From Streptomyces sp. RKND-216 (GTDB lineage Bacteria; Actinomycetota; Actinomycetes; Streptomycetales; Streptomycetaceae): a DNA stretch of 64,000 nucleotides. Positions within the stretch are counted from its first letter, which is position 1; each line of letters begins with the position of its first letter. This document shows positions 1-64,000 of the stretch, piece after piece. Location of the stretch: positions 3,553,501 through 3,617,500 of the forward strand of contig NZ_SSBQ01000002.1 of NCBI RefSeq assembly GCF_004795255.1, written 5' to 3'. The translations under genes were made by a program, and so were the position numbers. The notes beneath the pieces were generated by a model. It saw nothing but the letters and a program-made list of their open reading frames with translations, was not told where the DNA came from and ran no database searches.

Positions 1-117
1 CCGAAGCGTGACCGGGCGGCCGTACAACTCGGCCGGGTGTTCGGAGGTCATGCACCGCGGAGCCCGCGCGGTGGGCTCCCCTTGCACGTGAGAACACCGA
101 ACTTCCGAGGAGTACGT

Positions 118-1830
118 GTGCGACGCGACGCGCGCCCCGGCCGGAGACGCAGCGCCCTTGTCGGCCTGACCGTCGCCGGACTGCTGGCCACGACCACCGC
201 CGGTGTGGCCCAGGCCGAGGACACCGACGAACCGGGTGCCACGGTCCCCGTGTCCTTCACCGGCCCCGAGAGCTACGCCTTGTCCCTGCAGGCGCAGGAC
301 CCGCCGCCGGGCGAGTCGTCGTTCGAGATCGGGCTGCGCGCCCCCGGCGATCCCGACCCCGACGGGGACGGGACCTCGCACCCCATCCACCGGGGCGACT
401 GGACCGTCACCATCGACGCGACCGCGCTCGACGGCGTCGCAGACGTCCATCTGCCCTGCGACGCCGAGGGCCTCGTCGCCACCTGCTCCGGCTATGAGAT
501 CTACGCGGGCGAGGTCCACAACCAGGACTGGGGCATCGGCCTCGGCGTGAGCGACGAGAGCGCGGCCGGGGACACCGGAGCCATCGTCGTCACCGGCCAG
601 GGCGAGGGCCTGGAGTTCACCCGCCACACCCTCGACGTACTGGTGGGCGGACCGGAGTTCCGGATGCGCCGGCCCGTGGAGCCGGACGGGTTCGCCGCAG
701 GTGACGTCTTCAAGGCGCGGATGGCGTTCCGCAACGTAGGCGGGGTCGCCGCCGACGGCGTGGTCCTCCGGTTCACGGGTTCCCGCGGTCTGACCTTCCC
801 GCAGAAGTTCTCCAACTGCGCCTATGCGAAGGAGAACGAGGACAACCTCATCCGCATGCGGCACGTGGCGCTCTGCACCTTCGAGGGCACCTTCGAGGCG
901 GGCGCCGCCTACCGCGTGGCGACGCCGGTGAAGGTGAAGGCCGCCGACTTCGCGCTGCGCGACACCTTCGCGTACCGCTTCACCGCCCTCGACCCCGCCG
1001 ACGCGGGCAATCTGCGGGGCGCGGGCACCTACCGGCAGGGGGGCGGCAAGAAGCTCACCCTGGAGCCGGTGCAGGGCGGCGGCACGTACGTCACCTACGC
1101 CGAGGTGGATCTGCCCTCCAGCAACACCTACGACCTCGACCTGGTCGGCGACCGGGTGAAGGGCGCCCAGGGCGACACGGTCCAGGCCACCGTCACCCTG
1201 CACAACCGCGGCCCGGCCTGGATCGGAGCCCTCCGCTCCGGCGGCGAGCCGGTCGACTTCACGGTGCAGGTCCCCGAGGGTGCCACCGTCGTGAACCCGC
1301 CCGCCGACTGCAGCCCGAAGGACCGGGAGAACGGCCGTGTCGTCAGCTTCTGGTGCGGCGGCGACACGCCGTTCCTGGAGAACACCACGCGCGAGTTCAC
1401 CTTCGGCCTGCGCATCGACGAGGTGGTCGAGGGCGCGCTCGGCGAGGCGTCCTTCCCCGGCTGGGAGGACCCCAACGAGGCGGAGCCCGGCAACGACACC
1501 GGGTGGATCGTGCTCAACGGCACCGGGGAGGAAGAGACGCCCGGTGACACCGCCGGTACGGGCGGCCCGGACGACGACGGCTCCGGGAACGGCGGCTCCG
1601 ACGGCTCCGACGACGCCACGACCGACGGCGGTGTCGCGGGCGGCGCCGACGATTCCGGTGCGGACTCCGGCACGGACACCGACGGCGGCAGCCTCGCCCT
1701 CACCGGCACCGGCGCGATGACGCTGGGCGGCTTCGCGCTCGCCCTGCTGGCCGCAGGCGGCACCCTGCTCGTGGTCCGCCGGCGCGGCGCCGTCCCGGCC
1801 ACGGTCCCAACGGACGACGCCGCGGCCTGA
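118..1830 (+). CDS. Secreted surface protein with LAXTG sortase signal
   Basis: Encodes 570 residues. The GTG at 118 was chosen because GAGG at 107-110 lies 7 bases upstream and an Arg-rich signal peptide follows directly, with likely cleavage after AQA (residue 33). The body looks like beta-sandwich repeats typical of bacterial adhesin or DUF11-like surface proteins. It is followed by a Gly/Asp/Ser/Thr-rich wall-spanning linker (about residues 470-520). The C-terminus is a sorting signal: LALTG at 526-530, a hydrophobic helix, then RRRG. LAXTG is the motif used by Streptomyces class E sortases, so covalent anchoring to peptidoglycan is inferred. A perfect 7-bp hairpin (59-65/73-79), inside an outer 7-bp stem (36-42/92-98), lies in the leader. 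The precise ligand or role is unknown. Confidence 0.85.
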   Translation: MRRDARPGRRRSALVGLTVAGLLATTTAGVAQAEDTDEPGATVPVSFTGPESYALSLQAQDPPPGESSFEIGLRAPGDPDPDGDGTSHPIHRGDWTVTIDATALDGVADVHLPCDAEGLVATCSGYEIYAGEVHNQDWGIGLGVSDESAAGDTGAIVVTGQGEGLEFTRHTLDVLVGGPEFRMRRPVEPDGFAAGDVFKARMAFRNVGGVAADGVVLRFTGSRGLTFPQKFSNCAYAKENEDNLIRMRHVALCTFEGTFEAGAAYRVATPVKVKAADFALRDTFAYRFTALDPADAGNLRGAGTYRQGGGKKLTLEPVQGGGTYVTYAEVDLPSSNTYDLDLVGDRVKGAQGDTVQATVTLHNRGPAWIGALRSGGEPVDFTVQVPEGATVVNPPADCSPKDRENGRVVSFWCGGDTPFLENTTREFTFGLRIDEVVEGALGEASFPGWEDPNEAEPGNDTGWIVLNGTGEEETPGDTAGTGGPDDDGSGNGGSDGSDDATTDGGVAGGADDSGADSGTDTDGGSLALTGTGAMTLGGFALALLAAGGTLLVVRRRGAVPATVPTDDAAA

Positions 1831-1848
1831 CCTCGGGCGATCCGCGCA

Positions 1849-1891
1849 CGTGTCGAAGCTCCCACCCGGGCCGGGTGGGAGCTTCGACACG
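1849..1891 (+). terminator. Strong intrinsic terminator hairpin
   Basis: A perfect 21-bp inverted repeat (1849-1869 and 1871-1891) lies just after the surface-protein stop codon. No U-tract follows, as is common in Streptomyces. It separates this gene from the next, which has its own promoter. Confidence 0.85.
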
Positions 1892-1921
1892 TTCCCGGGG
1901 CTCGTCTCCGCCGCCCGCTGG

Positions 1922-1927
1922 TACAAA
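1922..1927 (+). promoter_or_regulatory. -10 box for a probably leaderless HAD transcript
   Basis: TACAAA ends 6 bases before the ATG at 1934, so transcription would start at or next to the start codon. No ribosome binding site is visible, which supports a leaderless mRNA. Confidence 0.45.
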
Positions 1928-1933
1928 GCTGCG

Positions 1934-2740
1934 ATGGCTGATCTCTTCGTCACCGGCCCCGAGGGGCCGATACGGCCGCGGGGCGCGGAGCCCGTGGAGC
2001 CCGTACGGGCGGTGCTGTTCGACTTCTCCGGCACGCTGTTCCAGATGGCGCCCTACCCGGACCGGGTGCGCGCGGCGCTCGGACGGCCGGTGGGGGAGGC
2101 CGAGATGGACCGCATCCTGGGCGGCCTGGAGGCCGGACTCGCCGACCCGGACGTGGCCGCCGCGCAGCACGGGCGGGACGTCTCGGCGCCCGCGCACCGG
2201 CACGCGTTCACCACCTGGTACGGCTCGGCGCCGGAGCTGGCGCCCGTCGCGGGGGCGCTGTACGACCAGTTGCGGACGCCGGAGCACTGGGTGCCGTACA
2301 CGGACACGCGGGAGACGCTCGGCGCACTGGCGGCGGCCGGGATCGGCGTGGGCGTGGTGAGCGACGTCGGCTGGGACCTGCGGCCGACGTTCGCCCACCA
2401 CGGGCTGGACGACCCCGTCGGCGCCTGGGTCCACAGCTGCGACCACGGCACGGAGAAGCCGGACCCGGTGCTGTTCCGGCACGCCTGCGACGTGCTCGGC
2501 GTGACGCCGGGGCAGGCGCTGATGGTGGGCGACGTCCCGGCGAAGGACGGCGGGGCGGCCGCGGCGGGCATCCGCTCCTACGTGCTGCCCGCGGGGCAGG
2601 TGCCGGGAAGCCGGCGCGGGCTGGACGCGGTGCTGCGGCTGGCCGGGGTGCCAGGGTCGGCGGGTCGGCGGGGCGGCGTCAGAGCACCTTCGCGTAGCAG
2701 CGGCTCTCGTCGTGGAAGCGGTAGTGACCGAACTTCGTGA
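1934..2740 (+). CDS. HAD-superfamily hydrolase
   Basis: Encodes 268 residues of the haloacid-dehalogenase fold, which uses an Asp nucleophile on phosphate esters or related substrates in the cytoplasm. Motif I is DFSGTL with D30 as nucleophile; the usual second Asp is replaced by Ser32. The motif III lysine is K175 in EKPDP, and motif IV is GDVPAKDG with D200. The loss of the second motif I Asp resembles dehalogenase- or phosphonatase-like members more than typical phosphatases, so the substrate is open. A frame starting at GTG 1850 exists but begins inside the terminator hairpin, so ATG 1934 is preferred. The last 62 bases overlap the convergent GNAT gene. Confidence 0.8.
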   Translation: MADLFVTGPEGPIRPRGAEPVEPVRAVLFDFSGTLFQMAPYPDRVRAALGRPVGEAEMDRILGGLEAGLADPDVAAAQHGRDVSAPAHRHAFTTWYGSAPELAPVAGALYDQLRTPEHWVPYTDTRETLGALAAAGIGVGVVSDVGWDLRPTFAHHGLDDPVGAWVHSCDHGTEKPDPVLFRHACDVLGVTPGQALMVGDVPAKDGGAAAAGIRSYVLPAGQVPGSRRGLDAVLRLAGVPGSAGRRGGVRAPSRSSGSRRGSGSDRTS

Positions 2741-3152
2741 CCGGCGCGTAGCCCTCGGAGACGTAGAGCGCGATGGCCTCCGGCTGATGGATGCCGGTCT
2801 CCAGGACCATGCGGACCCGGCCGGCCTCGCGGGCGCTGTCCTCCAGGACGGCGAGGATGCTCCGGGCCAGGCCCTTGCCGCGTGACGCGCGGACGACGAA
2901 CATCCGCTTGATCTCCGCGTCGCCGTCCTGGTAGCCCTGCTCGTTGCGGTCCTGGGCGCGCCAGCCGCCGGTCGCCACGGGGCGGTCCCGGTCGTCGTAC
3001 GCCAGCAGATACAGCCCGCCCGGCGGGTCGAACATCTCGGGCGCGAGCGGTGTCACGTCCGTCTCGCCGTAGCGCTCGACGTACTCCTCCTGCACGACGC
3101 CTTCGAGCTTGCGCGCGTCGGGGTGGTCGTAGCGGACCGGACGTATCTGCAT
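2679..3152 (-). CDS. GNAT-family N-acetyltransferase
   Basis: Encodes 157 residues, a single GNAT domain that transfers acetyl from acetyl-CoA to an unidentified amine. The acetyl-CoA binding motif A is RASRGKGLA (residues 88-96), followed by the usual helix and the C-terminal segment ending ALYVSEGYAPV. The start MQIRP was chosen because the upstream extension of the frame is low-complexity and lacks GNAT character. It converges on and overlaps the HAD gene by 62 bases and is divergent from exonuclease III. The substrate cannot be inferred from context. Confidence 0.8.
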   Translation of the reverse strand: MQIRPVRYDHPDARKLEGVVQEEYVERYGETDVTPLAPEMFDPPGGLYLLAYDDRDRPVATGGWRAQDRNEQGYQDGDAEIKRMFVVRASRGKGLARSILAVLEDSAREAGRVRMVLETGIHQPEAIALYVSEGYAPVTKFGHYRFHDESRCYAKVL

Positions 3153-3269
3153 GGGTGCATCGTATGCCGCCCGACCTGCGGCGTGGGCGGCCACGTGGGC
3201 GGCCACGTGATGCGGATCGTCCCGCCGGGACCCGCACGGGGACCTGCTGGAGCACGGCCGGCGGACACG

Positions 3270-3275
3270 TAGGGT
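3270..3275 (+). promoter_or_regulatory. -10 box for leaderless exonuclease III mRNA
   Basis: TAGGGT at 3270-3275 ends 7 bases before the ATG at 3283. There is no Shine-Dalgarno sequence, which supports a leaderless transcript and this start codon. Confidence 0.5.
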
Positions 3276-3282
3276 GCCCTCC

Positions 3283-4086
3283 ATGCTGACCGTGACGACC
3301 GTGAACGTGAACGGGTTGCGCGCCGCCGCCCGCAAGGGCTACGCGGAGTGGCTGGCGGCCACCGACGCGGACGTGGTGTGCCTGCAGGAGGTGCGGGCCG
3401 AACGCGACCAGCTCACCGCCGCGGTGCGGGAGCCCGAGGGGTGGCACGCCGTGTACGCGCCGTCGTCGGTGAAGGGGCGCGCGGGTGTGGCCCTCCTCAC
3501 GCGCCGGGAGCCGGAGCGGGTGCGGACCGGGTTCGGCGTGGCGGAGTTCGCCGACGCGGGCCGCTACCTTGAGGTGGACCTGCCGGGCGTGACCGTCGCC
3601 AGCCTGTACCTGCCCTCCGGTGACGTGGGCACGGAGCGGCAGGAGGAGAAGGAGCGGTTCATGGCCGCGTTCCTGCCGTACCTGCGGGGGCTGCGCGCCC
3701 GCGCGGCGGCGGACGGCCGCGAGGTGCTGGTCTGCGGCGACTGGAACATCGCGCACCGCGAGGCCGACCTGAAGAACTGGCGCGCCAATCGCAGGAACTC
3801 CGGCTTCCTGCCCGAGGAACGCGCCTGGCTGGACCAGGTCCTGGACCCGGCGGACGGCGGCTACACCGACGTCGTGCGGGCGCTGCACCCGGAGCAGACC
3901 GGGCCGTACTCGTGGTGGTCGTACCGGGGGCGGGCGTTCGACAACGACAGCGGCTGGCGCATCGACTACGCGATGGCCACGCCGGGGCTCGCCGACCGGG
4001 CGGTGAAGGCGTACGTGGAGCGGGCGGCGAGCCACGACACGCGCTGGTCCGACCACGCCCCGGTCACGGTCGTCTTCGGTCCCTGA
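3283..4086 (+). CDS. xthA: Exodeoxyribonuclease III / AP endonuclease
   Basis: Encodes 267 residues, the usual XthA length (E. coli 268). It cuts abasic sites and degrades 3' ends in base-excision repair. The exonuclease-endonuclease-phosphatase fold signatures are in order: NVNGLRAA (8-15), LQE with metal ligand E36, YLPSGD, GDWN with D153 and N155, RIDY, and SDHAP with the D257/H258 pair near the end. The full length and intact catalytic set make the call firm. ATG 3283 is chosen over GTG 3274 because a -10 box lies directly upstream and the first strand begins there. Confidence 0.93.
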   Translation: MLTVTTVNVNGLRAAARKGYAEWLAATDADVVCLQEVRAERDQLTAAVREPEGWHAVYAPSSVKGRAGVALLTRREPERVRTGFGVAEFADAGRYLEVDLPGVTVASLYLPSGDVGTERQEEKERFMAAFLPYLRGLRARAAADGREVLVCGDWNIAHREADLKNWRANRRNSGFLPEERAWLDQVLDPADGGYTDVVRALHPEQTGPYSWWSYRGRAFDNDSGWRIDYAMATPGLADRAVKAYVERAASHDTRWSDHAPVTVVFGP

Positions 4087-4222
4087 ACCGGAGCCGGGCC
4101 GCGTCCCCCGCGGGCGCGGGAGCGCACGGGACGCTATTCCGGTGGCGGCGGTGCGCCCCGGCGGGCGAGACTGAGCGCGCCGGCGGACCGTCGCCGGCCG
4201 ACGATTCACCAAGGAGTCCCGT

Positions 4223-4825
4223 TTGCGCAAGCTCGTCTACTGCATAGCGTCCTCGCTGGACGGTTTCGTCGCGGGTCCCGACGGCGCCGATCCGACGGGC
4301 CCGGACGGTTTCTGGCCGACCCCGGAGGACTACGTCGCGCACCTCGTCGCGGAGCTGCCGGAGATCCTGCCCGGCGCCGCGCGCGCCGCGCTCGGCGTCA
4401 CCGCCGAGGGCACGCACTTCGACACGGTGCTGGAGGGCAGGCGGTCGTACGAGGTCGGCCTGAAGGCCGGTGTCACCGATGCCTTCCCCCACCTGCGGCA
4501 TCTGGTGTTCTCCCGGACGCTGACGGAGAGCCCCGACCCTGCGGTCGAGCTGGTGGCCACCGACCCGGTCGCGCGGGTGCGGGAGCTGAAGCAGGAGCCG
4601 GGCAAGGACATCTGGCTGGTCGGGGGCGGCGAGCTCGCGGGCGCGCTCTACGCGGAGATCGACAGGCTGATCGTCAAGCTCGGCCCGCTCACTCTCGGCA
4701 CCGGCATCCCGTTGTTCGGTGCGTCGACCGGATTCGATCCGCGCACCTGGGAGTTGACGGACCACACCGTGCTGAGGAGCGGCGCCGCGTTCCTCACGTA
4801 CGACCGGACGTCCTCGGCCTCCTGA
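4223..4825 (+). CDS. RibD_C / dihydrofolate reductase-like protein
   Basis: Encodes 200 residues. It starts at TTG 4223 with AAGGAG at 4211-4216, 6 bases upstream. It belongs to the RibD C-terminal (DHFR-fold) family, NADPH-dependent reductases related to YyaP/YwjB. Visible signs are the N-terminal strand MRKLVYCIASSLDGFVA, EGRRSYE (71-77) and the nucleotide-binding VGGGELAGAL (133-142), followed by the TLGTGIPLF strand. It stands alone between exonuclease III and the convergent MerR gene, so its substrate is unknown. A second member of this family lies at 33376-33987. Confidence 0.8.
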   Translation: MRKLVYCIASSLDGFVAGPDGADPTGPDGFWPTPEDYVAHLVAELPEILPGAARAALGVTAEGTHFDTVLEGRRSYEVGLKAGVTDAFPHLRHLVFSRTLTESPDPAVELVATDPVARVRELKQEPGKDIWLVGGGELAGALYAEIDRLIVKLGPLTLGTGIPLFGASTGFDPRTWELTDHTVLRSGAAFLTYDRTSSAS

Positions 4826-4918
4826 CCGGCCCGGTCCCAGTCCCTCCCGCCGGGGGCGGGCGGTGCCGTCGGCCGTCCGCCGTCGTGCCGCGTCCCGCCT
4901 CCCGTGGGCCGTCGGCCG

Positions 4919-5782
4919 TCATTTCCCGGACGTCCCGTCCCGGGGCTTCCCGTCCCGATGCGTCCCGTCCCGGGCCGGTGCGTCACCTGCCGGGCCGTCT
5001 TCTCGCTGTCCGGCGGCGGCGAACCACGTCTCCGCCTCGGCGCGGACGCGGCGGTCCAGGGCGAGGCCCAGTTCGGCCTCGACGACCTGCTTGGCGATGG
5101 GGCTCAGCCGCGCCAGGGTGAGCGTGACGCGTTCGGCGTCGGCGGCGGTGAGGTCGCCGGGGAGGATGTAGCGCCGCAGCATCTCGCTGAACACCTCGGA
5201 GACGGCGTCGACCTCCTCGCGCAGCCGGCGCCCGGCGGCCAGCACGGCCGACAGCGGCACACCTTCGCGCACGAGGGCGGCGGAGGCGTCCAGCAGCCGG
5301 CGGCTGACGTGCACGATCTCGTCGCCCTCGACGGAGACGTAGCCGATCTCCAGGGAGGCCGCCAGATCCTCGGCGGTGACGTCGCTGCCGAAGTGGTCGG
5401 CCAGGTCCTCCGGGGTGAGGCGTACCGGCGTCTCGTCGGAGAAGGTGCTGGTCAACAGCGAGTCCATGCCGAGGAGTCGTGCGGTGGAGCTGCTGGTGCG
5501 GCCCTGCTCGAAGGCGTCGATGAGGTCGGCGATGCCGCCCAGGGTGTGGCCGCGGGCGAGGAGCGTGGCGATGGTGCGCAGGCGCGCGAGGTGGTGTTCG
5601 TCGTACCAGGCGATGCGGCCTTCGCGCCGCGGCGGCGGCAGCAGCCGGCGCTCGCGGTAGAAGCGCAGGGTGCGCTGGGTGATTCCGGCGGCGCGGGCGA
5701 GGTCGGCCGCCCGGTACTCGTGCTTCTCGTCCGGCGGCACCTCCGGGTGCGGGGGTGCCGCCCGGTGCTCTGGGTTCCCCAC
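4919..5782 (-). CDS. MerR-family transcriptional regulator
   Basis: Encodes 287 residues. The N-terminal MerR winged helix spans about residues 22-90, with the recognition helix in AGITQRTLRFY and the wing in LLPPPRREGRIAWYD. A long helical effector region (about 95-255) follows, then a low-complexity Asp/Gly/Arg tail (258-287) encoded by GTCCCG-type repeats. No cysteine metal-binding motif is seen, so it is probably not a metal sensor. The GTG start at 5782 follows a -10 box. The gene is divergent from the BVMO operon, 235 bases away, so it may control that operon, itself, or both. Confidence 0.85.
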   Translation of the reverse strand: MGNPEHRAAPPHPEVPPDEKHEYRAADLARAAGITQRTLRFYRERRLLPPPRREGRIAWYDEHHLARLRTIATLLARGHTLGGIADLIDAFEQGRTSSSTARLLGMDSLLTSTFSDETPVRLTPEDLADHFGSDVTAEDLAASLEIGYVSVEGDEIVHVSRRLLDASAALVREGVPLSAVLAAGRRLREEVDAVSEVFSEMLRRYILPGDLTAADAERVTLTLARLSPIAKQVVEAELGLALDRRVRAEAETWFAAAGQREDGPAGDAPARDGTHRDGKPRDGTSGK

Positions 5783-5788
5783 ACGCCC

Positions 5789-5794
5789 ACCCTA
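5789..5794 (-). promoter_or_regulatory. -10 box for leaderless MerR gene
   Basis: On the minus strand TAGGGT ends 6 bases before the GTG start at 5782, and no Shine-Dalgarno sequence is present. This supports a leaderless start. Confidence 0.45.
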
Positions 5795-5925
5795 TGCCGG
5801 GCCCGGTCGCCGCCACCCCGTGCGCGCGTCCCGGAGGGCCCGGCACCCCGTGCGTAACCGCCGGTAACTTTTCTGCCCGCGCCCCCTACCCATCAGTACG
5901 GAACTGCCCTACTCTCCCGGACAGT

Positions 5926-5941
5926 GCCAGTGATTACTGGC
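5926..5941. promoter_or_regulatory. Candidate operator palindrome upstream of BVMO operon
   Basis: Perfect inverted repeat GCCAGT-GATT-ACTGGC in the MerR/BVMO intergenic region, 77 bases before the monooxygenase start. Size and position suit a dimeric repressor or activator site. Which protein binds is unknown; the adjacent MerR is one candidate. Confidence 0.45.
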
Positions 5942-6017
5942 GCGATCTCGAATGAGTGAATCAGTCGTGGCAGGGACAGCTCCAGCTGTGGCCGACAGAC
6001 CTGTAGGAGGCGGCGCA

Positions 6018-7583
6018 ATGGCAGCCGAGCGCGAGCACGAGCACGTACGGGTGGCGGTGATCGGATCCGGATTCGGTGGCTTGGGGGCTGCCGTACGCCT
6101 CCGCCGCGCCGGGATCACGGACTTCGTCGTCCTGGAGCGCCGCGACGCGGTCGGCGGGACGTGGCGCGACAACAGCTACCCGGGATGCGCCTGCGACGTG
6201 CCGTCCCACCTCTACTCCTTCTCCTTCGCGCCCAACCCTGAGTGGCCGCGCAACTTCTCCGGTCAGCAGCACATCCGTGCCTATCTGGAGCGCGTCACCG
6301 ACACCTTCGGCCTTCGTCCCCACATCCGCTTCCGGCACGAGGTGGAGCAGATGACGTGGGACACCGACGCGCTGCACTGGGTCGTCGAGACCTCCCGGGG
6401 CACCCTGACCGCGGACTTCGTGGTCTCCGCCACCGGCCCGCTCTCCGACCCCAAGATCCCGGACATCCCCGGCCTCGACGGCTTCGAGCGCAAGGTCTTC
6501 CACTCCGCGCAGTGGGACCACGACTACGACCTGCGCGGCAAACGTGTCGCCATGATCGGCACCGGCGCCTCGGCGATCCAGATCGTTCCGGCGATCCAGC
6601 CCACCGTCGACCGCGTCACCGTCTTCCAGCGCACGGCCCCCTGGGTGATGCCGCGCATGGACCGGGAGATCAGCGGTCCGGAGCGATGGCTGCACACCAA
6701 GCTCCCCGCCACTCGCGCGGCGCGCCGGCAACTGCTGTGGTTCGTCCGCGAGTTGCAGGTCGGCGCGTTCACCAAGCACCCGGGCCGGCTCGGGCTGATC
6801 GAGAAGCTCGCCGCCGCGCACATGAAGAAGACGATCAAGGACCCGGAGACGCTGCGCCTGCTGACCCCGGACTACCGGATCGGCTGCAAGCGCATCCTGC
6901 TGTCCAACAGCTGGTATCCGGCCCTCGCCCAGCCGAACGTCGACGTGGTGCCGGCCGGGCTGAAGGAGGTGCGCGGCAACACCCTGGTCGCCTCCGACGG
7001 CACCGAGACCGAGGCCGATGCCGTCGTCTTCGGCACCGGCTTCCACGTCACCGACATGCCCATCGCCCAGCGCATCAAGGGCGCGAACGGCACCACCCTC
7101 GCGGAGGAGTGGACCGGCGGCATGGAGGCCCTGCGCGGCGCGTCGGCCGCCGGTTTCCCCAACTTCATGACCGTCATCGGCCCCAACACCGGTCTCGGCA
7201 ACAGCTCGATGATCCTCATCATCGAGGCCCAGCTGAACTACATGGTCGACTACCTCCGGCAGCTCGACACCCTCGGCGGCAAGGTCGCCCTGGACGCCCG
7301 GCCCTCCGCCGTGCACGCCTGGAACCGGCACATCCAGGACCGGATGAAGCGCACGGTCTGGAACACCGGCGGCTGCGACAGCTGGTACCTGGACGCCAAC
7401 GGCCGCAACACCACCGTCTGGCCGGGCACCACGGGCGAGTTCCGCAAGGTGACGCGGCGGATCGACCTCAACGAGTACGAGGTGCTGCGCGTCCGGCCGT
7501 CCGTCGCGCAGCCCGCAGAGGAGGCCGGAGCGGTCGCGGAGAACGCCGAGACCGCCGACGTCGCACTGAAGGAGGCCTCGTGA
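6018..7583 (+). CDS. Flavin-containing (Baeyer-Villiger) monooxygenase
   Basis: Encodes 521 residues. ATG 6018 has GGAGG at 6006-6010, a better start than the ATG at 5952. It has two Rossmann motifs, FAD-binding GSGFGGLGAA (16-25) and NADPH-binding GTGASA (from 181). It also has the class B hallmark stretch GGTWRDNSYPGCACDVPS, typical of Baeyer-Villiger enzymes that turn ketones into esters or lactones. The between-domain fingerprint reads FHSAQW. It is the first gene of a tight operon: the next start overlaps its stop by GTGA. The MymA-type family works on long-chain or bulky ketones and fatty-acid-like substrates. The actual substrate here is unknown. Confidence 0.88.
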   Translation: MAAEREHEHVRVAVIGSGFGGLGAAVRLRRAGITDFVVLERRDAVGGTWRDNSYPGCACDVPSHLYSFSFAPNPEWPRNFSGQQHIRAYLERVTDTFGLRPHIRFRHEVEQMTWDTDALHWVVETSRGTLTADFVVSATGPLSDPKIPDIPGLDGFERKVFHSAQWDHDYDLRGKRVAMIGTGASAIQIVPAIQPTVDRVTVFQRTAPWVMPRMDREISGPERWLHTKLPATRAARRQLLWFVRELQVGAFTKHPGRLGLIEKLAAAHMKKTIKDPETLRLLTPDYRIGCKRILLSNSWYPALAQPNVDVVPAGLKEVRGNTLVASDGTETEADAVVFGTGFHVTDMPIAQRIKGANGTTLAEEWTGGMEALRGASAAGFPNFMTVIGPNTGLGNSSMILIIEAQLNYMVDYLRQLDTLGGKVALDARPSAVHAWNRHIQDRMKRTVWNTGGCDSWYLDANGRNTTVWPGTTGEFRKVTRRIDLNEYEVLRVRPSVAQPAEEAGAVAENAETADVALKEAS

Positions 7584-8614
7584 CCGCCGCTACGACCCTT
7601 CGGTACGCGCCCCCGGCTCCCCGGCGCACCCTGCGGGCGACCTCCGCGGACGGTGCCGTCCTGCACGTCGAGGACCACGGCCCGGCCGACGGCCCCGCCG
7701 TCGTCCTCGCCCACGGCTGGACGTGCAGCACCGCCTTCTGGTCGCCTGTCGTCCGGTCGCTCACGGCCGAGGGGCACCGTGTCGTCGTCTACGACCAGCG
7801 TGGCCACGGTCGTTCGGCCCCCGCCGACCCGTCCGTGTACAGCACCGGTACGCTCGCCGACGACCTGTGTGCGGTGCTCGACACCGTGCTCGGCCCCGGC
7901 GAACGGGCCGTCGTCGGCGGCCATTCCATGGGTGCCATGACGCTCATGGCCGCCGCCGGCCGACCCCGTCTCGGGGAGCGCGCGGCCGCCGTGCTGCTGT
8001 GCAACACCGGCCCGTCCCGGCTGGTGGCCGAGTCCCGGGTGCTGCCGCTGCCGGCGGGACGCCTCCGCACCTTCCTGCACCGCAGGCTGCTCGGCACCGG
8101 CGCCCCGCTCGGACCGGTCACGCCGGTCTCCCGCAGACTCGTCAAGCACGGCACCATGGGCGCCGCTTCGACACCCGAGCAGGTCGAGGCGTGCGCCCGA
8201 CTCGTGCACGCCTGCCCCCGCAAGGTGCGCGCGGCCTGGTCGCACGTGCTGGACACCCTCGACGTCGAGGCGGACCTCGCCCGGCTGAACGTGCCGACCG
8301 CCGTCGTCTCCGGCGGCTCCGACCGCCTCACCCCGCCCGTGCACGGCCGCCGCATCGCCGACGCCCTGCCGCAGTGCACCGGGCTCACCGAGCTGCCGGG
8401 CCGCGGCCACATGACACCGGTCGAGGACCCGGACGCGGTGGCCGGTGTTCTCGCCGCCCTGGTACGCGACCACCTCGCGCCGGTCGCGTCCGGCGAACCG
8501 TCCGCCCGCGTCCCCGGCCCACGCCCGGCCGCCGAGACCGCGGCCGAGACCGTGCCCGGGACCGCGAACACCCCTGCCCCGCCGCAGCAGCAGATCGAGG
8601 AGGAGAGCGCATGA
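7580..8614 (+). CDS. Alpha/beta-fold hydrolase
   Basis: Encodes 344 residues. The GTG start overlaps the BVMO stop by four bases, with GGAGG at 7571-7575. It is an esterase or lactonase-like hydrolase with oxyanion motif HGW, the strand YDQRGHGRS, nucleophile elbow GHSMG (S116), acid D248 in GGSDRL and base H277 in GRGHMTP. A disordered Pro/Ala/Glu-rich tail (about 300-344) follows the catalytic domain. Its place behind a Baeyer-Villiger enzyme suggests it hydrolyses the ester or lactone made by that enzyme. The second gene of the mycobacterial mymA operon is likewise a lipase/esterase (lipR). Confidence 0.87.
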   Translation: MTAATTLRYAPPAPRRTLRATSADGAVLHVEDHGPADGPAVVLAHGWTCSTAFWSPVVRSLTAEGHRVVVYDQRGHGRSAPADPSVYSTGTLADDLCAVLDTVLGPGERAVVGGHSMGAMTLMAAAGRPRLGERAAAVLLCNTGPSRLVAESRVLPLPAGRLRTFLHRRLLGTGAPLGPVTPVSRRLVKHGTMGAASTPEQVEACARLVHACPRKVRAAWSHVLDTLDVEADLARLNVPTAVVSGGSDRLTPPVHGRRIADALPQCTGLTELPGRGHMTPVEDPDAVAGVLAALVRDHLAPVASGEPSARVPGPRPAAETAAETVPGTANTPAPPQQQIEEESA

Positions 8615-9495
8615 GCCGCCGGAGCATGGAGGGCCAGGTCGTCGTCGTCACCGGGGCCGCCCGGGGCATCGGCGCCCTGCTGGCCCGCAAACTCGCCGCC
8701 CGCGGCGCCCGGCTCGCCCTGATCGGCCTCGAACCGGACGAGCTCAAGAAAGTCAGCGAGTCGCTGGACGTCGACTCCGACTGGTGGGAGGCCGACGTCA
8801 CCGACCACGTCGCCATGGCCCGGGTCGCCGGGGAGGTGGAGGAGCGCTTCGGCAAGGTCGACGTCACCGTCGCCAACGCGGGCGTCGCCGCCGGCGGTCC
8901 GTTCATGGACTCCGACCCGGACGCCTGGCGGCGCGTCATCGAGGTCAACCTCATCGGCGGCGCCGTCACCGGCCGCGCCTTCCTGCCGCTGCTTGCCGCG
9001 TCCCGCGGCTACTTCCTCCAGGTAGCCTCGCTGGCCGCCCTCACCCCGGCGCCGATGATGACGGCGTACTGCGCGTCCAAGTCGGGCGTCGAGGCGTTCG
9101 CGCACGCGCTGCGCGCCGAGGTCGGCCACAAGGGCGTGCGCGTCGGCGTCGGCTACCTGAGCTGGACCGACACCGACATGGTGCGCGGCGCCGACGAGGA
9201 CGACGTGATGCGTGAGTTGCGGCAGCGGCTGCCGTGGCCGTCCAACAAGACCTACCCCCTGGGCCCGGCCGTCGACCGCATCGTGGCGGGCATCGAACGC
9301 CGCTCCGCGCACGTCTACGCGCAGTGGTGGCTGCGCGGCATGCAGAGCATCCGGGGCTACCTGCCCGGCCTCATCGGGACCGTCGGGCGCCGGGAGATGC
9401 GCCGCTTCGAGCCGCGCCTCGCGGCGGGCGGCACGCATCGCGGTCTCGTCGGCGCGGGCGGACAGGCCGACGAGAACGCCCGCACCTCGTCCTGA
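8611..9495 (+). CDS. Short-chain dehydrogenase/reductase
   Basis: Encodes 294 residues. The ATG overlaps the hydrolase stop (ATGA) and follows GAGGAGGAG. It is a classical SDR with cofactor motif TGAARGIG (14-21), the NAG motif in VANAGVA, and catalytic S140, Y153 and K157 (YCASK). A C-terminal extension with amphipathic character (SIRGYLPGLIGTVGRR) may contact the membrane or lipid. In the operon it probably interconverts an alcohol and ketone that feed the monooxygenase, as sadH does in the mymA operon. That assignment rests on gene order, not on substrate evidence. Confidence 0.86.
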   Translation: MSRRSMEGQVVVVTGAARGIGALLARKLAARGARLALIGLEPDELKKVSESLDVDSDWWEADVTDHVAMARVAGEVEERFGKVDVTVANAGVAAGGPFMDSDPDAWRRVIEVNLIGGAVTGRAFLPLLAASRGYFLQVASLAALTPAPMMTAYCASKSGVEAFAHALRAEVGHKGVRVGVGYLSWTDTDMVRGADEDDVMRELRQRLPWPSNKTYPLGPAVDRIVAGIERRSAHVYAQWWLRGMQSIRGYLPGLIGTVGRREMRRFEPRLAAGGTHRGLVGAGGQADENARTSS

Positions 9496-9502
9496 CCTGC
9501 TC

Positions 9503-9541
9503 GTGCCCGCGCCCCCGCCTTCGGGCGGGGGCCGCAGGCAC
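9503..9541 (+). terminator. Terminator after the BVMO operon
   Basis: A perfect 9-bp GC stem (9511-9519/9524-9532) is closed by a stable TTCG tetraloop. It is extended by an outer 5-bp stem (GTGCC/GGCAC), and lies 15 bases after the SDR stop. Confidence 0.85.
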
Positions 9542-9673
9542 AGGTGGGGGCGGTGAGGCGTTCACGAGGCCGAGCCGGAACGGCGCCTTCCAGTAAGGTG
9601 TGGGCCCACAACGGTCCCTTCGCATCGAGGGATTGGGCCGTGCGGCTCGAAGGCCGCCCCGGGGGAGTGACGC

Positions 9674-10671
9674 ATGCTGGGTCAGCTGGGCCTCGGACCC
9701 GACGAGGAGACGGTCTACCGCGCGATGCTCGGCGGTCAGGGCAAGGGCCCGGCGGGCCTCGCGGAGCAACTGGGCTGGGCCGACGGACGCGTCCTGGCGG
9801 CGCTGGACCGGCTGGCCGCCCTGGCCCTGCTCCGTCCGTCACCGGACGGCGGCGCGGGACGGGCCGTCGACCCGGAAATCGGGCTCACCTCCCTGCTGAT
9901 GAACCAGGAGGCCGAACTCCTGGAGCACCAGCGGCAGATCAGCATCAGCAGAGTCGCCGTGCACCGCATGCTCGCCGATCTCCGCGCCACCGGCGACCCC
10001 CACACCGCCACCGAGGTGTAGAAGCTCACCTCCCCGGACCGCATCCAGTCCCGGATCGAGTGCCTGGCCGGAACCTGCGTCACCGAGATCGCGGCCTTCG
10101 TCACCGGAGGCGAGCAGCAGGAGCGGTACCTCGCGGCGGCCCGGCCGCTGGATGCGGCGGCCCTGGAGCGCGGCGTACGGCTGCGGTACGTCTTCCTCGA
10201 CGACTGCCGCAACCGCCCCGACGTCCGGGAGTACGTGACGTGGCTGGGCGAACGGGGCGGCCTGGCACGTACCGTGCCGCGGCTGCCGACGCCGACGCTG
10301 CTCTACGACAGGGCCACGGCGCTCGTGCCGGTCGACCCGGCGGCGGCCGACCGCGGCGCCCTCGTGCTGCACGGCACCGGCGCGGTCGCGGCGCTGCTGG
10401 CGCTCTTCGGCCAGATGTGGCGGCAGGCCGGCCCGTTCACCCTGCCCCGGACGCGCGGCGGAGGCCGGGACGGCGATCCGCCGACCCCCAGGAGCGGGCG
10501 GTGCTCGACCTGCTCACCGAGGGGATGACCGACGAGGCCGTCGCACGGCAGCTCGGAGTGTCCGTGCGCACCACCCGGCGCATCACCGCGGAGCTGATGC
10601 AGCGCCTGGGCGCCCGCAGCCGCTTCGAGGCGGGCGTGCTGGCGGCGGGCAGGGGCTGGGTCAAGCCGTAG
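9674..10671 (+). pseudogene. Decayed TrmB/LuxR-type HTH regulator
   Basis: The reading frame begins at ATG 9674 with an N-terminal winged-helix (TrmB-like) domain: LGLGPDEETVYRAML, then AEQLGWADGRVLAALDRL. It stops at TAG 10019-10021. The same frame continues with clear family sequence (KLTSPDRIQSRIE onward, LRYVFLDD) to about 10450. The LuxR-type C-terminal HTH (DPQERAVLDLLTEGMTDEAV) then appears in a different frame and ends at 10671. One nonsense change (GAG or similar to TAG) and one frameshift near 10445-10490 therefore break a gene of about 330 codons. Streptomyces genomes carry many paralogues of this architecture. Sequencing error is the alternative explanation. Confidence 0.8.
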
Positions 10672-10678
10672 CCGCCCG

Positions 10679-10698
10679 GCGCCGGCCGTCTCCGGCGC
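10679..10698 (+). terminator. Possible terminator hairpin
   Basis: A 7-bp perfect stem GCGCCGG/CCGGCGC with a six-base loop lies eight bases after the decayed regulator and upstream of the RHS gene promoter region. Confidence 0.45.
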
Positions 10699-10813
10699 GG
10701 CCCGGTCAGAGCACGGGGTTCCACAGGAGGTGGTGCAGGTCGGTCCAGCTGCTCACGCTCTCCCTTGGCCGTAATTGGGTGGTCGCCGCGGGTGAACCTC
10801 TGGGTATCGTTGC

Positions 10814-10840
10814 CGCGTACACGTTGACCGCATGTACGCG
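10814..10840. promoter_or_regulatory. Palindrome upstream of the RHS gene
   Basis: Perfect inverted repeat CGCGTACA (10814-10821) and TGTACGCG (10833-10840) with an 11-base spacer, 25 bases before the RHS start. It could be an operator or a 5'-leader hairpin; nothing visible decides which. Confidence 0.35.
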
Positions 10841-10864
10841 GGCTCTGGGGGGAGTTGACGGGGG

Positions 10865-13800
10865 ATGGGCTACACGCTGCCCGACTGGGTGGACGAGATT
10901 CTCGAGTTCATCGGGATCAACTTCCCGAATGTCGACGAGGACGACTACCGCGAGATGGCGGACGCCCTGCGGGAGTTCGCCGACCGCTTCGAGACCCACG
11001 GCGGTGACGCGCATCAGGCGGTCAGCCGGGTGCTGTCCTCCAGCGAGGGCTGGGCGGTGGACTCGCTCCAGGACCACTGGGGGAAGGTCAAGTCCTCACA
11101 TCTCGATCAAGTGCCCGCGGTGGCCCGGTTGTTCGCGACGGCCTGCGACACGGTCGCGGTGATCATCGAAGGGCTGAAACGCAAGGCGGAGATCGAGCTG
11201 GGGTACATGGCCGCCTCGCTCGGTATCTCGGTGGGGCTGGCGTTCGTCACGGGCGGTCTGTCGGCGTTCATCGGCGCGGCGCAGATGGCGGCGATGCGGG
11301 AGCTGATCCGGCGCCTGATCAGGGAGGCGCAGGAGGAGATCGTCGACCGGCTGATCGCGGAGGTGACCGAACCGGTCACGAACAAGCTGACGGCGATGAC
11401 GGAGGACATGATCCTCGACATCGCGGAGGACGCGATCGCGCTGCCGCCCGGCGGAGGCGGAGGCGCGGACTCGGGTGGCGGAGGTGAGGAGGGCGGCCCG
11501 TCGGGGATGAACCTCAACTCGGCCGGCTCGGGCGGTTCCGGCGGTGGCGGTGGCCGCATGAAGATCGACACCGACGAGTTCGACAACGGCGCGAAGAAGA
11601 TGTCCGGTCACGCCAAGGACCTGGACAGCAACTCCCTCGCCTCGCTGCGGCGGGCGCAGAACGCGTTCGGCCGCACGAAGGGGCGGGACCCCTTCACCCA
11701 GGTCTTCGAGTCGATGCTGAGCGGAGCGTTCAGCGGCACCGAGAAGGCGGCGAAGAAGGTCATCAAGCACGTCAAGGACGACGTGCCCAACGGCATCACC
11801 GCGATGTCGCGCAACCACAAGCGCAACGAGCAGAACGTCGCCGACTCCCTCAAGGCGATCGACCCCAAGGCCGACGGCAGGAGCCCCGGCGGCGTCACCC
11901 CCATGCGTCCCCAGGGTCGCAACGTCCCCGGCACGAACGGCAAGCCACCCTCCCCGGAGCTGTCCCAGAAGGCGCGCCCCGACGAGGCGAAGTGCAAGAA
12001 CGGCGACCCGATCGACATGGCGACGGGACAGATGCTCCAGTCGCAGACCGACCTGGTCCTGCCCGGCGTGCTGCCCCTGGCGATCGAGCGCACCCACCTC
12101 TCCGGTTACGCCCACGGGCGCTTCTTCGGCCCGTCCTGGGCTTCCTCGCTCGATGAACGCCTCGAACTCACCGGCGAGCGAGGGCAGCTCTGGTGGCACC
12201 GGGTCGACGGCTCCTCCCTGCAGTACGACCATGCTCCCGACCTGATCGGAGAGCAGGTTCTGCCGCGCGAGGGCCGCCGCATTTCGCTGACCTGCGTGCA
12301 GGGCTCCAGCGCCTGGGACCTGGCGGTGACCGACCCGCGTACCGGCCTGACCCGCCGTTTCCTGCCCGCGCCCGAGACGGACGGCGTGTGGTGGCTGACC
12401 GAGATCGAGGACCGCAACGGCAATGGCATCAGCATCGACCGCGACGACGACGGCACGCCGACGGCCGTGCGGCACGACGCGGGCTACCACGTCGAGGTGT
12501 CGTGCGAGGACGGCCTCGTCGGCGGCATCGCGCTGCGCACCCCGGACGGCCCGACGCAGGTCATGCGGTACGGCTACGACGGCGACCGCAACCTCACCGA
12601 CGTCGTCAACTCCTCCGGCCTGCCACTGCGCTTCGGCTATGACGACCAGCACCGCATCACGTCGTGGACCGACCGCAACGACTCCACCTACCAGTACGTC
12701 TACGACGAGCGCGGCCGGGTGGCCCGGACCGTCGGCCCGGAGGGCTTTCTCTCCTCCCAGGTGCACTACGACGCAGAGAACCGCACCACCCGCTACACGG
12801 ATTCCACGGGCGCCGTCACCACCTACCACCTGAACCACCTGGGTCAGGTCGTCGCCGAGACGGACCCCCTGGGCCACACTGTCCACAGCGAGTGGGACCG
12901 GCACGACAACCTGATCTCCCGCACCGACCCGCTCGGCAACACGACGACCTTCACCTACGACGACGCGGACAACCTCACGGCCGTCGACCGCCCCGACGGC
13001 ACGCGCGTCACCACGGAGTACAACCGTCTCCACCTCCCCACGGAGGTCACCGCCCCGGGCGGTGCGGTGTGGCGCCAGGAGTACGACGGACGCGGCAACC
13101 GCACAGCCGTGACCGCGCCCGACGGCGCGACCACGCGGTTCACGCACGACTCCGCCGGGGCTGTCAACGCGATCACCGACGCCCTCGGCGCCGAGACGCG
13201 CGTCACCAGCAACCCGGCGGGTCTCCCGCTGACCCTCACCGACCCTCTCGGAGCCGAAACCGTCTGCGTGCGCGACGCCTTCGGCCGCCCGGTCGCCGTC
13301 ACGGATGCGACGGGCGCGACCACACGCATGGAATGGACGGTCGAGGGCAAACCCTCGCGGCGCATCGCCCCGGACGGCACGGAGGAGACCTGGACCTGGG
13401 ACGGCGAGGGCAACTGCCTGACCCACACCGACCCGGCCGGCGGCCGTTCCGCCTTCACCTACACACACTTCGACCAACTCGTCAGCCGTGCCACGCCCGA
13501 TGGAGCGAGCTACGCCTTCGCGTACGACACCGAGCTGCGGCTGACGCAGGTCACGAACCCCTACGGCCTCACCTGGGACTACACCTACGACCGTGCGGGC
13601 AACCTCGTCGCGGAGTCCGACTTCGACGGTCGGCAGGTCTCCTACGACCACGACGCCGCCGGGCGTCTGATCGCGCGCACCACACCTCTCGGCGACACCT
13701 TCACCTACACCCACGACGCCGTGGGGCGTACGGTCACCAAGTCCGTCGGGGAGGCGGAGACCCGCTACACGTACGACGAGGCGGGCCATCTTCTGCACGT

Positions 13801-15439
13801 CTCCTCGCCCGCGTCCACGCTGGACCTCCGCTACGACCCGGTCGGACGGCTCGTGGCCGAGACGGTCGACGGCCGCACCACCCACTACACCTACGACCGG
13901 CTCGGGCGCCGCGCGACGCGGACCACGCCCACCGGCGCGGTCAGCACCTTCACCCACGACCTCGCGGGCAACCGCACCTCGCTGTCGGCGGACGGGCACA
14001 CGCTCGCCTTCGCGCACGACGCGCTGGGCCGGGAGACCGAGCGGGCCTTCGGTGACTCCGTCACCCTCCACAGCGGATGGGACCCGCTGGGCCGGCTCAT
14101 ACGCCAGGAGCTCGTGGCCGACACCCGCCCGCAGCGGGCCCGCCACTACTCCTACCGGGCCGACAGCCACCTCACTTCCGTCACCGACGAGGTCACCGGC
14201 GCCGTCCAGCACATGGACCTGGACCCCGTCGGCCGCCCGCTCACCGTTACCGCGGACGGCTGGTCCGAGACCTACGCCTACGACCGGGCCGGCAACCAGA
14301 CGCAAGCCGAGTGGCCCGACCAGGCCGGCCGGACCGCGGCACGCGGGGAGCGCAACTACGAGGGCACGCGCATCGTCTCCGCAGGCGGCGTGCGGTACGA
14401 GCACGACGACGCCGGCCGCATGACCCTGCGGCAGAAGACCCGTCTGTCCAGGAAGCCCGACACCTGGCGCTACCACTGGGACGCCGAAGACCGCCTCACC
14501 GCGTGCACCACGCCGGACGGCACCCGCTGGACCTACACCTACGACCCACTGGGCCGCCGCACCGCCAAGCACCGCCTCGGGCCGGACGGCGAGCCGGCCG
14601 AGACCGTCCACTTCACGTGGGACGGCACGCGCCTCGCCGAACAGTACGACTCCACCACCGGGGTCACCCTGACCTGGGACCACGAAGGTCACCGGCCGCT
14701 GACCCAGTACGAGCGCAAGCACCTCACGCAGGAGCAGGTCGACTCACGCTTCTTCGCCATCGTCACCGACCTGGTCGGCACCCCGACGGAGTTGGTCGAC
14801 GAGACCGGTGGCATCGCCTGGCACACCCGCTCCACCCTGTGGGGCACCACCACGTGGAACGCCGACGCCACGGCGTACACCCCGCTCCGCTTCCCCGGCC
14901 AGTACGCCGACCCGGAAACCGGCCTCCACTACAACTACTTCCGCCACTACGACCCCGACACCGCCCGCTATACGGCTCGAGACCCGCTCGGCCTTTGGCC
15001 GTCGCCCAATGCTGCGACTTACCCTCACAACCCGTATGCACGAACCGATCCTCTTGGTCTCATGAGTTGTGACGAGACTGAGCAGGTGTCCGGTGACGAG
15101 ATCGGTTCGCTCTTCCACTACACGAATGAGAAGGGATACGAAGGCATAGTCGGTAGCGAAGAGCTGTGGGCTTCCACCAAGGAGCACAACCCCAAGGATG
15201 CTCGATTCGGCGATGGTCAGTATCTTTCTGACATCGAGCCTCACACGAAGACCGCCGGCCAGTTGTCGTACGCTTTCCTGCGCGTGCCATGGGCGGGGCA
15301 GAAGTTCACACACTTCATCGAGGTCGATGTCCGAGGGCTTGAGCTTCTGCGTTCCGTTGACAGGCCGGATGTCTTTGTGGCGCCTGGGCAGGGGGCGCTA
15401 GACTTGAGTGGACGCATTCTCCAGCATGGGAAGAACTGA
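10865..15439 (+). CDS. RHS-repeat polymorphic toxin with HYD1-type ADP-ribosyltransferase tip
   Basis: Encodes 1524 residues without a signal peptide. Residues 1-190 are helical, ESX/LXG-like, with a Gly/Ala hydrophobic patch. A Gly/Ser linker (about 195-235) and a second helical module follow. A pre-RHS DUF6531-like segment (GDPIDMATGQM, near 380) comes next, then some 900 residues of YD/RHS repeats of the type YDxxGxxxxxT. The core closes with RDPLGL at 1372 and a second DPLGL at 1395. The last 125 residues are a variable tip with LFHYTNEKGYEGI and FGDGQYLSD, matching the HYD1-signature ART toxin family by eye. From about codon 1380 the sequence becomes visibly A/T-richer, as expected of an exchanged toxin tip. 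Export, perhaps by type VII secretion, is inferred. Confidence 0.85.
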   Translation: MGYTLPDWVDEILEFIGINFPNVDEDDYREMADALREFADRFETHGGDAHQAVSRVLSSSEGWAVDSLQDHWGKVKSSHLDQVPAVARLFATACDTVAVIIEGLKRKAEIELGYMAASLGISVGLAFVTGGLSAFIGAAQMAAMRELIRRLIREAQEEIVDRLIAEVTEPVTNKLTAMTEDMILDIAEDAIALPPGGGGGADSGGGGEEGGPSGMNLNSAGSGGSGGGGGRMKIDTDEFDNGAKKMSGHAKDLDSNSLASLRRAQNAFGRTKGRDPFTQVFESMLSGAFSGTEKAAKKVIKHVKDDVPNGITAMSRNHKRNEQNVADSLKAIDPKADGRSPGGVTPMRPQGRNVPGTNGKPPSPELSQKARPDEAKCKNGDPIDMATGQMLQSQTDLVLPGVLPLAIERTHLSGYAHGRFFGPSWASSLDERLELTGERGQLWWHRVDGSSLQYDHAPDLIGEQVLPREGRRISLTCVQGSSAWDLAVTDPRTGLTRRFLPAPETDGVWWLTEIEDRNGNGISIDRDDDGTPTAVRHDAGYHVEVSCEDGLVGGIALRTPDGPTQVMRYGYDGDRNLTDVVNSSGLPLRFGYDDQHRITSWTDRNDSTYQYVYDERGRVARTVGPEGFLSSQVHYDAENRTTRYTDSTGAVTTYHLNHLGQVVAETDPLGHTVHSEWDRHDNLISRTDPLGNTTTFTYDDADNLTAVDRPDGTRVTTEYNRLHLPTEVTAPGGAVWRQEYDGRGNRTAVTAPDGATTRFTHDSAGAVNAITDALGAETRVTSNPAGLPLTLTDPLGAETVCVRDAFGRPVAVTDATGATTRMEWTVEGKPSRRIAPDGTEETWTWDGEGNCLTHTDPAGGRSAFTYTHFDQLVSRATPDGASYAFAYDTELRLTQVTNPYGLTWDYTYDRAGNLVAESDFDGRQVSYDHDAAGRLIARTTPLGDTFTYTHDAVGRTVTKSVGEAETRYTYDEAGHLLHVSSPASTLDLRYDPVGRLVAETVDGRTTHYTYDRLGRRATRTTPTGAVSTFTHDLAGNRTSLSADGHTLAFAHDALGRETERAFGDSVTLHSGWDPLGRLIRQELVADTRPQRARHYSYRADSHLTSVTDEVTGAVQHMDLDPVGRPLTVTADGWSETYAYDRAGNQTQAEWPDQAGRTAARGERNYEGTRIVSAGGVRYEHDDAGRMTLRQKTRLSRKPDTWRYHWDAEDRLTACTTPDGTRWTYTYDPLGRRTAKHRLGPDGEPAETVHFTWDGTRLAEQYDSTTGVTLTWDHEGHRPLTQYERKHLTQEQVDSRFFAIVTDLVGTPTELVDETGGIAWHTRSTLWGTTTWNADATAYTPLRFPGQYADPETGLHYNYFRHYDPDTARYTARDPLGLWPSPNAATYPHNPYARTDPLGLMSCDETEQVSGDEIGSLFHYTNEKGYEGIVGSEELWASTKEHNPKDARFGDGQYLSDIEPHTKTAGQLSYAFLRVPWAGQKFTHFIEVDVRGLELLRSVDRPDVFVAPGQGALDLSGRILQHGKN

Positions 15440-15440
15440 C

Positions 15441-15731
15441 GTGGATTACTGGAAGGTCGAGTGGAAGCACGACTTCCAAGAGGAGCCGACCACCTTCTAC
15501 AGTGAGATCGGGGAAGATGGCTATGAGGTCAGAAAGGTTCAGAGGTTCCGAGACGGGCGGCTCGTAAAAGCTGATGCTCAGCATGAATCGGGTGAAGTCG
15601 GACTAAGTGAGATCCCGGTAGGCCGGATCGAAGACGTTAAGGCGCAGCCGGATTTTTCGGCCTTCACCATCTCATTCGATGAGTTTCAAGTGGTTTGGTT
15701 GAAAGCCCGGTGGGGTCGGAGTGCCTTGTGA
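15441..15731 (+). CDS. Putative immunity protein (DUF6881-like)
   Basis: Encodes 96 acidic residues. The GTG at 15441, one base after the toxin stop and preceded by GGGAAG, fits the family start VDYWKVEW; an in-frame ATG at 15426 would overlap the toxin by 14 bases. Visible motifs are YWKVEWKHDF, FYSEIGEDGYEVRKV, FRDG and the C-terminal EIPV....FSAFTISFDEFQVVW. These recall the small DUF6881 proteins found beside Streptomyces toxins. Low GC matches the toxin tip, so tip and immunity gene probably moved together. Its job would be to neutralise the ADP-ribosyltransferase in the producing cell; this is inferred from position. Confidence 0.75.
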   Translation: MDYWKVEWKHDFQEEPTTFYSEIGEDGYEVRKVQRFRDGRLVKADAQHESGEVGLSEIPVGRIEDVKAQPDFSAFTISFDEFQVVWLKARWGRSAL

Positions 15732-15739
15732 GCTCGCAC

Positions 15740-15854
15740 CGGCTTCTGTGTCGCCGCGGCCGGGGACCGAGGCAGCGAAGTAGAAGCGGTTCGCCAGCTT
15801 GAACGCCAAGACCGCCCGGGCATGGTCAGCATGAAGCCGTTTCAGCTCGGGCAT
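15740..15854 (-). pseudogene. 5' remnant of a GNAT acetyltransferase gene
   Basis: From ATG 15854 on the minus strand the first 35 or so codons (MPELKRLHADHARAVLAFKL, then ANRFYFAASVPGRGD) read like the start of a GNAT acetyltransferase, matching E/xLRxLxxDHAxAVLAFExANRxYFAA from memory. The family resemblance then ends, and the frame runs on meaninglessly until 15672, inside the immunity gene. The rest of the gene is missing. This suggests that arrival or exchange of the toxin-immunity end deleted it. Confidence 0.6.
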
Positions 15855-15994
15855 CGCAAGACTCTATCCACGGGGTGTGCCGGGTTCACCTGAGATTCTG
15901 CCAGCGGCAGACAGGCCGCAGAGCTTTGCGAAGCCTTCCCGTCGACCGGGCCCTGGTACGTGGTGGTCGCCCTTCGGTGGATCGGGCTCTTGGG

Positions 15995-16165
15995 CCAGCG
16001 GAGAGCGGTGAGGAAGGTGTGCCACGCGGTGGGCGGGAAGAGGAGTGTTCCCGCTGTGGGGGACTTGGAGTCGCGGACGGGGATGTGGGTGGGGTGGCCG
16101 GTGGCGACCCCTACGCAGTTGGCGTCGCCGCCGGCGGTCCGTTCCGCCGGTGCTTCCTCGGACAC
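15995..16165 (-). pseudogene. Degenerate DUF397 gene copy
   Basis: The minus strand encodes NCVGVATGHPTHIPVRDSKS, followed by TAGTLLFPPTAWHTFLTALR. This is a clear DUF397 C-terminal half, close to the two intact copies at 17967 and 18891. The N-terminal WRKSSYS half is absent or out of frame, and the frame runs past the normal end without stopping until 15842. It is therefore a third, decayed copy. The stretch 16166-16314, up to the nos start, holds nothing else I can recognise. Confidence 0.65.
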
Positions 16166-16314
16166 CGGCGGATGTTTCCGGACTTCTGCGTGCCCGGCCG
16201 CGCCCCATTCGCGGTCAGGGCCTTGGAGGCCGCGGGCCAGCCGTTAGCGTGGTGCGGCACGCTTCCGTCGGCCACCGGCGGGGCGGGAGCCGAGATCCGT
16301 CCGCGAGGAGCAGC

Positions 16315-17643
16315 ATGCACGCCGACCCCCCTTTCAGAGGCTTTCCCGCGCAGCGCCTTCCCTCCGGGTGGGAGGCTCCCCCGGTCGCGGCTGCGCCCGC
16401 CTCCTGGGGGCATGCCGAAGGCGGCTTCCCCGGAGGCGGCTTCGCGGGCGGTGGCCACGGCGACCGGCCCGCGAATCCCGGCGGCGGACAGGCCGGGACG
16501 GCCCCGCACACCGGTGCCGAGGGGACGGGAGTGGTGGACAGGGCGGAGGCCGAGGACTTCCTCCGCCTCTTCTACACCGAGCAGCCCGATCAGCCCGTGA
16601 CGTTCGCCCGCAGGCTCTACCAGATCCGCGCGGAGGTGGAGAGCACCGGCACCTACGCCCACACCTTCGAGGAGCTGGCCTTCGGCGCACGCGTCGCCTG
16701 GCGCAACTCGGCCCGCTGCATAGGTCGCCTCTACTGGAACAGTCTCCAGGTCCGCGACCTGCGCCACGTCACGGCACCGGATCACATTTTCGCCGAGCTG
16801 TGCGAGCACCTGCGACTGGCGGCCAACGGCGGCCGCGTGCGCCCGGTGATCTCCGTCTTCGCCCCGGACGCCCCTGGCCGGCCGGGGCCGCGCGTGTGGA
16901 ACGACCAGCTTGTGCGCTACGCGGGGCACCGCCGTTGGGACGGGGGCGTCGACGGGGACCCGGGCTACACCGCGTTCACCGAACAGCTGCGCCGCATGGG
17001 CTGGCAGCCCCAGGGCACCACGCACGACCTGCTGCCGCTGGTGATCGACACACCCGACGACAAGCCCCAGATGTTCGACGTGCCGCGCGAGGTGGTGCTG
17101 GAGATACCGCTCTCGCACCCCGACTACCCGTGGTTCGCCCGACTCGGCCTGCGGTGGTACGCGGTGCCGGCCATCTCCCACATGCGGATGCGGGTCGGCG
17201 GAGTGGACTACGGTCTCGCTCCCTTCAACGGCTGGTACATGGGCACCGAGATCGGGGCCCGCAACTTCGTCGACGCCGACCGGTACGACCTGCTGCCCGT
17301 GGTCGCGCGGGAGATGGGTCTGGACACCCGCAAGGAGTCCTCCCTGTGGAAGGACCGGGCGCTCGTCGAGATCAACGTCGCGGTGCTGCACTCCTTCGAG
17401 ACCGCCGGGGTGAAGATCACCGACCACCACACGGAGTCCCAGCGCTTCCTGACCCACCTCGCCAAGGAGGAGCGCCAGGGACGCACGGTCCCCACCGACT
17501 GGAGCTGGATCGTCCCGCCGCTCTCCGGCGGCGTCACCCCTGTCTTCCACCGCTACTACGACGAGGGCGATCTCCGGCCCAACTTCTACCTCGACCCCTC
17601 CGCGCGCGCCCGCAGCCGAGGCGAGTGCCCCTTCGGGCACTGA
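16315..17643 (+). CDS. nos: Nitric oxide synthase oxygenase
   Basis: Encodes 442 residues. ATG 16315 has GAGGAG at 16305-16310. Bacterial NOS oxygenase oxidises L-arginine to citrulline and NO with haem and a pterin, borrowing electrons from separate reductases. The haem-thiolate motif is WRNSARCIGRLYW with C135. The substrate region WYMGTEIGARNF carries the arginine-binding Glu, and the pterin/dimer region reads DWSWIVPPLSGG. There is no reductase domain, as usual in bacteria. Residues 1-75 are a Gly/Pro/Ala-rich extension not found in Bacillus enzymes, so translation could begin later. No thaxtomin or other biosynthetic genes are nearby, so its role is more likely signalling or stress protection than nitration of a product. 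Confidence 0.92.
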   Translation: MHADPPFRGFPAQRLPSGWEAPPVAAAPASWGHAEGGFPGGGFAGGGHGDRPANPGGGQAGTAPHTGAEGTGVVDRAEAEDFLRLFYTEQPDQPVTFARRLYQIRAEVESTGTYAHTFEELAFGARVAWRNSARCIGRLYWNSLQVRDLRHVTAPDHIFAELCEHLRLAANGGRVRPVISVFAPDAPGRPGPRVWNDQLVRYAGHRRWDGGVDGDPGYTAFTEQLRRMGWQPQGTTHDLLPLVIDTPDDKPQMFDVPREVVLEIPLSHPDYPWFARLGLRWYAVPAISHMRMRVGGVDYGLAPFNGWYMGTEIGARNFVDADRYDLLPVVAREMGLDTRKESSLWKDRALVEINVAVLHSFETAGVKITDHHTESQRFLTHLAKEERQGRTVPTDWSWIVPPLSGGVTPVFHRYYDEGDLRPNFYLDPSARARSRGECPFGH

Positions 17644-17743
17644 TCCCCTCGACGTCAGTCGCCGTTCTCGCCACCTGGACGGAGAGGAAGGTGGGGTGTG
17701 GCAGCCGAACCAAAGATCCGGCCGGTGGGTAGGGCGACGGTCC

Positions 17744-17875
17744 TCAGGAACGGCGCTCCACCAGTTCGCCGGACACCGCGTCGATGAACGCGACGGCTCC
17801 CCGAGGTTCTTGCTCCCCGTCGCGGATCATGTTCACGATCCAGACGGGGCGCCACAGATGGTGTCCGAGGTGCTG
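17744..17875 (-). pseudogene. 3' fragment of an unidentified gene
   Basis: The minus strand ends with a protein-like stretch (HLWRPVWIVNMIRDG, then GAVAFIDAVSGELVERRS) and a stop at 17744. The pattern resembles the C-terminal PepSY/propeptide-like element VWxVxxxDG...AFxDAxTGE. No start or upstream domain is visible; the frame continues into out-of-frame DUF397 sequence. It is read as a remnant in the 17644-17966 gap, which otherwise appears empty. Confidence 0.4.
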
Positions 17876-17966
17876 ATCTGAACTCGTCTCGCCGTGGGTA
17901 CTCCTGCTCGATCTCCTCGTGCGCCGGTTCCCGTCGCCAGCACCAAGCGGAACGTCGTCATCGGTG

Positions 17967-18191
17967 TCACACGGTTTGTCGGCGGAGGGTGGTGAGGAAC
18001 GCCTGCCAGGCGGGGGCGGGGAAGAGGAGGGTACCTGTGGCGGGGGACTTGGAGTCGCGGACGGGGGTGTGCGTGGGGTGGCCGTCGGCGACCTCGACGC
18101 AGTTGCCGCCGTCCTGGTTGCTGTAGCTCGACTTGCGCCAGTGGAGGTTCGGCACGAGGTCGGCGCTGCGGGGGTCACGCATCGGGGACAT
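17967..18191 (-). CDS. DUF397 protein (copy 1)
   Basis: Encodes 74 residues. It is a DUF397 domain with the hallmark WRKSSYS, the Gly/Asn turn, NCVEVADGHP, VPVRDSKSP-type (here TPVRDSKSP), FPAPAW and a short QTV tail replacing the usual end. DUF397 proteins pair with XRE/DUF5753 regulators (Scr1/Scr2-like, WhiJ-like) and affect development and antibiotic production in Streptomyces. This copy sits on a 230-bp direct repeat of copy 2. Upstream it retains only the last ten codons of the XRE gene (RDLVKDVPDA). It is therefore a duplicate cut off from its regulator and now lies 27 bases behind the methyltransferase gene. Confidence 0.8.
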   Translation of the reverse strand: MSPMRDPRSADLVPNLHWRKSSYSNQDGGNCVEVADGHPTHTPVRDSKSPATGTLLFPAPAWQAFLTTLRRQTV

Positions 18192-18211
18192 CCTTCACGA
18201 GGTCGCGGACG
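17982..18211. repeat. Direct repeat, copy A (230 bp)
   Basis: Covers nearly all of DUF397 copy 1 plus the last codons of an XRE gene. By hand alignment it differs from 18894-19123 at about seven positions (roughly 97% identity) with no gaps. It brackets the methyltransferase gene together with copy B. Confidence 0.9.
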
Positions 18212-18218
18212 GTCGGGC

Positions 18219-18887
18219 TCAGGTGGGGCGCTGCGCCATGAGGACGACGCCGGGGCCGGTGTGTTCGTCGGCGGGGAGGCGGAGTTCGGCGACCGGCCGG
18301 AGGCCGGCCCGTTCGAGCAGGGCCGTGAGCTGTTCCGGCTGCCACTTGTACGTCGTCCAGCGAACGGGCACGCCTCCGTACGCTTCGGTGCGCGCCGCGT
18401 CTTCGTCGCCGACGTGGGTGGCGGTGAGGAGGTGGCCGCCGGGCTTGAGGGCGCGAGAGAAGTGGGCGAGGACCTGGGGGAGGACGTCGCGGGGGAGGTT
18501 GAAGAGGGACCACCACCCGAGTACGCCGCCGAGGGAAGCCGGTTCGAGGGCGAGGTCGGTGGCGGAGGCGACGCCGAAGCGGCACTGCGGGTAGAGGCGA
18601 CGGGCGTTCTCGATCATGCGGGGTGACAGGTCGACGCCGGACGCGTCGAGTCCGCGTTCGGCGAGGTAGGCCGTCACGGTGCCGGGCCCGCAGCCGACGT
18701 CCAGTACGGGTCCGAGACCGCCCACGGTGTCGGCGAAGGCGTCGATGGATGCCTTGAGCCAGGGATGGCGGCGGATGTCGCCGATTCCTGTCGTGAGCAC
18801 CATGTGGGCGTAGTTGTCGGCCACCCGGTCATAGGATTCGCGGACCAGGTCGAGGTCTGCCGGGCGGTCGATGTGGTGTGCGCCCAT
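18219..18887 (-). CDS. Class I SAM-dependent methyltransferase
   Basis: Encodes 222 residues. The SAM-binding motif I is VLDVGCGPG (61-69), motif II acid is in GVDLSP, and the post-motif strand LKPGGHLLTATHVG is present. This is a methyltransferase-11/25 type fold, with a small-molecule or unknown acceptor. The gene lies exactly between the two 230-bp direct repeats that carry DUF397, on the same strand, with only a few bases to each side. It therefore appears to be cargo placed inside a duplicated XRE/DUF397 locus. Its GC content is like its neighbours. The substrate cannot be told from sequence. Confidence 0.85.
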   Translation of the reverse strand: MGAHHIDRPADLDLVRESYDRVADNYAHMVLTTGIGDIRRHPWLKASIDAFADTVGGLGPVLDVGCGPGTVTAYLAERGLDASGVDLSPRMIENARRLYPQCRFGVASATDLALEPASLGGVLGWWSLFNLPRDVLPQVLAHFSRALKPGGHLLTATHVGDEDAARTEAYGGVPVRWTTYKWQPEQLTALLERAGLRPVAELRLPADEHTGPGVVLMAQRPT

Positions 18888-18890
18888 CCG

Positions 18891-19103
18891 TCAGCGGAGG
18901 GTGGTGAGGAACGCCTGCCAGGCGGGGGCGGGGAAGAGGAGGGTTCCCGTGGCGGGGGACTTGGAGTCGCGGACGGGGATGTGGGTGGGGTGGCCGTCGG
19001 CGACCTCGACGCAGTCGCCGCCGTCCTGGTTGCTGTAGCTCGACTTCCGCCAGTGGAGGTTCGGCGCGAGGTCGGCGCTGCGGGGGTCACGCATCGGGGA
19101 CAT
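18891..19103 (-). CDS. DUF397 protein (copy 2), partner of XRE regulator
   Basis: Encodes 70 residues with WRKSSYS, DCVEVADGHP, IPVRDSKSP and FPAPAWQAFLTTLR. The start overlaps the end of the XRE gene (stop at 19087) by 17 bases, or by 8 if the second Met is used, so the two are translationally coupled. Such XRE/DUF397 pairs act as regulator and modulator, and have been likened to toxin-antitoxin systems. Its stop lies three bases before the methyltransferase start. Confidence 0.88.
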   Translation of the reverse strand: MSPMRDPRSADLAPNLHWRKSSYSNQDGGDCVEVADGHPTHIPVRDSKSPATGTLLFPAPAWQAFLTTLR

Positions 19104-19123
19104 CCTTCACGAGGTCGCGGACG
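18894..19123. repeat. Direct repeat, copy B (230 bp)
   Basis: Partner of 17982-18211, in the same orientation. It covers DUF397 copy 2 and the 3' end of the intact XRE gene, so this is the parental arrangement. Confidence 0.9.
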
Positions 19124-19911
19124 AACGCCACGGACTGCGTGGGCGACAGTGCGTGGTCTCTCAAGTGATCGTAGGCGAGCCGGAGTCGTTCGACTTCGGT
19201 CACGTCCTCGGTCAGTTCGCCGGCGTAGCCGCTCTCGATGTAGGCGACCGTGGTGCCGTCGGGCAGCCAGAGCAGGGTGAGGGACGTGCCGACGAGGCAG
19301 TGCAGGCCCACTGAGAGCGGGACGACCTGGAGGGTGATGTGGGCGCGCTCGGTGGCGGTGAGAAGTGCTTCGAGCTGTTCCCGCCAGGTGGTCGGGTCGC
19401 TGGTGGGGCGGCGGAGAACGGACTCGTCGATGAGGGCCCGGAACGGCAGGGGTGACGGGCCCTCGTGGAGCAGGTGTTGGCGGCCGAGCCGGGCGGCGAC
19501 CTGCTCCTCGACGTCCTGTTCGTCCGTCGGGCGGGCGGAGGTGAGGAGTTCGCGGGCGTAGGACTCGGTCTGGAGAAGGCCGGGGATCGTCGCGGGGGAG
19601 TAGGAGTACCGGACGGTGGCCTCGCGTTCGCGTTCCATGAAGCGCTTGTAGCGGTCGCGGAAGGCGTCGTCCTTGGCCAGTTCCCAGAGGAGTTGGAGGT
19701 GGCGGTCGGTGCCGTAGACACCGTCCAGGGCCGCCATCACCTGCGTGGAGCCGAGCTTCGCGCCGGTCTCCAGCTTGTGCAGGTACGAGCGGTCGAACGT
19801 CGTCAGGTCCGCGAGGTCGCCCAGCGAGTGCCCGGCCTCCTCGCGCAGGCGCGCGAGTTCGGAGGCGAGCACTTGGCGGGCCGAAGCCTTGGCGGTCGTG
19901 TGTTCGGGCAT
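19087..19911 (-). CDS. XRE-family HTH regulator with DUF5753
   Basis: Encodes 274 residues. ATG 19911 has GGAGAAG just upstream; the longer frame to 19974 lacks a site. The Cro/C1-type helix-turn-helix lies at about 18-55 (LREEAGHSLGDLADLT, SYLHKLETGAK). The C-terminal DUF5753 sensor region runs from about 90 to 270, with RYSYSPATIPGLLQTESYAR, RQHLL and the AYIES.YAGEL motif. It is of the Scr1/WhiJ type: DNA-binding regulators of development and secondary metabolism that work with the coupled DUF397 protein. It is divergent from the small gene at 20039, and the 127-base gap between them must hold both promoters. Confidence 0.88.
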   Translation of the reverse strand: MPEHTTAKASARQVLASELARLREEAGHSLGDLADLTTFDRSYLHKLETGAKLGSTQVMAALDGVYGTDRHLQLLWELAKDDAFRDRYKRFMEREREATVRYSYSPATIPGLLQTESYARELLTSARPTDEQDVEEQVAARLGRQHLLHEGPSPLPFRALIDESVLRRPTSDPTTWREQLEALLTATERAHITLQVVPLSVGLHCLVGTSLTLLWLPDGTTVAYIESGYAGELTEDVTEVERLRLAYDHLRDHALSPTQSVAFVRDLVKDVPDA

Positions 19912-20038
19912 TGCTTCTCCCCTGTGGTCCCTGTCCGTTGGGCCACACGTCGGTGCTTCCGGTCCTCTGCGCACGGCGCGAGTCTGTGATCAGTCGAGCA
20001 CACAGTGCGGTCGAGTCGCAGGAGAAGGGGACGAATCG

Positions 20039-20356
20039 GTGAACGAAACGACGGACGCGGCGTCGCAGTTGGCGATGCGGGCGGTGCGGGGTGCGCGGGA
20101 GGACGCGGTGGGGGAGCGGGTGGATCCGGACGACGCGGTGCGGGCGTTGCGGCTGGCGCTGCACGCGGCGCGGATCACGTTGCCGGACCTTCAGGCGGAC
20201 GGGTGCGCGTGCGGGCGGCTGGCGACGGCGCCGCTGGTGGAGCTGGGGAACGTGCGGCCCGACGTGGCGTTGCGGCTGGCCGAGGTCGTGTCGGAGGGGG
20301 CGATGCACGCTGCCGTGCGGGAGGCGAACGCGCGGTCGCGCGGGGAGCGGCTGTGA
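20039..20356 (+). CDS. Conserved small protein of unknown function
   Basis: Encodes 105 residues from GTG 20039, preceded by AGGAGAAGGGG. I cannot name a family. It is an Ala/Arg-rich helical protein with two features resembling proteins found opposite XRE/DUF397 pairs: ALRLALHAARITLPDL and LVELGNVRPDVALRLAEV. It contains a CxC pair (GCACGR). It is divergent from the XRE gene and coupled by a GTGA overlap to a 36-residue membrane peptide. Confidence 0.7.
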   Translation: MNETTDAASQLAMRAVRGAREDAVGERVDPDDAVRALRLALHAARITLPDLQADGCACGRLATAPLVELGNVRPDVALRLAEVVSEGAMHAAVREANARSRGERL

Positions 20357-20463
20357 ACGTGGTGCGGGCGGTGGGGCGGTTCGCGGGGGTGCTGTTCCTG
20401 GTGGGGGTGTCGTCGGCGATCGGGGCGGTGGTGACGTTGGCGGTGCTGGGCGCGCCCGAGTGA
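20353..20463 (+). CDS. 36-residue single-span membrane peptide
   Basis: The GTG at 20353 overlaps the preceding stop (GTGA). The product has a short basic N-terminus (VNVVRAVGR), one hydrophobic helix of about 24 residues (FAGVLFLVGVSSAIGAVV and onward) and ends APE. Coupling and composition support a real small membrane protein; its function is unknown. Confidence 0.6.
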   Translation: MNVVRAVGRFAGVLFLVGVSSAIGAVVTLAVLGAPE

Positions 20464-20630
20464 GGGGGTGAGCTTCGCCGAGGGTGACGGAATGTCCTGG
20501 GATGGTCACATGAGGTGTACTCTGCCGCTGAATGGGTTGCCTCGTGACGGAAACGGGGCGGTCCCCGCCCGGTGGGCCAACACCGGACGAGGCCCTACAC
20601 CCCGTAGGACTTACAGAAGGAGTCCCCGGA

Positions 20631-21539
20631 ATGCTCCGGCATGTTATCTCCCTGGCGCGCTCGTTCGCGCAGATCCCGAACGGGATCATCCGCTGTCCGC
20701 GTCTGTCGTCGGACGCGAAGAACCTGCTCCTCTGGCAGTTGTCGCTCCCGCCCGGAAACCGTGAGTGCCTGAGCGAGACGGCGCGGAAGGCCGGGATCAG
20801 GAAGACCGCCTTCCAGCGCGCGAAGCGCGTGCTGCTGGCGGAGGGTTATCTCCACGAGTGGCGGGTGCAGGTGGAGCAGGGTCGGTTCGCGACCGTGCAG
20901 CTGGTCTCCAACACCGTGCTGACCGCCGAGGAGGCAGCCGCCGTACGGGACGGACGTACGGCGGTCCCGGACGCGGTACGGCTGGTGCGGCCGGGGGCCG
21001 GTAATCCGGCGGTCGGTGAGCCGACCGGTCGGGCCGTCGGCGGTCCACCGGAGAAGAAGACGGGGGAGGAAGACCACCCACCCACCCCGTGCGAGGGCGA
21101 GGAGTTGCTGCGGTCGTTGGGGCGGGAGCAGCCGAGGCTGGCGATGCCCGCGCGGACGGCGCGGCGCTGGGCGCCGCTGGTGGCGCCGTGGCTGGAGAGC
21201 GGCCTGTCGCCTCTGCGCATCCGGCAGGCGCTCACGCAAGGGCTGGCGGACGTACGGTCGCCGCTGGGCGTGCTCAAGTGGCGGCTGGAGCACGCGCTGC
21301 CGGACGTGCCGCCGCACGATCGGCTCGCGGAGGCACCGGCGGCGGCTCCGCCGCAGCCGCGCGTGGCCGGGATGCGGGAGTGCGCCGGGGTCCACACGCA
21401 GCCGCGCCTGTTCCGCCCGGCGGCGGGCGAGACGCTGTGCGCCGAGTGCCGGGCGAAGGCCGAAGCGGAACGGGAGCCGGCGCCCGTCGGGGCGGGGTTC
21501 GCCCGGTTCCTCGCGGCGCGGCAGGCGCGGTGCGTCTGA
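20631..21539 (+). CDS. Helix-turn-helix domain protein
   Basis: Encodes 302 residues. ATG 20631 has AAGGAG at 20617-20622; an upstream ATG at 20532 is less likely. The N-terminal winged helix (about 10-105) resembles replication-initiator or phage O-type domains: IPNGIIRCPRLSSDAKNLLL, LSETARKAGIRKTAFQRAKR, LLAEGYLHEW. A disordered linker, a helical region (SPLRIRQALTQGL) and a C-terminal Cys pair in LCAECRAK follow. Streptomyces often have several copies of this architecture in accessory regions. Neither target nor regulator role is known. Confidence 0.7.
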   Translation: MLRHVISLARSFAQIPNGIIRCPRLSSDAKNLLLWQLSLPPGNRECLSETARKAGIRKTAFQRAKRVLLAEGYLHEWRVQVEQGRFATVQLVSNTVLTAEEAAAVRDGRTAVPDAVRLVRPGAGNPAVGEPTGRAVGGPPEKKTGEEDHPPTPCEGEELLRSLGREQPRLAMPARTARRWAPLVAPWLESGLSPLRIRQALTQGLADVRSPLGVLKWRLEHALPDVPPHDRLAEAPAAAPPQPRVAGMRECAGVHTQPRLFRPAAGETLCAECRAKAEAEREPAPVGAGFARFLAARQARCV

Positions 21540-21621
21540 ACACCAGGGGCTTCCCCGGGGGCTCACCGGAACGCCGGTCGAAGTGCTGCGCCCCGTGCGG
21601 GTGGTGTGGTCTGCTGCCGGG

Positions 21622-22455
21622 ATGCCTGATGAACTCCTGCGTTCCGGAAGCGTCCTGCGCGAGGTCGAGTCGGTGCTGCGCGAGGTCGCGGACGAGGAGA
21701 TCATGGCGCGTTTCCGGCTGCTGGCCGGGGGCGACGTCGCAAGGAAGTCCGGGCCGCTGGACCTCGTCACCGTCGCCGACCGGCGGGCCGAGGAGCGCTT
21801 GACGGAGTCCCTGACGGGGTTGCTGCCCGGGTCCGTGGTGGTGGGCGAGGAGGCGGTGGACGCCGACCGCTCGGTGCTCGACCTGCTGCACGGGGAGGGT
21901 CCCGTGTGGATCGTGGACCCGCTCGACGGCACGCGCGCGTTCGTGCACGGGGAGGAGGGCTTCTGCGTGCTCGTCGCCCTGGTGCAGGGCGGCGAGGTCG
22001 TCGCGTCCTGGACGTACCTGCCCGCGCGGGACCGGATGGCCGTCGCCCGCCGGGGCGCGGGCGCCCGGCTGGACGGGCGCGAGCTGCGGGCGGGGGCGCC
22101 CGCGCCGGGTGCCGTGCTCGGCGTGGCGACCTCCTACTACGTCTACTCCGACGAGGCGCAGAAGGAGGCCCTGCTGCGGCTGCGGTCGCCCGGGTTCGAG
22201 ACGCGCCCCATCACTTCGGCGGGGTGCGCCTACCTGGACGTGGCCTCCGGCGTGGCGGACGCCGTGGCGTTCGCCTGGGAGAACCCCTGGGACCACGCGG
22301 CCGGTCTGCTGCTCGTCCGGGAGGCCGGAGGCGCGGGCGCGACCCTGGCGGGGGAGCCGTTCCGGCTCACCGGCGGCAACGCCCTGCCCCTCGCGGCGGC
22401 GCGCGACGCGGCGTCGCTGGGGCGGGTGCTGGGCGTGCTGCGTGGCGACCGTTGA
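21622..22455 (+). CDS. Inositol monophosphatase-family phosphatase
   Basis: Encodes 277 residues. It has the Mg-dependent IMPase/FBPase signatures: VTVADRRAEE, GEEAVD (metal Glu), DPLDGTRAFVHG (metal Asp pair, residues about 105-110) and WDHAAGLLLVREAGG near the C-terminus. It hydrolyses a phosphate monoester such as inositol phosphate, histidinol phosphate or PAP; the family does not discriminate well by motif. ATG 21622 was chosen because it gives the normal family length and the upstream frame is GC-rich filler. It is convergent with the tricorn gene. Confidence 0.85.
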   Translation: MPDELLRSGSVLREVESVLREVADEEIMARFRLLAGGDVARKSGPLDLVTVADRRAEERLTESLTGLLPGSVVVGEEAVDADRSVLDLLHGEGPVWIVDPLDGTRAFVHGEEGFCVLVALVQGGEVVASWTYLPARDRMAVARRGAGARLDGRELRAGAPAPGAVLGVATSYYVYSDEAQKEALLRLRSPGFETRPITSAGCAYLDVASGVADAVAFAWENPWDHAAGLLLVREAGGAGATLAGEPFRLTGGNALPLAAARDAASLGRVLGVLRGDR

Positions 22456-22491
22456 CGCGCCCCGCCCCAGCCGCCACCCGGAACCGCGCAA

Positions 22492-22520
22492 GGACGGCGG
22501 GGTGCGGGGCCCTGCCGTCC
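22492..22520. terminator. Possible bidirectional terminator
   Basis: GGACGGC (22492-22498) and GCCGTCC (22514-22520) form a perfect 7-bp stem between the convergent phosphatase and tricorn genes. Confidence 0.4.
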
Positions 22521-22605
22521 GGTGAGCAGGGTCGTCCCCGCCGTGTTCCGGTAGGGCGGGCGGCCCGGCGTCGGCTGCCGGGCGGCGGTGTCCGACGGGC
22601 CCGGC

Positions 22606-25600
22606 TCAGCGCGGCGGGAGCTTGGGGCGGCGGCGGTCGGGGACGTGCGCGAGGTCCGGAGGGGTGGCGGCGGGGTGCTGTTCCAGGCGGTCCAGCGCGG
22701 TGCGTACGGCGGCGGCCAGCACCGTGTAGTGGCCCTCCGCCCAGTCCAGGGGCGTGCGTTCGACCTCGATGTCGGGCTCGACGCCGTGGTTCTCGACCGA
22801 CCAGCCGTAGGCGTCGAACCAGGCGGCGTTCATCGGCACCGTGATGACCGTGCCGTCGCCCAGGCGGTGGCGCCCGGTCATGCCGACGACGCCACCCCAC
22901 GTGCGGGTGCCGACGACCGGGCCGAGGCCGAGCAGCCGGAACGCAGCGATGATCATGTCGCCGTCGGAGGACGTGGCACCGTCGGCGAGGGCGACGACGG
23001 GACCGCGCGGCGCATTGCCCGCGTAGCTGACGGGCTGGGCGTTGCGGGTGAGGTCCCAGCCGAGGATGACGCGGGTCAGCTTCTCCACGACGAGTTCGCT
23101 GATGTGGCCGCCCGCGTTGCCGCGCACGTCGACGATGAGGGCGGGGCGGGCGACCTCCATCCGCCAGTCGCGGTTGAACTGCGCCCAGCCGGAACCGCCC
23201 ATGTCGGGGATGTGCAGGTAGCCGCACGCGCCGCCGGACAGTTCGCGGACCACCTCGCGCCGCCGCGTCACCCAGTCCTGGTAACGGAGTTGGCGGTCGT
23301 TGATCAGCGGCTGGACGGCGATGCGGCGGGGCGGGCGTTCGGGGTCGGTGCGGGAGAACGTCAGCTCGACGGTGGTGCCCCCGGCGGCGGTCAGCAGCGC
23401 CCACGGCCCGGCGGTCGGGTCGACGGGGCGGCCGTCCACGTGCGTGACGGTGGCGCCCTCGCGGATGCCGAGACCGGCCAGCGGCGAACGGGCCTTGGAG
23501 TCGGAGGAGTTGCCGGGCAGGATGCGGGAGATCTGCCACTCCCCGGCCTCGGTGCGCGTGAAGTCCGCGCCGAGGAGTCCGATGGGCCGCTGGTAGTGGG
23601 GCGGCCCCTCGTCGCGCCGGGCCGCGGCCACGTACGCGTGCGAGGTGCCCAGCTCGCCGAGGAGTTCGCGCAGCAGGTCGGCGAACTCGGCGGGTGAGGC
23701 GACGCGTTCGACCAGCGGACGGTACTGGTCCAGCACGGCGTCCCAGTCGATGCCGCAGATGTCCGGGTCCCAGAAGTAGGCGCGGATGATGCGGCCGGCC
23801 TCCGCGTACGCCTGCCGCCACTCCGCCGCCGGGTCGACCTCGTGCTGGATGCGGCGCAGGTCCACGTGGACCATGGAGTCCAGGTCGGCCGGTTCGGTGG
23901 CCGGGACCACCCGCAGGTCGCCCTCGTCGTTGACGACCAGCCGGGAGCCGTCGCCGCTGACGGTGAACGCGTCGACCAGGCCGGTGAGTTCGGTGCGTTT
24001 CGCCTTGACCAGGTCGAAGTGTTCGAGGGTGGGCCGGCCGGAGGTGTCGGCCGGGTTGACGAAGGTTTCGCCCAGGGCGCCGGAGATCGGGTAGCGCAGC
24101 CAGACCACGCCGCCGCCGTGCACGGGCCGCAGCGCGGAGTATTTGGAGGCGGCGACCGGGAACGGCGTCACCCGGTCGGGCAGGCCCTCCGCCTCGACCA
24201 GCACCGTGCCGTACTCGCCGGACACGCTCTGCGGGTCCAGCCCGCCGGCGGCCGGCCGGCCCTCGGGCGTCAGCGCGAACGGCGACAGCGTCGCGGAGGA
24301 CAGCGGCACCAGGTAGGGGCGGCAGCCGAGGGGGAACGAGAGGTCGCCGGTGTGCACGTCGTAGACCGGGTCGAAGCCGCGCCAGGAGAGAAAGGCGAGG
24401 TAGCGGCCGTCGCGGGTGAAGACGGGCTGCTCGTCCTCGAACCGGCCGTCGGTGACGTCGACGACGGTGCGGGTGCCGCCCAGGCGTCCGATCCTGATCT
24501 GGCTGAGAGAGCGTCCGATGCCGGGGTGGGCCCAGGCGATCCAGGAGGAGTCGGGGGAGAAGGACAGGTCGTGGACGGGGCCGTTGACGGAGGCGACCAG
24601 CTCGGTGACGGGGTCCCAGGCCGGGGGCTCCGGCTCCGCCGCGCTTCCGGTGTCCGGCGCGTTCCCGGCCTCCGGCTCGCCCCCCGGCTCCGGGTCGGCC
24701 CCGGACTCCCCCTCGCCCGCGGTCGCCCCGCGTTCCGCCTCGTCCGCCGTCCGGCCCGCTTCCGCCACGTCGCCCGCCTCGCGCGCCTCCGGGGCCCACT
24801 CCGGGGGACGCTCGGCGTCCTCCGGGGCGCGGACGTCGACGAGCAGCAGCCGTCCGTCGTGCGAGGCCACGGCGACCGTGCAGCCGTCCGGTGCGGCGGT
24901 CAGTTCGCGGACGCGGCCCAGGCGTCCGCCCGCCAGCCGCCACGGGGTACGGGGGCGGGTGGCACGCGGCAGGTCGGCGATCTCCAGGGCGTCCTCGCCG
25001 TCGGCGTCCGTCACGTACGCGACGCGGCCGGTGTCGCCGAGCATCACCGGCAGCCGCACCCGTACGCCGGGGGTGTCGGCCAGGGTGCGGGCCGGGCCGT
25101 CCCGGTGGGTCAGCCAGTACAGGCTGCCCCGCACGCCGACGGCGCTGGCGCGGCCGGTGTGGTCGGCGGCGAGCGCGTCCAGGTGGGCGGCGGCGGGCAC
25201 CTGATACGGGCGCCGCCCGGGGCGCGGGCCGCCCAGCCGAACGGGCAGCCTGCGCGGGCGGCCGCCGGGCGACAGGTCCTCGGCGAGCCACAGTTCGCCG
25301 GCGCACTGGTAGACGACGCGCCGCCCGTCGGTGGCGGCGTGGCGGGCGTAGAAGTCGGCGTGGTCGGTGTGGCGGCTCAGGCCGGTGCCGTCGGGCAGAC
25401 AGGAGTAGAGGTTGCCGACGCCCTCGTGGTCGGAGAGGAACGCGATGCGGCCCTGCACGAACATCGGGCAGTCCAGGTGGCCGTCGAGGTCGGGGAGCAG
25501 GCGCTGCCCGTCGAGCCACAGGCGGCCGGTGGCGCCGCCGCGGTAGCGCTTCCAGGCGGCCGGTTCGTGCGGGGGCGTGCCTGCGAGCAGCAGCGTGTGC

Positions 25601-26070
25601 GGGCGGTCCGTGCGTCCGGCGGCGATGTGGGCGACGGGGCCCCAGGGCAGGCGGGCGCCCGGGCCGCCGCCGGTGCGGACCTGGTACGCCCAGGTGAAGT
25701 GGGAGAACGGCTGCTCGTGCGAGGAGACGGCCAGGACGTCGCTGCACCCCTCGCCGTCCGGCGGCGTCCAACCGCAAACCCGGGTGTCGGGGGAGCCCCA
25801 GTAGGTGAGGCGGGTGGTCCGGCCGCCCGCCACGGGCGCGAGGTGGATCTCGGGGTCCAGGCTGCGCCAGGTGGTGAACGCGATGTGGCGGCCGTCCGGG
25901 GAGAAGCGGGGGTGGTCGACACGGGTGCGGTCGACGGTGAGCCGCCAGGCCCGTCCGGGTTCGGCGCCCTCGTCGGCCAGGGGCGTGACCCACAGGTCGT
26001 CCTCGGTGATGAAACAGGCCAGATCACCGTGAAGGTCGGGAAACCTCAGATACGCGCCGTTCTCCGTCAC
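22606..26070 (-). CDS. tri: Tricorn protease homologue
   Basis: Encodes 1154 residues. GTG 26070 is preferred because GGGAG lies 10 bases upstream and the product then opens with the family start VTENGAYLRFP; ATG 26079 is the alternative. Tricorn is a giant cytosolic peptidase that trims peptides released by the proteasome. Order: beta-propellers (about 1-690), PDZ domain (about 860-950) and the split catalytic core. Key residues are S810/H811 in GTSHAY (charge relay) and nucleophile S1035 with specificity residue D1036 in ATSSDGD; DVRGNAGG lies between. A 60-residue acidic Glu/Ala/Gly/Pro insert (about 430-490) interrupts the propeller region and is not a usual part of the fold. It is divergent from the MMPL gene. 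Confidence 0.9.
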   Translation of the reverse strand: MTENGAYLRFPDLHGDLACFITEDDLWVTPLADEGAEPGRAWRLTVDRTRVDHPRFSPDGRHIAFTTWRSLDPEIHLAPVAGGRTTRLTYWGSPDTRVCGWTPPDGEGCSDVLAVSSHEQPFSHFTWAYQVRTGGGPGARLPWGPVAHIAAGRTDRPHTLLLAGTPPHEPAAWKRYRGGATGRLWLDGQRLLPDLDGHLDCPMFVQGRIAFLSDHEGVGNLYSCLPDGTGLSRHTDHADFYARHAATDGRRVVYQCAGELWLAEDLSPGGRPRRLPVRLGGPRPGRRPYQVPAAAHLDALAADHTGRASAVGVRGSLYWLTHRDGPARTLADTPGVRVRLPVMLGDTGRVAYVTDADGEDALEIADLPRATRPRTPWRLAGGRLGRVRELTAAPDGCTVAVASHDGRLLLVDVRAPEDAERPPEWAPEAREAGDVAEAGRTADEAERGATAGEGESGADPEPGGEPEAGNAPDTGSAAEPEPPAWDPVTELVASVNGPVHDLSFSPDSSWIAWAHPGIGRSLSQIRIGRLGGTRTVVDVTDGRFEDEQPVFTRDGRYLAFLSWRGFDPVYDVHTGDLSFPLGCRPYLVPLSSATLSPFALTPEGRPAAGGLDPQSVSGEYGTVLVEAEGLPDRVTPFPVAASKYSALRPVHGGGVVWLRYPISGALGETFVNPADTSGRPTLEHFDLVKAKRTELTGLVDAFTVSGDGSRLVVNDEGDLRVVPATEPADLDSMVHVDLRRIQHEVDPAAEWRQAYAEAGRIIRAYFWDPDICGIDWDAVLDQYRPLVERVASPAEFADLLRELLGELGTSHAYVAAARRDEGPPHYQRPIGLLGADFTRTEAGEWQISRILPGNSSDSKARSPLAGLGIREGATVTHVDGRPVDPTAGPWALLTAAGGTTVELTFSRTDPERPPRRIAVQPLINDRQLRYQDWVTRRREVVRELSGGACGYLHIPDMGGSGWAQFNRDWRMEVARPALIVDVRGNAGGHISELVVEKLTRVILGWDLTRNAQPVSYAGNAPRGPVVALADGATSSDGDMIIAAFRLLGLGPVVGTRTWGGVVGMTGRHRLGDGTVITVPMNAAWFDAYGWSVENHGVEPDIEVERTPLDWAEGHYTVLAAAVRTALDRLEQHPAATPPDLAHVPDRRRPKLPPR

Positions 26071-26255
26071 CTCGCCCATTCTCCCAAGCGGACGGACGCG
26101 GGCAAGTTGTGATCTGGCCCTCATTTCGTTCGTCGGCTCAACCGTTGGGTATGCGAGCCGGCGTCTTTTGGCATGGACTGCCATCACTGTCTCCGCTCGG
26201 TCGCCGTCCTCCAGGTGAGCGGCCGGTGGGGCCCGAGAACCGGAGAACCACGCCC

Positions 26256-28505
26256 GTGGCCACATTCCTGTACAAACTCGGCAGGCTCGCCTTCCGGCGC
26301 CGCCGTATCGTCGCCCTGCTCTGGGTGGCGCTGCTGGTGGCCGCCGGAGTGGGAGCCTCGACCGCGTCCTCCCCGCCCGACGACGACTTCGCGCTGCCCG
26401 GCACCGAGGCCCAGAAGGCCTTCGACCTGCTCGGGGAGCAGTTCCCCGAGGCCAACGCGGACGGCGCGACCGCCCGCCTGGTCTTCCGCGCCGAGGACGG
26501 CGCCAAGATCACCGCCACCGACAACCGCCGGGTCGTCGCCGAGGTCCTCCAGGACGCGAAGAGCGAGCAGACCGTCGCGGTCTCCGACCCCTTCGCGAAG
26601 CGGAGCGGCGCCGTCAGCCGGGACGGCGAGACCGCGTACGCCGTGGTCTCGTTCGAGGTCCCGGCGATGGAGCTGACCGACGCCTCCCGCGAGGACCTGG
26701 AAGCGGCGGCCCAGACCGGCCGGGACGCCGGGCTCACCGTGGAGACCAGCGGCGACGCCCTCTTCGCCGAGCCCGACATGGGCAACGGCGAGATCATCGG
26801 CATCGCCGTCGCCGCGATCGTGCTGATCCTCACCTTCGGCTCGCTGGTCGCGGCCGGACTGCCGCTGCTCACCGCACTGATCGGGGTCGGCATCGGCATC
26901 TCCTCGATCGCCGCGCTCGGCGCCACGCTCGGCCTCTCGGCCACCACCTCGACGCTCGCCATGATGATCGGCCTGGCGGTCGGCATCGACTACGCCCTGT
27001 TTATCGCCTCCCGCTACCGCGCGGAGCTGACGGAGGGCCGGGAGCGCGAGGAGGCGGCCGGACGCGCCGTCGGCACGGCGGGCTCGGCGGTGGTCTTCGC
27101 GGGCCTCACGGTCGTCATCGCGCTCGCCGGGCTGTCCATCGTCAACATCCCCATCCTCACCAAGATGGGCCTGGCCGCCGCCGCCACCGTGGTGATCGCG
27201 GTGCTGGTGGCCATCACGCTGGTCCCGGCCGCGCTCGGCATGGTCGGCAAGCGGATCTTCGGCCGCAAGGTGCGCAAGGCCAACCCGGAGACCGGTGCCC
27301 CGGTCGCGGAGCACGCCGACGCGCGGCCCAGTGCGGGCGTCCGCTGGGCGCGGTTCGTGCTGCGCCGGCCGATCATGGTGCTGGTGGCGTCCGTCATCGG
27401 ACTGGGCGCGCTGGCGATCCCGGTCTCCGGCATGCAGCTCGGCCTTCCGGACGAGGGCGACCAGCCCGCCGAGACCACGCAGCGCAAGGCGTACGACATG
27501 CTGTCGGATGCGTTCGGGCCGGGCTTCAACGGGCCGCTGCTGCTGGTCGTGGACGCCCGGGACGCCGAGGACCCGCAGGCCGCGGCCGGGCGGGTCGTCA
27601 CGTCCGTGCGGGGCGTGGACGGCGTGGTGAACGTGTCGCCGCCGGTCTTCAATGCCGACAAGGACACCGCGACCATCACCGCGATCCCCGAGACCGGGCC
27701 GAGCGACCCGGAGACCGAGGACGTCGTGCGCGACATCCGCGACCGGGCGGAGGGCCTTGAGACGAAGACCGGCGCCACCGTCCTGGTGAGCGGTGCGACG
27801 GCGGTCGCCATCGACTTCTCGCAGGTCATGAACGACGCGCTGGTGCCCTACCTCTCGCTGGTCGTCGGGCTCGCGTTCGTGCTGCTGATGATCGTCTTCC
27901 GCTCGGTGCTGGTGCCGTTGAAGGCGGCGCTCGGCTTCCTGCTGTCCGTGCTGGCGGCACTCGGAACCGTGGTGGCCGTCTTCCAGTGGGGCTGGGGCGC
28001 GGAGCTGATCGGCGTCGAGTCGACCGGGCCGATCATGAGCATGATGCCGATCTTCATGGTCGGTGTGATCTTCGGGCTGGCGATGGACTACGAGGTGTTC
28101 CTCGTGACCCGCATGCGCGAGGCGTACGTGCACGGGGAGTCGCCCGAACGGGCCGTGGTCTCCGGCTTCAAGCTCGGCGCCCGCGTCGTCACGGCCGCCG
28201 CGGTCATCATGATCAGCGTCTTCGCCGGGTTCATCGGTGCCGGCGACTCGATGATCAAGATGATGGGCTTCGGTCTCGCGGTGGCCATCCTCTTCGACGC
28301 CTTCATCGTCCGGATGGCCGTGGTGCCGGCGGTGCTCGCGCTGCTCGGGCGGCGCGCCTGGTGGGTGCCGCGCCGGCTGGACCGGATCCTGCCGAACGTC
28401 GACGTGGAGGGCGAACGCCTGCGCCGGCGGCTGGCCGAAGGCGGCGAAGCCGCCGGGGCGGTGCCGCAGCAGCGCGCCGCGGAGCCCGAGGACTCGCGGG
28501 TCTGA
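26256..28505 (+). CDS. MMPL-family RND transporter
   Basis: Encodes 749 residues. GTG 26256 has GGAGAA 8 bases upstream. It has the two-repeat MMPL/RND layout: one N-terminal helix (IVALLWVALLVAAGVGAS), a periplasmic-type domain, and five helices including GLAVGIDYALFIASRYR. A second helix after residue 370 precedes another extracellular domain and a final five-helix bundle with GLAMDYEVFLVTRMRE. The charged residues in both DY motifs are intact, suggesting proton coupling. The family exports lipids or hydrophobic metabolites, or gives drug resistance, as ActII-3 is thought to do. A charged cytoplasmic tail ends the protein. No biosynthetic genes are adjacent to suggest cargo. Confidence 0.88.
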   Translation: MATFLYKLGRLAFRRRRIVALLWVALLVAAGVGASTASSPPDDDFALPGTEAQKAFDLLGEQFPEANADGATARLVFRAEDGAKITATDNRRVVAEVLQDAKSEQTVAVSDPFAKRSGAVSRDGETAYAVVSFEVPAMELTDASREDLEAAAQTGRDAGLTVETSGDALFAEPDMGNGEIIGIAVAAIVLILTFGSLVAAGLPLLTALIGVGIGISSIAALGATLGLSATTSTLAMMIGLAVGIDYALFIASRYRAELTEGREREEAAGRAVGTAGSAVVFAGLTVVIALAGLSIVNIPILTKMGLAAAATVVIAVLVAITLVPAALGMVGKRIFGRKVRKANPETGAPVAEHADARPSAGVRWARFVLRRPIMVLVASVIGLGALAIPVSGMQLGLPDEGDQPAETTQRKAYDMLSDAFGPGFNGPLLLVVDARDAEDPQAAAGRVVTSVRGVDGVVNVSPPVFNADKDTATITAIPETGPSDPETEDVVRDIRDRAEGLETKTGATVLVSGATAVAIDFSQVMNDALVPYLSLVVGLAFVLLMIVFRSVLVPLKAALGFLLSVLAALGTVVAVFQWGWGAELIGVESTGPIMSMMPIFMVGVIFGLAMDYEVFLVTRMREAYVHGESPERAVVSGFKLGARVVTAAAVIMISVFAGFIGAGDSMIKMMGFGLAVAILFDAFIVRMAVVPAVLALLGRRAWWVPRRLDRILPNVDVEGERLRRRLAEGGEAAGAVPQQRAAEPEDSRV

Positions 28506-28556
28506 CCCGTCGCGCCTGCGGCGCGCGTGCGCCTTCGCGCGGCGGACGCCGACCGA

Positions 28557-28593
28557 CGAGGCGGGGCCGGGAACTTCCCCCGGTCCCGCCTCG
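28557..28593. terminator. Bidirectional terminator, MMPL / PP2C genes
   Basis: A 15-bp stem with one G-T wobble (28557-28571/28579-28593) and a 7-base loop, midway between two convergent genes. Confidence 0.85.
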
Positions 28594-28628
28594 CACGGTT
28601 CCGGCGGGGGCGGACTTGTCGTCAGCCG

Positions 28629-29384
28629 CTACCTCGGGGCCGGGGCCGGGGCCGGGGCGGGCTCGGGGTGCGTGGCGCGGAGGGCGAGGAGGGCCATGTC
28701 GTCGGCGGGGCGGCCGTCGAGGCGGCGGGCGACATGGGCGCGGACCTCGCGGCGCAGCGTCCGCACGACCGCCTCGGGGTCGCCGCCGACGTGACCGCGC
28801 AGCCGGGAGACGGGGTCGTAGAACGCGCCGTCCGCGTCGCGGGCCTCGGTGGTGCCGTCGGTGAGCAGCAGCAGTGTCGCGTCCGGTGGGAAGGGCACCG
28901 TGAGGGACCATGCGCCGGCCGGGGACAGGTCGCGCAGCCCGAGCGGCGGGCCGGACTCGGCCGGGGCGAGGACATGGACCGCGTCGGGGCGCAGCAGCAG
29001 CGGCGCCGGGTGCCCGCGGTTGACCAGCCGCAGCGCGCGGCCGTCGGGGCCGATCTCCGCGACGACGGCGGTGACGAAGTCCTCCGCGCCCTCCTCGTCC
29101 GTACGCGTGGACGCGTGCCCGCGCACCGCGGCCTCCAGCGCGTCGACCACCGTTTCCAGCGTCGGCGCTTCGGCGGCGACCGATCCGAAAGCGTCCAGCA
29201 CGGCACGCGCTCCCGCGCCCGCCGCGGCACCCTGGCCGCGGACGTCGCCGATGAGCAGCCGCAGCCCGTACGGGGAGCTGCGCACGGCGTGCAGGTCTCC
29301 GCCCATGCTCATCTCGGCGGTCGCGGGGAACCACTCGGCCCCGGCCGCCCGTACGGCTTCGGTCACGTCGGTCACGTCGGTCAC
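28629..29384 (-). CDS. PP2C-family (SpoIIE-like) serine phosphatase
   Basis: Encodes 251 residues. The GTG start at 29384 overlaps the stop of the SsgA-like gene (GTGA), so translation is coupled. It is a stand-alone SpoIIE/RsbU phosphatase domain without PAS, GAF or membrane part. Metal-binding motifs are MSMGGDLHAV, IGDVRGQG and the late DDMALLAL; the GTTE strand LLLLTDGTTEARD is also present. It ends in an Ala-Pro repeat tail. Such enzymes dephosphorylate anti-anti-sigma factors, or in Streptomyces signal to developmental regulators. Pairing with a cell-division activator suggests a role in sporulation septation; this is inferred from coupling only. Confidence 0.85.
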   Translation of the reverse strand: MTDVTDVTEAVRAAGAEWFPATAEMSMGGDLHAVRSSPYGLRLLIGDVRGQGAAAGAGARAVLDAFGSVAAEAPTLETVVDALEAAVRGHASTRTDEEGAEDFVTAVVAEIGPDGRALRLVNRGHPAPLLLRPDAVHVLAPAESGPPLGLRDLSPAGAWSLTVPFPPDATLLLLTDGTTEARDADGAFYDPVSRLRGHVGGDPEAVVRTLRREVRAHVARRLDGRPADDMALLALRATHPEPAPAPAPAPR

Positions 29385-29794
29385 ACGCCTCGCAGGAGTT
29401 CGGCGAGGTCGCGGTCGAGCTCGTGCGACCCGACGCGTTCCGCGCCCTGCGGCACGCGGTCGTAGGCGGCGTCCAGGAAGGCACGGACACCGGGGGTGTC
29501 CACTTCGAGCAGGGCGATGCCTTCCGCCGCGTGCAGGCTGAGGGCCGTGCGGTGCGGGCCCGCGGGCCGCAGGCGGACGTCGCCCTCGCCGGCCGGGAGG
29601 CCCAGCCCGGTGGCCAGCAGGTCGCGGGAGAACGTCCAGACGGCCTCGACGCCGTCCAGGCAGGCCGGGGCGGGGAAGGTCACGGAGACCGCGAAGGCGT
29701 TCCGCGGGTCGTAGCGCAGCAGGACCCTCAGCGGGCGGGGCTCGGGCGCCCGGGTGACCAGTTGGGCCTGCACGGTGTGCTCGATGACGGACAC
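29381..29794 (-). CDS. SsgA-like sporulation and cell division protein (SALP)
   Basis: Encodes 137 residues, the normal SALP length. GTG 29794 follows AAAGGAG. Family features are LRVLLRYDPRNAFAVSVTF, VEAVWTFSRDLLATGL, GEGDVRLRP and a C-terminal ELDRDLAELL helix. SALPs occur only in sporulating actinomycetes and control septum placement and spore-wall formation; SsgB recruits FtsZ. Which paralogue this is cannot be told by eye, so no symbol is given. A hairpin (TCGGCA-TG-TGCCGA, 29810-29823) lies just upstream of the ribosome binding site on the leader. Confidence 0.92.
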   Translation of the reverse strand: MSVIEHTVQAQLVTRAPEPRPLRVLLRYDPRNAFAVSVTFPAPACLDGVEAVWTFSRDLLATGLGLPAGEGDVRLRPAGPHRTALSLHAAEGIALLEVDTPGVRAFLDAAYDRVPQGAERVGSHELDRDLAELLRGV

Positions 29795-29809
29795 GAATGC
29801 TCCTTTCCA

Positions 29810-30083
29810 TCGGCATGTGCCGACGCCCCCTGCAGGGTCAGACGCGCCGCGCCGCCCCGTAGTCACGGCGCCGCACCCGTGAGCTGCGCCACAGTGCATG
29901 GCGCCCGCTCGGGTTGGGTATTCCTCCGCAGGGTGCACGCTCTTGCACACCGTTCGCAGGTGCCCACTACCATCGAACGGCTGTCTGCAGGGTCGGTCCG
30001 CTGGCCGGCCCTCCACCAGCCGTTGCACGACGGCCGGTGCACGCCGGCGGAACCACCACCCACCGAGAAGCGGAGCCTTCGCC
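29810..30083. other. Divergent intergenic region, SsgA-like / cbiMN
   Basis: Holds the promoters for two opposite operons. A perfect hairpin GCGCCA (29886-29891)/TGGCGC (29899-29904) with a 7-base loop is visible. I looked for the conserved B12-riboswitch core and box on the cbi side and did not find it. No ORF with coding character is present. Confidence 0.5.
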
Positions 30084-31268
30084 ATGCATGTCCCCGACGG
30101 ATTCATCAACGCGCCGGTGTCGGTCGCCACCGGCGTCGTCGCCGTGGGCGCGGTCGCCGTCTCGCTGCGCGGCGCGCGCCGTGAGCTGGGCGAGCGCACG
30201 GCACCCCTCGCCGGTCTGGTGGCGGCGTTCATCTTCGCGGTGCAGATGCTGAACTTCCCCGTCGGCGCCGGAACCAGCGGCCATCTGCTGGGCGGTGCGC
30301 TGGCGGCGATCCTCGTCGGGCCGTACACGGGTGTGCTGTGCATATCCGTGGTGCTGCTGATGCAGGCGGTGCTCTTCGCGGACGGCGGCCTCACCGCGCT
30401 CGGCACCAACATCACCACGATGGGCGTGGTCGGCGTGGTGGTGGCGTACGGCGTCTTCCGCGGCCTGGTGAAGGTGCTGCCGCGCCGCCGTTCGTCGCTC
30501 ACCGCCTCGGCGTTCGTGGCCGCGGTGGTGTCGGTCCCGGTCGCGGCAGCCTCCTTCGTCGGCGTCTACGCCCTCGGCGGCACCGCGGACGTGGCGCTCG
30601 GCAAGGTGCTGGGCGCCATGGTCGGTGTGCACGTCCTGATCGGCATCGGCGAGGCGATCATCACGGCGCTGACGGTGGGCGCGGTGCTGTCCGTGCGCCC
30701 CGACCTGGTGTACGGCGCGCGCGGCCTGACCGCGCCGCTCACCCTGCGCACCGGTGCCGCCCCGGCGGTGCCCGGCACTCCGGCCGCCGCCGAGCAGTCC
30801 CTCGCCGCCCGCACCGAGACCACCGCCCCGGCCCCGCAGCCCGAGCCCGCCCCCGCCGCGCACCGGCCGGCCGGCAAGGTGTGGCTGGCCGGCCTGGGCG
30901 CCACGCTGGCCTGCGCGGGCGTGATCAGCTTCTACGCCTCCGCGCACCCCGACGGCCTGGAGAAGGTCGCCGCCGAGTTCGGCTTCGAGGAGCAGGCCAC
31001 CGAGCATGACCTCGCGGAGTCCCCGCTGGCCGACTACGGCGTGGCGGACGTAGAGAACGCCCGGATCTCCGGCGGCCTGGCCGGTGTGGTGGGCGTCGGC
31101 GCGACCCTCGCCGTGGGCAGCGGCGTCTTCCTCACCGTGCGCCGCCGCCGTTCCGGCTCCGCGGCCGCCGCCGACACAAGCCCCGCCGACACGACACCGG
31201 GTACCGGCGCGGACCCGGACGGCGGCCCCGTCCCCTCCGGCCCGGCCCCGTCGCAGGAGAACCGGTGA
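30084..31268 (+). CDS. cbiM: Cobalt/nickel ECF transporter substrate component CbiMN fusion
   Basis: Encodes 394 residues. It opens with the signature MHVPDGFI, in which the N-terminal Met-His chelates Co(II) or Ni(II). Seven-helix CbiM sequence follows to about residue 230 (LNFPVGAGTSGHLLGG, CISVVLLMQAVLFADGG, LGTNITTMG). After an Ala/Pro-rich linker comes a CbiN-like module with the PDGLE motif (D290) and two helices, so the separate cbiN gene of other bacteria is fused here. It is the S component that confers metal specificity. It is first in an operon with cbiQ and cbiO. Which metal is moved is not decided by sequence. Confidence 0.9.
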   Translation: MHVPDGFINAPVSVATGVVAVGAVAVSLRGARRELGERTAPLAGLVAAFIFAVQMLNFPVGAGTSGHLLGGALAAILVGPYTGVLCISVVLLMQAVLFADGGLTALGTNITTMGVVGVVVAYGVFRGLVKVLPRRRSSLTASAFVAAVVSVPVAAASFVGVYALGGTADVALGKVLGAMVGVHVLIGIGEAIITALTVGAVLSVRPDLVYGARGLTAPLTLRTGAAPAVPGTPAAAEQSLAARTETTAPAPQPEPAPAAHRPAGKVWLAGLGATLACAGVISFYASAHPDGLEKVAAEFGFEEQATEHDLAESPLADYGVADVENARISGGLAGVVGVGATLAVGSGVFLTVRRRRSGSAAAADTSPADTTPGTGADPDGGPVPSGPAPSQENR

Positions 31269-31307
31269 CGGCGCGCCGCGCGGTCGCGCGTCCCGGGGAG
31301 AGCTGAC

Positions 31308-32072
31308 ATGGGAGCAGGGCACGCGCACCGGCTGTACCGGCACGGGCACACGGCGGTGCACGCGCTGCCGCCGCACTGCAAGCTGGTCGCCGTCCTGTGC
31401 TTCGTCCTCGCCGTGGTGGCCACGCCGCGCGAGGTGATGTGGGCGTTCGGCGTGTACGCGGTGCTGCTGGCGGCGGTCGCCGTCGCGGCCCGCGTGCCGC
31501 CGGGGCATCTGCTGAAGCGGATGCTGATCGAGGTGCCGTTCGTGGCGTTCGCGGTGCTGATGCCGTTCGTCGCCGAGGGCCCGCGCACGGAGGTGCTGGG
31601 CCTGTCGCTCTCCGAGTCCGGACTGTGGGGCGCGTGGAACATCCTGGCCAAGGGCACCCTCGGCGTCGCCGCGTCCGTGCTGCTGGCCGCCACCACCGAG
31701 CTGCGCGAGGTGCTGCTCGGCCTCCAGCGGCTGCGGCTGCCGCCGCTGATGGTGCAGATCGCGTCCTTCATGATCCGCTACGGCGACGTCGTCGCCGACG
31801 AGATGCGGCGGATGCGCATCGCCCGCCTCTCCCGCGGCTTCGAGGCGCGCGGCGTCCGACACTGGGGCGTGCTGGCCAAGTCGGCGGGGGCTCTGTTCAT
31901 CCGGTCCTACGAACGCGGGGAGCGCGTGCATCTGGCCATGCTCAGCCGGGGGTATGCCGGGTCGATGCCGGTGATCGACGAGGCGACCGCCACCGGGGCC
32001 CAGTGGGCCCGCAGCGCTCTGCTTCCGGTATCGGCGCTGGCCGTGTGCCTGGCAGGATGGGTCCTGTCATGA
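31308..32072 (+). CDS. cbiQ: ECF transporter T component CbiQ
   Basis: Encodes 254 residues. ATG 31308 follows GGGGAG. It is a transmembrane coupling protein with about five to six helices and the two short Ala-Arg-Gly-type signatures (RLSRGFEARG and MLSRGYAGSMP) that dock onto the ATPase grooves. The N-terminus (RLYRHGHTAVHALPPHCKL) is typical of CbiQ. It lies 39 bases after cbiMN and overlaps cbiO by ATGA. Confidence 0.9.
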   Translation: MGAGHAHRLYRHGHTAVHALPPHCKLVAVLCFVLAVVATPREVMWAFGVYAVLLAAVAVAARVPPGHLLKRMLIEVPFVAFAVLMPFVAEGPRTEVLGLSLSESGLWGAWNILAKGTLGVAASVLLAATTELREVLLGLQRLRLPPLMVQIASFMIRYGDVVADEMRRMRIARLSRGFEARGVRHWGVLAKSAGALFIRSYERGERVHLAMLSRGYAGSMPVIDEATATGAQWARSALLPVSALAVCLAGWVLS

Positions 32073-32869
32073 CTGTGCGCGACACCGACACCCCCCCTGA
32101 GGCGCCCGCCGCCGAGCCTCCCTCGCTGGAGGTGCACGGCCTGGCGTACGCCTACCCGGACGGTCACCAGGCCCTCTTCGGGGTGGACCTGACCGTCCCG
32201 CACGGGGAACGGGTCGCGCTGCTCGGCCCGAACGGCGCCGGCAAGACCACGCTCGTCCTGCACCTGAACGGCATCCTCACCGCGGGCGCAGGCAGCGTCA
32301 CCGTCGCCGGGCTGCCCGTGGAGGAACGGAACCTCGCGGAGATCCGCCGCCGGGTGGGCATCGTCTTCCAGGACCCGGACGACCAGCTGTTCATGCCGAC
32401 CGTGCGCGAGGACGTCGCCTTCGGACCGGCGGCCGCCGGGCTGCGCGGCGACGAGCTGGAGGCGCGGGTTCGGGAGGCGCTGGAGCGGGTCGGCATGGAG
32501 GCCTACGCGGACCGGCCCCCGCACCACCTGTCGTTCGGCCAGCGCCGCCGGGTCGCGGTGGCGACGGTGCTCGCCGGGCGCCCGGAGATCCTGGTCCTGG
32601 ACGAGCCCTCGTCCAACCTCGACCCGGCCTCCCGCCGCGAACTCGCCCACATCCTGCGCGACCTGGACGTCACGGTGCTCATGGTCACGCACGACCTGCC
32701 GTACGCGCTGGAGCTGTGCCCGCGCGCGGTCGTGCTCAGCGAAGGGGTCGTGGTCGCCGACGGCGGCACGCAGGACCTGCTGTGCGACGAGACGCTGATG
32801 CGCGCGCACCGCCTGGAACTGCCCTTCGGCTTCGACCCCAAGACGGAAGCGCCCCCGCAGGGGAGCTGA
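32069..32869 (+). CDS. cbiO: ECF transporter ATPase CbiO
   Basis: Encodes 266 residues. The ATG overlaps the cbiQ stop by four bases. ABC signatures are Walker A GPNGAGKT (53-60), Q-loop FQDPDDQLF, signature LSFGQRRR, Walker B ILVLDEPSSNLD and switch His in VTHD. The PDDQLF sequence is characteristic of ECF-type ATPases. It powers metal uptake with CbiMN and CbiQ, probably as a homodimer because only one ATPase gene is present. Confidence 0.93.
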   Translation: MTVRDTDTPPEAPAAEPPSLEVHGLAYAYPDGHQALFGVDLTVPHGERVALLGPNGAGKTTLVLHLNGILTAGAGSVTVAGLPVEERNLAEIRRRVGIVFQDPDDQLFMPTVREDVAFGPAAAGLRGDELEARVREALERVGMEAYADRPPHHLSFGQRRRVAVATVLAGRPEILVLDEPSSNLDPASRRELAHILRDLDVTVLMVTHDLPYALELCPRAVVLSEGVVVADGGTQDLLCDETLMRAHRLELPFGFDPKTEAPPQGS

Positions 32870-32892
32870 CCGGCGAGCCGGAGGAGCACTCC

Positions 32893-33312
32893 TCAGGAGG
32901 AGGCGCCCCCGTAGGTGCCGAAGGTCCACAGGTTGCCCTCCGGATCCTTCACCGTGCACACGTAGGTGCGCACGCCGGAGCCGAAACGTGTCTCGTGCGG
33001 CGACTCCACCACCTCAGCCCCGGCGGCGCTCGCCCGGCGGTGCACGCCGTCCACGTCGTTGCAGACCACGTAGACGGCGCCGGTCCCGGCCCTCATGCCG
33101 CCGTGCACGCCGTCGGTGTGCCGCGTCGAGCCGAAGACCAGTGCGCCTCCGCCCGGCCAGCCCAGTTCCGCGTGCACGATGCGCCCTTCGTCGTCCGGTG
33201 CCGCGACGTGCTGTGCGAAGCCCAGCACGTCCACCAGGAACCGCAGCGCGGCGTTCGTGTCGTCGTAGTGCAGGACCGGCCACACCGAAGTGACAGAGGC
33301 TTCGCGGGACAT
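32893..33312 (-). CDS. VOC-superfamily (glyoxalase/bleomycin-resistance-like) protein
   Basis: Encodes 139 residues. ATG 33312 has GGAGG just upstream. It is a VOC fold of two beta-alpha-beta-beta-beta units: VWPVLHYDDTNAALRFLVDV at the start and DPEGNLWTFGTYGG at the end. Family metal ligands cannot be assigned safely (H15 and E128 are candidates). It could be a resistance-type binder, a dioxygenase relative or a promiscuous lyase. It is convergent with cbiO and close behind the reductase-like gene on the same strand. Confidence 0.82.
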   Translation of the reverse strand: MSREASVTSVWPVLHYDDTNAALRFLVDVLGFAQHVAAPDDEGRIVHAELGWPGGGALVFGSTRHTDGVHGGMRAGTGAVYVVCNDVDGVHRRASAAGAEVVESPHETRFGSGVRTYVCTVKDPEGNLWTFGTYGGASS

Positions 33313-33375
33313 GGCGTTCCTCCCGTGCTATTCGTTCCCGGGCCCGACGGGCGCAGCGTAGTCGTGCTCTCCGGC

Positions 33376-33987
33376 CTAAGCGTCGGCCCCGTAGGTTCCG
33401 TACTCCACGCGCGCCGTCGAGTCGAAGACGTGCACGGAGAGGCCACTGGGTGTCGTCCGATGGCTGACGAGGCGCAGCCCGGCCGGTGCGCCGCCGTCCG
33501 GGAACAGACGTCGGCCCTGGCCGACCACAACGGGGGCGATCACGAGCCGCCACGTGTCGACCAGCCCGGAAGCCAGCAAGGACTGGGCCAGCCGGGCGCT
33601 GCCGTGGACCTGCAGTTCCCGGCCGGGCCGCCGCTTCAAGTCCGCCACCTGGGCGGGTACGTCGCCGGACAGGACCGTGGACGGGTTCCACTCGGCAGCA
33701 GGGAGGCTTTGGGAAGCCACGTACTTCGGCAGGCTGTTCAGGATTCTGGCAGAGGGATGGTCGGTCATCTGCGGCCAGTCCCGCGCGAAGTTCTGGTAGG
33801 TGCGCCGGCCGAAGAGGAACGCGTCCGCCTCGCCGAGCCAGGTGCCGGCCAGCCGCTCGAACTCCTCATCCAGATGGGGTACGAACCAGCCGCCTCGCGT
33901 GAAGCCGTCGCTGGTGTCCTCGTCCGGGGACCCCGGCCCCTGGGAAACCCCGTCGAGCGTGAGGAACTCCTGCACTACCAGTCTCAT
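33376..33987 (-). CDS. RibD_C / dihydrofolate reductase-like protein
   Basis: Encodes 203 residues. The start MRLVVQEF at 33987 gives the family's first strand; the longer frame is Arg/Gly filler. Signs of the fold are LTLDGVSQGPG, FLFGRRTYQNFA, the NADPH-site HGSARLAQSLL and the strand IAPVVVGQGRRLF. It is paralogous to the protein at 4223. Same-strand neighbours are a VOC protein and, upstream, the molybdenum hydroxylase operon, but no functional link is visible. Confidence 0.83.
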   Translation of the reverse strand: MRLVVQEFLTLDGVSQGPGSPDEDTSDGFTRGGWFVPHLDEEFERLAGTWLGEADAFLFGRRTYQNFARDWPQMTDHPSARILNSLPKYVASQSLPAAEWNPSTVLSGDVPAQVADLKRRPGRELQVHGSARLAQSLLASGLVDTWRLVIAPVVVGQGRRLFPDGGAPAGLRLVSHRTTPSGLSVHVFDSTARVEYGTYGADA

Positions 33988-34073
33988 CGAGCATCGCCCT
34001 CTCAGTTCTCCTCGGCCACTCCGGCCATCGGACCTGGGACTACGCCGGTCTTCCAACGGACCGAAGCATACGT

Positions 34074-36182
34074 CTACTGAAGCTCCGTCAGCAGCTTGTC
34101 CGGGGTCACAGGCAGGTCCCGGACGCGGATGCCGGTGGCGTTGAACACCGCGTTAACCACGGCCGCCGGTGAGCCGACGATGCCGATCTCGCCGATGCCG
34201 CGGGCGCCCATCGGGTTGGCGTGCGGGTCCTCCTCCTCCAGCCAGGTGGCGTCCATGTCGCACACGTCGGCGTGCGCCGCGATGTGGTAATCGGCGAAGT
34301 CGTCGTTCACCACGTGGCCGGTGTGCGGGTCCATGACGGCGTGCTCGTGCAGCGCCATGGACAGGCCCATCGTCATGCCGCCCAGGAACTGCGAGCGTGC
34401 GGTGCGCGGGTTGACGATGCGGCCCGCGGAGAAGACGCCCAGCATGCGCGGCACGCGGATCTCCCCGGTGTCGGCGTCCACCCGCACCTCGGCGAAGTGC
34501 GCGCCGAAGGAGTGCCGCGCGTAGGTCTTGCGGTCCGGGTTCTGCGGCATTCCGGAACGTGCCTCCGCGCCCGGGTCCGGGTCACGGCCGTGCTGGTCGC
34601 GGAAGGCGCGGGCCGCGCCGATCACGGTCGAGCCCCAGGACGCCAGTCCTGCCGACCCGCCCGCGACCGTCGCGGCGGGCAGCGTGCTGTCGCCGATCAG
34701 CAGCGTCACGTCCTCCGGGGCGGCGTCGAGGGCGTCCGCGGCGACCTGAGTGAGGGTCGTCCAGGTGCCCGTGCCGAGGTCGGCGGCGCCGATCCGGACC
34801 GTCCAGCGGTCCTCGCCCTCGTAGCGGATCGCCGCCTCCGAGCCGGGCATCTCGTAGTACGGGTAGGTGGCGGAGGCCACGCCCAGACCGACCAGTTCCC
34901 GGCCCCCCGGGCCCTCGCGGAGGGTGCCCGGTGCGGTCGGCCGCCGGTCCCAGCCGAAACGGCGGGCACCCTCCCGCAGGCACTCCACCAGCCGCCGCCC
35001 GGACCACGGCCGACCCGTCTCCGGGTCCTCGGGCGGGTCGTTGCGCGCCCGCAGCTCGATCGGGTCCAGGCCGCAGGCGACGGCCAGCTCGTCCATCGCG
35101 CACTCCAGCGCGAAGAAGCCCGGGCACTCCCCGGGCGCCCGCATCCAGGACGGCACCGGCACGTCCAGCGAAGCCAGCCGGTGCGAGGTCCGGCGGTTCG
35201 GGGCGGCGTACATCATCCGCGTCCCGGTGGCCGTCTGCTCCGCGAACTCCTTGACGGTGGAGGTGCGTTCCACCACCTCGTGCGCGATCGCGGACAACCG
35301 CCCGTCGGCGTCGGCCCCGAGCCGCAGCCGCTGGATGGTCGGCGTGCGGTGCCCGGCCAGGGTGAACATCTGCCGCCGGGTCAGGGCCAGCTTCACCGCC
35401 CGGCCCGGCACGGCCTTCGCGCACAGTCCGGCCAGCACGTCGTGCGCGTGCGGCATGCCCTTCGAGCCGAAACCACCGCCGACGTGGGGCGAGACCACCC
35501 GTACCTGGTCCTTCTCCAGCCCGAACAGCGGCGCGAGCGTGGTGCGCACGCCGTGCACGGACTGGGTGGACGCGTACAGCAGCAACCGCACGTCCCCCTC
35601 GGGCTGCCACACCGCGACCGTGGTGTGCGGCTCCATCGGGTTGTTGTGCTCCATCGGCGTCGTGTACACGGCGTCGACGGTCACCGGGGCGCCGGCCATC
35701 GCACCGTCCACGTCGCCCTCGTCGCTGTCCGTGGCGTAGGACGGGTTCACGGAGTCCGGTGCGTACAGGTCGTCGCGGTCGGCGCGCAGTTCGACGTCGT
35801 GCGGCTCCACCTCGTACGCGATGCGTACCAGGGAGGCGGCGTGCCGTGCGGTCTCCGGCGTCTTGGCGACCACCGCGCCGACGAACTGGCCGCGGAAGGC
35901 GACCCGTCCGGACTGGAGGACCGCCAGCTCCCGGTCGCCGGTGTCCGCGAGCCGCGGCGCGTCGTGGTGGGTGAGCACGCACGCGACGCCGGGGCACGCC
36001 TCGGCGTCCTCGGTGTCCACGGCGCTGACCCGGCCGCGGGCGATCGTGGACTGCAACGGGTGCACGTACAGCGGGTTCTCGACGGGCTGCTCGAAGGCGT
36101 AGCGAGCGGTTCCGGTCACCTTGGCCGGGCCGTCCAGGCGCTCCATCGGCGTGCCGACGGCACGGGGGCGGAGTGTCGTCAT
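34074..36182 (-). CDS. Molybdopterin subunit of aldehyde/xanthine dehydrogenase family (PaoC-like)
   Basis: Encodes 702 residues. The ATG overlaps the stop of the FAD-subunit gene (ATGA). It binds the molybdenum cofactor and performs hydroxylation of an aldehyde or N-heterocycle. Landmarks are the N-terminal MERLDGPAKVTGTARYAFE, HVGGGFGSKG (Mo-site loop), MRAPGECPG, AADLGTGTWTTL and catalytic base E665 in ARGIGEIGIVG. Length and motifs match PaoC/YagR more than the larger xanthine dehydrogenases. It is the third gene of a three-subunit operon. No MoCo-maturation (XdhC/PaoD) gene is next to it. Confidence 0.9.
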   Translation of the reverse strand: MTTLRPRAVGTPMERLDGPAKVTGTARYAFEQPVENPLYVHPLQSTIARGRVSAVDTEDAEACPGVACVLTHHDAPRLADTGDRELAVLQSGRVAFRGQFVGAVVAKTPETARHAASLVRIAYEVEPHDVELRADRDDLYAPDSVNPSYATDSDEGDVDGAMAGAPVTVDAVYTTPMEHNNPMEPHTTVAVWQPEGDVRLLLYASTQSVHGVRTTLAPLFGLEKDQVRVVSPHVGGGFGSKGMPHAHDVLAGLCAKAVPGRAVKLALTRRQMFTLAGHRTPTIQRLRLGADADGRLSAIAHEVVERTSTVKEFAEQTATGTRMMYAAPNRRTSHRLASLDVPVPSWMRAPGECPGFFALECAMDELAVACGLDPIELRARNDPPEDPETGRPWSGRRLVECLREGARRFGWDRRPTAPGTLREGPGGRELVGLGVASATYPYYEMPGSEAAIRYEGEDRWTVRIGAADLGTGTWTTLTQVAADALDAAPEDVTLLIGDSTLPAATVAGGSAGLASWGSTVIGAARAFRDQHGRDPDPGAEARSGMPQNPDRKTYARHSFGAHFAEVRVDADTGEIRVPRMLGVFSAGRIVNPRTARSQFLGGMTMGLSMALHEHAVMDPHTGHVVNDDFADYHIAAHADVCDMDATWLEEEDPHANPMGARGIGEIGIVGSPAAVVNAVFNATGIRVRDLPVTPDKLLTELQ

Positions 36183-37177
36183 CGCCTTCCCTCCGTGAGG
36201 TTCCGCAGGGTCGCCACCATGGTGTTCCGCGCCAGCGGCACCTTGTACGCGTTCCCCTCGCGCGGCTGCGCGGCGGCCAGTTCGGTCTCGGCGGCGCGGC
36301 GGAACGCCTCCTCGCGGGCGGGTGCGCCGCGCAGCGCCTCCTCCGCCCGTTCGGCGCGCCAGGGCTTGTGGGCGACGCCGCCCAGCGCGATCCGCACGTC
36401 CCGCACGGTGCCGGCGGCCTCGTCCAGGTCCAGCGCCGCGGCGACCGACACCAGCGCGAAGGCGTAGCTGGCCCGTTCGCGCACCTTGCGGTAGGTGGAG
36501 CGGCGGGTCAGCGCATTCGCGGACGGCAGCTCCACGGCGGTGATCAGCTCGCCGTGCGCCAGTTCGGTGTCCCGCTCCGGCGCGTCGCCGGGCAGCCGGT
36601 GCAGACCGGCCAGCGGCAGCGTGCGCGCGCCGTCGGGGCCGAGTACGTGCACTGTGGCGTCCAGCGCGAGCAGGCCGACGGCCATGTCGGAGGGGTGCAC
36701 GGCGATGCACTGGTCGGAAGCGCCCAGCACGGCGTGGTTCCGGTCCCAGCCGCCGATCGCGGAGCAGCCGGAGCCGGGCTCCCGCTTGTTGCACGGCGTG
36801 GTGACGTCCTGGAAGTAGCGGCAACGGGTGCGCTGGAGCAGGTTGCCGCCGGTGGTCGCGGCGTTGCGGAGCTGGCCGGAGGCGCCGGAGAGCAGCGCCC
36901 GGGACAGCGCCGGATACCGCTCCCGTACGAGCGGATGCGCGGCCAGGTCGCTGTTGCGCACCGCCGTGCCGACGCGCAGACCGCCCTCCGGGGTCTCCTC
37001 GATCCCGTCCAGCGGCAGCCGGGAGACGTCCACCAGCATGTGCGGTGCGGCGACGCCCAGTTTCATGTGGTCGACCAGGTTGGTGCCGCCCGCCAGGAAC
37101 ACGGCGTGCGGGTGAGCCGCGACGGTGGCCACGGCCTCCTCGGCGTCGGTGGCCCGGTGGTACTCGAAGGGGATCAC
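36179..37177 (-). CDS. FAD (and [4Fe-4S]) subunit of aldehyde dehydrogenase (PaoB-like)
   Basis: Encodes 332 residues. The GTG overlaps the iron-sulfur subunit stop (GTGA). It is a PCMH-type FAD domain with FLAGGTNLVDHMK and ATTGGNLLQRTRC. The insert CRYFQDVTTPCNKREPGSGC, plus a later DQC, supplies the four cysteines that hold an extra [4Fe-4S] cluster in PaoB; this sets the enzyme apart from ordinary xanthine dehydrogenase. It passes electrons from the [2Fe-2S] centres to an acceptor. Both neighbours are coupled by four-base overlaps. Confidence 0.9.
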   Translation of the reverse strand: MIPFEYHRATDAEEAVATVAAHPHAVFLAGGTNLVDHMKLGVAAPHMLVDVSRLPLDGIEETPEGGLRVGTAVRNSDLAAHPLVRERYPALSRALLSGASGQLRNAATTGGNLLQRTRCRYFQDVTTPCNKREPGSGCSAIGGWDRNHAVLGASDQCIAVHPSDMAVGLLALDATVHVLGPDGARTLPLAGLHRLPGDAPERDTELAHGELITAVELPSANALTRRSTYRKVRERASYAFALVSVAAALDLDEAAGTVRDVRIALGGVAHKPWRAERAEEALRGAPAREEAFRRAAETELAAAQPREGNAYKVPLARNTMVATLRNLTEGRR

Positions 37178-37722
37178 GACGCCTCCCGGGGGGCCACGGC
37201 GGTGCCGCGCAGGGCAGCGACGATGTTGACGTAGGCGCCACAGCGGCACAGGTTGCCGCTCATCCGCTCGCGGATCTCGTCGTCGTCCAGTGGCACGGGC
37301 ACGCCGGGCGTCTCCGGCGGCACGAGGTCGTCGGTGACGTGGCTGGGATGGCCTGCCGCCGCCTCGTCGAGCATGCCGACGGCCGAGCAGACCTGGCCGG
37401 GCGTGCAGTAGCCGCACTGGAAGGCGTCCTGCTCGATGAACGCCTGCTGCACCGGGTGCAGGCCGCCGTCCCCGAGCGCCTCGCCCACGCCCTCGGCGGT
37501 GATGACCTGGTCGCCGTCGTGCGCGAGGGCGAAGGTCAGGCAGCTCAGCTGCCGTCGCCCGTCGAGCAGCACGGTGCAGGCGCCGCACTGGCCGTGGTCG
37601 CAGCCCTTCTTGGGGGAGGTCACCCCTAGCCGCTCGCGCAGCGCGTCCAGCAGCGTGGTGCGCGCGTCGACCGTCACGGACCTTTCGCTGCCGTCCACCC
37701 GAAGGGTGATCCGGTGTTCCAT
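37174..37722 (-). CDS. [2Fe-2S] subunit of aldehyde dehydrogenase (PaoA-like)
   Basis: Encodes 182 residues. ATG 37722 has GGAGGCGG upstream. The plant-type ferredoxin cluster is CDHGQCGAC with a later SC; the second helical cluster has CGYCTPGQ and NLCRCGAY. There is no Tat signal, unlike E. coli PaoA, so a cytoplasmic enzyme is likely. It is the first gene of the operon, which is divergent from the serine hydrolase gene. Confidence 0.9.
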   Translation of the reverse strand: MEHRITLRVDGSERSVTVDARTTLLDALRERLGVTSPKKGCDHGQCGACTVLLDGRRQLSCLTFALAHDGDQVITAEGVGEALGDGGLHPVQQAFIEQDAFQCGYCTPGQVCSAVGMLDEAAAGHPSHVTDDLVPPETPGVPVPLDDDEIRERMSGNLCRCGAYVNIVAALRGTAVAPREAS

Positions 37723-37939
37723 GTGCCGCCTCCAGCGGGGCGCTCCGGTTACGGTCCCAGCGGGTGGGTACCACGCTGCGCGCCGCGCGACACCGCTCCG
37801 CGTGCGGACATTACCGACAAAGGGGTGGGTGCGGGGTCCTGGGGACCAGGGCGCGCGTGTCGCGGTGCACCATGGAACCTGCGGCACGCGGGCGCGTGCC
37901 GTGCACGAACAGGGCCTATGGGAGCGAGACGGAGCCGTG

Positions 37940-39169
37940 GTGGACGTCCAGGGCGCGGTGGCGGACGGATTCGAGCCGGTCCGGGAGGCGTTCGCACGGA
38001 ACCTCACCGAGCGTGGCGACCCGGGTGCGGCGGTGGCCGTGCACGTGGACGGGCGCCGGGTCGTGGACCTCTGGGGCGGCACCCGAAACGATTCTGCGGA
38101 CGGCGCCCGGGCCCCCGGGGCGGAGCCCGCTCACGGTGCGGGCGACCCGTGGGAGGCCGGCACAGCCACCGTCGTACGGTCCGCCACGAAGGGCGTCGCC
38201 GCGACCGTGCTGCACCTGCTGCACCAGCGCGGACGCCTGGACCTGGACGCCCCCGTCGGCACCTACTGGCCGGAGTTCAAGGCGCACGGAAAGGAGGGCG
38301 TCCTGGTGCGGCACCTGCTGTCGCACCGCGCCGGGCTGCCGGTCCTGGACACGCCGCTCACCCCCGCCGAGGCCCTCGACGGCGTCAGCGGCCCCGCCGC
38401 GCTCGCCGCCCAGCGTCCCGTGTGGGAACCCGGCACCGCGCACGGCTACCACGCGCAGACCTACAGCTGGCTCCTCGGCGAGCTGGTGATGCGGATGACC
38501 GGCCGGTCCATCGGCCGCTGGTTCGCCGAGGAGATCGCCCGGCCGCTCGGCCTGGACCTGTGGATGGGCCTCCCCGACGGCGAGCGGCACCGCGTCGCCA
38601 CGCTCAGGGACGTCACGGCGCCCCCGCCGCCCGCCGCCGCGGGCCTGCGGGTCCGGGCGAAGAACACCGTCCTCGACGCCTACCGCGACCCGGATTCGCT
38701 CACCCGGCGCGCCTTCGGCGCGATCGACCCGCTGCCCGACGAGAACGACTCCGCCTACCGGGCCGCCGAACTCGCCGCCTCCGGCGGCATCGCCACCGCC
38801 CGCTCGCTCTCCCGCTTCTACGCCGCACTCATCGGCCACGTCGAGGCCGAGGACGAACTCCCCGCCGTCCGCTCCCTGTTCACCGCCGCGACGCTGATGC
38901 AGGCTCGTTCCCAGGAGTCGCACGGCCCGGACCGGGTGCTCGTCGTCGGCACCCGCTTCGGGCTCGGCTACATGCTGCACAGCCCCTCCTCGCCGATGCT
39001 CGGCACCGGCTCCTTCGGCCACCCCGGACGCGGCGGCTCCCTGGCCCTGGCGGACCCCGAGTCCGGCACCTCCTTCGCCTACGTCACCCGCGGCACGCAG
39101 CCTTCCGTCACCTCCGACCCCCGCGCCCAGGCCCTGCTGCGCGCGGTGAAGTCCTGCCCGCGGCGGTGA
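37940..39169 (+). CDS. Serine hydrolase, beta-lactamase class C / EstB type
   Basis: Encodes 409 residues. The start is GTG 37940 (or the adjacent GTG 37937), with GGAG at 37931-37934. The SxxK motif is SATKG with S81 and K84, the Tyr motif is around YHAQTYSW, and the third box is GHPGRGG. This set is typical of family VIII esterases and EstB-like hydrolases, and true lactamase activity is less likely. There is no signal peptide, so it acts in the cytoplasm. It is divergent from the molybdenum enzyme operon; a link is not evident. Confidence 0.85.
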   Translation: MDVQGAVADGFEPVREAFARNLTERGDPGAAVAVHVDGRRVVDLWGGTRNDSADGARAPGAEPAHGAGDPWEAGTATVVRSATKGVAATVLHLLHQRGRLDLDAPVGTYWPEFKAHGKEGVLVRHLLSHRAGLPVLDTPLTPAEALDGVSGPAALAAQRPVWEPGTAHGYHAQTYSWLLGELVMRMTGRSIGRWFAEEIARPLGLDLWMGLPDGERHRVATLRDVTAPPPPAAAGLRVRAKNTVLDAYRDPDSLTRRAFGAIDPLPDENDSAYRAAELAASGGIATARSLSRFYAALIGHVEAEDELPAVRSLFTAATLMQARSQESHGPDRVLVVGTRFGLGYMLHSPSSPMLGTGSFGHPGRGGSLALADPESGTSFAYVTRGTQPSVTSDPRAQALLRAVKSCPRR

Positions 39170-39218
39170 CGGTGCGATGACGGTTCCGTGGGGGTCGTCA
39201 CGGCACGAAAGGCACGGC

Positions 39219-39224
39219 TAACCT
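39219..39224 (+). promoter_or_regulatory. -10 box for leaderless SDR gene
   Basis: TAACCT ends 6 bases before the ATG at 39231 and there is no Shine-Dalgarno sequence. The transcript should begin at or next to the start codon. Confidence 0.5.
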
Positions 39225-39230
39225 CGGGCG

Positions 39231-40007
39231 ATGCGACGATTCGAGGGATACGCGGCCCTGGTCACCGGAGCTGGACGGGGTATCGGCCAGGCGGTCGCGC
39301 GGCGACTCACGGACGAGGGCGCGCGGGTGATGCTCGCCGACGTGGACGGTGAACGCGCCCGGCGCGCGGCCGCCCCACTCGACGGCGCGGAGGCGGTCGC
39401 CTGCGACGTCGCCGACAGCCGGTCGGTCGCAGCCGCCGTGGCCGTGACCGTGGAACGGTTCGGGCGGCTCGACGTACTGGTCAACAACGCCTACTCCTGC
39501 CATCCGGAACCCGCCCGCATCGAGGACCAGGACGACGAGCCCTGGCTGCGCGACCTGGACGTCTCCCTGACCGGGGCGTTCCGCTGCATGCGCGCCGCGA
39601 TGCCGCACCTCGCCGCGGCGGACGGCAGGGGTGCCGTCGTGAGCATCGGCTCCGTCAACGGCATCGCCGACTTCGGCAACCACGCCTACAGCGCCGCGAA
39701 GGCCGGCCTCGGCTCCCTCACTCGCACCCTCGCCGGGGACGCGGCCCCGCGCGGCGTCCGCGTCAACCTGGTCGCACCGGGCACCGTCCACACCCCCGCC
39801 TGGGAAGGACGGGAGGACGTGCTGGAACGCGCCGCTCGCGAATACCCGCTGGGGCGCGTCGGCGTCCCGGACGACATCGCGTCCGCCGTCGCCTTCCTCG
39901 CCTCCCGCGACGCGGCCTGGATCACCGGCGTCACCCTGCCCGTCGACGGCGGCCTCCTCAGCGGCAACCAGGGCCTCCGGCGCGCCATGCGGGGCGACGA
40001 GGTCTGA
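39231..40007 (+). CDS. Short-chain dehydrogenase/reductase
   Basis: Encodes 258 residues. It is a classical SDR with TGAGRGIG near the N-terminus, VNNAY in place of NNAG, the catalytic Ser in SIGSVNG, and Y153/K157 in YSAAK. The C-terminal VTLPVDGG motif is usual for FabG-like members. The substrate is unknown. It stands alone with its own -10 box. Confidence 0.87.
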   Translation: MRRFEGYAALVTGAGRGIGQAVARRLTDEGARVMLADVDGERARRAAAPLDGAEAVACDVADSRSVAAAVAVTVERFGRLDVLVNNAYSCHPEPARIEDQDDEPWLRDLDVSLTGAFRCMRAAMPHLAAADGRGAVVSIGSVNGIADFGNHAYSAAKAGLGSLTRTLAGDAAPRGVRVNLVAPGTVHTPAWEGREDVLERAAREYPLGRVGVPDDIASAVAFLASRDAAWITGVTLPVDGGLLSGNQGLRRAMRGDEV

Positions 40008-40150
40008 CCCGGCGGCCGGGGGCCGGGGCGCACGCGCGTTCCGGACCCCGTCCGGGCGGATGCGTGCATGCGATCCGCGCTCGTGGGATACCCGGCCCCA
40101 CAGCCGTCGCAGAGACGGCCGGATCAGCACACACAGCCGACGACGTACGA

Positions 40151-40546
40151 GTGAGGTTGTTTTCCTTGCGTGACGACGAGTTCCTGGCGCACGTCCGCGA
40201 CCACGGGCAGTACGAGGACCAGAAGGAAGCCCGCACGGTGACGGAGGCGGTTCTGACCGTGCTCGCCGCCCGCGTCACCGCCGACGAGGCGGGAGACGTG
40301 GCCGCGCAACTCCCGCCGCCCCTCGACGAGCCGCTGCGCACGGGCGCGGGCGGCGAACGGTTCGACCTGGACGAGTTCTACCGCCGGGTGGACGGGATCG
40401 TCGGGCCCCGCTCCCGGACCGCCGAGTGGGACGCCACCGCGGTGCTCTCCACCTTGCCGCAGGCGATCTCACCCGGAGCGGTGCGGCACCTGGTCACCCA
40501 GCTGCCCGACGACTTCGCGCCGCTCTTCAACCGACAGGCCGCGTGA
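40151..40546 (+). CDS. DUF2267 protein
   Basis: Encodes 131 residues from GTG 40151, or 126 from TTG 40166, which has GTGAGG 9 bases upstream and gives the usual start LRDDEFLAHVR. The DUF2267 pattern is EFLAHVRDHG, EAVLTVLAARVTADEAGDVAAQLPPPL, and a second half ending LVTQLPDDFAPLF. Function is unknown. In actinomycetes such genes often lie among universal-stress and redox genes, as they do here beside the eRF1-like gene and pnt operon. Confidence 0.8.
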   Translation: MRLFSLRDDEFLAHVRDHGQYEDQKEARTVTEAVLTVLAARVTADEAGDVAAQLPPPLDEPLRTGAGGERFDLDEFYRRVDGIVGPRSRTAEWDATAVLSTLPQAISPGAVRHLVTQLPDDFAPLFNRQAA

Positions 40547-40709
40547 CGGCGGGGCCCCGCGAACGGCCCGACACACGGTCGGCAGCGAGCCGTCCCCTCC
40601 GCGCCACCCTCCGCCGGCAGTGCCCCGCGACGGGGGCGGCGCCGTGTGCGCCACGGCCCCCACAGGCCGGTACGCGCGACGCGGCTCACCACCCAAGGAG
40701 ACAATTCGT

Positions 40710-41717
40710 ATGCAACTCAGCCGACTCGCTTCCCTGTACACGCCGGAGCAGGCATCCTTCGCCACCGTTTACCTGGAGGGGCGCTCTCCCGGTGAGGACG
40801 CGGCGGATTAGGTACGGCTGCGCTGGCACGAACTCCGCGAACGGCTCACGAAGGAAGGCGCCTCGGAGGAGGCGCTCGGCTCCGTCGACGAGGCACTGTC
40901 CCAGGAAAAGGCCGGCGAGGAGCAGGCCGACGGCCGGGTACTCGTCGCCTCCGGCGAGGGCCGCCTCGCACTCGACCAGCCCTGGGACGCCGCCCTGGGG
41001 GCGGGCGATCAGGCGCACTGGGGTCCGTTTCCCGAGCTGGGCTCCTACGTGCGCCACACCGCCGACGCCGTCCGGGTACTGCTCGTCGTGGCGGACCAGC
41101 AGGAGGCCAGGTTCAGTGCGGTGACCGTCGCCACCGAGGGCGATGCGGCGGAGGACTCCACTCCGCCGCAGGAAGGGGGGTCGGCGCCCCACCGGCGCGT
41201 CCGGCACCGCTCCGCCACGGTGGTGGACCAGAACGCCGAGGACTTCGACACCACCGCGGCCGACGCCCTGCGGCGCACCTCGCCCGACCTCGTGGTGCTC
41301 GCGGGCGAGGTCCAGGGGCGCGCGACGCTGCGCAGCCGGATGCCCGACCCGCTCTCCGTTCCACTCGTGGAGACCGACCGGGGAGGAGTGACCGACTCCC
41401 GTGCTCGGCACGTCCTGGACGAGGAACTGCTGCAGCTCGCCACCAGGCACGCTCAGCACAAGCAGCGCGACGACGCCTCCCGGTTCCACGAGGCGCAGGG
41501 TCACCGGAACACCGTGCAGGGGAGCGACCAGGTGCTCGAGGCCGCCGAATCCGGTGCGCTGGACATGTTGTTCAGGGAAGCCGGCACGGCCGCCCGGCAG
41601 GAGGCGCGGATTCTCGGGGCCGCCGCGCGCTCCGGCGCCGGCTTCGCCCTCGTGCCGCACGGGACCGGGCTGGCGGGCGGGGTCGCCGGAATCCTCCGCT
41701 TCTCTCCCGGCGGCTGA
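40710..41717 (+). pseudogene. Rv2629-type eRF1-like protein gene interrupted by amber codon
   Basis: ATG 40710 has AAGGAG at 40695-40700. The frame reads MQLSRLASLYTPEQASFATV to a TAG at 40809-40811 (codon 34). It then continues open and family-like for 300 more codons: VRLRWHELRERL, VLVASGEGRLALDQPW, VLLVVADQQEARF, and the RHSATVVDQNAEDFDTTAAD region, to 41717. The intact gene would encode about 335 residues of the bacterial eRF1-like (baeRF/Vms1) family, whose M. tuberculosis member Rv2629 is in the DosR dormancy regulon. CAG to TAG is the likely change. There is no other lesion, so the break may be recent, a sequencing error, or read through. Confidence 0.8.
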
Positions 41718-42001
41718 AGCTCCGCAGGGGACGGAACGCGGTTCCGGCCGCTGCCGCCGACGAGCCCACCGCCCGCCCACGTCCCGATCCCCTTCGGTCC
41801 GATCACCAGCAGCAGTATCGACCACGACGCCGCGGTCGTCTGTCCGGCAGACGGCCGCGGCGTCGGTCGTCCGCCCGGACGAGGTGGCCTGCTCGACAGC
41901 CTGCGGTGGGCTGGGTGCGCCGTGCGTGGCCCGCGCACCGACGACCCGGCCCGGTCTTCCGGCGTGTTGCCCCCTACACCTCACGTCACAAAGGCGCGAG
42001 C
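41718..42001. other. Non-coding gap before the pnt operon
   Basis: No convincing gene is seen. It ends with TCACAAAGG near 41984-41992, just before the short ORF at 42002, and presumably holds the pnt promoter. A clear -35/-10 pair could not be picked. Confidence 0.4.
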
Positions 42002-42091
42002 ATGGACCGTCTGTTCGCACAGTTCGCACGGTTCGCATCGGATCCGGACACGGAAGGCGTAGGGATGGCGATCGAGAGGATGTGCCCATGA
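42002..42091 (+). CDS. 29-residue ORF coupled to pntAA
   Basis: ATG 42002 follows AAAGG. The product MDRLFAQFARFASDPDTEGV plus MAIERMCP ends at TGA 42089-42091, which overlaps the pntAA start as ATGA. The first part is encoded by three tandem 9-base units starting GTTCGCA (42013-42039). It may be a real small protein, or a leader whose translation couples ribosomes into pntAA. Without homologues in hand, coding status is uncertain. Confidence 0.45.
   Translation: MDRLFAQFARFASDPDTEGVGMAIERMCP
42013..42039 (+). repeat. Three tandem 9-base units
   Basis: GTTCGCACA, GTTCGCACG and GTTCGCATC in a row, inside the 29-codon ORF, encode the FAQFARFAS-like stretch. Confidence 0.7.
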
Positions 42092-43266
42092 GCGCCGGCG
42101 AGGAGAATGCGCCGGGAGCACGGGCGGCCAGGGTGGGCGTGCCCCGGGAGCGGGGAGAGGGGGAGCGGCGCGTCGCCCTGGTGCCGAAGGTGATCGAGAA
42201 ACTGCGGCGCACCGGCGTGGAGGTCGTCGTGGAGAGCGGCGCCGGGATCGGCGCGCTCATTCCCGACGCCCACTTCACCGCCGCGGGGGCGAGGATCGGC
42301 GACCCGTGGGCGTGCGACGTGGTGGTGAAGGTCGCACCACCGACCGCCGAGGAGACCGCCCGCTTGGGCAGAGGGAGCGCGCTGATCGGATTCCTCGCGC
42401 CGCTGACCTCCCCGGAGACGGTGACGGCCCTGCGCGACGCGGGCGTGACGGGATTCGCGATGGAGGCCGTACCGCGCATCTCGCGGGCGCAGTCGATGGA
42501 CGCGCTGTCCTCGCAGGCGAACGTGTCCGGCTACAAGGCCGTGCTGCTGGCCGCCGACCACTGCACCCGGTTCTTCCCCATGCTGACGACCGCGGCAGGC
42601 ACGGTGAAGCCCGCCACCGCCCTGGTGCTCGGCGTCGGCGTCGCGGGCCTCCAGGCGCTGGCCACGGCCAAACGCCTGGGTGCCCGCACCACCGGCTACG
42701 ACGTGCGGCCGGAGGTCGCGGACCAGGTGCGGTCGCTCGGCGCGCAGTGGCTGGACCTGGGCATCGACGCGGCCGGCGAGGGCGGCTACGCCCGCGAACT
42801 GTCCGAGGCCGAACGCGCCGAGCAGCTCAAGCGGCTGGAAGAGGCGATCACCGGCTTCGACGTGGTGATCACCACCGCGCTGGTGCCCGGCCGCAAGGCG
42901 CCGAGACTGGTCACCGCCCGTGCGGTGGAGGGCATGCGGCCCGGCAGCGTGGTCGTCGACCTCGCCGGGGAGGCAGGGGGGAACTGCGAACTCACCGAGC
43001 CCGGGGAGGTCGTGGTGCGGTACGACGTCACCGTCGCTTCGCCCCTCAACCTGCCGGCCCGCATGCCCGAGCACTCCTCCGAGCTGTACGCGCGCAATGT
43101 CTCCGCGCTGCTGGAGCTGATGCTCGACGAGAACGGAGCCGTGGTGCCCGACTGGTCCGACGACGTGCTCGCCGCGTCGTGCGTCACCCGTTCCGGGACG
43201 TCCGAGGGCGCCGGTGGTTCCCGGGACGCTGGGGGTTCCACGAAAGCCACTAAGGGGGAGTCCTGA
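42088..43266 (+). CDS. pntAA: NAD(P) transhydrogenase subunit alpha 1
   Basis: Encodes 392 residues. ATG 42088 has GAGAGGA at 42074-42080. This is domain I of the proton-translocating transhydrogenase, the soluble NAD(H)-binding part related to alanine dehydrogenase. Motifs are VGVPRERGEGERRVALVP at the N-terminus, the region SRAQSMDALSSQANVSGYKA, and the dinucleotide fold LGVGVAGLQALATAKRLGA. The membrane helices are on the separate next gene, as is normal for the three-gene form. A Gly/Ser-rich tail ends the protein. Together with PntAB and PntB it uses the proton gradient to make NADPH from NADH. Confidence 0.93.
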   Translation: MSAGEENAPGARAARVGVPRERGEGERRVALVPKVIEKLRRTGVEVVVESGAGIGALIPDAHFTAAGARIGDPWACDVVVKVAPPTAEETARLGRGSALIGFLAPLTSPETVTALRDAGVTGFAMEAVPRISRAQSMDALSSQANVSGYKAVLLAADHCTRFFPMLTTAAGTVKPATALVLGVGVAGLQALATAKRLGARTTGYDVRPEVADQVRSLGAQWLDLGIDAAGEGGYARELSEAERAEQLKRLEEAITGFDVVITTALVPGRKAPRLVTARAVEGMRPGSVVVDLAGEAGGNCELTEPGEVVVRYDVTVASPLNLPARMPEHSSELYARNVSALLELMLDENGAVVPDWSDDVLAASCVTRSGTSEGAGGSRDAGGSTKATKGES

Positions 43267-43582
43267 TGGAGTCGGGAAGTCTGCTCGCCAACATCGCGAT
43301 CCTGGTGCTCGCCGGGTTCGTCGGATTCGCGGTCATCTCCAAGGTGCCCAACACCCTGCACACACCGCTGATGTCGGGCACCAACGCCATCCACGGCATC
43401 GTGCTGCTCGGCGGCCTGATCGTGCTCGGCGAACTGGAGAACCCGTCCGTGGTCGACTCGGTCGTCCTCACCGTCGCCATCGCTTTCGGCATGATCAACG
43501 TGGTCGGCGGATTCCTGGTCACCGACCGGATGCTGGGCATGTTCAAGTCCGGGCACGGTGAGAAGAAGGGCGGGAGCGACTG

Positions 43583-43583
<1 letters not shown>
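43266..43583 (+). CDS. pntAB: NAD(P) transhydrogenase subunit alpha 2
   Basis: Encodes 105 residues. The start overlaps the pntAA stop (TGATG). It has three membrane helices with the conserved SKVPNTLHTPLMSGTNAIHGIV loop region (only key parts visible by eye) and IAFGMINVVGGFLVTDRML. It forms part of the proton channel with PntB. A Lys/Gly tail lies on the cytoplasmic side. Confidence 0.93.
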
Positions 43584-44971
<1,388 letters not shown>

Positions 44972-45273
44972 GCCGGGGGTGGGGGGTGTTGGGGCTCGGT
45001 GTGGGCGCGGGGCGGTGGCTGGTGTGGGGGTGCGGGTCGGGGGCGTGGGCTGCGGTCCGGGCCGACGACCCGGAAACCCATGATTTACGGGCCGGGTTCT
45101 CGGCGAACAGAGGGCACGACTCGTATTTCGCGGCCCACACATCACGGGCAAGTGTTTCCGGGCGCATCGGCCCTGCCCTCCGCCCACGCCCCCTCACGTC
45201 CCACACCGCCGCCCCCGGCCCACCCCCGTGCCCCTGGGGGAGGGACGTGCGAGGGGTGCGCGGTGCCTTGGGA
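44972..45273. other. G-rich and C-rich convergent gap, pntB / ispE
   Basis: No gene is seen. 44972-45062 has a dozen runs of three to six G on the plus strand just after pntB. 45178-45245 has C-runs, that is, G-runs in the ispE transcript, with a CCCC/GGGG hairpin near 45227-45242. Either strand could form G-quadruplexes or act as a terminator. Confidence 0.5.
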
Positions 45274-46170
45274 TCAGAGGAGGGTGGCGCCGGGGGTGGG
45301 GGAGGTGGTGGGGCGGGCGGTGCGGCAGGTGCCGGAGCGGCGCAGGGCGTCGGCGACGGTCTCCGCCGTGGCGGCGTCCTCGGTGAGGAAGGCGCAGGTG
45401 GGGCCCGAGCCGGAGACCAGGCCGGCGAGGGCTCCGGCGCTCTTTCCGGCCCTCAGGGTGTCCGCCAGGGAGGGCCGGAGGGAGAGGGCGGCGGCCTGGA
45501 GGTCGTTGGCCAGGGCGCCGGCGAGGGCGTGCGGGTCGCCCTTGCGGAGGGCGGTGAGGAGGGCGGGGGACGCCTGAGGTTCGGGGACGTCCGCGGTGCC
45601 GCGCAGGCGGTCGCACTCGCGGTAGACGGCGGGGGTGGACAGGCCGCCGTCCGCCACGGCGAACACCCAGTGGAAGGTGCCGCCGACGTCCAGGGGGGTC
45701 AGCAGTTCGCCGCGGCCGCGGCCCAGCGCGGCGCCGCCGAGCAGGCTGAACGGGACGTCGGAGCCCAGGTCGGCGCAGAGGCTGAGGAGGTCCGGGTGGG
45801 GGGTGTGGAGGTTCCACAGGGTGTCGCAGGCGAGCAGGGCGCCGGCGGCGTCGGCGCTGCCGCCGGCCATGCCTCCGGCGACCGGGATGTCCTTGGCGAT
45901 GTGCAGGTGGACGCCGGGAGTGGCGATGCCGTGGTGGGTGGCGAGGGCGTCGGCGGCGCGGGCGGCGAGGTTCGTCGGGTCGAGGGGCACGGCGTCGGCG
46001 TCGGGGCCGGTGCAGGTGAGGCGGAACGTGTCGGCGGGCGTCGCCGTCACCTCGTCGTGGAGGCCGACGGCGAGGAAGACGTTGGCCAGGTCGTGGAAGC
46101 CGTCGACGCGGGGCGGGCCCACCGCGAGCTGCACGTTGACCTTGGCGGGGACCCGGACGGTGACGGTCAC
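45274..46170 (-). CDS. ispE: 4-diphosphocytidyl-2-C-methyl-D-erythritol kinase
   Basis: Encodes 298 residues. The GTG overlaps the rsmA stop (GTGA). It is a GHMP kinase that phosphorylates CDP-ME in the non-mevalonate isoprenoid pathway. Signatures are [17 protein letters not shown] with the catalytic Lys, the ATP loop [30 protein letters not shown] with the catalytic Asp, and [10 protein letters not shown] near the C-terminus. It is last in the tatD-rsmA-ispE run, an arrangement found across actinobacteria. Confidence 0.95.
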
Positions 46171-47048
46171 GCGGCCTCTTCCTCCTGGTTGGGTGACGGC
46201 CGGTGTTCGGCGATGGCGGCGAACTCCTCGACGGTCAGGGACTCGCCGCGGGCCTTCGGGCAGACGCCCGCCGCGGTCAGTGCCTCTTCGGCGGCCGCGC
46301 CGGAGCCGGCCCAGCCGGAGAGGGCGGCGCGCAGCGTCTTGCGGCGCTGCGCGAAGGCGGCGTCCACCACGGTGAAGACCTCGGTGCGGGATGCGGTGGT
46401 GGCGGGCGGGTCGCGGCGGACGAGGGAGACCAGCCCGGAGTCGACGTTGGGCGCGGGCCAGAAGACGTTGCGGCCGATCGCCCCGGCGCGCTTCACCTCG
46501 CAGTACCAGGCGGCCTTCACCGACGGCACGCCGTACACCTTGGAGCCGGGCGGTGCCGCCAGCCGGTCGGCGACCTCGGACTGCACCATGACCAGGGTGC
46601 GTTCGATGCTGGGGAAGCCCGCGAGCATGTGCAGGAGGACCGGCACGGCCACGTTGTAGGGCAGGTTGGCGACCAGCGCGGTGGGCGGAGGGCCGGGCAG
46701 GTCGGTGACGTGGAGGGCGTCGGAGTGGACGAGGGTGAAGCGGTCCGCGCGGGACGGCAGGCGCGCGTCGACGGTGGCGGGGAGGGCGGCGGCCAGCGCG
46801 TCGTCGATCTCGACGGCCGTGACGCGGCTCGCGGTCTCCAGCAGGCCCAGGGTGAGCGAGCCGAGGCCGGGGCCGATCTCCACCACGACGTCGTCCGGGA
46901 GGACCTGCGCGGTACGGATGATCCGCCGGACGGTGTTGGCGTCGATGACGAAGTTCTGCCCGCGCTGCTTGGTGGGACGCACCCCCAGGGCGGCGGCGAG
47001 TTCGCGGACGTCGGCGGGGGAGAGGAGGGGATCGGGGGCGGAGCTCAC
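46167..47048 (-). CDS. rsmA: 16S rRNA dimethyladenosine transferase
   Basis: Encodes 293 residues (KsgA). It dimethylates two adenines near the 3' end of 16S rRNA. Motifs are [11 protein letters not shown]-binding [11 protein letters not shown], acidic AVEID, catalytic NLPYNVAVP, and late [13 protein letters not shown] and [10 protein letters not shown]. The GTG start at 47048 lies nine bases after the tatD stop. In many actinobacteria an rpfB gene lies between tatD and this gene; here there is none. Confidence 0.96.
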
Positions 47049-47057
47049 CGCAGCAGT

Positions 47058-47903
47058 CTACGGGCGCGGTTCGTAGCCGAACGCGCGCGCCGTGTTCGCC
47101 GCCACGTGACCGGCCAGCTCGTCCTCGGGAAGGTCCTTGACCTCGGCCATCGCACGGAGCGTGACCGGGACGAGGTAGGGCGCGTTGGGGCGGCCCCGGT
47201 ACGGCGCGGGGGTGAGGAACGGCGCGTCGGTCTCCACCAGCAGCAGTTCCGGCGGCGCGGCGGACAGGGCGTCCCGCAGCGGCTGGGCGTTCTTGAAGGT
47301 GACGTTGCCGGCGAAGGAGAGGAACCAGCCGTGCTCGGCGCAGGTCCGGGCCAGGTCGGGGCCGCCGGAGAAGCAGTGGAAGACGGTGCGCTCCGGTGCG
47401 CCCTCCTCGCGCAGGATGCGGACGACGTCGTCGTGCGCCTCCCGGTCGTGGATGACCAGGGCCTTGTCCAGCCGCTTGGCGAGAGCGATGTGCGCGCGGA
47501 AGGAACGCTGCTGATCGGCGATGCCGGCCTCGCCGGTGCGGAAGTAGTCCAGGCCCGTCTCGCCCACGGCGAGCACCTGCGGCAGCGCCGCCAGCTTCTC
47601 GATCTCCGCCAGTGCGGCGTCCAGCGCCTGCGGGCCGCCCTCCTCGGCCAGCCGCGGCGCCTCGTTGGGGTGCAGCGCGACCGCCGCGTGCACGGCCGGG
47701 TGGGCCGCGGCGACCTCGGCCGCCCAGCCCGCCCGCTCCACGTCGCAGCCGATCTGCACGACGGTCGTCACCCCCACCGAGGCGGCCTTGGCGAGGGCCT
47801 CCTCGACGGTGCCGTCCTGCATGTCGAGGTGGGTGTGCGAGTCGGCCACCGGCACGCGGAGCGGTTCCGGCAGCGGCGGTGCGGGCTGGGCGGGAGCGGG
47901 CAT
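47058..47903 (-). CDS. tatD: TatD-family metal-dependent hydrolase
   Basis: Encodes 281 residues. It is a TIM-barrel DNase-type hydrolase with metal ligands in DSHTHLD, GETGLDYFR, VIHDREAHDD, HCFSGG and ETDAPFLTP. A short Pro-rich N-terminus precedes the first strand. It is cotranscribed with the zinc-ribbon gene upstream (34-base gap) and rsmA downstream. Confidence 0.93.
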   Translation of the reverse strand: MPAPAQPAPPLPEPLRVPVADSHTHLDMQDGTVEEALAKAASVGVTTVVQIGCDVERAGWAAEVAAAHPAVHAAVALHPNEAPRLAEEGGPQALDAALAEIEKLAALPQVLAVGETGLDYFRTGEAGIADQQRSFRAHIALAKRLDKALVIHDREAHDDVVRILREEGAPERTVFHCFSGGPDLARTCAEHGWFLSFAGNVTFKNAQPLRDALSAAPPELLLVETDAPFLTPAPYRGRPNAPYLVPVTLRAMAEVKDLPEDELAGHVAANTARAFGYEPRP

Positions 47904-47937
47904 GCCGCGATGATAGGTCCCCGCCCCGACCGGGGCG

Positions 47938-48189
47938 TCAGTGGTGCTGCCAGGCGTCCACGGCCGTGGCCACCCGCCCGGAACGCATGATCCGGAGCTT
48001 GTGGCCCTCGCAGTTGGGGCAGGTCGGGTGGGTGAGCGGGGAGGGTACGCGCCGGCCGTCCGCCCAGTAGGTGATCAACGGCTTGCCGTCCGGCCCAGTG
48101 CGGTGCTCGATGTCGTACGTCTGCTCCCAGCCGTAGCCGCAGTTCATGCAGGCGAAGCTGTACGCCTCGTGCACCGTCGTCTCCGTCAT
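47938..48189 (-). CDS. Small zinc-ribbon protein
   Basis: Encodes 83 residues. ATG 48189 has AAGGGAG upstream. Two Cys pairs, CMNCGYGWEQ and CPNCEGH, form a zinc ribbon around a segment YWADGRRVPSPLTHP. The family appears restricted to actinomycetes as far as I recall; function is unknown. Position in front of tatD suggests a shared transcript. Confidence 0.82.
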   Translation of the reverse strand: MTETTVHEAYSFACMNCGYGWEQTYDIEHRTGPDGKPLITYWADGRRVPSPLTHPTCPNCEGHKLRIMRSGRVATAVDAWQHH

Positions 48190-48405
48190 CGAAGCTCCCT
48201 TCTTCCCGGGCGAAAGAGCCCACGGCCAGTGGACTCCCGTGCCGGAAGAAACGCAGCAGTCTTGTGGGAAGCGTTGAGGGCAATTGGCCCGGAGTTGGGC
48301 CCGGAGCGGAGAAACCGCCTCTTTTCTGGGCGAGGCTTTGCTTTTCAGGTTAACGCTTTACCGGGCGGTGTGACATGAGGAGCGGGGTGTACGGAGGGTG
48401 TGCGG
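48190..48405. other. Promoter region upstream of the zinc-ribbon/tatD operon
   Basis: This is less GC-rich than its surroundings around 48320-48362. On the minus strand GCCTC and GAGGC flank a ten-base loop (48327-48346), a possible rsmI terminator. The promoter for the downstream operon must also lie here. Confidence 0.4.
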
Positions 48406-49269
48406 TCAGTGCCCGCCGGGGCCGGCCTGCTTCGCCGCGACCACCGCGTCGAAGACCTCCCGCTTGGGCACTCCCGCGGCCTGCGCGACCGCCGCGATCG
48501 CCTCCTTGCGACGCTCCCCGGCCTCCTCGCGCACCGCCACACGGCGGGCCAGCTCCGCGCCGTCCAGGTCCTCCGGTCCGGGCGGCGCCGCGCCCTCGAC
48601 GACGACGGTGACCTCGCCGCGCACGCCCTCGGCCGCCCACGCGGTCAGCTCCGCGAGCGGACCGCGCCGGACCTCCTCGTAGGTCTTGGTCAGCTCCCGG
48701 CACACCGCGGCCCGGCGGCCGCCTCCGAAGACCTCCGCCATCGCCGCCAGCGCGTCGTGCAGGCGGTGCGGGGCCTCGAAGTACACCAGGGTGCGCCGTT
48801 CCCGCTCGGCCTCCCGCAGCCGGGTCAGGCGTTCTCCGCGCTTGCGGGGCAGGAAGCCCTCGAAGCAGAAACGGTCCACCGGCAGGCCGGACAGCGCGAG
48901 CGCCGTCAGTACCGCCGACGGCCCCGGCACGGCGGTGACCCGCACGCCCCGCTCCACGGCGGCCGCCACCAGCCGATACCCCGGATCCGACACTGACGGC
49001 ATCCCCGCGTCGGTCACCAGCAGCACCCGCGCCCCGCCCGCCAGGGCCTCCACCAGCTCCGGCGTCCGGGCGGACTCGTTCCCCTCGAAGTAGGACACCA
49101 CCCGGCCGCCGACCTGCACGTCCAGCGCCTGCGTGAGCCGGCGCAGCCGCCGGGTGTCCTCCGCCGCGACGACGTCCGCGGCCGCGAGCTCGGCGGCCAG
49201 CCGCGGCGGGGCGTCGGCGGTGTCGCCGATGGGCGTGCCGGCGAGGACGAGGGTTCCGGTGGAGGTCAT
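48406..49269 (-). CDS. rsmI: 16S rRNA 2'-O-ribose C1402 methyltransferase
   Basis: Encodes 287 residues. It is a tetrapyrrole-methylase fold enzyme that methylates the ribose of C1402. Signatures are LVLAGTPIGDTADAPPR, VAAEDTRRLRRL, VSYFEGNE, TDAGMPSVSDPGYRLV and AVPGPSAVLTALALSG. A C-terminal helical HTH-like part follows (RKEAIAAVAQAAGVPKREVF). The start at ATG 49269 gives full family length. It is divergent from pmt. Confidence 0.95.
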   Translation of the reverse strand: MTSTGTLVLAGTPIGDTADAPPRLAAELAAADVVAAEDTRRLRRLTQALDVQVGGRVVSYFEGNESARTPELVEALAGGARVLLVTDAGMPSVSDPGYRLVAAAVERGVRVTAVPGPSAVLTALALSGLPVDRFCFEGFLPRKRGERLTRLREAERERRTLVYFEAPHRLHDALAAMAEVFGGGRRAAVCRELTKTYEEVRRGPLAELTAWAAEGVRGEVTVVVEGAAPPGPEDLDGAELARRVAVREEAGERRKEAIAAVAQAAGVPKREVFDAVVAAKQAGPGGH

Positions 49270-49394
49270 GCGCGCGAGTCTCGCCGCCGGACCGCGCCCC
49301 GGGCAACTCGCGGCCTGCCCGCCACGCGGTGCCGGACGGAAGGGGGAAGGGGGAGTGTCGGCTTGCCGCGCCGCAGGGGCGGGGGCGCGTTCCT

Positions 49395-49400
49395 TACGAT
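49395..49400 (+). promoter_or_regulatory. -10 box for leaderless pmt
   Basis: TACGAT ends 7 bases before GTG 49408. It overlaps an in-frame ATG at 49399, so GTG 49408 is the likely start of a leaderless message. Confidence 0.5.
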
Positions 49401-49407
49401 GAGCGCT

Positions 49408-51135
49408 GTGACGACCCAGGAGACCGCCACCGAGGCAGCGCACGAGACCGCCCCGCCCCCCGCGCCGCCCGGGCGGCAGGCGCGGCTGCGCCGCTTCGGC
49501 TACCGCCCCGCGCCGCGCGCCGGGCTGCGCGAGCGGCTCGTACCGCCCTACCCCCGTCCCTCTCGGAGGCCGGCGGCCCTCTTCGGCTTCTCCCCGCGTG
49601 CGGCGGAGCGGCTGGCCGCCTGGTCGGCCTGGGGCGGGCCGCTGCTCGTCGCCCTGGTCGCCGGCCTGCTGAGGTTCTGGCAGCTCGGGTCGCCGCACGC
49701 GGTGATATTCGACGAGACCTACTACGCCAAGGACGCCTGGTCCCTCTGGCAGTTCGGCTACGAGGGCACCTGGGAGGACGGCGCCAACGAGCGCATCCTC
49801 TCCGGAGCCGGCGACGTCGGGCTCTCCTTGGACCCCTCCTACGTCGTCCACCCCCCGGTCGGGAAGTGGATCATCGGGCTCGGCGAGGTGATGTGGGGGC
49901 TGAACCCGTTCGGCTGGCGGTTCATGACCGCCGTGCTCGGCACCCTCTCGGTGCTGATGCTCTGCCGCATCGGCCGCCGGCTGTTCCGCTCCACGGCGCT
50001 GGGCTGTCTGGCCGGGGGCCTGCTGGCCGTGGACGGCCTGCACTTCGTGATGAGCCGCACCGCCCTGCTGGACCTGGTGCTGATGTTCTGGGTCCTCGCC
50101 GCGTTCGGCTGCCTGCTCGTGGACCGGGACACGGCGCGCGCACGGCTGGCGGCCGCCCTCCCGCCCGACCCCGACCGGGAGGGCGGGGCGTCCCCGGACG
50201 CGTACGTCGCGGAGGGCGTGAAACTCGGCGTGCGGCCGTGGCGCATCGCCGCCGGGGTGTGCCTCGGACTGGCCTTCGCCACCAAGTGGAACGGCCTGGT
50301 GGTGCTCGCCGCGTTCGGCGTGCTCGCCGTGCTGTGGGACATGGGCTCCCGCCGCGCGGCCGGCGCCGGACGGCCGTTCGCCGCGATGCTCCGCCGCGAC
50401 GCCCTGCCCGCCTTCCTCTCCACCGTGCCGGTCGCCCTGCTCACCTACGTCGTCTCGTGGACCGGCTGGTTCGCCACCGACCGCGGCTACCACCGCGACT
50501 GGGCGCGCACCGAGGGCGCAGGCCAGGGAGCGACCTGGCTGCCCGACGCGGTGCGGAGCCTGTGGCACTACGAGACGCAGGTCTATGACTTCCACGTAGG
50601 TCTCACCGACGGCCACACCTACGAGTCCAACCCGTGGAGCTGGCTGGTCCTGGGGCGCCCGGTCTCCTACTTCTACGAGTCGCCCGACAAGGGCGAGGCC
50701 GGGTGCACGGCGGCGGACGGCTGCGCCCGCGAAGTGCTCGCCCTGGGCACACCGTTGCTGTGGTGGGCCGGCTGCGCCGCCGTGCTGTACGTGCTCTACC
50801 GCTGGCTGCTGCGCCGCGACTGGCGCGCCGGCGCCATCCTGTGCGGCATCGCCGCCGGCTACCTGCCGTGGTTCCAGTACCAGGAACGCACCATCTTCTA
50901 CTTCTACGCCGTCGTCTTCGTGCCGTTCCTCTGCCTCGCGGTCACCATGATGCTCGGGGCGCTCGCCGGTCCGCCCGGTGTCACCGAACGCCGCCGCCTG
51001 GTCGGCGTCGTCGCCTCCGGAGTGCTGGTACTGCTCGTCGTGTGGAACTTCGTCTACTTCTGGCCCGTGTACACCGGCGAGACGATCCCGCTCGACGCCT
51101 GGCGGCAGCGCATGTGGCTGGACACCTGGATCTGA
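49408..51135 (+). CDS. pmt: Protein O-mannosyltransferase
   Basis: Encodes 575 residues. GTG 49408 is chosen because of the -10 box just upstream. It is a GT39/PMT membrane enzyme that transfers mannose from polyprenyl-phosphate-mannose to secreted proteins during Sec export. The key first-loop motif is FDETYYAKDAW with the catalytic Asp-Glu; HPPVGKW and later YHRDWA follow. About eleven helices are visible, ending VLLVVWNFVYFWPVYTG. In S. coelicolor Pmt is needed for phage phiC31 infection and for cell-wall integrity. It is divergent from rsmI, as in other Streptomyces. Confidence 0.95.
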   Translation: MTTQETATEAAHETAPPPAPPGRQARLRRFGYRPAPRAGLRERLVPPYPRPSRRPAALFGFSPRAAERLAAWSAWGGPLLVALVAGLLRFWQLGSPHAVIFDETYYAKDAWSLWQFGYEGTWEDGANERILSGAGDVGLSLDPSYVVHPPVGKWIIGLGEVMWGLNPFGWRFMTAVLGTLSVLMLCRIGRRLFRSTALGCLAGGLLAVDGLHFVMSRTALLDLVLMFWVLAAFGCLLVDRDTARARLAAALPPDPDREGGASPDAYVAEGVKLGVRPWRIAAGVCLGLAFATKWNGLVVLAAFGVLAVLWDMGSRRAAGAGRPFAAMLRRDALPAFLSTVPVALLTYVVSWTGWFATDRGYHRDWARTEGAGQGATWLPDAVRSLWHYETQVYDFHVGLTDGHTYESNPWSWLVLGRPVSYFYESPDKGEAGCTAADGCAREVLALGTPLLWWAGCAAVLYVLYRWLLRRDWRAGAILCGIAAGYLPWFQYQERTIFYFYAVVFVPFLCLAVTMMLGALAGPPGVTERRRLVGVVASGVLVLLVVWNFVYFWPVYTGETIPLDAWRQRMWLDTWI

Positions 51136-51281
51136 CCGTCGCGAACCGCCGCGTCGATACACCGATTCGATACGCGAAAGAGTGATGTGGGCGCCCGGTC
51201 CGTCAAGGTTCGTGCCGTAGGGTGCCTCGGACAAGGTCCCCGTCCGCGTCGGCCGGGGCGGGGTGGAGGGGCACTTTCCGG

Positions 51282-52946
51282 ATGGGTCACAGGGAACAGG
51301 CGCGGGACAGGCAGCGCATGGCGGTCATCGGTTCCGTGGCCGCCGTCGTCATAGGCGCCACCGGCTTCGGCGTGTACGCGCTGGTGGGCGACGACGAGGC
51401 GGGCCGCGGCGGCGTGGGAACGACGACCGCCGACGGGAAGCAGCCGGAGACCGTCGAGACCGGGCCGCCGACCGCGGAGGAAGTCCGCACGGTGGCGGGC
51501 GACTTCCTCGACGCCTGGGCCGCCGGCAAGGAGCGGCAGGCCGCCGCCCTCACCGACGACCAGACCACCGCGCTGAAGGCGCTCACCGCGTTCCGCGAGG
51601 ACGCCGCCATCGACGAGATCGCGTTCACCCCGCAGAAGCCGAAGCAGCGCGAGGTCGCCTTCGCGGCCGAGACGAAGATCGTCCACGAGGAGACCACCGC
51701 CGACTGGTCCTACGACGGTGCCGTGAGCGTCGTACGGGACAAGAAGACCGGCGACGCACTCGTCCACTGGGAACCGTCCGTCCTGCACCCCGAGTTGAAG
51801 GACGGCCAGAGCATCGAGACCGGCGAGGCGGGCACCCCGCCGATCAAGGCCGTCGACCGCAACGGCACCGAACTCACCAAGGACGACCACCCGGCGCTGG
51901 GCGGCATCCTCGCCGACCTGCGCAAGCGCTACGGAGACAAGGCGGGCGGGGAGCCCGGCATCGAGACCCGCATCCTCGACGCGAAGGGCGAGGAGACCGG
52001 CACCACCCTCCTCACCCTCTCCGAAGGGGAGGAGGGCACCCTCCGGACCACGATCGACCTCGGCGTGCAGCAGGCCGCCGAGTCCGCGATCGCCGGCAAG
52101 AACAAGGCAGCCGTCGTCGCCGTGAAGCCCAGCACCGGCGAGATTTTGGCCGTCGCCCACACCCCCGCGCCCGGCTTCAACATCGCCTTCCAGGGCCTCT
52201 ACGCCCCCGGCTCCACGATGAAGGTCGTCACCGCGGCCATGCTCATGGACAAGGGTCTCGCCTCGCCGAACGCGGCGCACCCGTGCCCGAAGGAGTTCGA
52301 GTACGGCGACTGGCCCTTCCACAACGACGACCACTTCGAGATCAAGGGCGGCACCTTCGCGCAGAGCTTCGCCCGCTCCTGCAACACCGCCTTCATCAGC
52401 CAGGCCCCGGAACTGCAGAACGACTCGCTGACGAACTACGCCCGCGACGTCTTCGGGCTCGGCCTCACCTGGCAGGTCGGCACCTCCACCATGGACGGCC
52501 GCGTCCCGGTGCAGAGCGCCGCGCAGATGGGCGCCTCCCTCATCGGGCAGGGCGGCGTGCGGATGAACCCGCTCAACATGGCGTCCGTCTCGGCGACTGT
52601 GAAGACCGGCGTCTTCAAGCAGCCGTACATCGTCTCCCCCCAGATCGACGGCCGCACGCTGACCGGCGCCCCGCAGACGATGAAACCGGAGACCGCGAGC
52701 GGCCTGCGGCAGATGATGAACCTCACCGCGGTGAGCGGCACCGCGGCGGCGCCCATGGCCGGCATGAGCGGCGACTTCGGAGCGAAGACCGGCTCGGCCG
52801 AGGTGATGGGCCAGAAGAAGCCGGACGCGTGGTTCACGGCGTACTCCGGAGACATCGCGGCTGCGGCGGTCGTACCCGCTGTCGGCCACGGCGGCGAATA
52901 CGCGGGCCCGGTGGTCCGCAAGGTCCTCGACGCCTACGGCGGCTGA
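51282..52946 (+). CDS. Penicillin-binding protein (class B-like transpeptidase)
   Basis: Encodes 554 residues. An N-terminal membrane anchor (MAVIGSVAAVVIGATGFGVY) is followed by a MecA_N/NTF2-like domain (about 60-180), a short dimerisation part and the transpeptidase domain. Active-site boxes are STMK (S311, K314), SCN (366-368) and KTG (502-504). It is shorter than PBP2/3 and similar to PbpA or MecA-type enzymes that act in septal or spore-wall synthesis. A TAGGGT -10 candidate lies at 51218-51223. The next hairpin ends the transcript. Confidence 0.9.
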   Translation: MGHREQARDRQRMAVIGSVAAVVIGATGFGVYALVGDDEAGRGGVGTTTADGKQPETVETGPPTAEEVRTVAGDFLDAWAAGKERQAAALTDDQTTALKALTAFREDAAIDEIAFTPQKPKQREVAFAAETKIVHEETTADWSYDGAVSVVRDKKTGDALVHWEPSVLHPELKDGQSIETGEAGTPPIKAVDRNGTELTKDDHPALGGILADLRKRYGDKAGGEPGIETRILDAKGEETGTTLLTLSEGEEGTLRTTIDLGVQQAAESAIAGKNKAAVVAVKPSTGEILAVAHTPAPGFNIAFQGLYAPGSTMKVVTAAMLMDKGLASPNAAHPCPKEFEYGDWPFHNDDHFEIKGGTFAQSFARSCNTAFISQAPELQNDSLTNYARDVFGLGLTWQVGTSTMDGRVPVQSAAQMGASLIGQGGVRMNPLNMASVSATVKTGVFKQPYIVSPQIDGRTLTGAPQTMKPETASGLRQMMNLTAVSGTAAAPMAGMSGDFGAKTGSAEVMGQKKPDAWFTAYSGDIAAAAVVPAVGHGGEYAGPVVRKVLDAYGG

Positions 52947-52961
52947 GGCCCACCCCTCCTC

Positions 52962-53000
52962 CGGGCCCGCCGCACGCCCCCGCAGCGTGCGGCGGGCCCG
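52962..53000 (+). terminator. Terminator after the PBP gene
   Basis: A perfect 16-bp stem (52962-52977/52985-53000) with a 7-base loop, 16 bases after the stop codon. Confidence 0.88.
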
Positions 53001-53035
53001 ACCGGTGCCGTGCCGGTTCCCGGCCCGTGCCGCGT

Positions 53036-53041
53036 TAGCGT
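53036..53041 (+). promoter_or_regulatory. -10 box for leaderless ybaK-like gene
   Basis: TAGCGT ends 6 bases before the ATG at 53048, with no Shine-Dalgarno sequence. Confidence 0.45.
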
Positions 53042-53047
53042 GGACGG

Positions 53048-53545
53048 ATGACCGCTCCGTCCGCCGCGCACCCGCGCTTCGCCGCCGCACTCGCCGCACT
53101 GGGCCTCGACGCCATCGAGGTCCGCGCCTTTCCCGACGGCACCCGGACCGCTGCCGACGCAGCGGCGGCGGTCGGCTGCGAGCTGAGCCAGATCGTGAAG
53201 TCGCTCGTCTTCGAGGCCGACGGCGCACCCGTGCTCGTGCTGATGGACGGCGCGACCCGCGTCGACCTCGCCCGGGTGCGGGAACGGCTCGGCGCGGGCA
53301 CGGTCGGCCGGGCGAACGCCGCCGCCGTCCGCCGGGCCACCGGCTACGCCATCGGCGGGGTGCCGCCGTTCGGCCACGTCACGCCGCTGCGCGTGCTCGC
53401 CGACCGCGGGCTGCTCGCGCACACCATCGTGTGGGCTGCGGCGGGGACGCCGCACACCGTCTTCCCGATCGGACCGGAGGCGCTGATCGCCCACGCCGGG
53501 GCCGACCTCGCCGACGTCGCCGAGACCCGGCAGACCCCCGCCTGA
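53048..53545 (+). CDS. YbaK/EbsC-family aminoacyl-tRNA deacylase
   Basis: Encodes 165 residues. It is a free-standing editing domain that clears mischarged tRNA (Cys-tRNA-Pro in YbaK). The catalytic lysine region reads QIVKSLVF (K51) and the conserved GYAIGGVPPFGH strand-loop is present, along with LLAHTIVWAAAGTPHTVFPI. Length and motifs match. The amino acid specificity is not clear. Confidence 0.9.
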   Translation: MTAPSAAHPRFAAALAALGLDAIEVRAFPDGTRTAADAAAAVGCELSQIVKSLVFEADGAPVLVLMDGATRVDLARVRERLGAGTVGRANAAAVRRATGYAIGGVPPFGHVTPLRVLADRGLLAHTIVWAAAGTPHTVFPIGPEALIAHAGADLADVAETRQTPA

Positions 53546-53633
53546 CTGATCTCCCGGTCACGGGGGGCGGCAGGGGCACGGCAGCCGGGCATCTAGGCTG
53601 GGACGCCGGCCCGGAACGCGTTGCAGGAGTGAG

Positions 53634-55478
53634 ATGGCAGTCAACCTCGTCAACCTGGAAGCCGTCAGCAAGGTGTACGGCACGCGTGCCCTGCTGGACG
53701 GCCTCTCGCTCGGCGTCAGCGAGGGCGATCGCATCGGCGTCGTCGGGCGGAACGGGGACGGCAAGACCACCCTCATTCGCATCCTCGCCCGGCAGGAGTC
53801 CCCCGACGGCGGGCGCGTCACGCACGCGGGCGGGCTGCGCATCGGGGTGCTCACCCAGCACGACTCCCTCGACCCGGCGGCCACCGTCCGCCACGAGGTG
53901 CTGGGCGACATGGCCGACCACGAGTGGGCCGGGAACGCGAAGATCCGCGACGTGCTCACCGGCCTGTTCGGCGGGCTGGACCTGCCGGGCTTCCCGGACG
54001 GGCTGGAAACGGTGATCGGCCCGCTCTCCGGCGGAGAGCGCCGTCGCATCGCGCTCGCGCAGCTGCTGATCTCCGAGCAGGACCTGATCGTGCTCGACGA
54101 GCCGACCAACCACCTGGACGTCGAGGGCATCTCCTGGCTGGCCGGGCACCTGCGGGCGCGGCGCTCGGCGCTGGTGTGCGTCACCCACGACCGCTGGTTC
54201 CTGGACCAGGTGTGCACCCGCATGTGGGACGTGCAGCGCGGCAGCGTGCACGAGTACGACGGCGGGTACAGCGACTACGTGTTCGCCCGCGCCGAGCGGG
54301 AACGCATCGCCGCGACCGAGGAGGCCAAGCGGCAGAACCTGATGCGGAAGGAACTGGCCTGGCTCCGGCGCGGTGCCCCCGCCCGTACCAGCAAGCCGCG
54401 GTTCCGCATCGAGGCGGCGAACGCGCTGATCGCCGACGTGCCGCCGCCCCGGAACGACGCGGAGCTGATGCGGTTCGCCAACTCCCGGCTCGGGAAGACC
54501 GTCCTGGACCTGGAGGACGTGACCGTGCAGGCCGGACCGAAGGTGCTGCTGCGGCACCTGACCTGGCAGCTGGGGCCGGGCGATCGCATCGGGCTGGTCG
54601 GCGTCAACGGCGCCGGCAAGACCTCGCTGCTGCGGGCGATGGAGGAGGCCGCGCGCAGCGGCGGCGAGAAGCAGCCCGCCGCAGGACGCGTCAAGGTCGG
54701 CAGAACGGTCAAACTGGCCTACCTCTCGCAGGAGGTGGCCGAGGTCGACCCGAACTGGCGCGTGCTGGAGGCGGTGGAGCGGGTGCGCTCCCGCGTGGAG
54801 CTGGGCAAGGGCCGGGAGATGACCGCTTCGCAGCTCTGCGAGAAGTTCGGCTTCGTGAAGGAGAAGCAGTGGACGCCGGTAGGTGACCTGTCCGGCGGCG
54901 AGCGCCGTCGGCTGCAGATCCTGCGGCTGCTGATGGACGAGCCCAACGTCCTCTTCCTCGACGAGCCCACCAACGATCTGGACATCGAGACGCTGACCCA
55001 GCTCGAGGATCTGCTCGACGGCTGGGCAGGCTCCCTCGTCGTCATCTCCCACGACCGCTACTTCCTGGAACGCACCACCGACCGCGTCCACGCGCTGCTG
55101 GGCGACGGGACGTTGCGGATGCTGCCGCGCGGCGTCGACGAGTACCTGGAGCGGCGGGCCCGGGTACGCGCGCAGACGCCCGCCGCGCAGGCGGCGACCC
55201 ATCCGGCCGGACGGAACGGGCAATCGGTGCAGTCCGGGCAGGTAGGGCAGGCCGCCGCGAAACCGGCCGCGCTGTCCCGTGCCGCACAGAAGGAACTCCA
55301 GCGCATCGAGCGGCGGCTGGACAAGGTCGGCGCCGAGGAGTCCACGCTGCACGGCGAGATCGCCGAGCACGCCACGGACTTCGAGCGCGTCGCCGGCCTG
55401 GACGCCCGGTTGCGCGAACTGGCCTCCGAACGCGACGACTTGGAGACCCGCTGGCTGGAACTCGCCGAAGGCGAGTAG
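53634..55478 (+). CDS. ABC-F family ATPase, Uup-like
   Basis: Encodes 614 residues. ATG 53634 follows AGGAGTGAG; a -10 candidate TAGGCT lies at 53594-53599. Two ABC domains are present: Walker A GRNGDGKTT and later GVNGAGKTS, two LSGGERRR signatures, and DEPTNHLD and DEPTNDLD. There is no membrane segment, so this is a translation-related ABC-F protein. A C-terminal coiled coil (LSRAAQKELQRIERRLDK to the end) after a Gln/Gly/Ala linker is the Uup type, implicated in ribosome or DNA-structure handling. Antibiotic-resistance ABC-F proteins are possible but less likely. Confidence 0.9.
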   Translation: MAVNLVNLEAVSKVYGTRALLDGLSLGVSEGDRIGVVGRNGDGKTTLIRILARQESPDGGRVTHAGGLRIGVLTQHDSLDPAATVRHEVLGDMADHEWAGNAKIRDVLTGLFGGLDLPGFPDGLETVIGPLSGGERRRIALAQLLISEQDLIVLDEPTNHLDVEGISWLAGHLRARRSALVCVTHDRWFLDQVCTRMWDVQRGSVHEYDGGYSDYVFARAERERIAATEEAKRQNLMRKELAWLRRGAPARTSKPRFRIEAANALIADVPPPRNDAELMRFANSRLGKTVLDLEDVTVQAGPKVLLRHLTWQLGPGDRIGLVGVNGAGKTSLLRAMEEAARSGGEKQPAAGRVKVGRTVKLAYLSQEVAEVDPNWRVLEAVERVRSRVELGKGREMTASQLCEKFGFVKEKQWTPVGDLSGGERRRLQILRLLMDEPNVLFLDEPTNDLDIETLTQLEDLLDGWAGSLVVISHDRYFLERTTDRVHALLGDGTLRMLPRGVDEYLERRARVRAQTPAAQAATHPAGRNGQSVQSGQVGQAAAKPAALSRAAQKELQRIERRLDKVGAEESTLHGEIAEHATDFERVAGLDARLRELASERDDLETRWLELAEGE

Positions 55479-55694
55479 GACCGGAGCGGCCGGTCACCGG
55501 GGGACGGCGCGCCGCGCTTGACAGTCCCGTCCCGTGGCCGTGACGGAACCGGAACGCTCCCGCGCGGTGTCCGGTGGTAGAAAGAACCTCACTCACCCAG
55601 TCAGTCATGGCGGGCTCGATGTCCGATTCGCTCGGCCCTACGGGGGGTTCGGGATGCCGGGCACGACGGTCTGCCCGTTCCGCGAGGACACCGC

Positions 55695-57584
55695 ATGTCT
55701 CAGCCGCCCCCTCCTCCCCCCAGCCAGCCGCCCCAGCCCGGTGACGGGTCCGGTGAGTCGAAGGACCCGCCCGCAGAGAGCCCGGCCGCGGACAAGCCCT
55801 CCCTCGACAAGGAGTCGCCGCAGCAGCCCGACGCCGGGGGCTACGGCTACCCGCAGCAGCCCCCGCAGGGCGGCGGCTACGGCTACCCGGGGCCGGCCGC
55901 TCCGGGCGACGTGTCGCAGCAGCCGACACAGGGCTACGGCTACCCCGGCGCGCCCGGCGCCGCTCCCGGTGCCCCGGGTTCCCCCGGTGCTCCCGCTGGG
56001 TACGGCCCGCAGCCCGGCGGCTTCGGCCAGCCCGGCCCGTACGGTCAGCCCGGCCCGTACGCCGGGCCCGGACCCTACGGTCAGCCCGGCCCGTACGGCC
56101 AGCCCGGTCAGCCCGGCCCGTACGGGCACCCCGGCATGGCCCAGACCCTGCCGCCCGGCGCGGCGCCGGGCGGTCCCGCGCCCGGCCGTGACAGCAACAA
56201 GACCGTCGCGATCATCGCGGCGGCCGTGGCCACGCTGCTGATCGTGGGTGTCGGTGTCTGGTTCCTCACCAAGGGCTCCGGCGGCGACCCCGACCCCCAG
56301 GGGGACACCCGCGGCACCACGCAGGGCACCACCGGCGGCGACAGCGGCGGGTCCACCGGTGGCGACGGCAACGTCGGCGACGGTCACCAGCCGTCCGGCA
56401 CCGAGGGCGAGCTGCTGTTCAGCGTGGACGCCCCGAAGGTCGGCGACATCACCTCGGTCCCGGGCATGTGGGCGACCGAGGACATCTTCGTCAAGACCTC
56501 GGTCAACGCCATCCTCGGCCTCAACGCCTCCGACGGCTCCGAGGCGTGGAAGATCCCCCTCGACGGACAGGTGTGTGCGGCCGCGCTCCAGCAGACCGAG
56601 GACGGCAAGACCGCCGTCGTCACCCGCGAGACCCGCTCCAGCAAGGCGCGCTGCAACCAGATGGCCGTCCTCGATCTGGCCGCGGGCAAGAAGGTGTGGC
56701 AGAAGACCATGCCCAACGAAGCCAATGTCAACAGCCTCGGTGGCAGCGTCACCATCAGCCAGGGCACCGTGGCGGCGGCCTGGATCGGCGGCTCCGTCGG
56801 CTACCCGCTGGCGGGCGGCGAACCCGTCTGGGCCGGCGAGTTCGGCGGCGAGTGCCGTGACGACGGCTACGCGGGCGGCGCGAAGCTGATCGCGCTGGTC
56901 GAGTGCGGCAGCTACACCAAGCCGCAGTACCTCGTGCAGACGCTGGACCCGAAGACCGGCAAGGCGCAGAGCGAGTTCAAGGTTCCGGGCAGCGTCCGCA
57001 CGGTGTCGGTGGCCTCCACCGACCCGCTGGTCCTCGTGGTCGGCGCCGGCGGCCCGTCGCCGACCGACATCATGACCGTCTCCGACGACATGAAGCTGAT
57101 GGCGAAGATCTCCCTCGGCAGCCGCTACGAGGTCGACTGCGACCTGTCTGCCGAGGGCTGCCGCGGCATCGTCGCGACCGACGACGCCGTGTACATGCGC
57201 ACGCAGATGCACGAGTCGAGCGCGGAGTACGGCCGGACGAACGAGATCATGAAGTTCGACATCAAGACCGGCACGACCAAGTGGAAGTCGGCCGCGGGCG
57301 AGAAGCGCGCCATGACGCCGCTGCGCTACGACGAGGGCAAGCTGATCGGCTACCGCCTGCCCAGCTACGAGCAGGGCGGGGAGATCGTCGCGATCGACCC
57401 GGAGAACGGCAAGCAGACGAGCTGGCTCAAGCTCCAGCAGACGCACATGGAGGAGCAGTTCGTCGCCTACCGGCTGCTGGACCGGGCGCTGTTCGCGTAC
57501 GGCCGGCTGCACCTGCAGACCGACCTGCTCTCCGAGCGTGACGACGGCGACAAGCCGCTGGCGGCGGTCTTCGGCGTCGACTGA
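55695..57584 (+). CDS. Membrane protein with PQQ-like beta-propeller
   Basis: Encodes 629 residues. ATG 55695 has GAGGA at 55684-55688. Residues 1-165 are a disordered Pro/Gly/Gln/Tyr-rich cytoplasmic part. One membrane helix follows (IIAAAVATLLIVGVGVWFLT, about 175-195), then a Gly/Thr linker and an extracellular beta-propeller of PQQ-type blades (LNASDGSEAWKIPL, VLDLAAGKKVWQKT, AIDPENGKQTSWL). This is the layout of many Streptomyces cell-surface sensors or scaffold proteins. No catalytic residues are evident. TTGACA at 55518-55523 could be a -35 element. Confidence 0.85.
   Translation: MSQPPPPPPSQPPQPGDGSGESKDPPAESPAADKPSLDKESPQQPDAGGYGYPQQPPQGGGYGYPGPAAPGDVSQQPTQGYGYPGAPGAAPGAPGSPGAPAGYGPQPGGFGQPGPYGQPGPYAGPGPYGQPGPYGQPGQPGPYGHPGMAQTLPPGAAPGGPAPGRDSNKTVAIIAAAVATLLIVGVGVWFLTKGSGGDPDPQGDTRGTTQGTTGGDSGGSTGGDGNVGDGHQPSGTEGELLFSVDAPKVGDITSVPGMWATEDIFVKTSVNAILGLNASDGSEAWKIPLDGQVCAAALQQTEDGKTAVVTRETRSSKARCNQMAVLDLAAGKKVWQKTMPNEANVNSLGGSVTISQGTVAAAWIGGSVGYPLAGGEPVWAGEFGGECRDDGYAGGAKLIALVECGSYTKPQYLVQTLDPKTGKAQSEFKVPGSVRTVSVASTDPLVLVVGAGGPSPTDIMTVSDDMKLMAKISLGSRYEVDCDLSAEGCRGIVATDDAVYMRTQMHESSAEYGRTNEIMKFDIKTGTTKWKSAAGEKRAMTPLRYDEGKLIGYRLPSYEQGGEIVAIDPENGKQTSWLKLQQTHMEEQFVAYRLLDRALFAYGRLHLQTDLLSERDDGDKPLAAVFGVD
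56025..56125 (+). repeat. Imperfect 18-base tandem repeats
   Basis: About five units of the type GGTCAGCCCGGCCCGTAC encode the PYGQPG repeats in the disordered N-terminus of the propeller protein. Such tracts vary in number between strains. Confidence 0.8.
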
Positions 57585-57595
57585 TCCTCCCCAGG

Positions 57596-57617
57596 CCCGA
57601 TTTCCCGCAGGATCGGG
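57596..57617 (+). terminator. Weak terminator hairpin after the propeller gene
   Basis: CCCGAT and ATCGGG form a 6-bp stem over a ten-base loop, 12 bases after the stop. Confidence 0.45.
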
Positions 57618-57712
57618 CGAACCGGCCCCGGACCGTGTAGCTTTCGTGCACATGTGTCCGGGGCCGGCGCGTGTCCATGAGCACGGCACCGGGGTGGTGA
57701 CGGGGGAGCTCG

Positions 57713-58399
57713 ATGGGTGTGCGGGTCGTCGTGGTGGACGAGAAGCGGCTGCTGGCGGAAGCGCTGGCCACGGCGCTGCGTCTGCGCGGGCACCGGGTGC
57801 TCGCCGCGGCGGCGCCCGGCGCCGGGACGGTCGAGCTGGTCGTCGCGCGGGCGCCGGAGGTGTGCCTGCTGGGCACGGCGACGCCGTCCGCACCGGGGGC
57901 GTTCGATCCGGTGAAACGTATCCGCTCCGCGCGGCCGCAGATCGGCGTGGTGGTGCTCGGGCCGGTGCGCTGCCCGCGCGGCATCGCTGCGGCGTTCGCC
58001 GCGGGCGCGTCCGGCTACGTCCGGCAGGACGAGCGGATCGAGGGCGTCGAACGGGCCATGGCCAAGGCCCGGGCCGGCGAGGCGGCCGTGGCGCCGCAGC
58101 TGCTCCAGCGGGCGTTCGCCGAACTGCTGCACCCGCCGGCGGAGGCGGACGACGAGGCGGCGCGGCTGCTGCGCCTCCTCACCCCGCGCGAGGTGGCGGT
58201 ACTGGTGCGCGTGGCCGAGGGCGAGGACACCCGGCTGATCGCCGCGGGCATGGGGATCGCCCCCAGTACCGCACGCACCCACGTGCAGCGGGTGCTGCGG
58301 AAGCTGGCCGTGACCTCCCGCTTGGAGGCGGCCGCGCTGGCGGCACGTACCGGGCTGCTGGACCGGGCCGCGAAGGGGTCACTCCCCGCCGGGGAGTGA
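57713..58399 (+). CDS. Orphan LuxR-type regulator with degenerate receiver
   Basis: Encodes 228 residues. ATG 57713 has GGGGGAG 4 bases upstream. The N-terminal receiver-like domain (1-120) keeps the acidic pair region VVVVDE. The phosphoacceptor position (54, in LLGTATP) is Gly instead of Asp, and the late Lys is Arg (GYVRQDE). The C-terminal LuxR HTH is intact (LTPREVAVLVRVAEGEDTRLIAAGMGI...ARTHVQRVLRKL). It is therefore likely an atypical regulator that works without phosphorylation. No histidine kinase gene is next to it. A TAGCTT -10 candidate lies at 57638-57643. Confidence 0.87.
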   Translation: MGVRVVVVDEKRLLAEALATALRLRGHRVLAAAAPGAGTVELVVARAPEVCLLGTATPSAPGAFDPVKRIRSARPQIGVVVLGPVRCPRGIAAAFAAGASGYVRQDERIEGVERAMAKARAGEAAVAPQLLQRAFAELLHPPAEADDEAARLLRLLTPREVAVLVRVAEGEDTRLIAAGMGIAPSTARTHVQRVLRKLAVTSRLEAAALAARTGLLDRAAKGSLPAGE

Positions 58400-58403
58400 C
58401 CCC
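58375..58403 (+). terminator. Terminator overlapping the regulator stop codon
   Basis: A perfect 13-bp stem (58375-58387/58391-58403) with a 3-base loop includes the stop codon at 58397-58399. Confidence 0.88.
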
Positions 58404-58490
58404 CGACGGGACCCGCCCCTCCGCGGCCGGTCCACCGCCGCAGGGGTCAGCTCCGCGGAGCGCCGGGGTCCGGAGCTGCGGGGTCCGCTT

Positions 58491-58643
58491 CGCCGGGCCC
58501 ATGCCGATCAGCACCCCGACGACGGCCACCCAGCGGGCCACGGAGACGTAGTGCTCGTCCGGCCGGTCCTTCTCCAGGTACGCGCCCCAGATGTCACCCG
58601 TGAAGACGGTGTTGCAGGAGGAGATGTCCTTCGGCGAGATGTT
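58491..58643 (-). pseudogene. Remnant of a sodium:solute symporter gene
   Basis: The minus strand encodes NISPKDISSCNTVFTGDIWG, then AYLEKDRPDEHYVSVARWVA and VVGVLIGMG. This is a typical SSS-family stretch (TVFTxDIW...KKDRPDxxYxxVxR). The rest of a 500-residue transporter is missing on both sides. In S. coelicolor an SSS-type transporter lies beside the gal operon, so this is probably the leftover of that gene. Confidence 0.65.
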
Positions 58644-58729
58644 CCATGGGGGGTCACTCGCTTCCGTCGTGATGGTTGCGTCGTGAACGTACTCGGATTC
58701 CGTCCGTGCTTGAAGGGATCTGGTGGGCA

Positions 58730-58880
58730 ATTTTGTTCAAAAATGATGAGCGCTCGCGGTGGACGGTCGGCGCGCGCGGTGTGTCGTGTGCGGTATGTGC
58801 GGGGATAGGTGTCGCGATACACGTCAGCGCTTCCGTTCGCCGAGGACCCTGGCTATGATGGTTATTGTTCGATTTTGTTG
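58730..58880 (+). promoter_or_regulatory. gal promoter and candidate operator repeats
   Basis: TATGAT (58854-58859) is a good -10 with TTCCGT 17 bases upstream as a weak -35. Directly after it lie two 10-base units, GTTATTGTTC (58861-58870) and GATTTTGTTG (58871-58880). A third similar box, ATTTTGTTC, is at 58730-58738. Repeats across the start site suggest repressor binding; streptomycete galP1 is known to be galactose-inducible with repeated hexamers. Confidence 0.55.
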
Positions 58881-58901
58881 ATCTCCGGAGTGAGGGGCCC
58901 C

Positions 58902-59999
58902 GTGCAGAAGACCACCAGGCGGCTCGCCGACGGCCGGGAGATCCTCTACTTCGACACGGGGGACGGCATGCGCCACGACGCCGTCGACCGGCGCCCCCTC
59001 GAACCCACCGCCACGGCCTCCGAGATCCGGCACGACCCGCTGCTCGACGAGTGGGTCGCCGTCACCGCCCACCGCCAGGGGCGCACGTACCACCCGCCGG
59101 CCGACGAGTGTCCACTGTGCCCCTCCCGCGAGGGCCGCCGTACCGAGATCCCCGATGCGGACTACCAGGTCGCCGTCTTCGAGAACCGCTTCCCCTCCTT
59201 CGCCGGCGGCCCCGGCCCCCTCTCCGCCCAGGAGCCGGACGGCCTCTTCGGTCACCGCCCCGGTGCCGGACGCTGCGAGGTCGTCTGCTTCACCGCCGAC
59301 CACGACGCGTCCTTCGCCGACCTCACACCCGCACGGGCCCGCCTCGTCCTCGACGCCTGGACCGACCGCACCGCCGCGCTCTCCCGCCTGCCCGGCGTCG
59401 AACAGGTCTTCTGCTTCGAGAACCGCGGCCGCGAGATCGGCGTCACCCTCGGCCACCCCCACGGGCAGATCTACGCCTATCCGTTCACCACCCCGCGCAC
59501 CGCCCGCATGCTGCAGACGGCCACCGCCCACCGCGAACGCACCGGCCGCAACCTCTTCGACGACGTGGTCGCCTCCGAACGCGCCGACAAGAGCCGCGTC
59601 GTCGCCGAGGGCGAGCACTGGACGGCCTTCGTCCCGCACGCCGCCCACTGGCCGTACGAGGTGCACCTCTACCCACGGTGCCGGGTCGCCGACCTGACCG
59701 CGCTGGACGAAGGGGCCCGCGCCGAGTTCCCGCACCTCTACCTCGACGTGCTGCGCCGCTTCGACCGGATCTTCGGTCGCGGCGAGCCGCCCACCCCGTA
59801 CATCTCCGCCTGGCACCAGGCCCCGCGCACCGCTCCCGGGCGCCACGACTTCGCTCTCCACCTCGAGCTTTTCACCATTCGCCGTACTTCGGGCAAGCTG
59901 AAGTTCCTCGCGGGTTCCGAATCCGGCATGAACGTGTTCATCAACGATGTGCCGCCGGAGACCGCGGCTCAGCGACTGCGAGAGGTAGGGAACGAGTGA
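58902..59999 (+). CDS. galT: Galactose-1-phosphate uridylyltransferase
   Basis: Encodes 365 residues. GTG 58902 has GAGG at 58892-58895, 6 bases upstream; the frame extends further up but into the promoter. Second enzyme of the Leloir pathway. Signatures are the zinc site in ECPLCPS, ENRFPSF, the nucleophilic His in GHPHGQIY and HLELFTIRR near the C-terminus. The galE start overlaps its stop by GTGA. Confidence 0.95.
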
Positions 60000-60973
60000 A
60001 GTACCTGGTGACAGGCGGCGCGGGATACGTCGGCAGCGTCGTCGCCGCACACCTGCTGGAAGCGGGCCACACGGTCACCGTGCTGGACGACCTCTCCACC
60101 GGCTTCCGGGCCGGCGTCCCGCAGGGCGCCGACTTCGTCGAGGGGCGCGTGCAGGACGCCGCCCGCCACCTCGACCCCTCCTACGACGGCGTGCTGCACT
60201 TCGCCGCCTGCTCGCAGGTCGGCGAGTCCGTCGCGGACCCCGAGAAGTACTGGCGCAACAACCTCGGCGGCAGCATCGAACTCCTCGCCGCCATGCGCGA
60301 GCACGGCGTCCGCCGCCTGGTGTTCTCCTCCACGGCCGCCACCTACGGCGAGCCGGCCGGCTCCCCGATCACCGAGGACGACCCCACCGCGCCGACCAGC
60401 CCGTACGGCGCCACCAAGCTCGCCGTCGACCACATGATCACCGGCGAGTGCCGTGCGCACGGCCTGGCCGCCGCCTCGCTGCGCTACTTCAACGTCGCCG
60501 GCGCGTACGCCGCCCGCGACGGGCACGTCTACGGCGAACGGCACGACCCCGAGTCGCACCTCATCCCGCTCGTCCTCCAGGTCGCCCAGGGCCGCCGCGA
60601 GCACATCAACGTCTTCGGCGACGACTACCCCACCCCCGACGGCACCTGCATCCGCGACTACATCCACGTCGCCGACCTCGCCGACGCCCACCTGCTCGCG
60701 CTGTCGAAGGCCGCCCCCGGCGAGCACCTGGTCTGCAACCTCGGCAACGGCAACGGCTTCTCGGTCCGCGAGGTGATCGAGACCGTCCGCAAGGTCACCG
60801 GCCACCCCGTGCCGGAGGTCGTCGCGGACCGACGCGGCGGCGACCCGGCCGTCCTCGTCGCCTCCGCCGAACGCGCCCGTCGCCTGCTCGGCTGGCAGCC
60901 CTCGCGCGCCGACCTGGCCGGCATCGTCCAGGACGCCTGGGACTTCACCCGGCACACCGCCGGGACCGACTGA
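59996..60973 (+). CDS. galE: UDP-glucose 4-epimerase
   Basis: Encodes 325 residues. It is an extended SDR with NAD motif TGGAGYVGS (7-15), the [11 protein letters not shown] strand with the catalytic Ser/Thr, YGATK (Tyr/Lys pair), RYFNVAGA and the late [13 protein letters not shown]. It interconverts UDP-glucose and UDP-galactose. GTG 59996 overlaps the galT stop by four bases; galK follows 13 bases later. Confidence 0.95.
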
Positions 60974-60986
60974 GCCGGGGAGAGGG

Positions 60987-62129
60987 ATGACCTTCCGCGA
61001 GGTATACGGGGGCGCGCCGGACGGCGTGTGGGCGGCGCCCGGCCGGGTCAACCTGATCGGTGAACACACCGACTACAACGACGGCTTCGTGCTGCCGCTG
61101 GCCCTCCCCCACACCACGCGGGTCGCCGCGGCACGGCGGAACGACGGCGTGCTGCGGCTGCACTCCGCGCAGACGGGCGGCGCTGCGGCTCCGGTCGAAC
61201 TGCGCCTCGACATGCTCGACCCGGCCGCCGCCGACGGCTGGGCCGCCTACCCGGCCGGGGTCGTCTGGGCGCTGCGCGAGGCCGGCCACCCGGTGGGTGG
61301 AGCCGACCTGCACGTCGACTCCACCGTGCCGACCGGCGCCGGGCTGTCCTCCTCCGCCGCCCTGGAGGTCGCCACCGGCCTCGCGCTGAACGACCTGTAC
61401 GGCCTCGGGCTCGACCCCGCGCGGCTCGCCGGATTCTGCCGCCGCGCGGAGAACGCCTACGTGGGCGTGCCCTGCGGGATCATGGACCAGATGGCCTCGG
61501 CCTGCTGCACCGGGGGCCACGCCCTGTACCTGGACACCCGCGACCTCACCGGCCGCCAGGTCCCTCTCGACCTGGCCGCACACCGGCTGCGGCTGCTGGT
61601 CGTCGACACCCGGGTGCAGCACTCCCTCGGAGACGGCGCCTACGCCGAACGCCGGTCCGGCTGCGAGGAGGGCGCCCGCCGGCTCGGCGTGTCCGCGCTG
61701 CGCGACGTGACCGTCGAGGAGCTGGGCGTGGCGTCGGCCCGCCTGGACGACGAGCCCACCCTGTGGCGCCTGGTGCGGCACGTCGTCACCGAGAACCGGC
61801 GGGTCCAGGAGACGATCGCGCTGCTCGACGCACGGGACGTCCGCGCCGTCGGACCGGTCCTCACCGCCGGACACGCCTCGCTGCGGGACGACTTCGCCGT
61901 CTCCTGCCCCGAACTCGACCTGGCCGTCGACACCGCCCTGGAGGCGGGCGCGCTGGGCGCACGGATGACCGGCGGCGGCTTCGGCGGCTCCGCGATCGTG
62001 CTGCTCGACGAGGCGCTGACCGCCAAGGTCGGCGACGCGGTGACGGAGGCGTTCGCCGCCGCGGGCCACCGCTCGCCCCGCCTCTTCGACGCGGTCCCGT
62101 CCCCGGGCGCCCACCGCGTGCCGCCGTAG
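60987..62129 (+). CDS. galK: Galactokinase
   Basis: Encodes 380 residues. ATG 60987 follows GGGGAGAGGG. GHMP kinase motifs are GRVNLIGEHTDYNDGFV (galactokinase signature), the ATP loop GAGLSSSAALEVATG, catalytic Asp in CGIMDQMAS, and TGGGFGGSAIVL. It phosphorylates galactose in the first Leloir step and closes the gal operon. Confidence 0.95.
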   Translation: MTFREVYGGAPDGVWAAPGRVNLIGEHTDYNDGFVLPLALPHTTRVAAARRNDGVLRLHSAQTGGAAAPVELRLDMLDPAAADGWAAYPAGVVWALREAGHPVGGADLHVDSTVPTGAGLSSSAALEVATGLALNDLYGLGLDPARLAGFCRRAENAYVGVPCGIMDQMASACCTGGHALYLDTRDLTGRQVPLDLAAHRLRLLVVDTRVQHSLGDGAYAERRSGCEEGARRLGVSALRDVTVEELGVASARLDDEPTLWRLVRHVVTENRRVQETIALLDARDVRAVGPVLTAGHASLRDDFAVSCPELDLAVDTALEAGALGARMTGGGFGGSAIVLLDEALTAKVGDAVTEAFAAAGHRSPRLFDAVPSPGAHRVPP

Positions 62130-62249
62130 CCGGGGCGTGCGGCCGGCCGGGGGTCCCTCGGGCGAAGGTGTCGGCGTGCGCGGGCCGTTGACGGCGTCCG
62201 GGCTCCGCTGGAAGCTCCCGGGGACGACCGGCCCCACACGGGAGGACAC

Positions 62250-63386
62250 ATGGTGAGCGACGGTTCGGCGCGACGGAGTACCGGCGGCAGAGGCGACGGC
62301 ACGGACGGACGGCGCGGGCTGAGCCGCAAGGCGTTCCTCCGCGCGACCGCCGGGGCGGCCCTCGGCGGCGCGGCGGCACTCGGCACGGCGGGCGGCGCAC
62401 ACGCCGCCGACATCCAGGCGTTGCAGGTCACGAAGATCAAGGACCTGACCGGCCCCGGGCTGACCACCCGCTTCCGGATGGAGGCCACCGACCTCGGCAT
62501 CCCGGCGCGGACGCCCGACGGACGGACGCTGTTCGTCTTCGGTGACACCTTCGAGCAGGCCAGCGTCGGCGGCGGCTGGTGGCGCTCGCCCGTCGCGCTG
62601 TGGTCGGAGACCACCGACCTCGACGCCGGGGTGACCTGGTCCGGCGCCCACGGAGGCGCCGCCGCCGAACAGTTGTGGTTCTACGAGCACAACAACCCGG
62701 TGTTCTCCACGGTGCTGCCCTCCGACGTGATCACCATCGGCGGCACCATGTACCTGCACGCCATGGTCAACAAAGGCCTCGGCAACGTCGTGTGGACGGA
62801 GATCTGGCGCTCCGACGACTCCGGCACGAGCTGGCAGCACACCGGTGCGAAGTTCCCCGCGAACCACGCCGGGGGACTGTTCCAGCTGCTGACCTGGGGC
62901 CGGGGGAACGACGGCTACGTGTACGTCTTCTCGACGGGTTTCCAGCGCGACAAGCCGCTGATCCTCCACCGGGTGCGGGAGGATCGCCTCCCTGACCTCG
63001 CGGCGTACGAGCCGTGGGGCTGGCGGGACGGCGTGTGGGCGTGGGGCCACGCGCCGACGCCGGTGCTGGAGGGCCGGTTCGGCGAGCTGTGCCTGCGTCC
63101 GCTGGGCGGCAAGTGGCTGCTCACCTGGTTCAACGCCGGCGACTACCGCATCGACGGCATCCTCATGGACTACCCGACCTCCAACCTCCACACCGCGCAC
63201 CGCCGCACCCTGGTGTGGGGCGGTCAGTGGGGCCAGGAGGACGACGCGCACGTGGCCCAGCTCTACGGCGGCTACGTCATCCCCGGCTCGACGCTCACCG
63301 ACCTCCACCTGGCCGTCAGCCAGTGGAACACCGCGCAGGGCTGGCCGTACCGGGTGATGCAGCACCGGGTGCGCGGCTTCGTGTGA
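62250..63386 (+). CDS. Tat-exported DUF4185 protein
   Basis: Encodes 378 residues. ATG 62250 has GGAGG at 62241-62245. A twin-arginine signal (RRGLSRKAFLRATAG, with cleavage near AHA-AD at about 51) leads to a DUF4185 domain. That domain is a five-bladed-propeller-like fold recalling glycosyl hydrolase families 43/32, with FVFGDTFEQ, WWRSPVALWS, HNNPVFSTVLP and LLTWFNAGDYRIDG. Related proteins are secreted and thought to act on polysaccharides. Position after galK may be chance, since a 120-base gap separates them. Catalytic acids are not assigned. Confidence 0.83.
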   Translation: MVSDGSARRSTGGRGDGTDGRRGLSRKAFLRATAGAALGGAAALGTAGGAHAADIQALQVTKIKDLTGPGLTTRFRMEATDLGIPARTPDGRTLFVFGDTFEQASVGGGWWRSPVALWSETTDLDAGVTWSGAHGGAAAEQLWFYEHNNPVFSTVLPSDVITIGGTMYLHAMVNKGLGNVVWTEIWRSDDSGTSWQHTGAKFPANHAGGLFQLLTWGRGNDGYVYVFSTGFQRDKPLILHRVREDRLPDLAAYEPWGWRDGVWAWGHAPTPVLEGRFGELCLRPLGGKWLLTWFNAGDYRIDGILMDYPTSNLHTAHRRTLVWGGQWGQEDDAHVAQLYGGYVIPGSTLTDLHLAVSQWNTAQGWPYRVMQHRVRGFV

Positions 63387-63746
63387 GGCGAGCGAAGGGG
63401 CCGGCGCAAGGGCGCGCGAAGGGGTGGCGTGAGGCGCGTGGCGTGCCCCGGCGTCGTGTGAGGGGCGGGGCGCGCGCGGTGCCGGGCCCGGCGGGCGGGC
63501 TGGTCGCGGCAGAGTGTGGGGAACCGGTCAGTTTCGCGGTTTGCCTTCCCTCTCCGGCTCCCCGCCGTAGGGTGGACCCTTGTGCACCGCGCCGATGGGG
63601 GTCTGCGGGTGCGTTCGTCAGGGGGCGAGACAACCGGGGGCGTCACCCGGACACGGGAGAGCGGCGGTACGTGAGACCGGCGGCGGCCGGGGTGTCGTTG
63701 TGTCCTCGTACCGGGTGACGCGTCCGCACCGTCATGGGGGCGACAC
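63387..63746. other. Leader region of the last regulator gene
   Basis: TAGGGT at 63568-63573 is a plausible -10. A 30-codon ORF from GTG 63582 to TGA 63674 starts 8 bases later and could be a leaderless upstream ORF. 63387-63540 is GC-rich with no gene seen. Confidence 0.35.
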
Positions 63747-64000
63747 ATGCAACGGATCCGTGTCCTGGTGGTCGACGATCACCGGATATTCGCCGAGTCC
63801 TTGGCCGCGGCGCTGGCCGCCGAGCAGGACGTCGAGGTCACCGCTGTGGGCAGCGGCGCGGCAGCCGTACACACACTTGAGCGCGGCGCGGCCGAAGGGC
63901 GCCGTTTCGCCGTGCTGCTGGTCGACGCGCACCTGAGCGGCCCCGGACCCGCCCCGCCCGCGGACGAGTCGTCGTCCGCCGCCCCGCCACCGCCCGGACC
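63747..64000 (+). CDS. Response regulator, N-terminal part (cut by window end)
   Basis: ATG 63747 opens a frame that runs past the end of the window; 84 codons are visible. It starts MQRIRVLVVDDHRIFAESLA with the acidic pair D10/D11. The phosphoacceptor D60 lies in AVLLVDAHLSGPG, so unlike the regulator at 57713 this receiver is intact up to that point. A Pro/Ser/Ala-rich insert begins at about residue 65. A LuxR-type output is expected but not seen. Confidence 0.8.
   Translation, partial: MQRIRVLVVDDHRIFAESLAAALAAEQDVEVTAVGSGAAAVHTLERGAAEGRRFAVLLVDAHLSGPGPAPPADESSSAAPPPPG

Follow-up and report, generated by a model that had tools for sequence, protein, structure and literature searches.

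A 64,000-nucleotide stretch of Streptomyces sp. RKND-216 DNA, called the window here, very probably holds an exchangeable toxin–immunity cassette on an RHS carrier of the type VII secretion system (T7SS) type. This reading covers the architecture, the roles of toxin and antidote, and the exchange. The computed order of the locus is WXG100_2 domain, RHS shell, two DPLGL motifs, ART-like HYD1 tip and DUF6881 gene, and the tip is exchanged among carriers. The features of the locus are as follows (window coordinates).

10865..15439, + strand: RHS polymorphic toxin gene, 1524 aa (ORF; 16 RHS_repeat stretches, PF05593, E 2.4e-91; TIGR01643 repeats)
10898..11293, + strand: N-terminal WXG100_2 domain, residues 12–143, presumed type VII export module (PF25547, E 4.5e-11)
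12002..12226, + strand: DUF6531, residues 380–454, start of the RHS shell (PF20148, E 3.1e-23)
14837..15061, + strand: RHS-associated core, residues 1325–1399 (TIGR03696, E 3.9e-18)
14981..14995, + strand: first DPLGL motif, residues 1373–1377 (sequence)
15047..15061, + strand: second DPLGL motif, residues 1395–1399 (sequence)
15062..15436, + strand: toxin tip, residues 1400–1524, Tox-ART-HYD1 (PF15633; conserved H1418, Y1453 and E1486; AlphaFold2 model)
15441..15731, + strand: DUF6881 protein, 96 aa, presumed immunity protein of the Imm-My6CBD type (PF21812, E 1e-29)

Architecture of the RHS Carrier

The protein showed the marks of an RHS polymorphic toxin: YD/RHS repeats, a core ending in DPLGL and a variable tip. 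RDPLGL occupied residues 1372–1377 (window 14978–14995), and the spacing between the two DPLGL motifs was 17 residues. The same spacing is described for Photorhabdus Rhs1, with the catalytic Asp in the second motif (PMC8636562). The N-terminus had been described as ESX/LXG-like. PF25547 scored 43 bits against a cut-off of 27, giving the WXG100-type N-terminus of T7SS effectors, and no LXG model was among the Pfam matches at E up to 1, which is no proof of absence; WXG100_2 fits, and the LXG half of that description found no support. EccC is encoded in the source genome (G000:C2:1195588-1197297, 775 bits), and type VII export of the RHS protein would be consistent with this gene. A LuxR-type regulator (PF00196, window 9544-10671, + strand) lies upstream of the RHS gene and might control it.

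The Toxin Tip

The identification of the tip as a HYD1-type ADP-ribosyltransferase was borne out by profile, motifs and model. With the whole protein as query, PF15633 (Tox-ART-HYD1) matched residues 1416–1518 (E 4.6e-25; 88.5 bits against a cut-off of 25; profile 1–97 of 97). The motifs LFHYTNEKGYEG and FGDGQYLSD were both found in the tip. In an alignment of 58 tips, H1418 and Y1453 were kept in all 58, and R1447 and E1486 in 57 each. The pattern tabulated for Tox-ART-HYD1 is a conserved H, [RK], [FY] and [DE] (PMC3482391); by our own assignment of columns to that table, the tip appears to carry it. The AlphaFold2 model of the tip (pLDDT 90.9) matched ART-like structures in the PDB, which points to the ADP-ribosyltransferase fold that had been proposed. 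A PDB sequence search with the tip, single or as a profile, gave no credible match.

A characterised HYD1 toxin of PF15633, Tre23 of Photorhabdus laumondii Rhs1, modifies 23S rRNA (PMC8636562, PMC9990079). An ART-like tip could also be an NAD(P)+ glycohydrolase that drains NAD instead of marking a target. This is unlikely, because the tip falls into the family of Tre23, an RNA ADP-ribosyltransferase, and the H-Y-E set is conserved in the tips.

The Adjacent DUF6881 Gene

The DUF6881 gene started with GTG at 15441, one base beyond the toxin stop, and its PF21812 match agreed with the family named in the original prediction. A search of 392 genomes of the genus, the source genome among them, found PF15633 in 19 and PF21812 in 23. 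The two were direct neighbours on the same strand in 10 of the 19 PF15633 genomes; the other nine had no PF21812 match. A profile of close tips recovered 14 tips, namely those of 11 PF15633 genomes and of three of 80 core relatives. DUF6881 stood directly downstream of 13 of these 14, the window's own included, with a gap of at most five bases in 12 and an overlap in one (L018). The sole exception was G219, whose 90-aa neighbour resembled the DUF6881 profile only marginally (8.9 bits). Compared by eye, the remaining eight genomes had a small protein of one kind after the tips of G311, G236 and G046, and another kind after those of G281, G377, G011 and G123, with G149 alike in outline.

The model of the DUF6881 protein was alpha+beta, and its four best fold matches were myosin VI cargo-binding domains. 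The Pfam scan of 20 DUF6881 members for a myosin VI domain matched none, and the PDB sequence search with DUF6881, single or as a profile, gave no credible match. The 20 sequences had 18 invariant columns, among them E29, R37, F72, F82 and W86. The Imm-My6CBD (Imm-MyosinCBD) family is described as the partner of Tox-ART-HYD1, alpha+beta, with conserved E, R, F and W (Zhang et al. 2012). DUF6881 is the partner gene at 13 of 14 tips, and its predicted fold and conserved residues agree with that description, the assignment of the residues being our own reading. The fold matches to myosin VI domains therefore suggested that DUF6881 is most likely the Imm-My6CBD antidote that was predicted for HYD1 toxins in 2012.

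DUF6881 might instead be an unrelated passenger without antidote function, since 13 of the 23 DUF6881 genomes had no PF15633 match. We consider this very improbable: the gene follows the profile-matching tips closely, two orphan copies retain a tip stub just upstream (see below), and the HYD1 partners were predicted as Imm-My6CBD, whose given features DUF6881 shares. Identification as an antidote ties an uncharacterised Pfam family to a predicted function.

Other HYD1 tips were observed beside different neighbours. In L015, L016 and L017, a second tip class (RMRHYTN motif) has a small protein next to it downstream, which may represent an immunity family without a name so far. In L020, L021, L022 and L024, a third, weak HYD1-like class (IRHYTDK) was followed by a conserved protein. 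Neither the small protein of L015 nor the conserved protein of L022 matched any Pfam family at E up to 1; at this limit five proteins were without a match, three neighbours of other HYD1 classes and two L113 ORFs. Downstream of the cassette in the window, a nitric oxide synthase oxygenase domain was found at 16045-17643 on the + strand (PF02898, E 5e-154). A DUF397 copy adjoins the cassette (15842-16165, − strand; 49 bits; profile 10–55 of 55), and a full-length DUF397 match (profile 1–55) lies at 18891-19103 beside a DUF5753 regulator.

Orphan Antidotes and Tip Stubs

Four of the 13 genomes with DUF6881 and no PF15633 match were inspected closely (G271, G022, G043 and G181). Directly before DUF6881, tblastn found the last 20 residues of a HYD1 tip in G022 (E 9e-4) and the last 15 in G181 (E 4e-4); no stub was found upstream of DUF6881 in G271 and G043. 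L059 (S. blattellae) and G022 were counted as one case because they carry the same genes. A test targeted at the 120 bases immediately upstream of DUF6881 gave the L059 stub a score of 66, against a maximum of 39 in 200 shuffles. Scoring of the whole L059 region for a tip remnant gave 35–37, below the shuffle maximum of 46. Some 2.4 kb separate this DUF6881 copy from an RHS gene before it, whose tip is now a different one. The targeted test showed no stub in L037, L031 and L029, whose scores were reached by 163, 42 and 61 of 200 shuffles; L113 was borderline, 5 of 200 shuffles reaching its score, and its stub was not clear. The 80 core relatives included one orphan DUF6881 that lacked a stub (L037) and two partial matches (L064 and L109). 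Traces of tip loss are visible as antidote genes left with a toxin stub.

In G181, the DUF6881 gene with its 15-residue stub (L145 2676-3104, G181:C18) lay amid ordinary chromosomal genes, and the 4.5 kb stretch examined there held no RHS-like ORF bearing a DPLGL or VHNC motif. The source genome has a second DUF6881 (L113), 48% identical over 86 aa to the first. It lies together with two displaced tips (L113 1864-3601, − strand; G000:C2:2350000-2369900), about 9 kb beyond and downstream of a HINT-type RHS gene (2293 aa; L113 12416-19297, − strand). The two tips start with LAGATPVLVHNC, a post-HINT junction by our own reading. They were 75% and 59% identical to tips on L035 and L043, which are carriers of the DPLGL type; this suggests that tips move from one type of carrier to another.

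In 13 tip–DUF6881 pairs and both stubs, a purine-rich stretch, counted with a permissive motif and without a shuffle control, started 9–17 bases before the inferred DUF6881 start. It lay mostly within the last codons of the tip, which would explain why a stub is kept. A more speculative extension, to which we give a rather low probability, is that a short peptide mediates the grip of DUF6881 on the HYD1 tip, in the way that myosin VI grips its cargo adaptors; the ribosome-binding site of the antidote would lie in the last codons of the tip, so that tip loss would spare the final 15–20 codons and the orphan antidote would stay alive. If true, the peptide grip would lend structural evidence to the idea, put forward in 2012, that the domain came to animals from a bacterial antidote.

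Tip Exchange among Carriers

Core relatives were taken as the best 80 of 306 from the genome scan (59–77% identity over residues 1000–1372), and all 80 were Streptomyces. The window's HYD1 tip was present on only three of them (L056, L085 and L095). Tips were grouped by blastp without the shared linker, because the linker joins nearly all tips. The window's tip and 79 tips of the relatives fell into 33 groups, a count in which distant family members may be split and the 3-residue tip of L066 is excluded; the window's group had four members. L034 bore another tip despite 74% core and 65% N-terminal identity. Three carriers came from a search of 41 relatives. G017 (L139; N-terminus 61% and core 65% identical) and G015 bore other tips, and the third, G004, had no RHS core match within the stretch taken.

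The search with the tip gave 57 homologous proteins, of which the best by E-value was the Nocardia protein P0003, with a tip 74% identical and a core 38% identical. The closest core among the 57 was that of P0058 (80%), whose tip was 63% identical. The trees of tip and core, built for 54 of 58 proteins, rejected each other (dlnL 262 and 1553) and shared 10 of 51 splits; the AU p-values of this test are rough, with 1000 replicates. P0035, P0041, P0044 and P0058 were left out of the trees for their short matches, P0058 being the closest carrier. Identity of tip and core correlated (Spearman 0.57, 55 proteins), which indicated that exchange is frequent, yet not free.

Exchange of tips among carriers is therefore well supported by tip diversity and tree conflict, not by composition alone. 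A horizontally swapped effector–immunity cassette had been inferred in part from composition, which by itself is no proof of it; the inference was otherwise supported, and relatives of other species with a related core bear different tips. The data demonstrate exchange within the family, not the time at which the window's own tip arrived.

The GC3 Step at the Junction

As the original prediction had noted, third codon positions shifted towards A/T after RDPLGL, through the tip and the next gene. GC3 was 0.932 in residues 1–380, 0.929 in residues 381–1372, 0.671 in residues 1373–1524 and 0.646 in the DUF6881 gene. The best change point was codon 1368, about five codons ahead of the first DPLGL motif; it raised the log-likelihood by 41.4, and the largest gain among 200 permutations was 7.1. 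Uniform GC across the junction was thus ruled out, and the step is real. The lowest 130-codon window before residue 1372 had a GC3 of 0.885, compared with 0.677 for the tip; under the core's own codon usage, GC3 of the tip would be 0.92.

The step was general in these RHS proteins. GC3 of the tip was below that of the core in 77 of 79 measurable loci with a related core (improved tip boundary; 75 of 77 with the previous one), with means of 0.71 for the tip, 0.88 for the core and 0.78 for the stretch from first to second motif. At all 11 loci where the core of an HYD1 tip could be measured, the tip was below its own core; 10 of these tips were paired with DUF6881. Low GC as proof of recent transfer was rejected for this reason; a low tip GC3 neither proves nor dates a swap.

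The same counts would fit a tip that has long been on its carrier, with its low GC3 set by constraint or expression level of toxin domains instead of transfer. We regard this as improbable, because P0058 combines a close core with a more distant tip, Nocardia P0003 combines a close tip with a distant core, and the trees of tip and core conflict.

Proposed Mechanism

The architecture, the predicted fold, the conservation of residues, the gene pairing and the tip exchange were computed; from these we infer a course for delivery, cleavage, target and neutralisation. The RHS protein would be exported by a type VII system, with the tip caged by the RHS shell. Aspartyl self-cleavage after L1399 (D1395) would free a 125-residue toxin. 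In a rival bacterium, the tip would use NAD+ through H1418, Y1453 and E1486 to ADP-ribosylate an essential target, most likely an RNA of the translation apparatus by analogy with Tre23. Binding of DUF6881 to the tip would protect the producer, and tip and antidote would travel together as a cassette.

The rRNA target is the weakest link of this mechanism. By analogy, 23S rRNA is a plausible candidate, somewhat short of an even chance. Modification of another RNA, of DNA or of a protein is a possibility of similar weight. The fold matches of the tip include what we take to be RNA-, DNA- and protein-acting enzymes. The HYD1 clade also includes YarT, from a study of NADAR antitoxins, which take ADP-ribose off guanine (PMC11125620). 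Nothing speaks directly against another target; the sole target stated for a HYD1 toxin in the cited parts of these sources is the 23S rRNA of Tre23.

Comparison with Known Systems

The closest counterpart of the toxin is Tre23–Tri23, which likewise has a PF15633 tip, an RHS shell, two DPLGL motifs 17 apart with the tip right after the second, and an immunity gene within the same locus (PMC8636562, PMC9990079). Its carrier has prePAAR/PAAR and takes the type VI route, whereas the present carrier has WXG100_2 and lies in an actinobacterial genome with EccC. T7SS-exported polymorphic toxins share an export domain, a variable C-terminal toxin and a downstream immunity gene with this locus, where export is presumed.

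DUF6881 is consistent with Imm-My6CBD of Zhang et al. 2012 in its Tox-ART-HYD1 partner, alpha+beta class and conserved E, R, F and W. The name DUF6881 is not used for the family in the relevant parts of that paper, and the link to myosin VI was made there by sequence search and here by predicted fold.

The Rhs proteins of Serratia (PMC10539506) similarly combine one core with different tips and have orphan immunity genes downstream. They differ in the type VI route, NADase tips and experimental testing, compared with sequence analysis here, and in two of the present orphans a short piece of the lost tip is retained as a stub.

T7SS was already given for Tox-ART-HYD1 in the 2012 table (PMC3482391). 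Known counterparts exist for all elements of the cassette, and HYD1 toxins using this route were on record, so that it is a system of a known kind. What the present analysis adds is the assignment of DUF6881 to the antidote family predicted earlier, together with the orphans that keep stubs. This opens both the role of DUF6881 as antidote and the bacterial origin proposed for the myosin VI domain to tests on a pair of small proteins with confident models.
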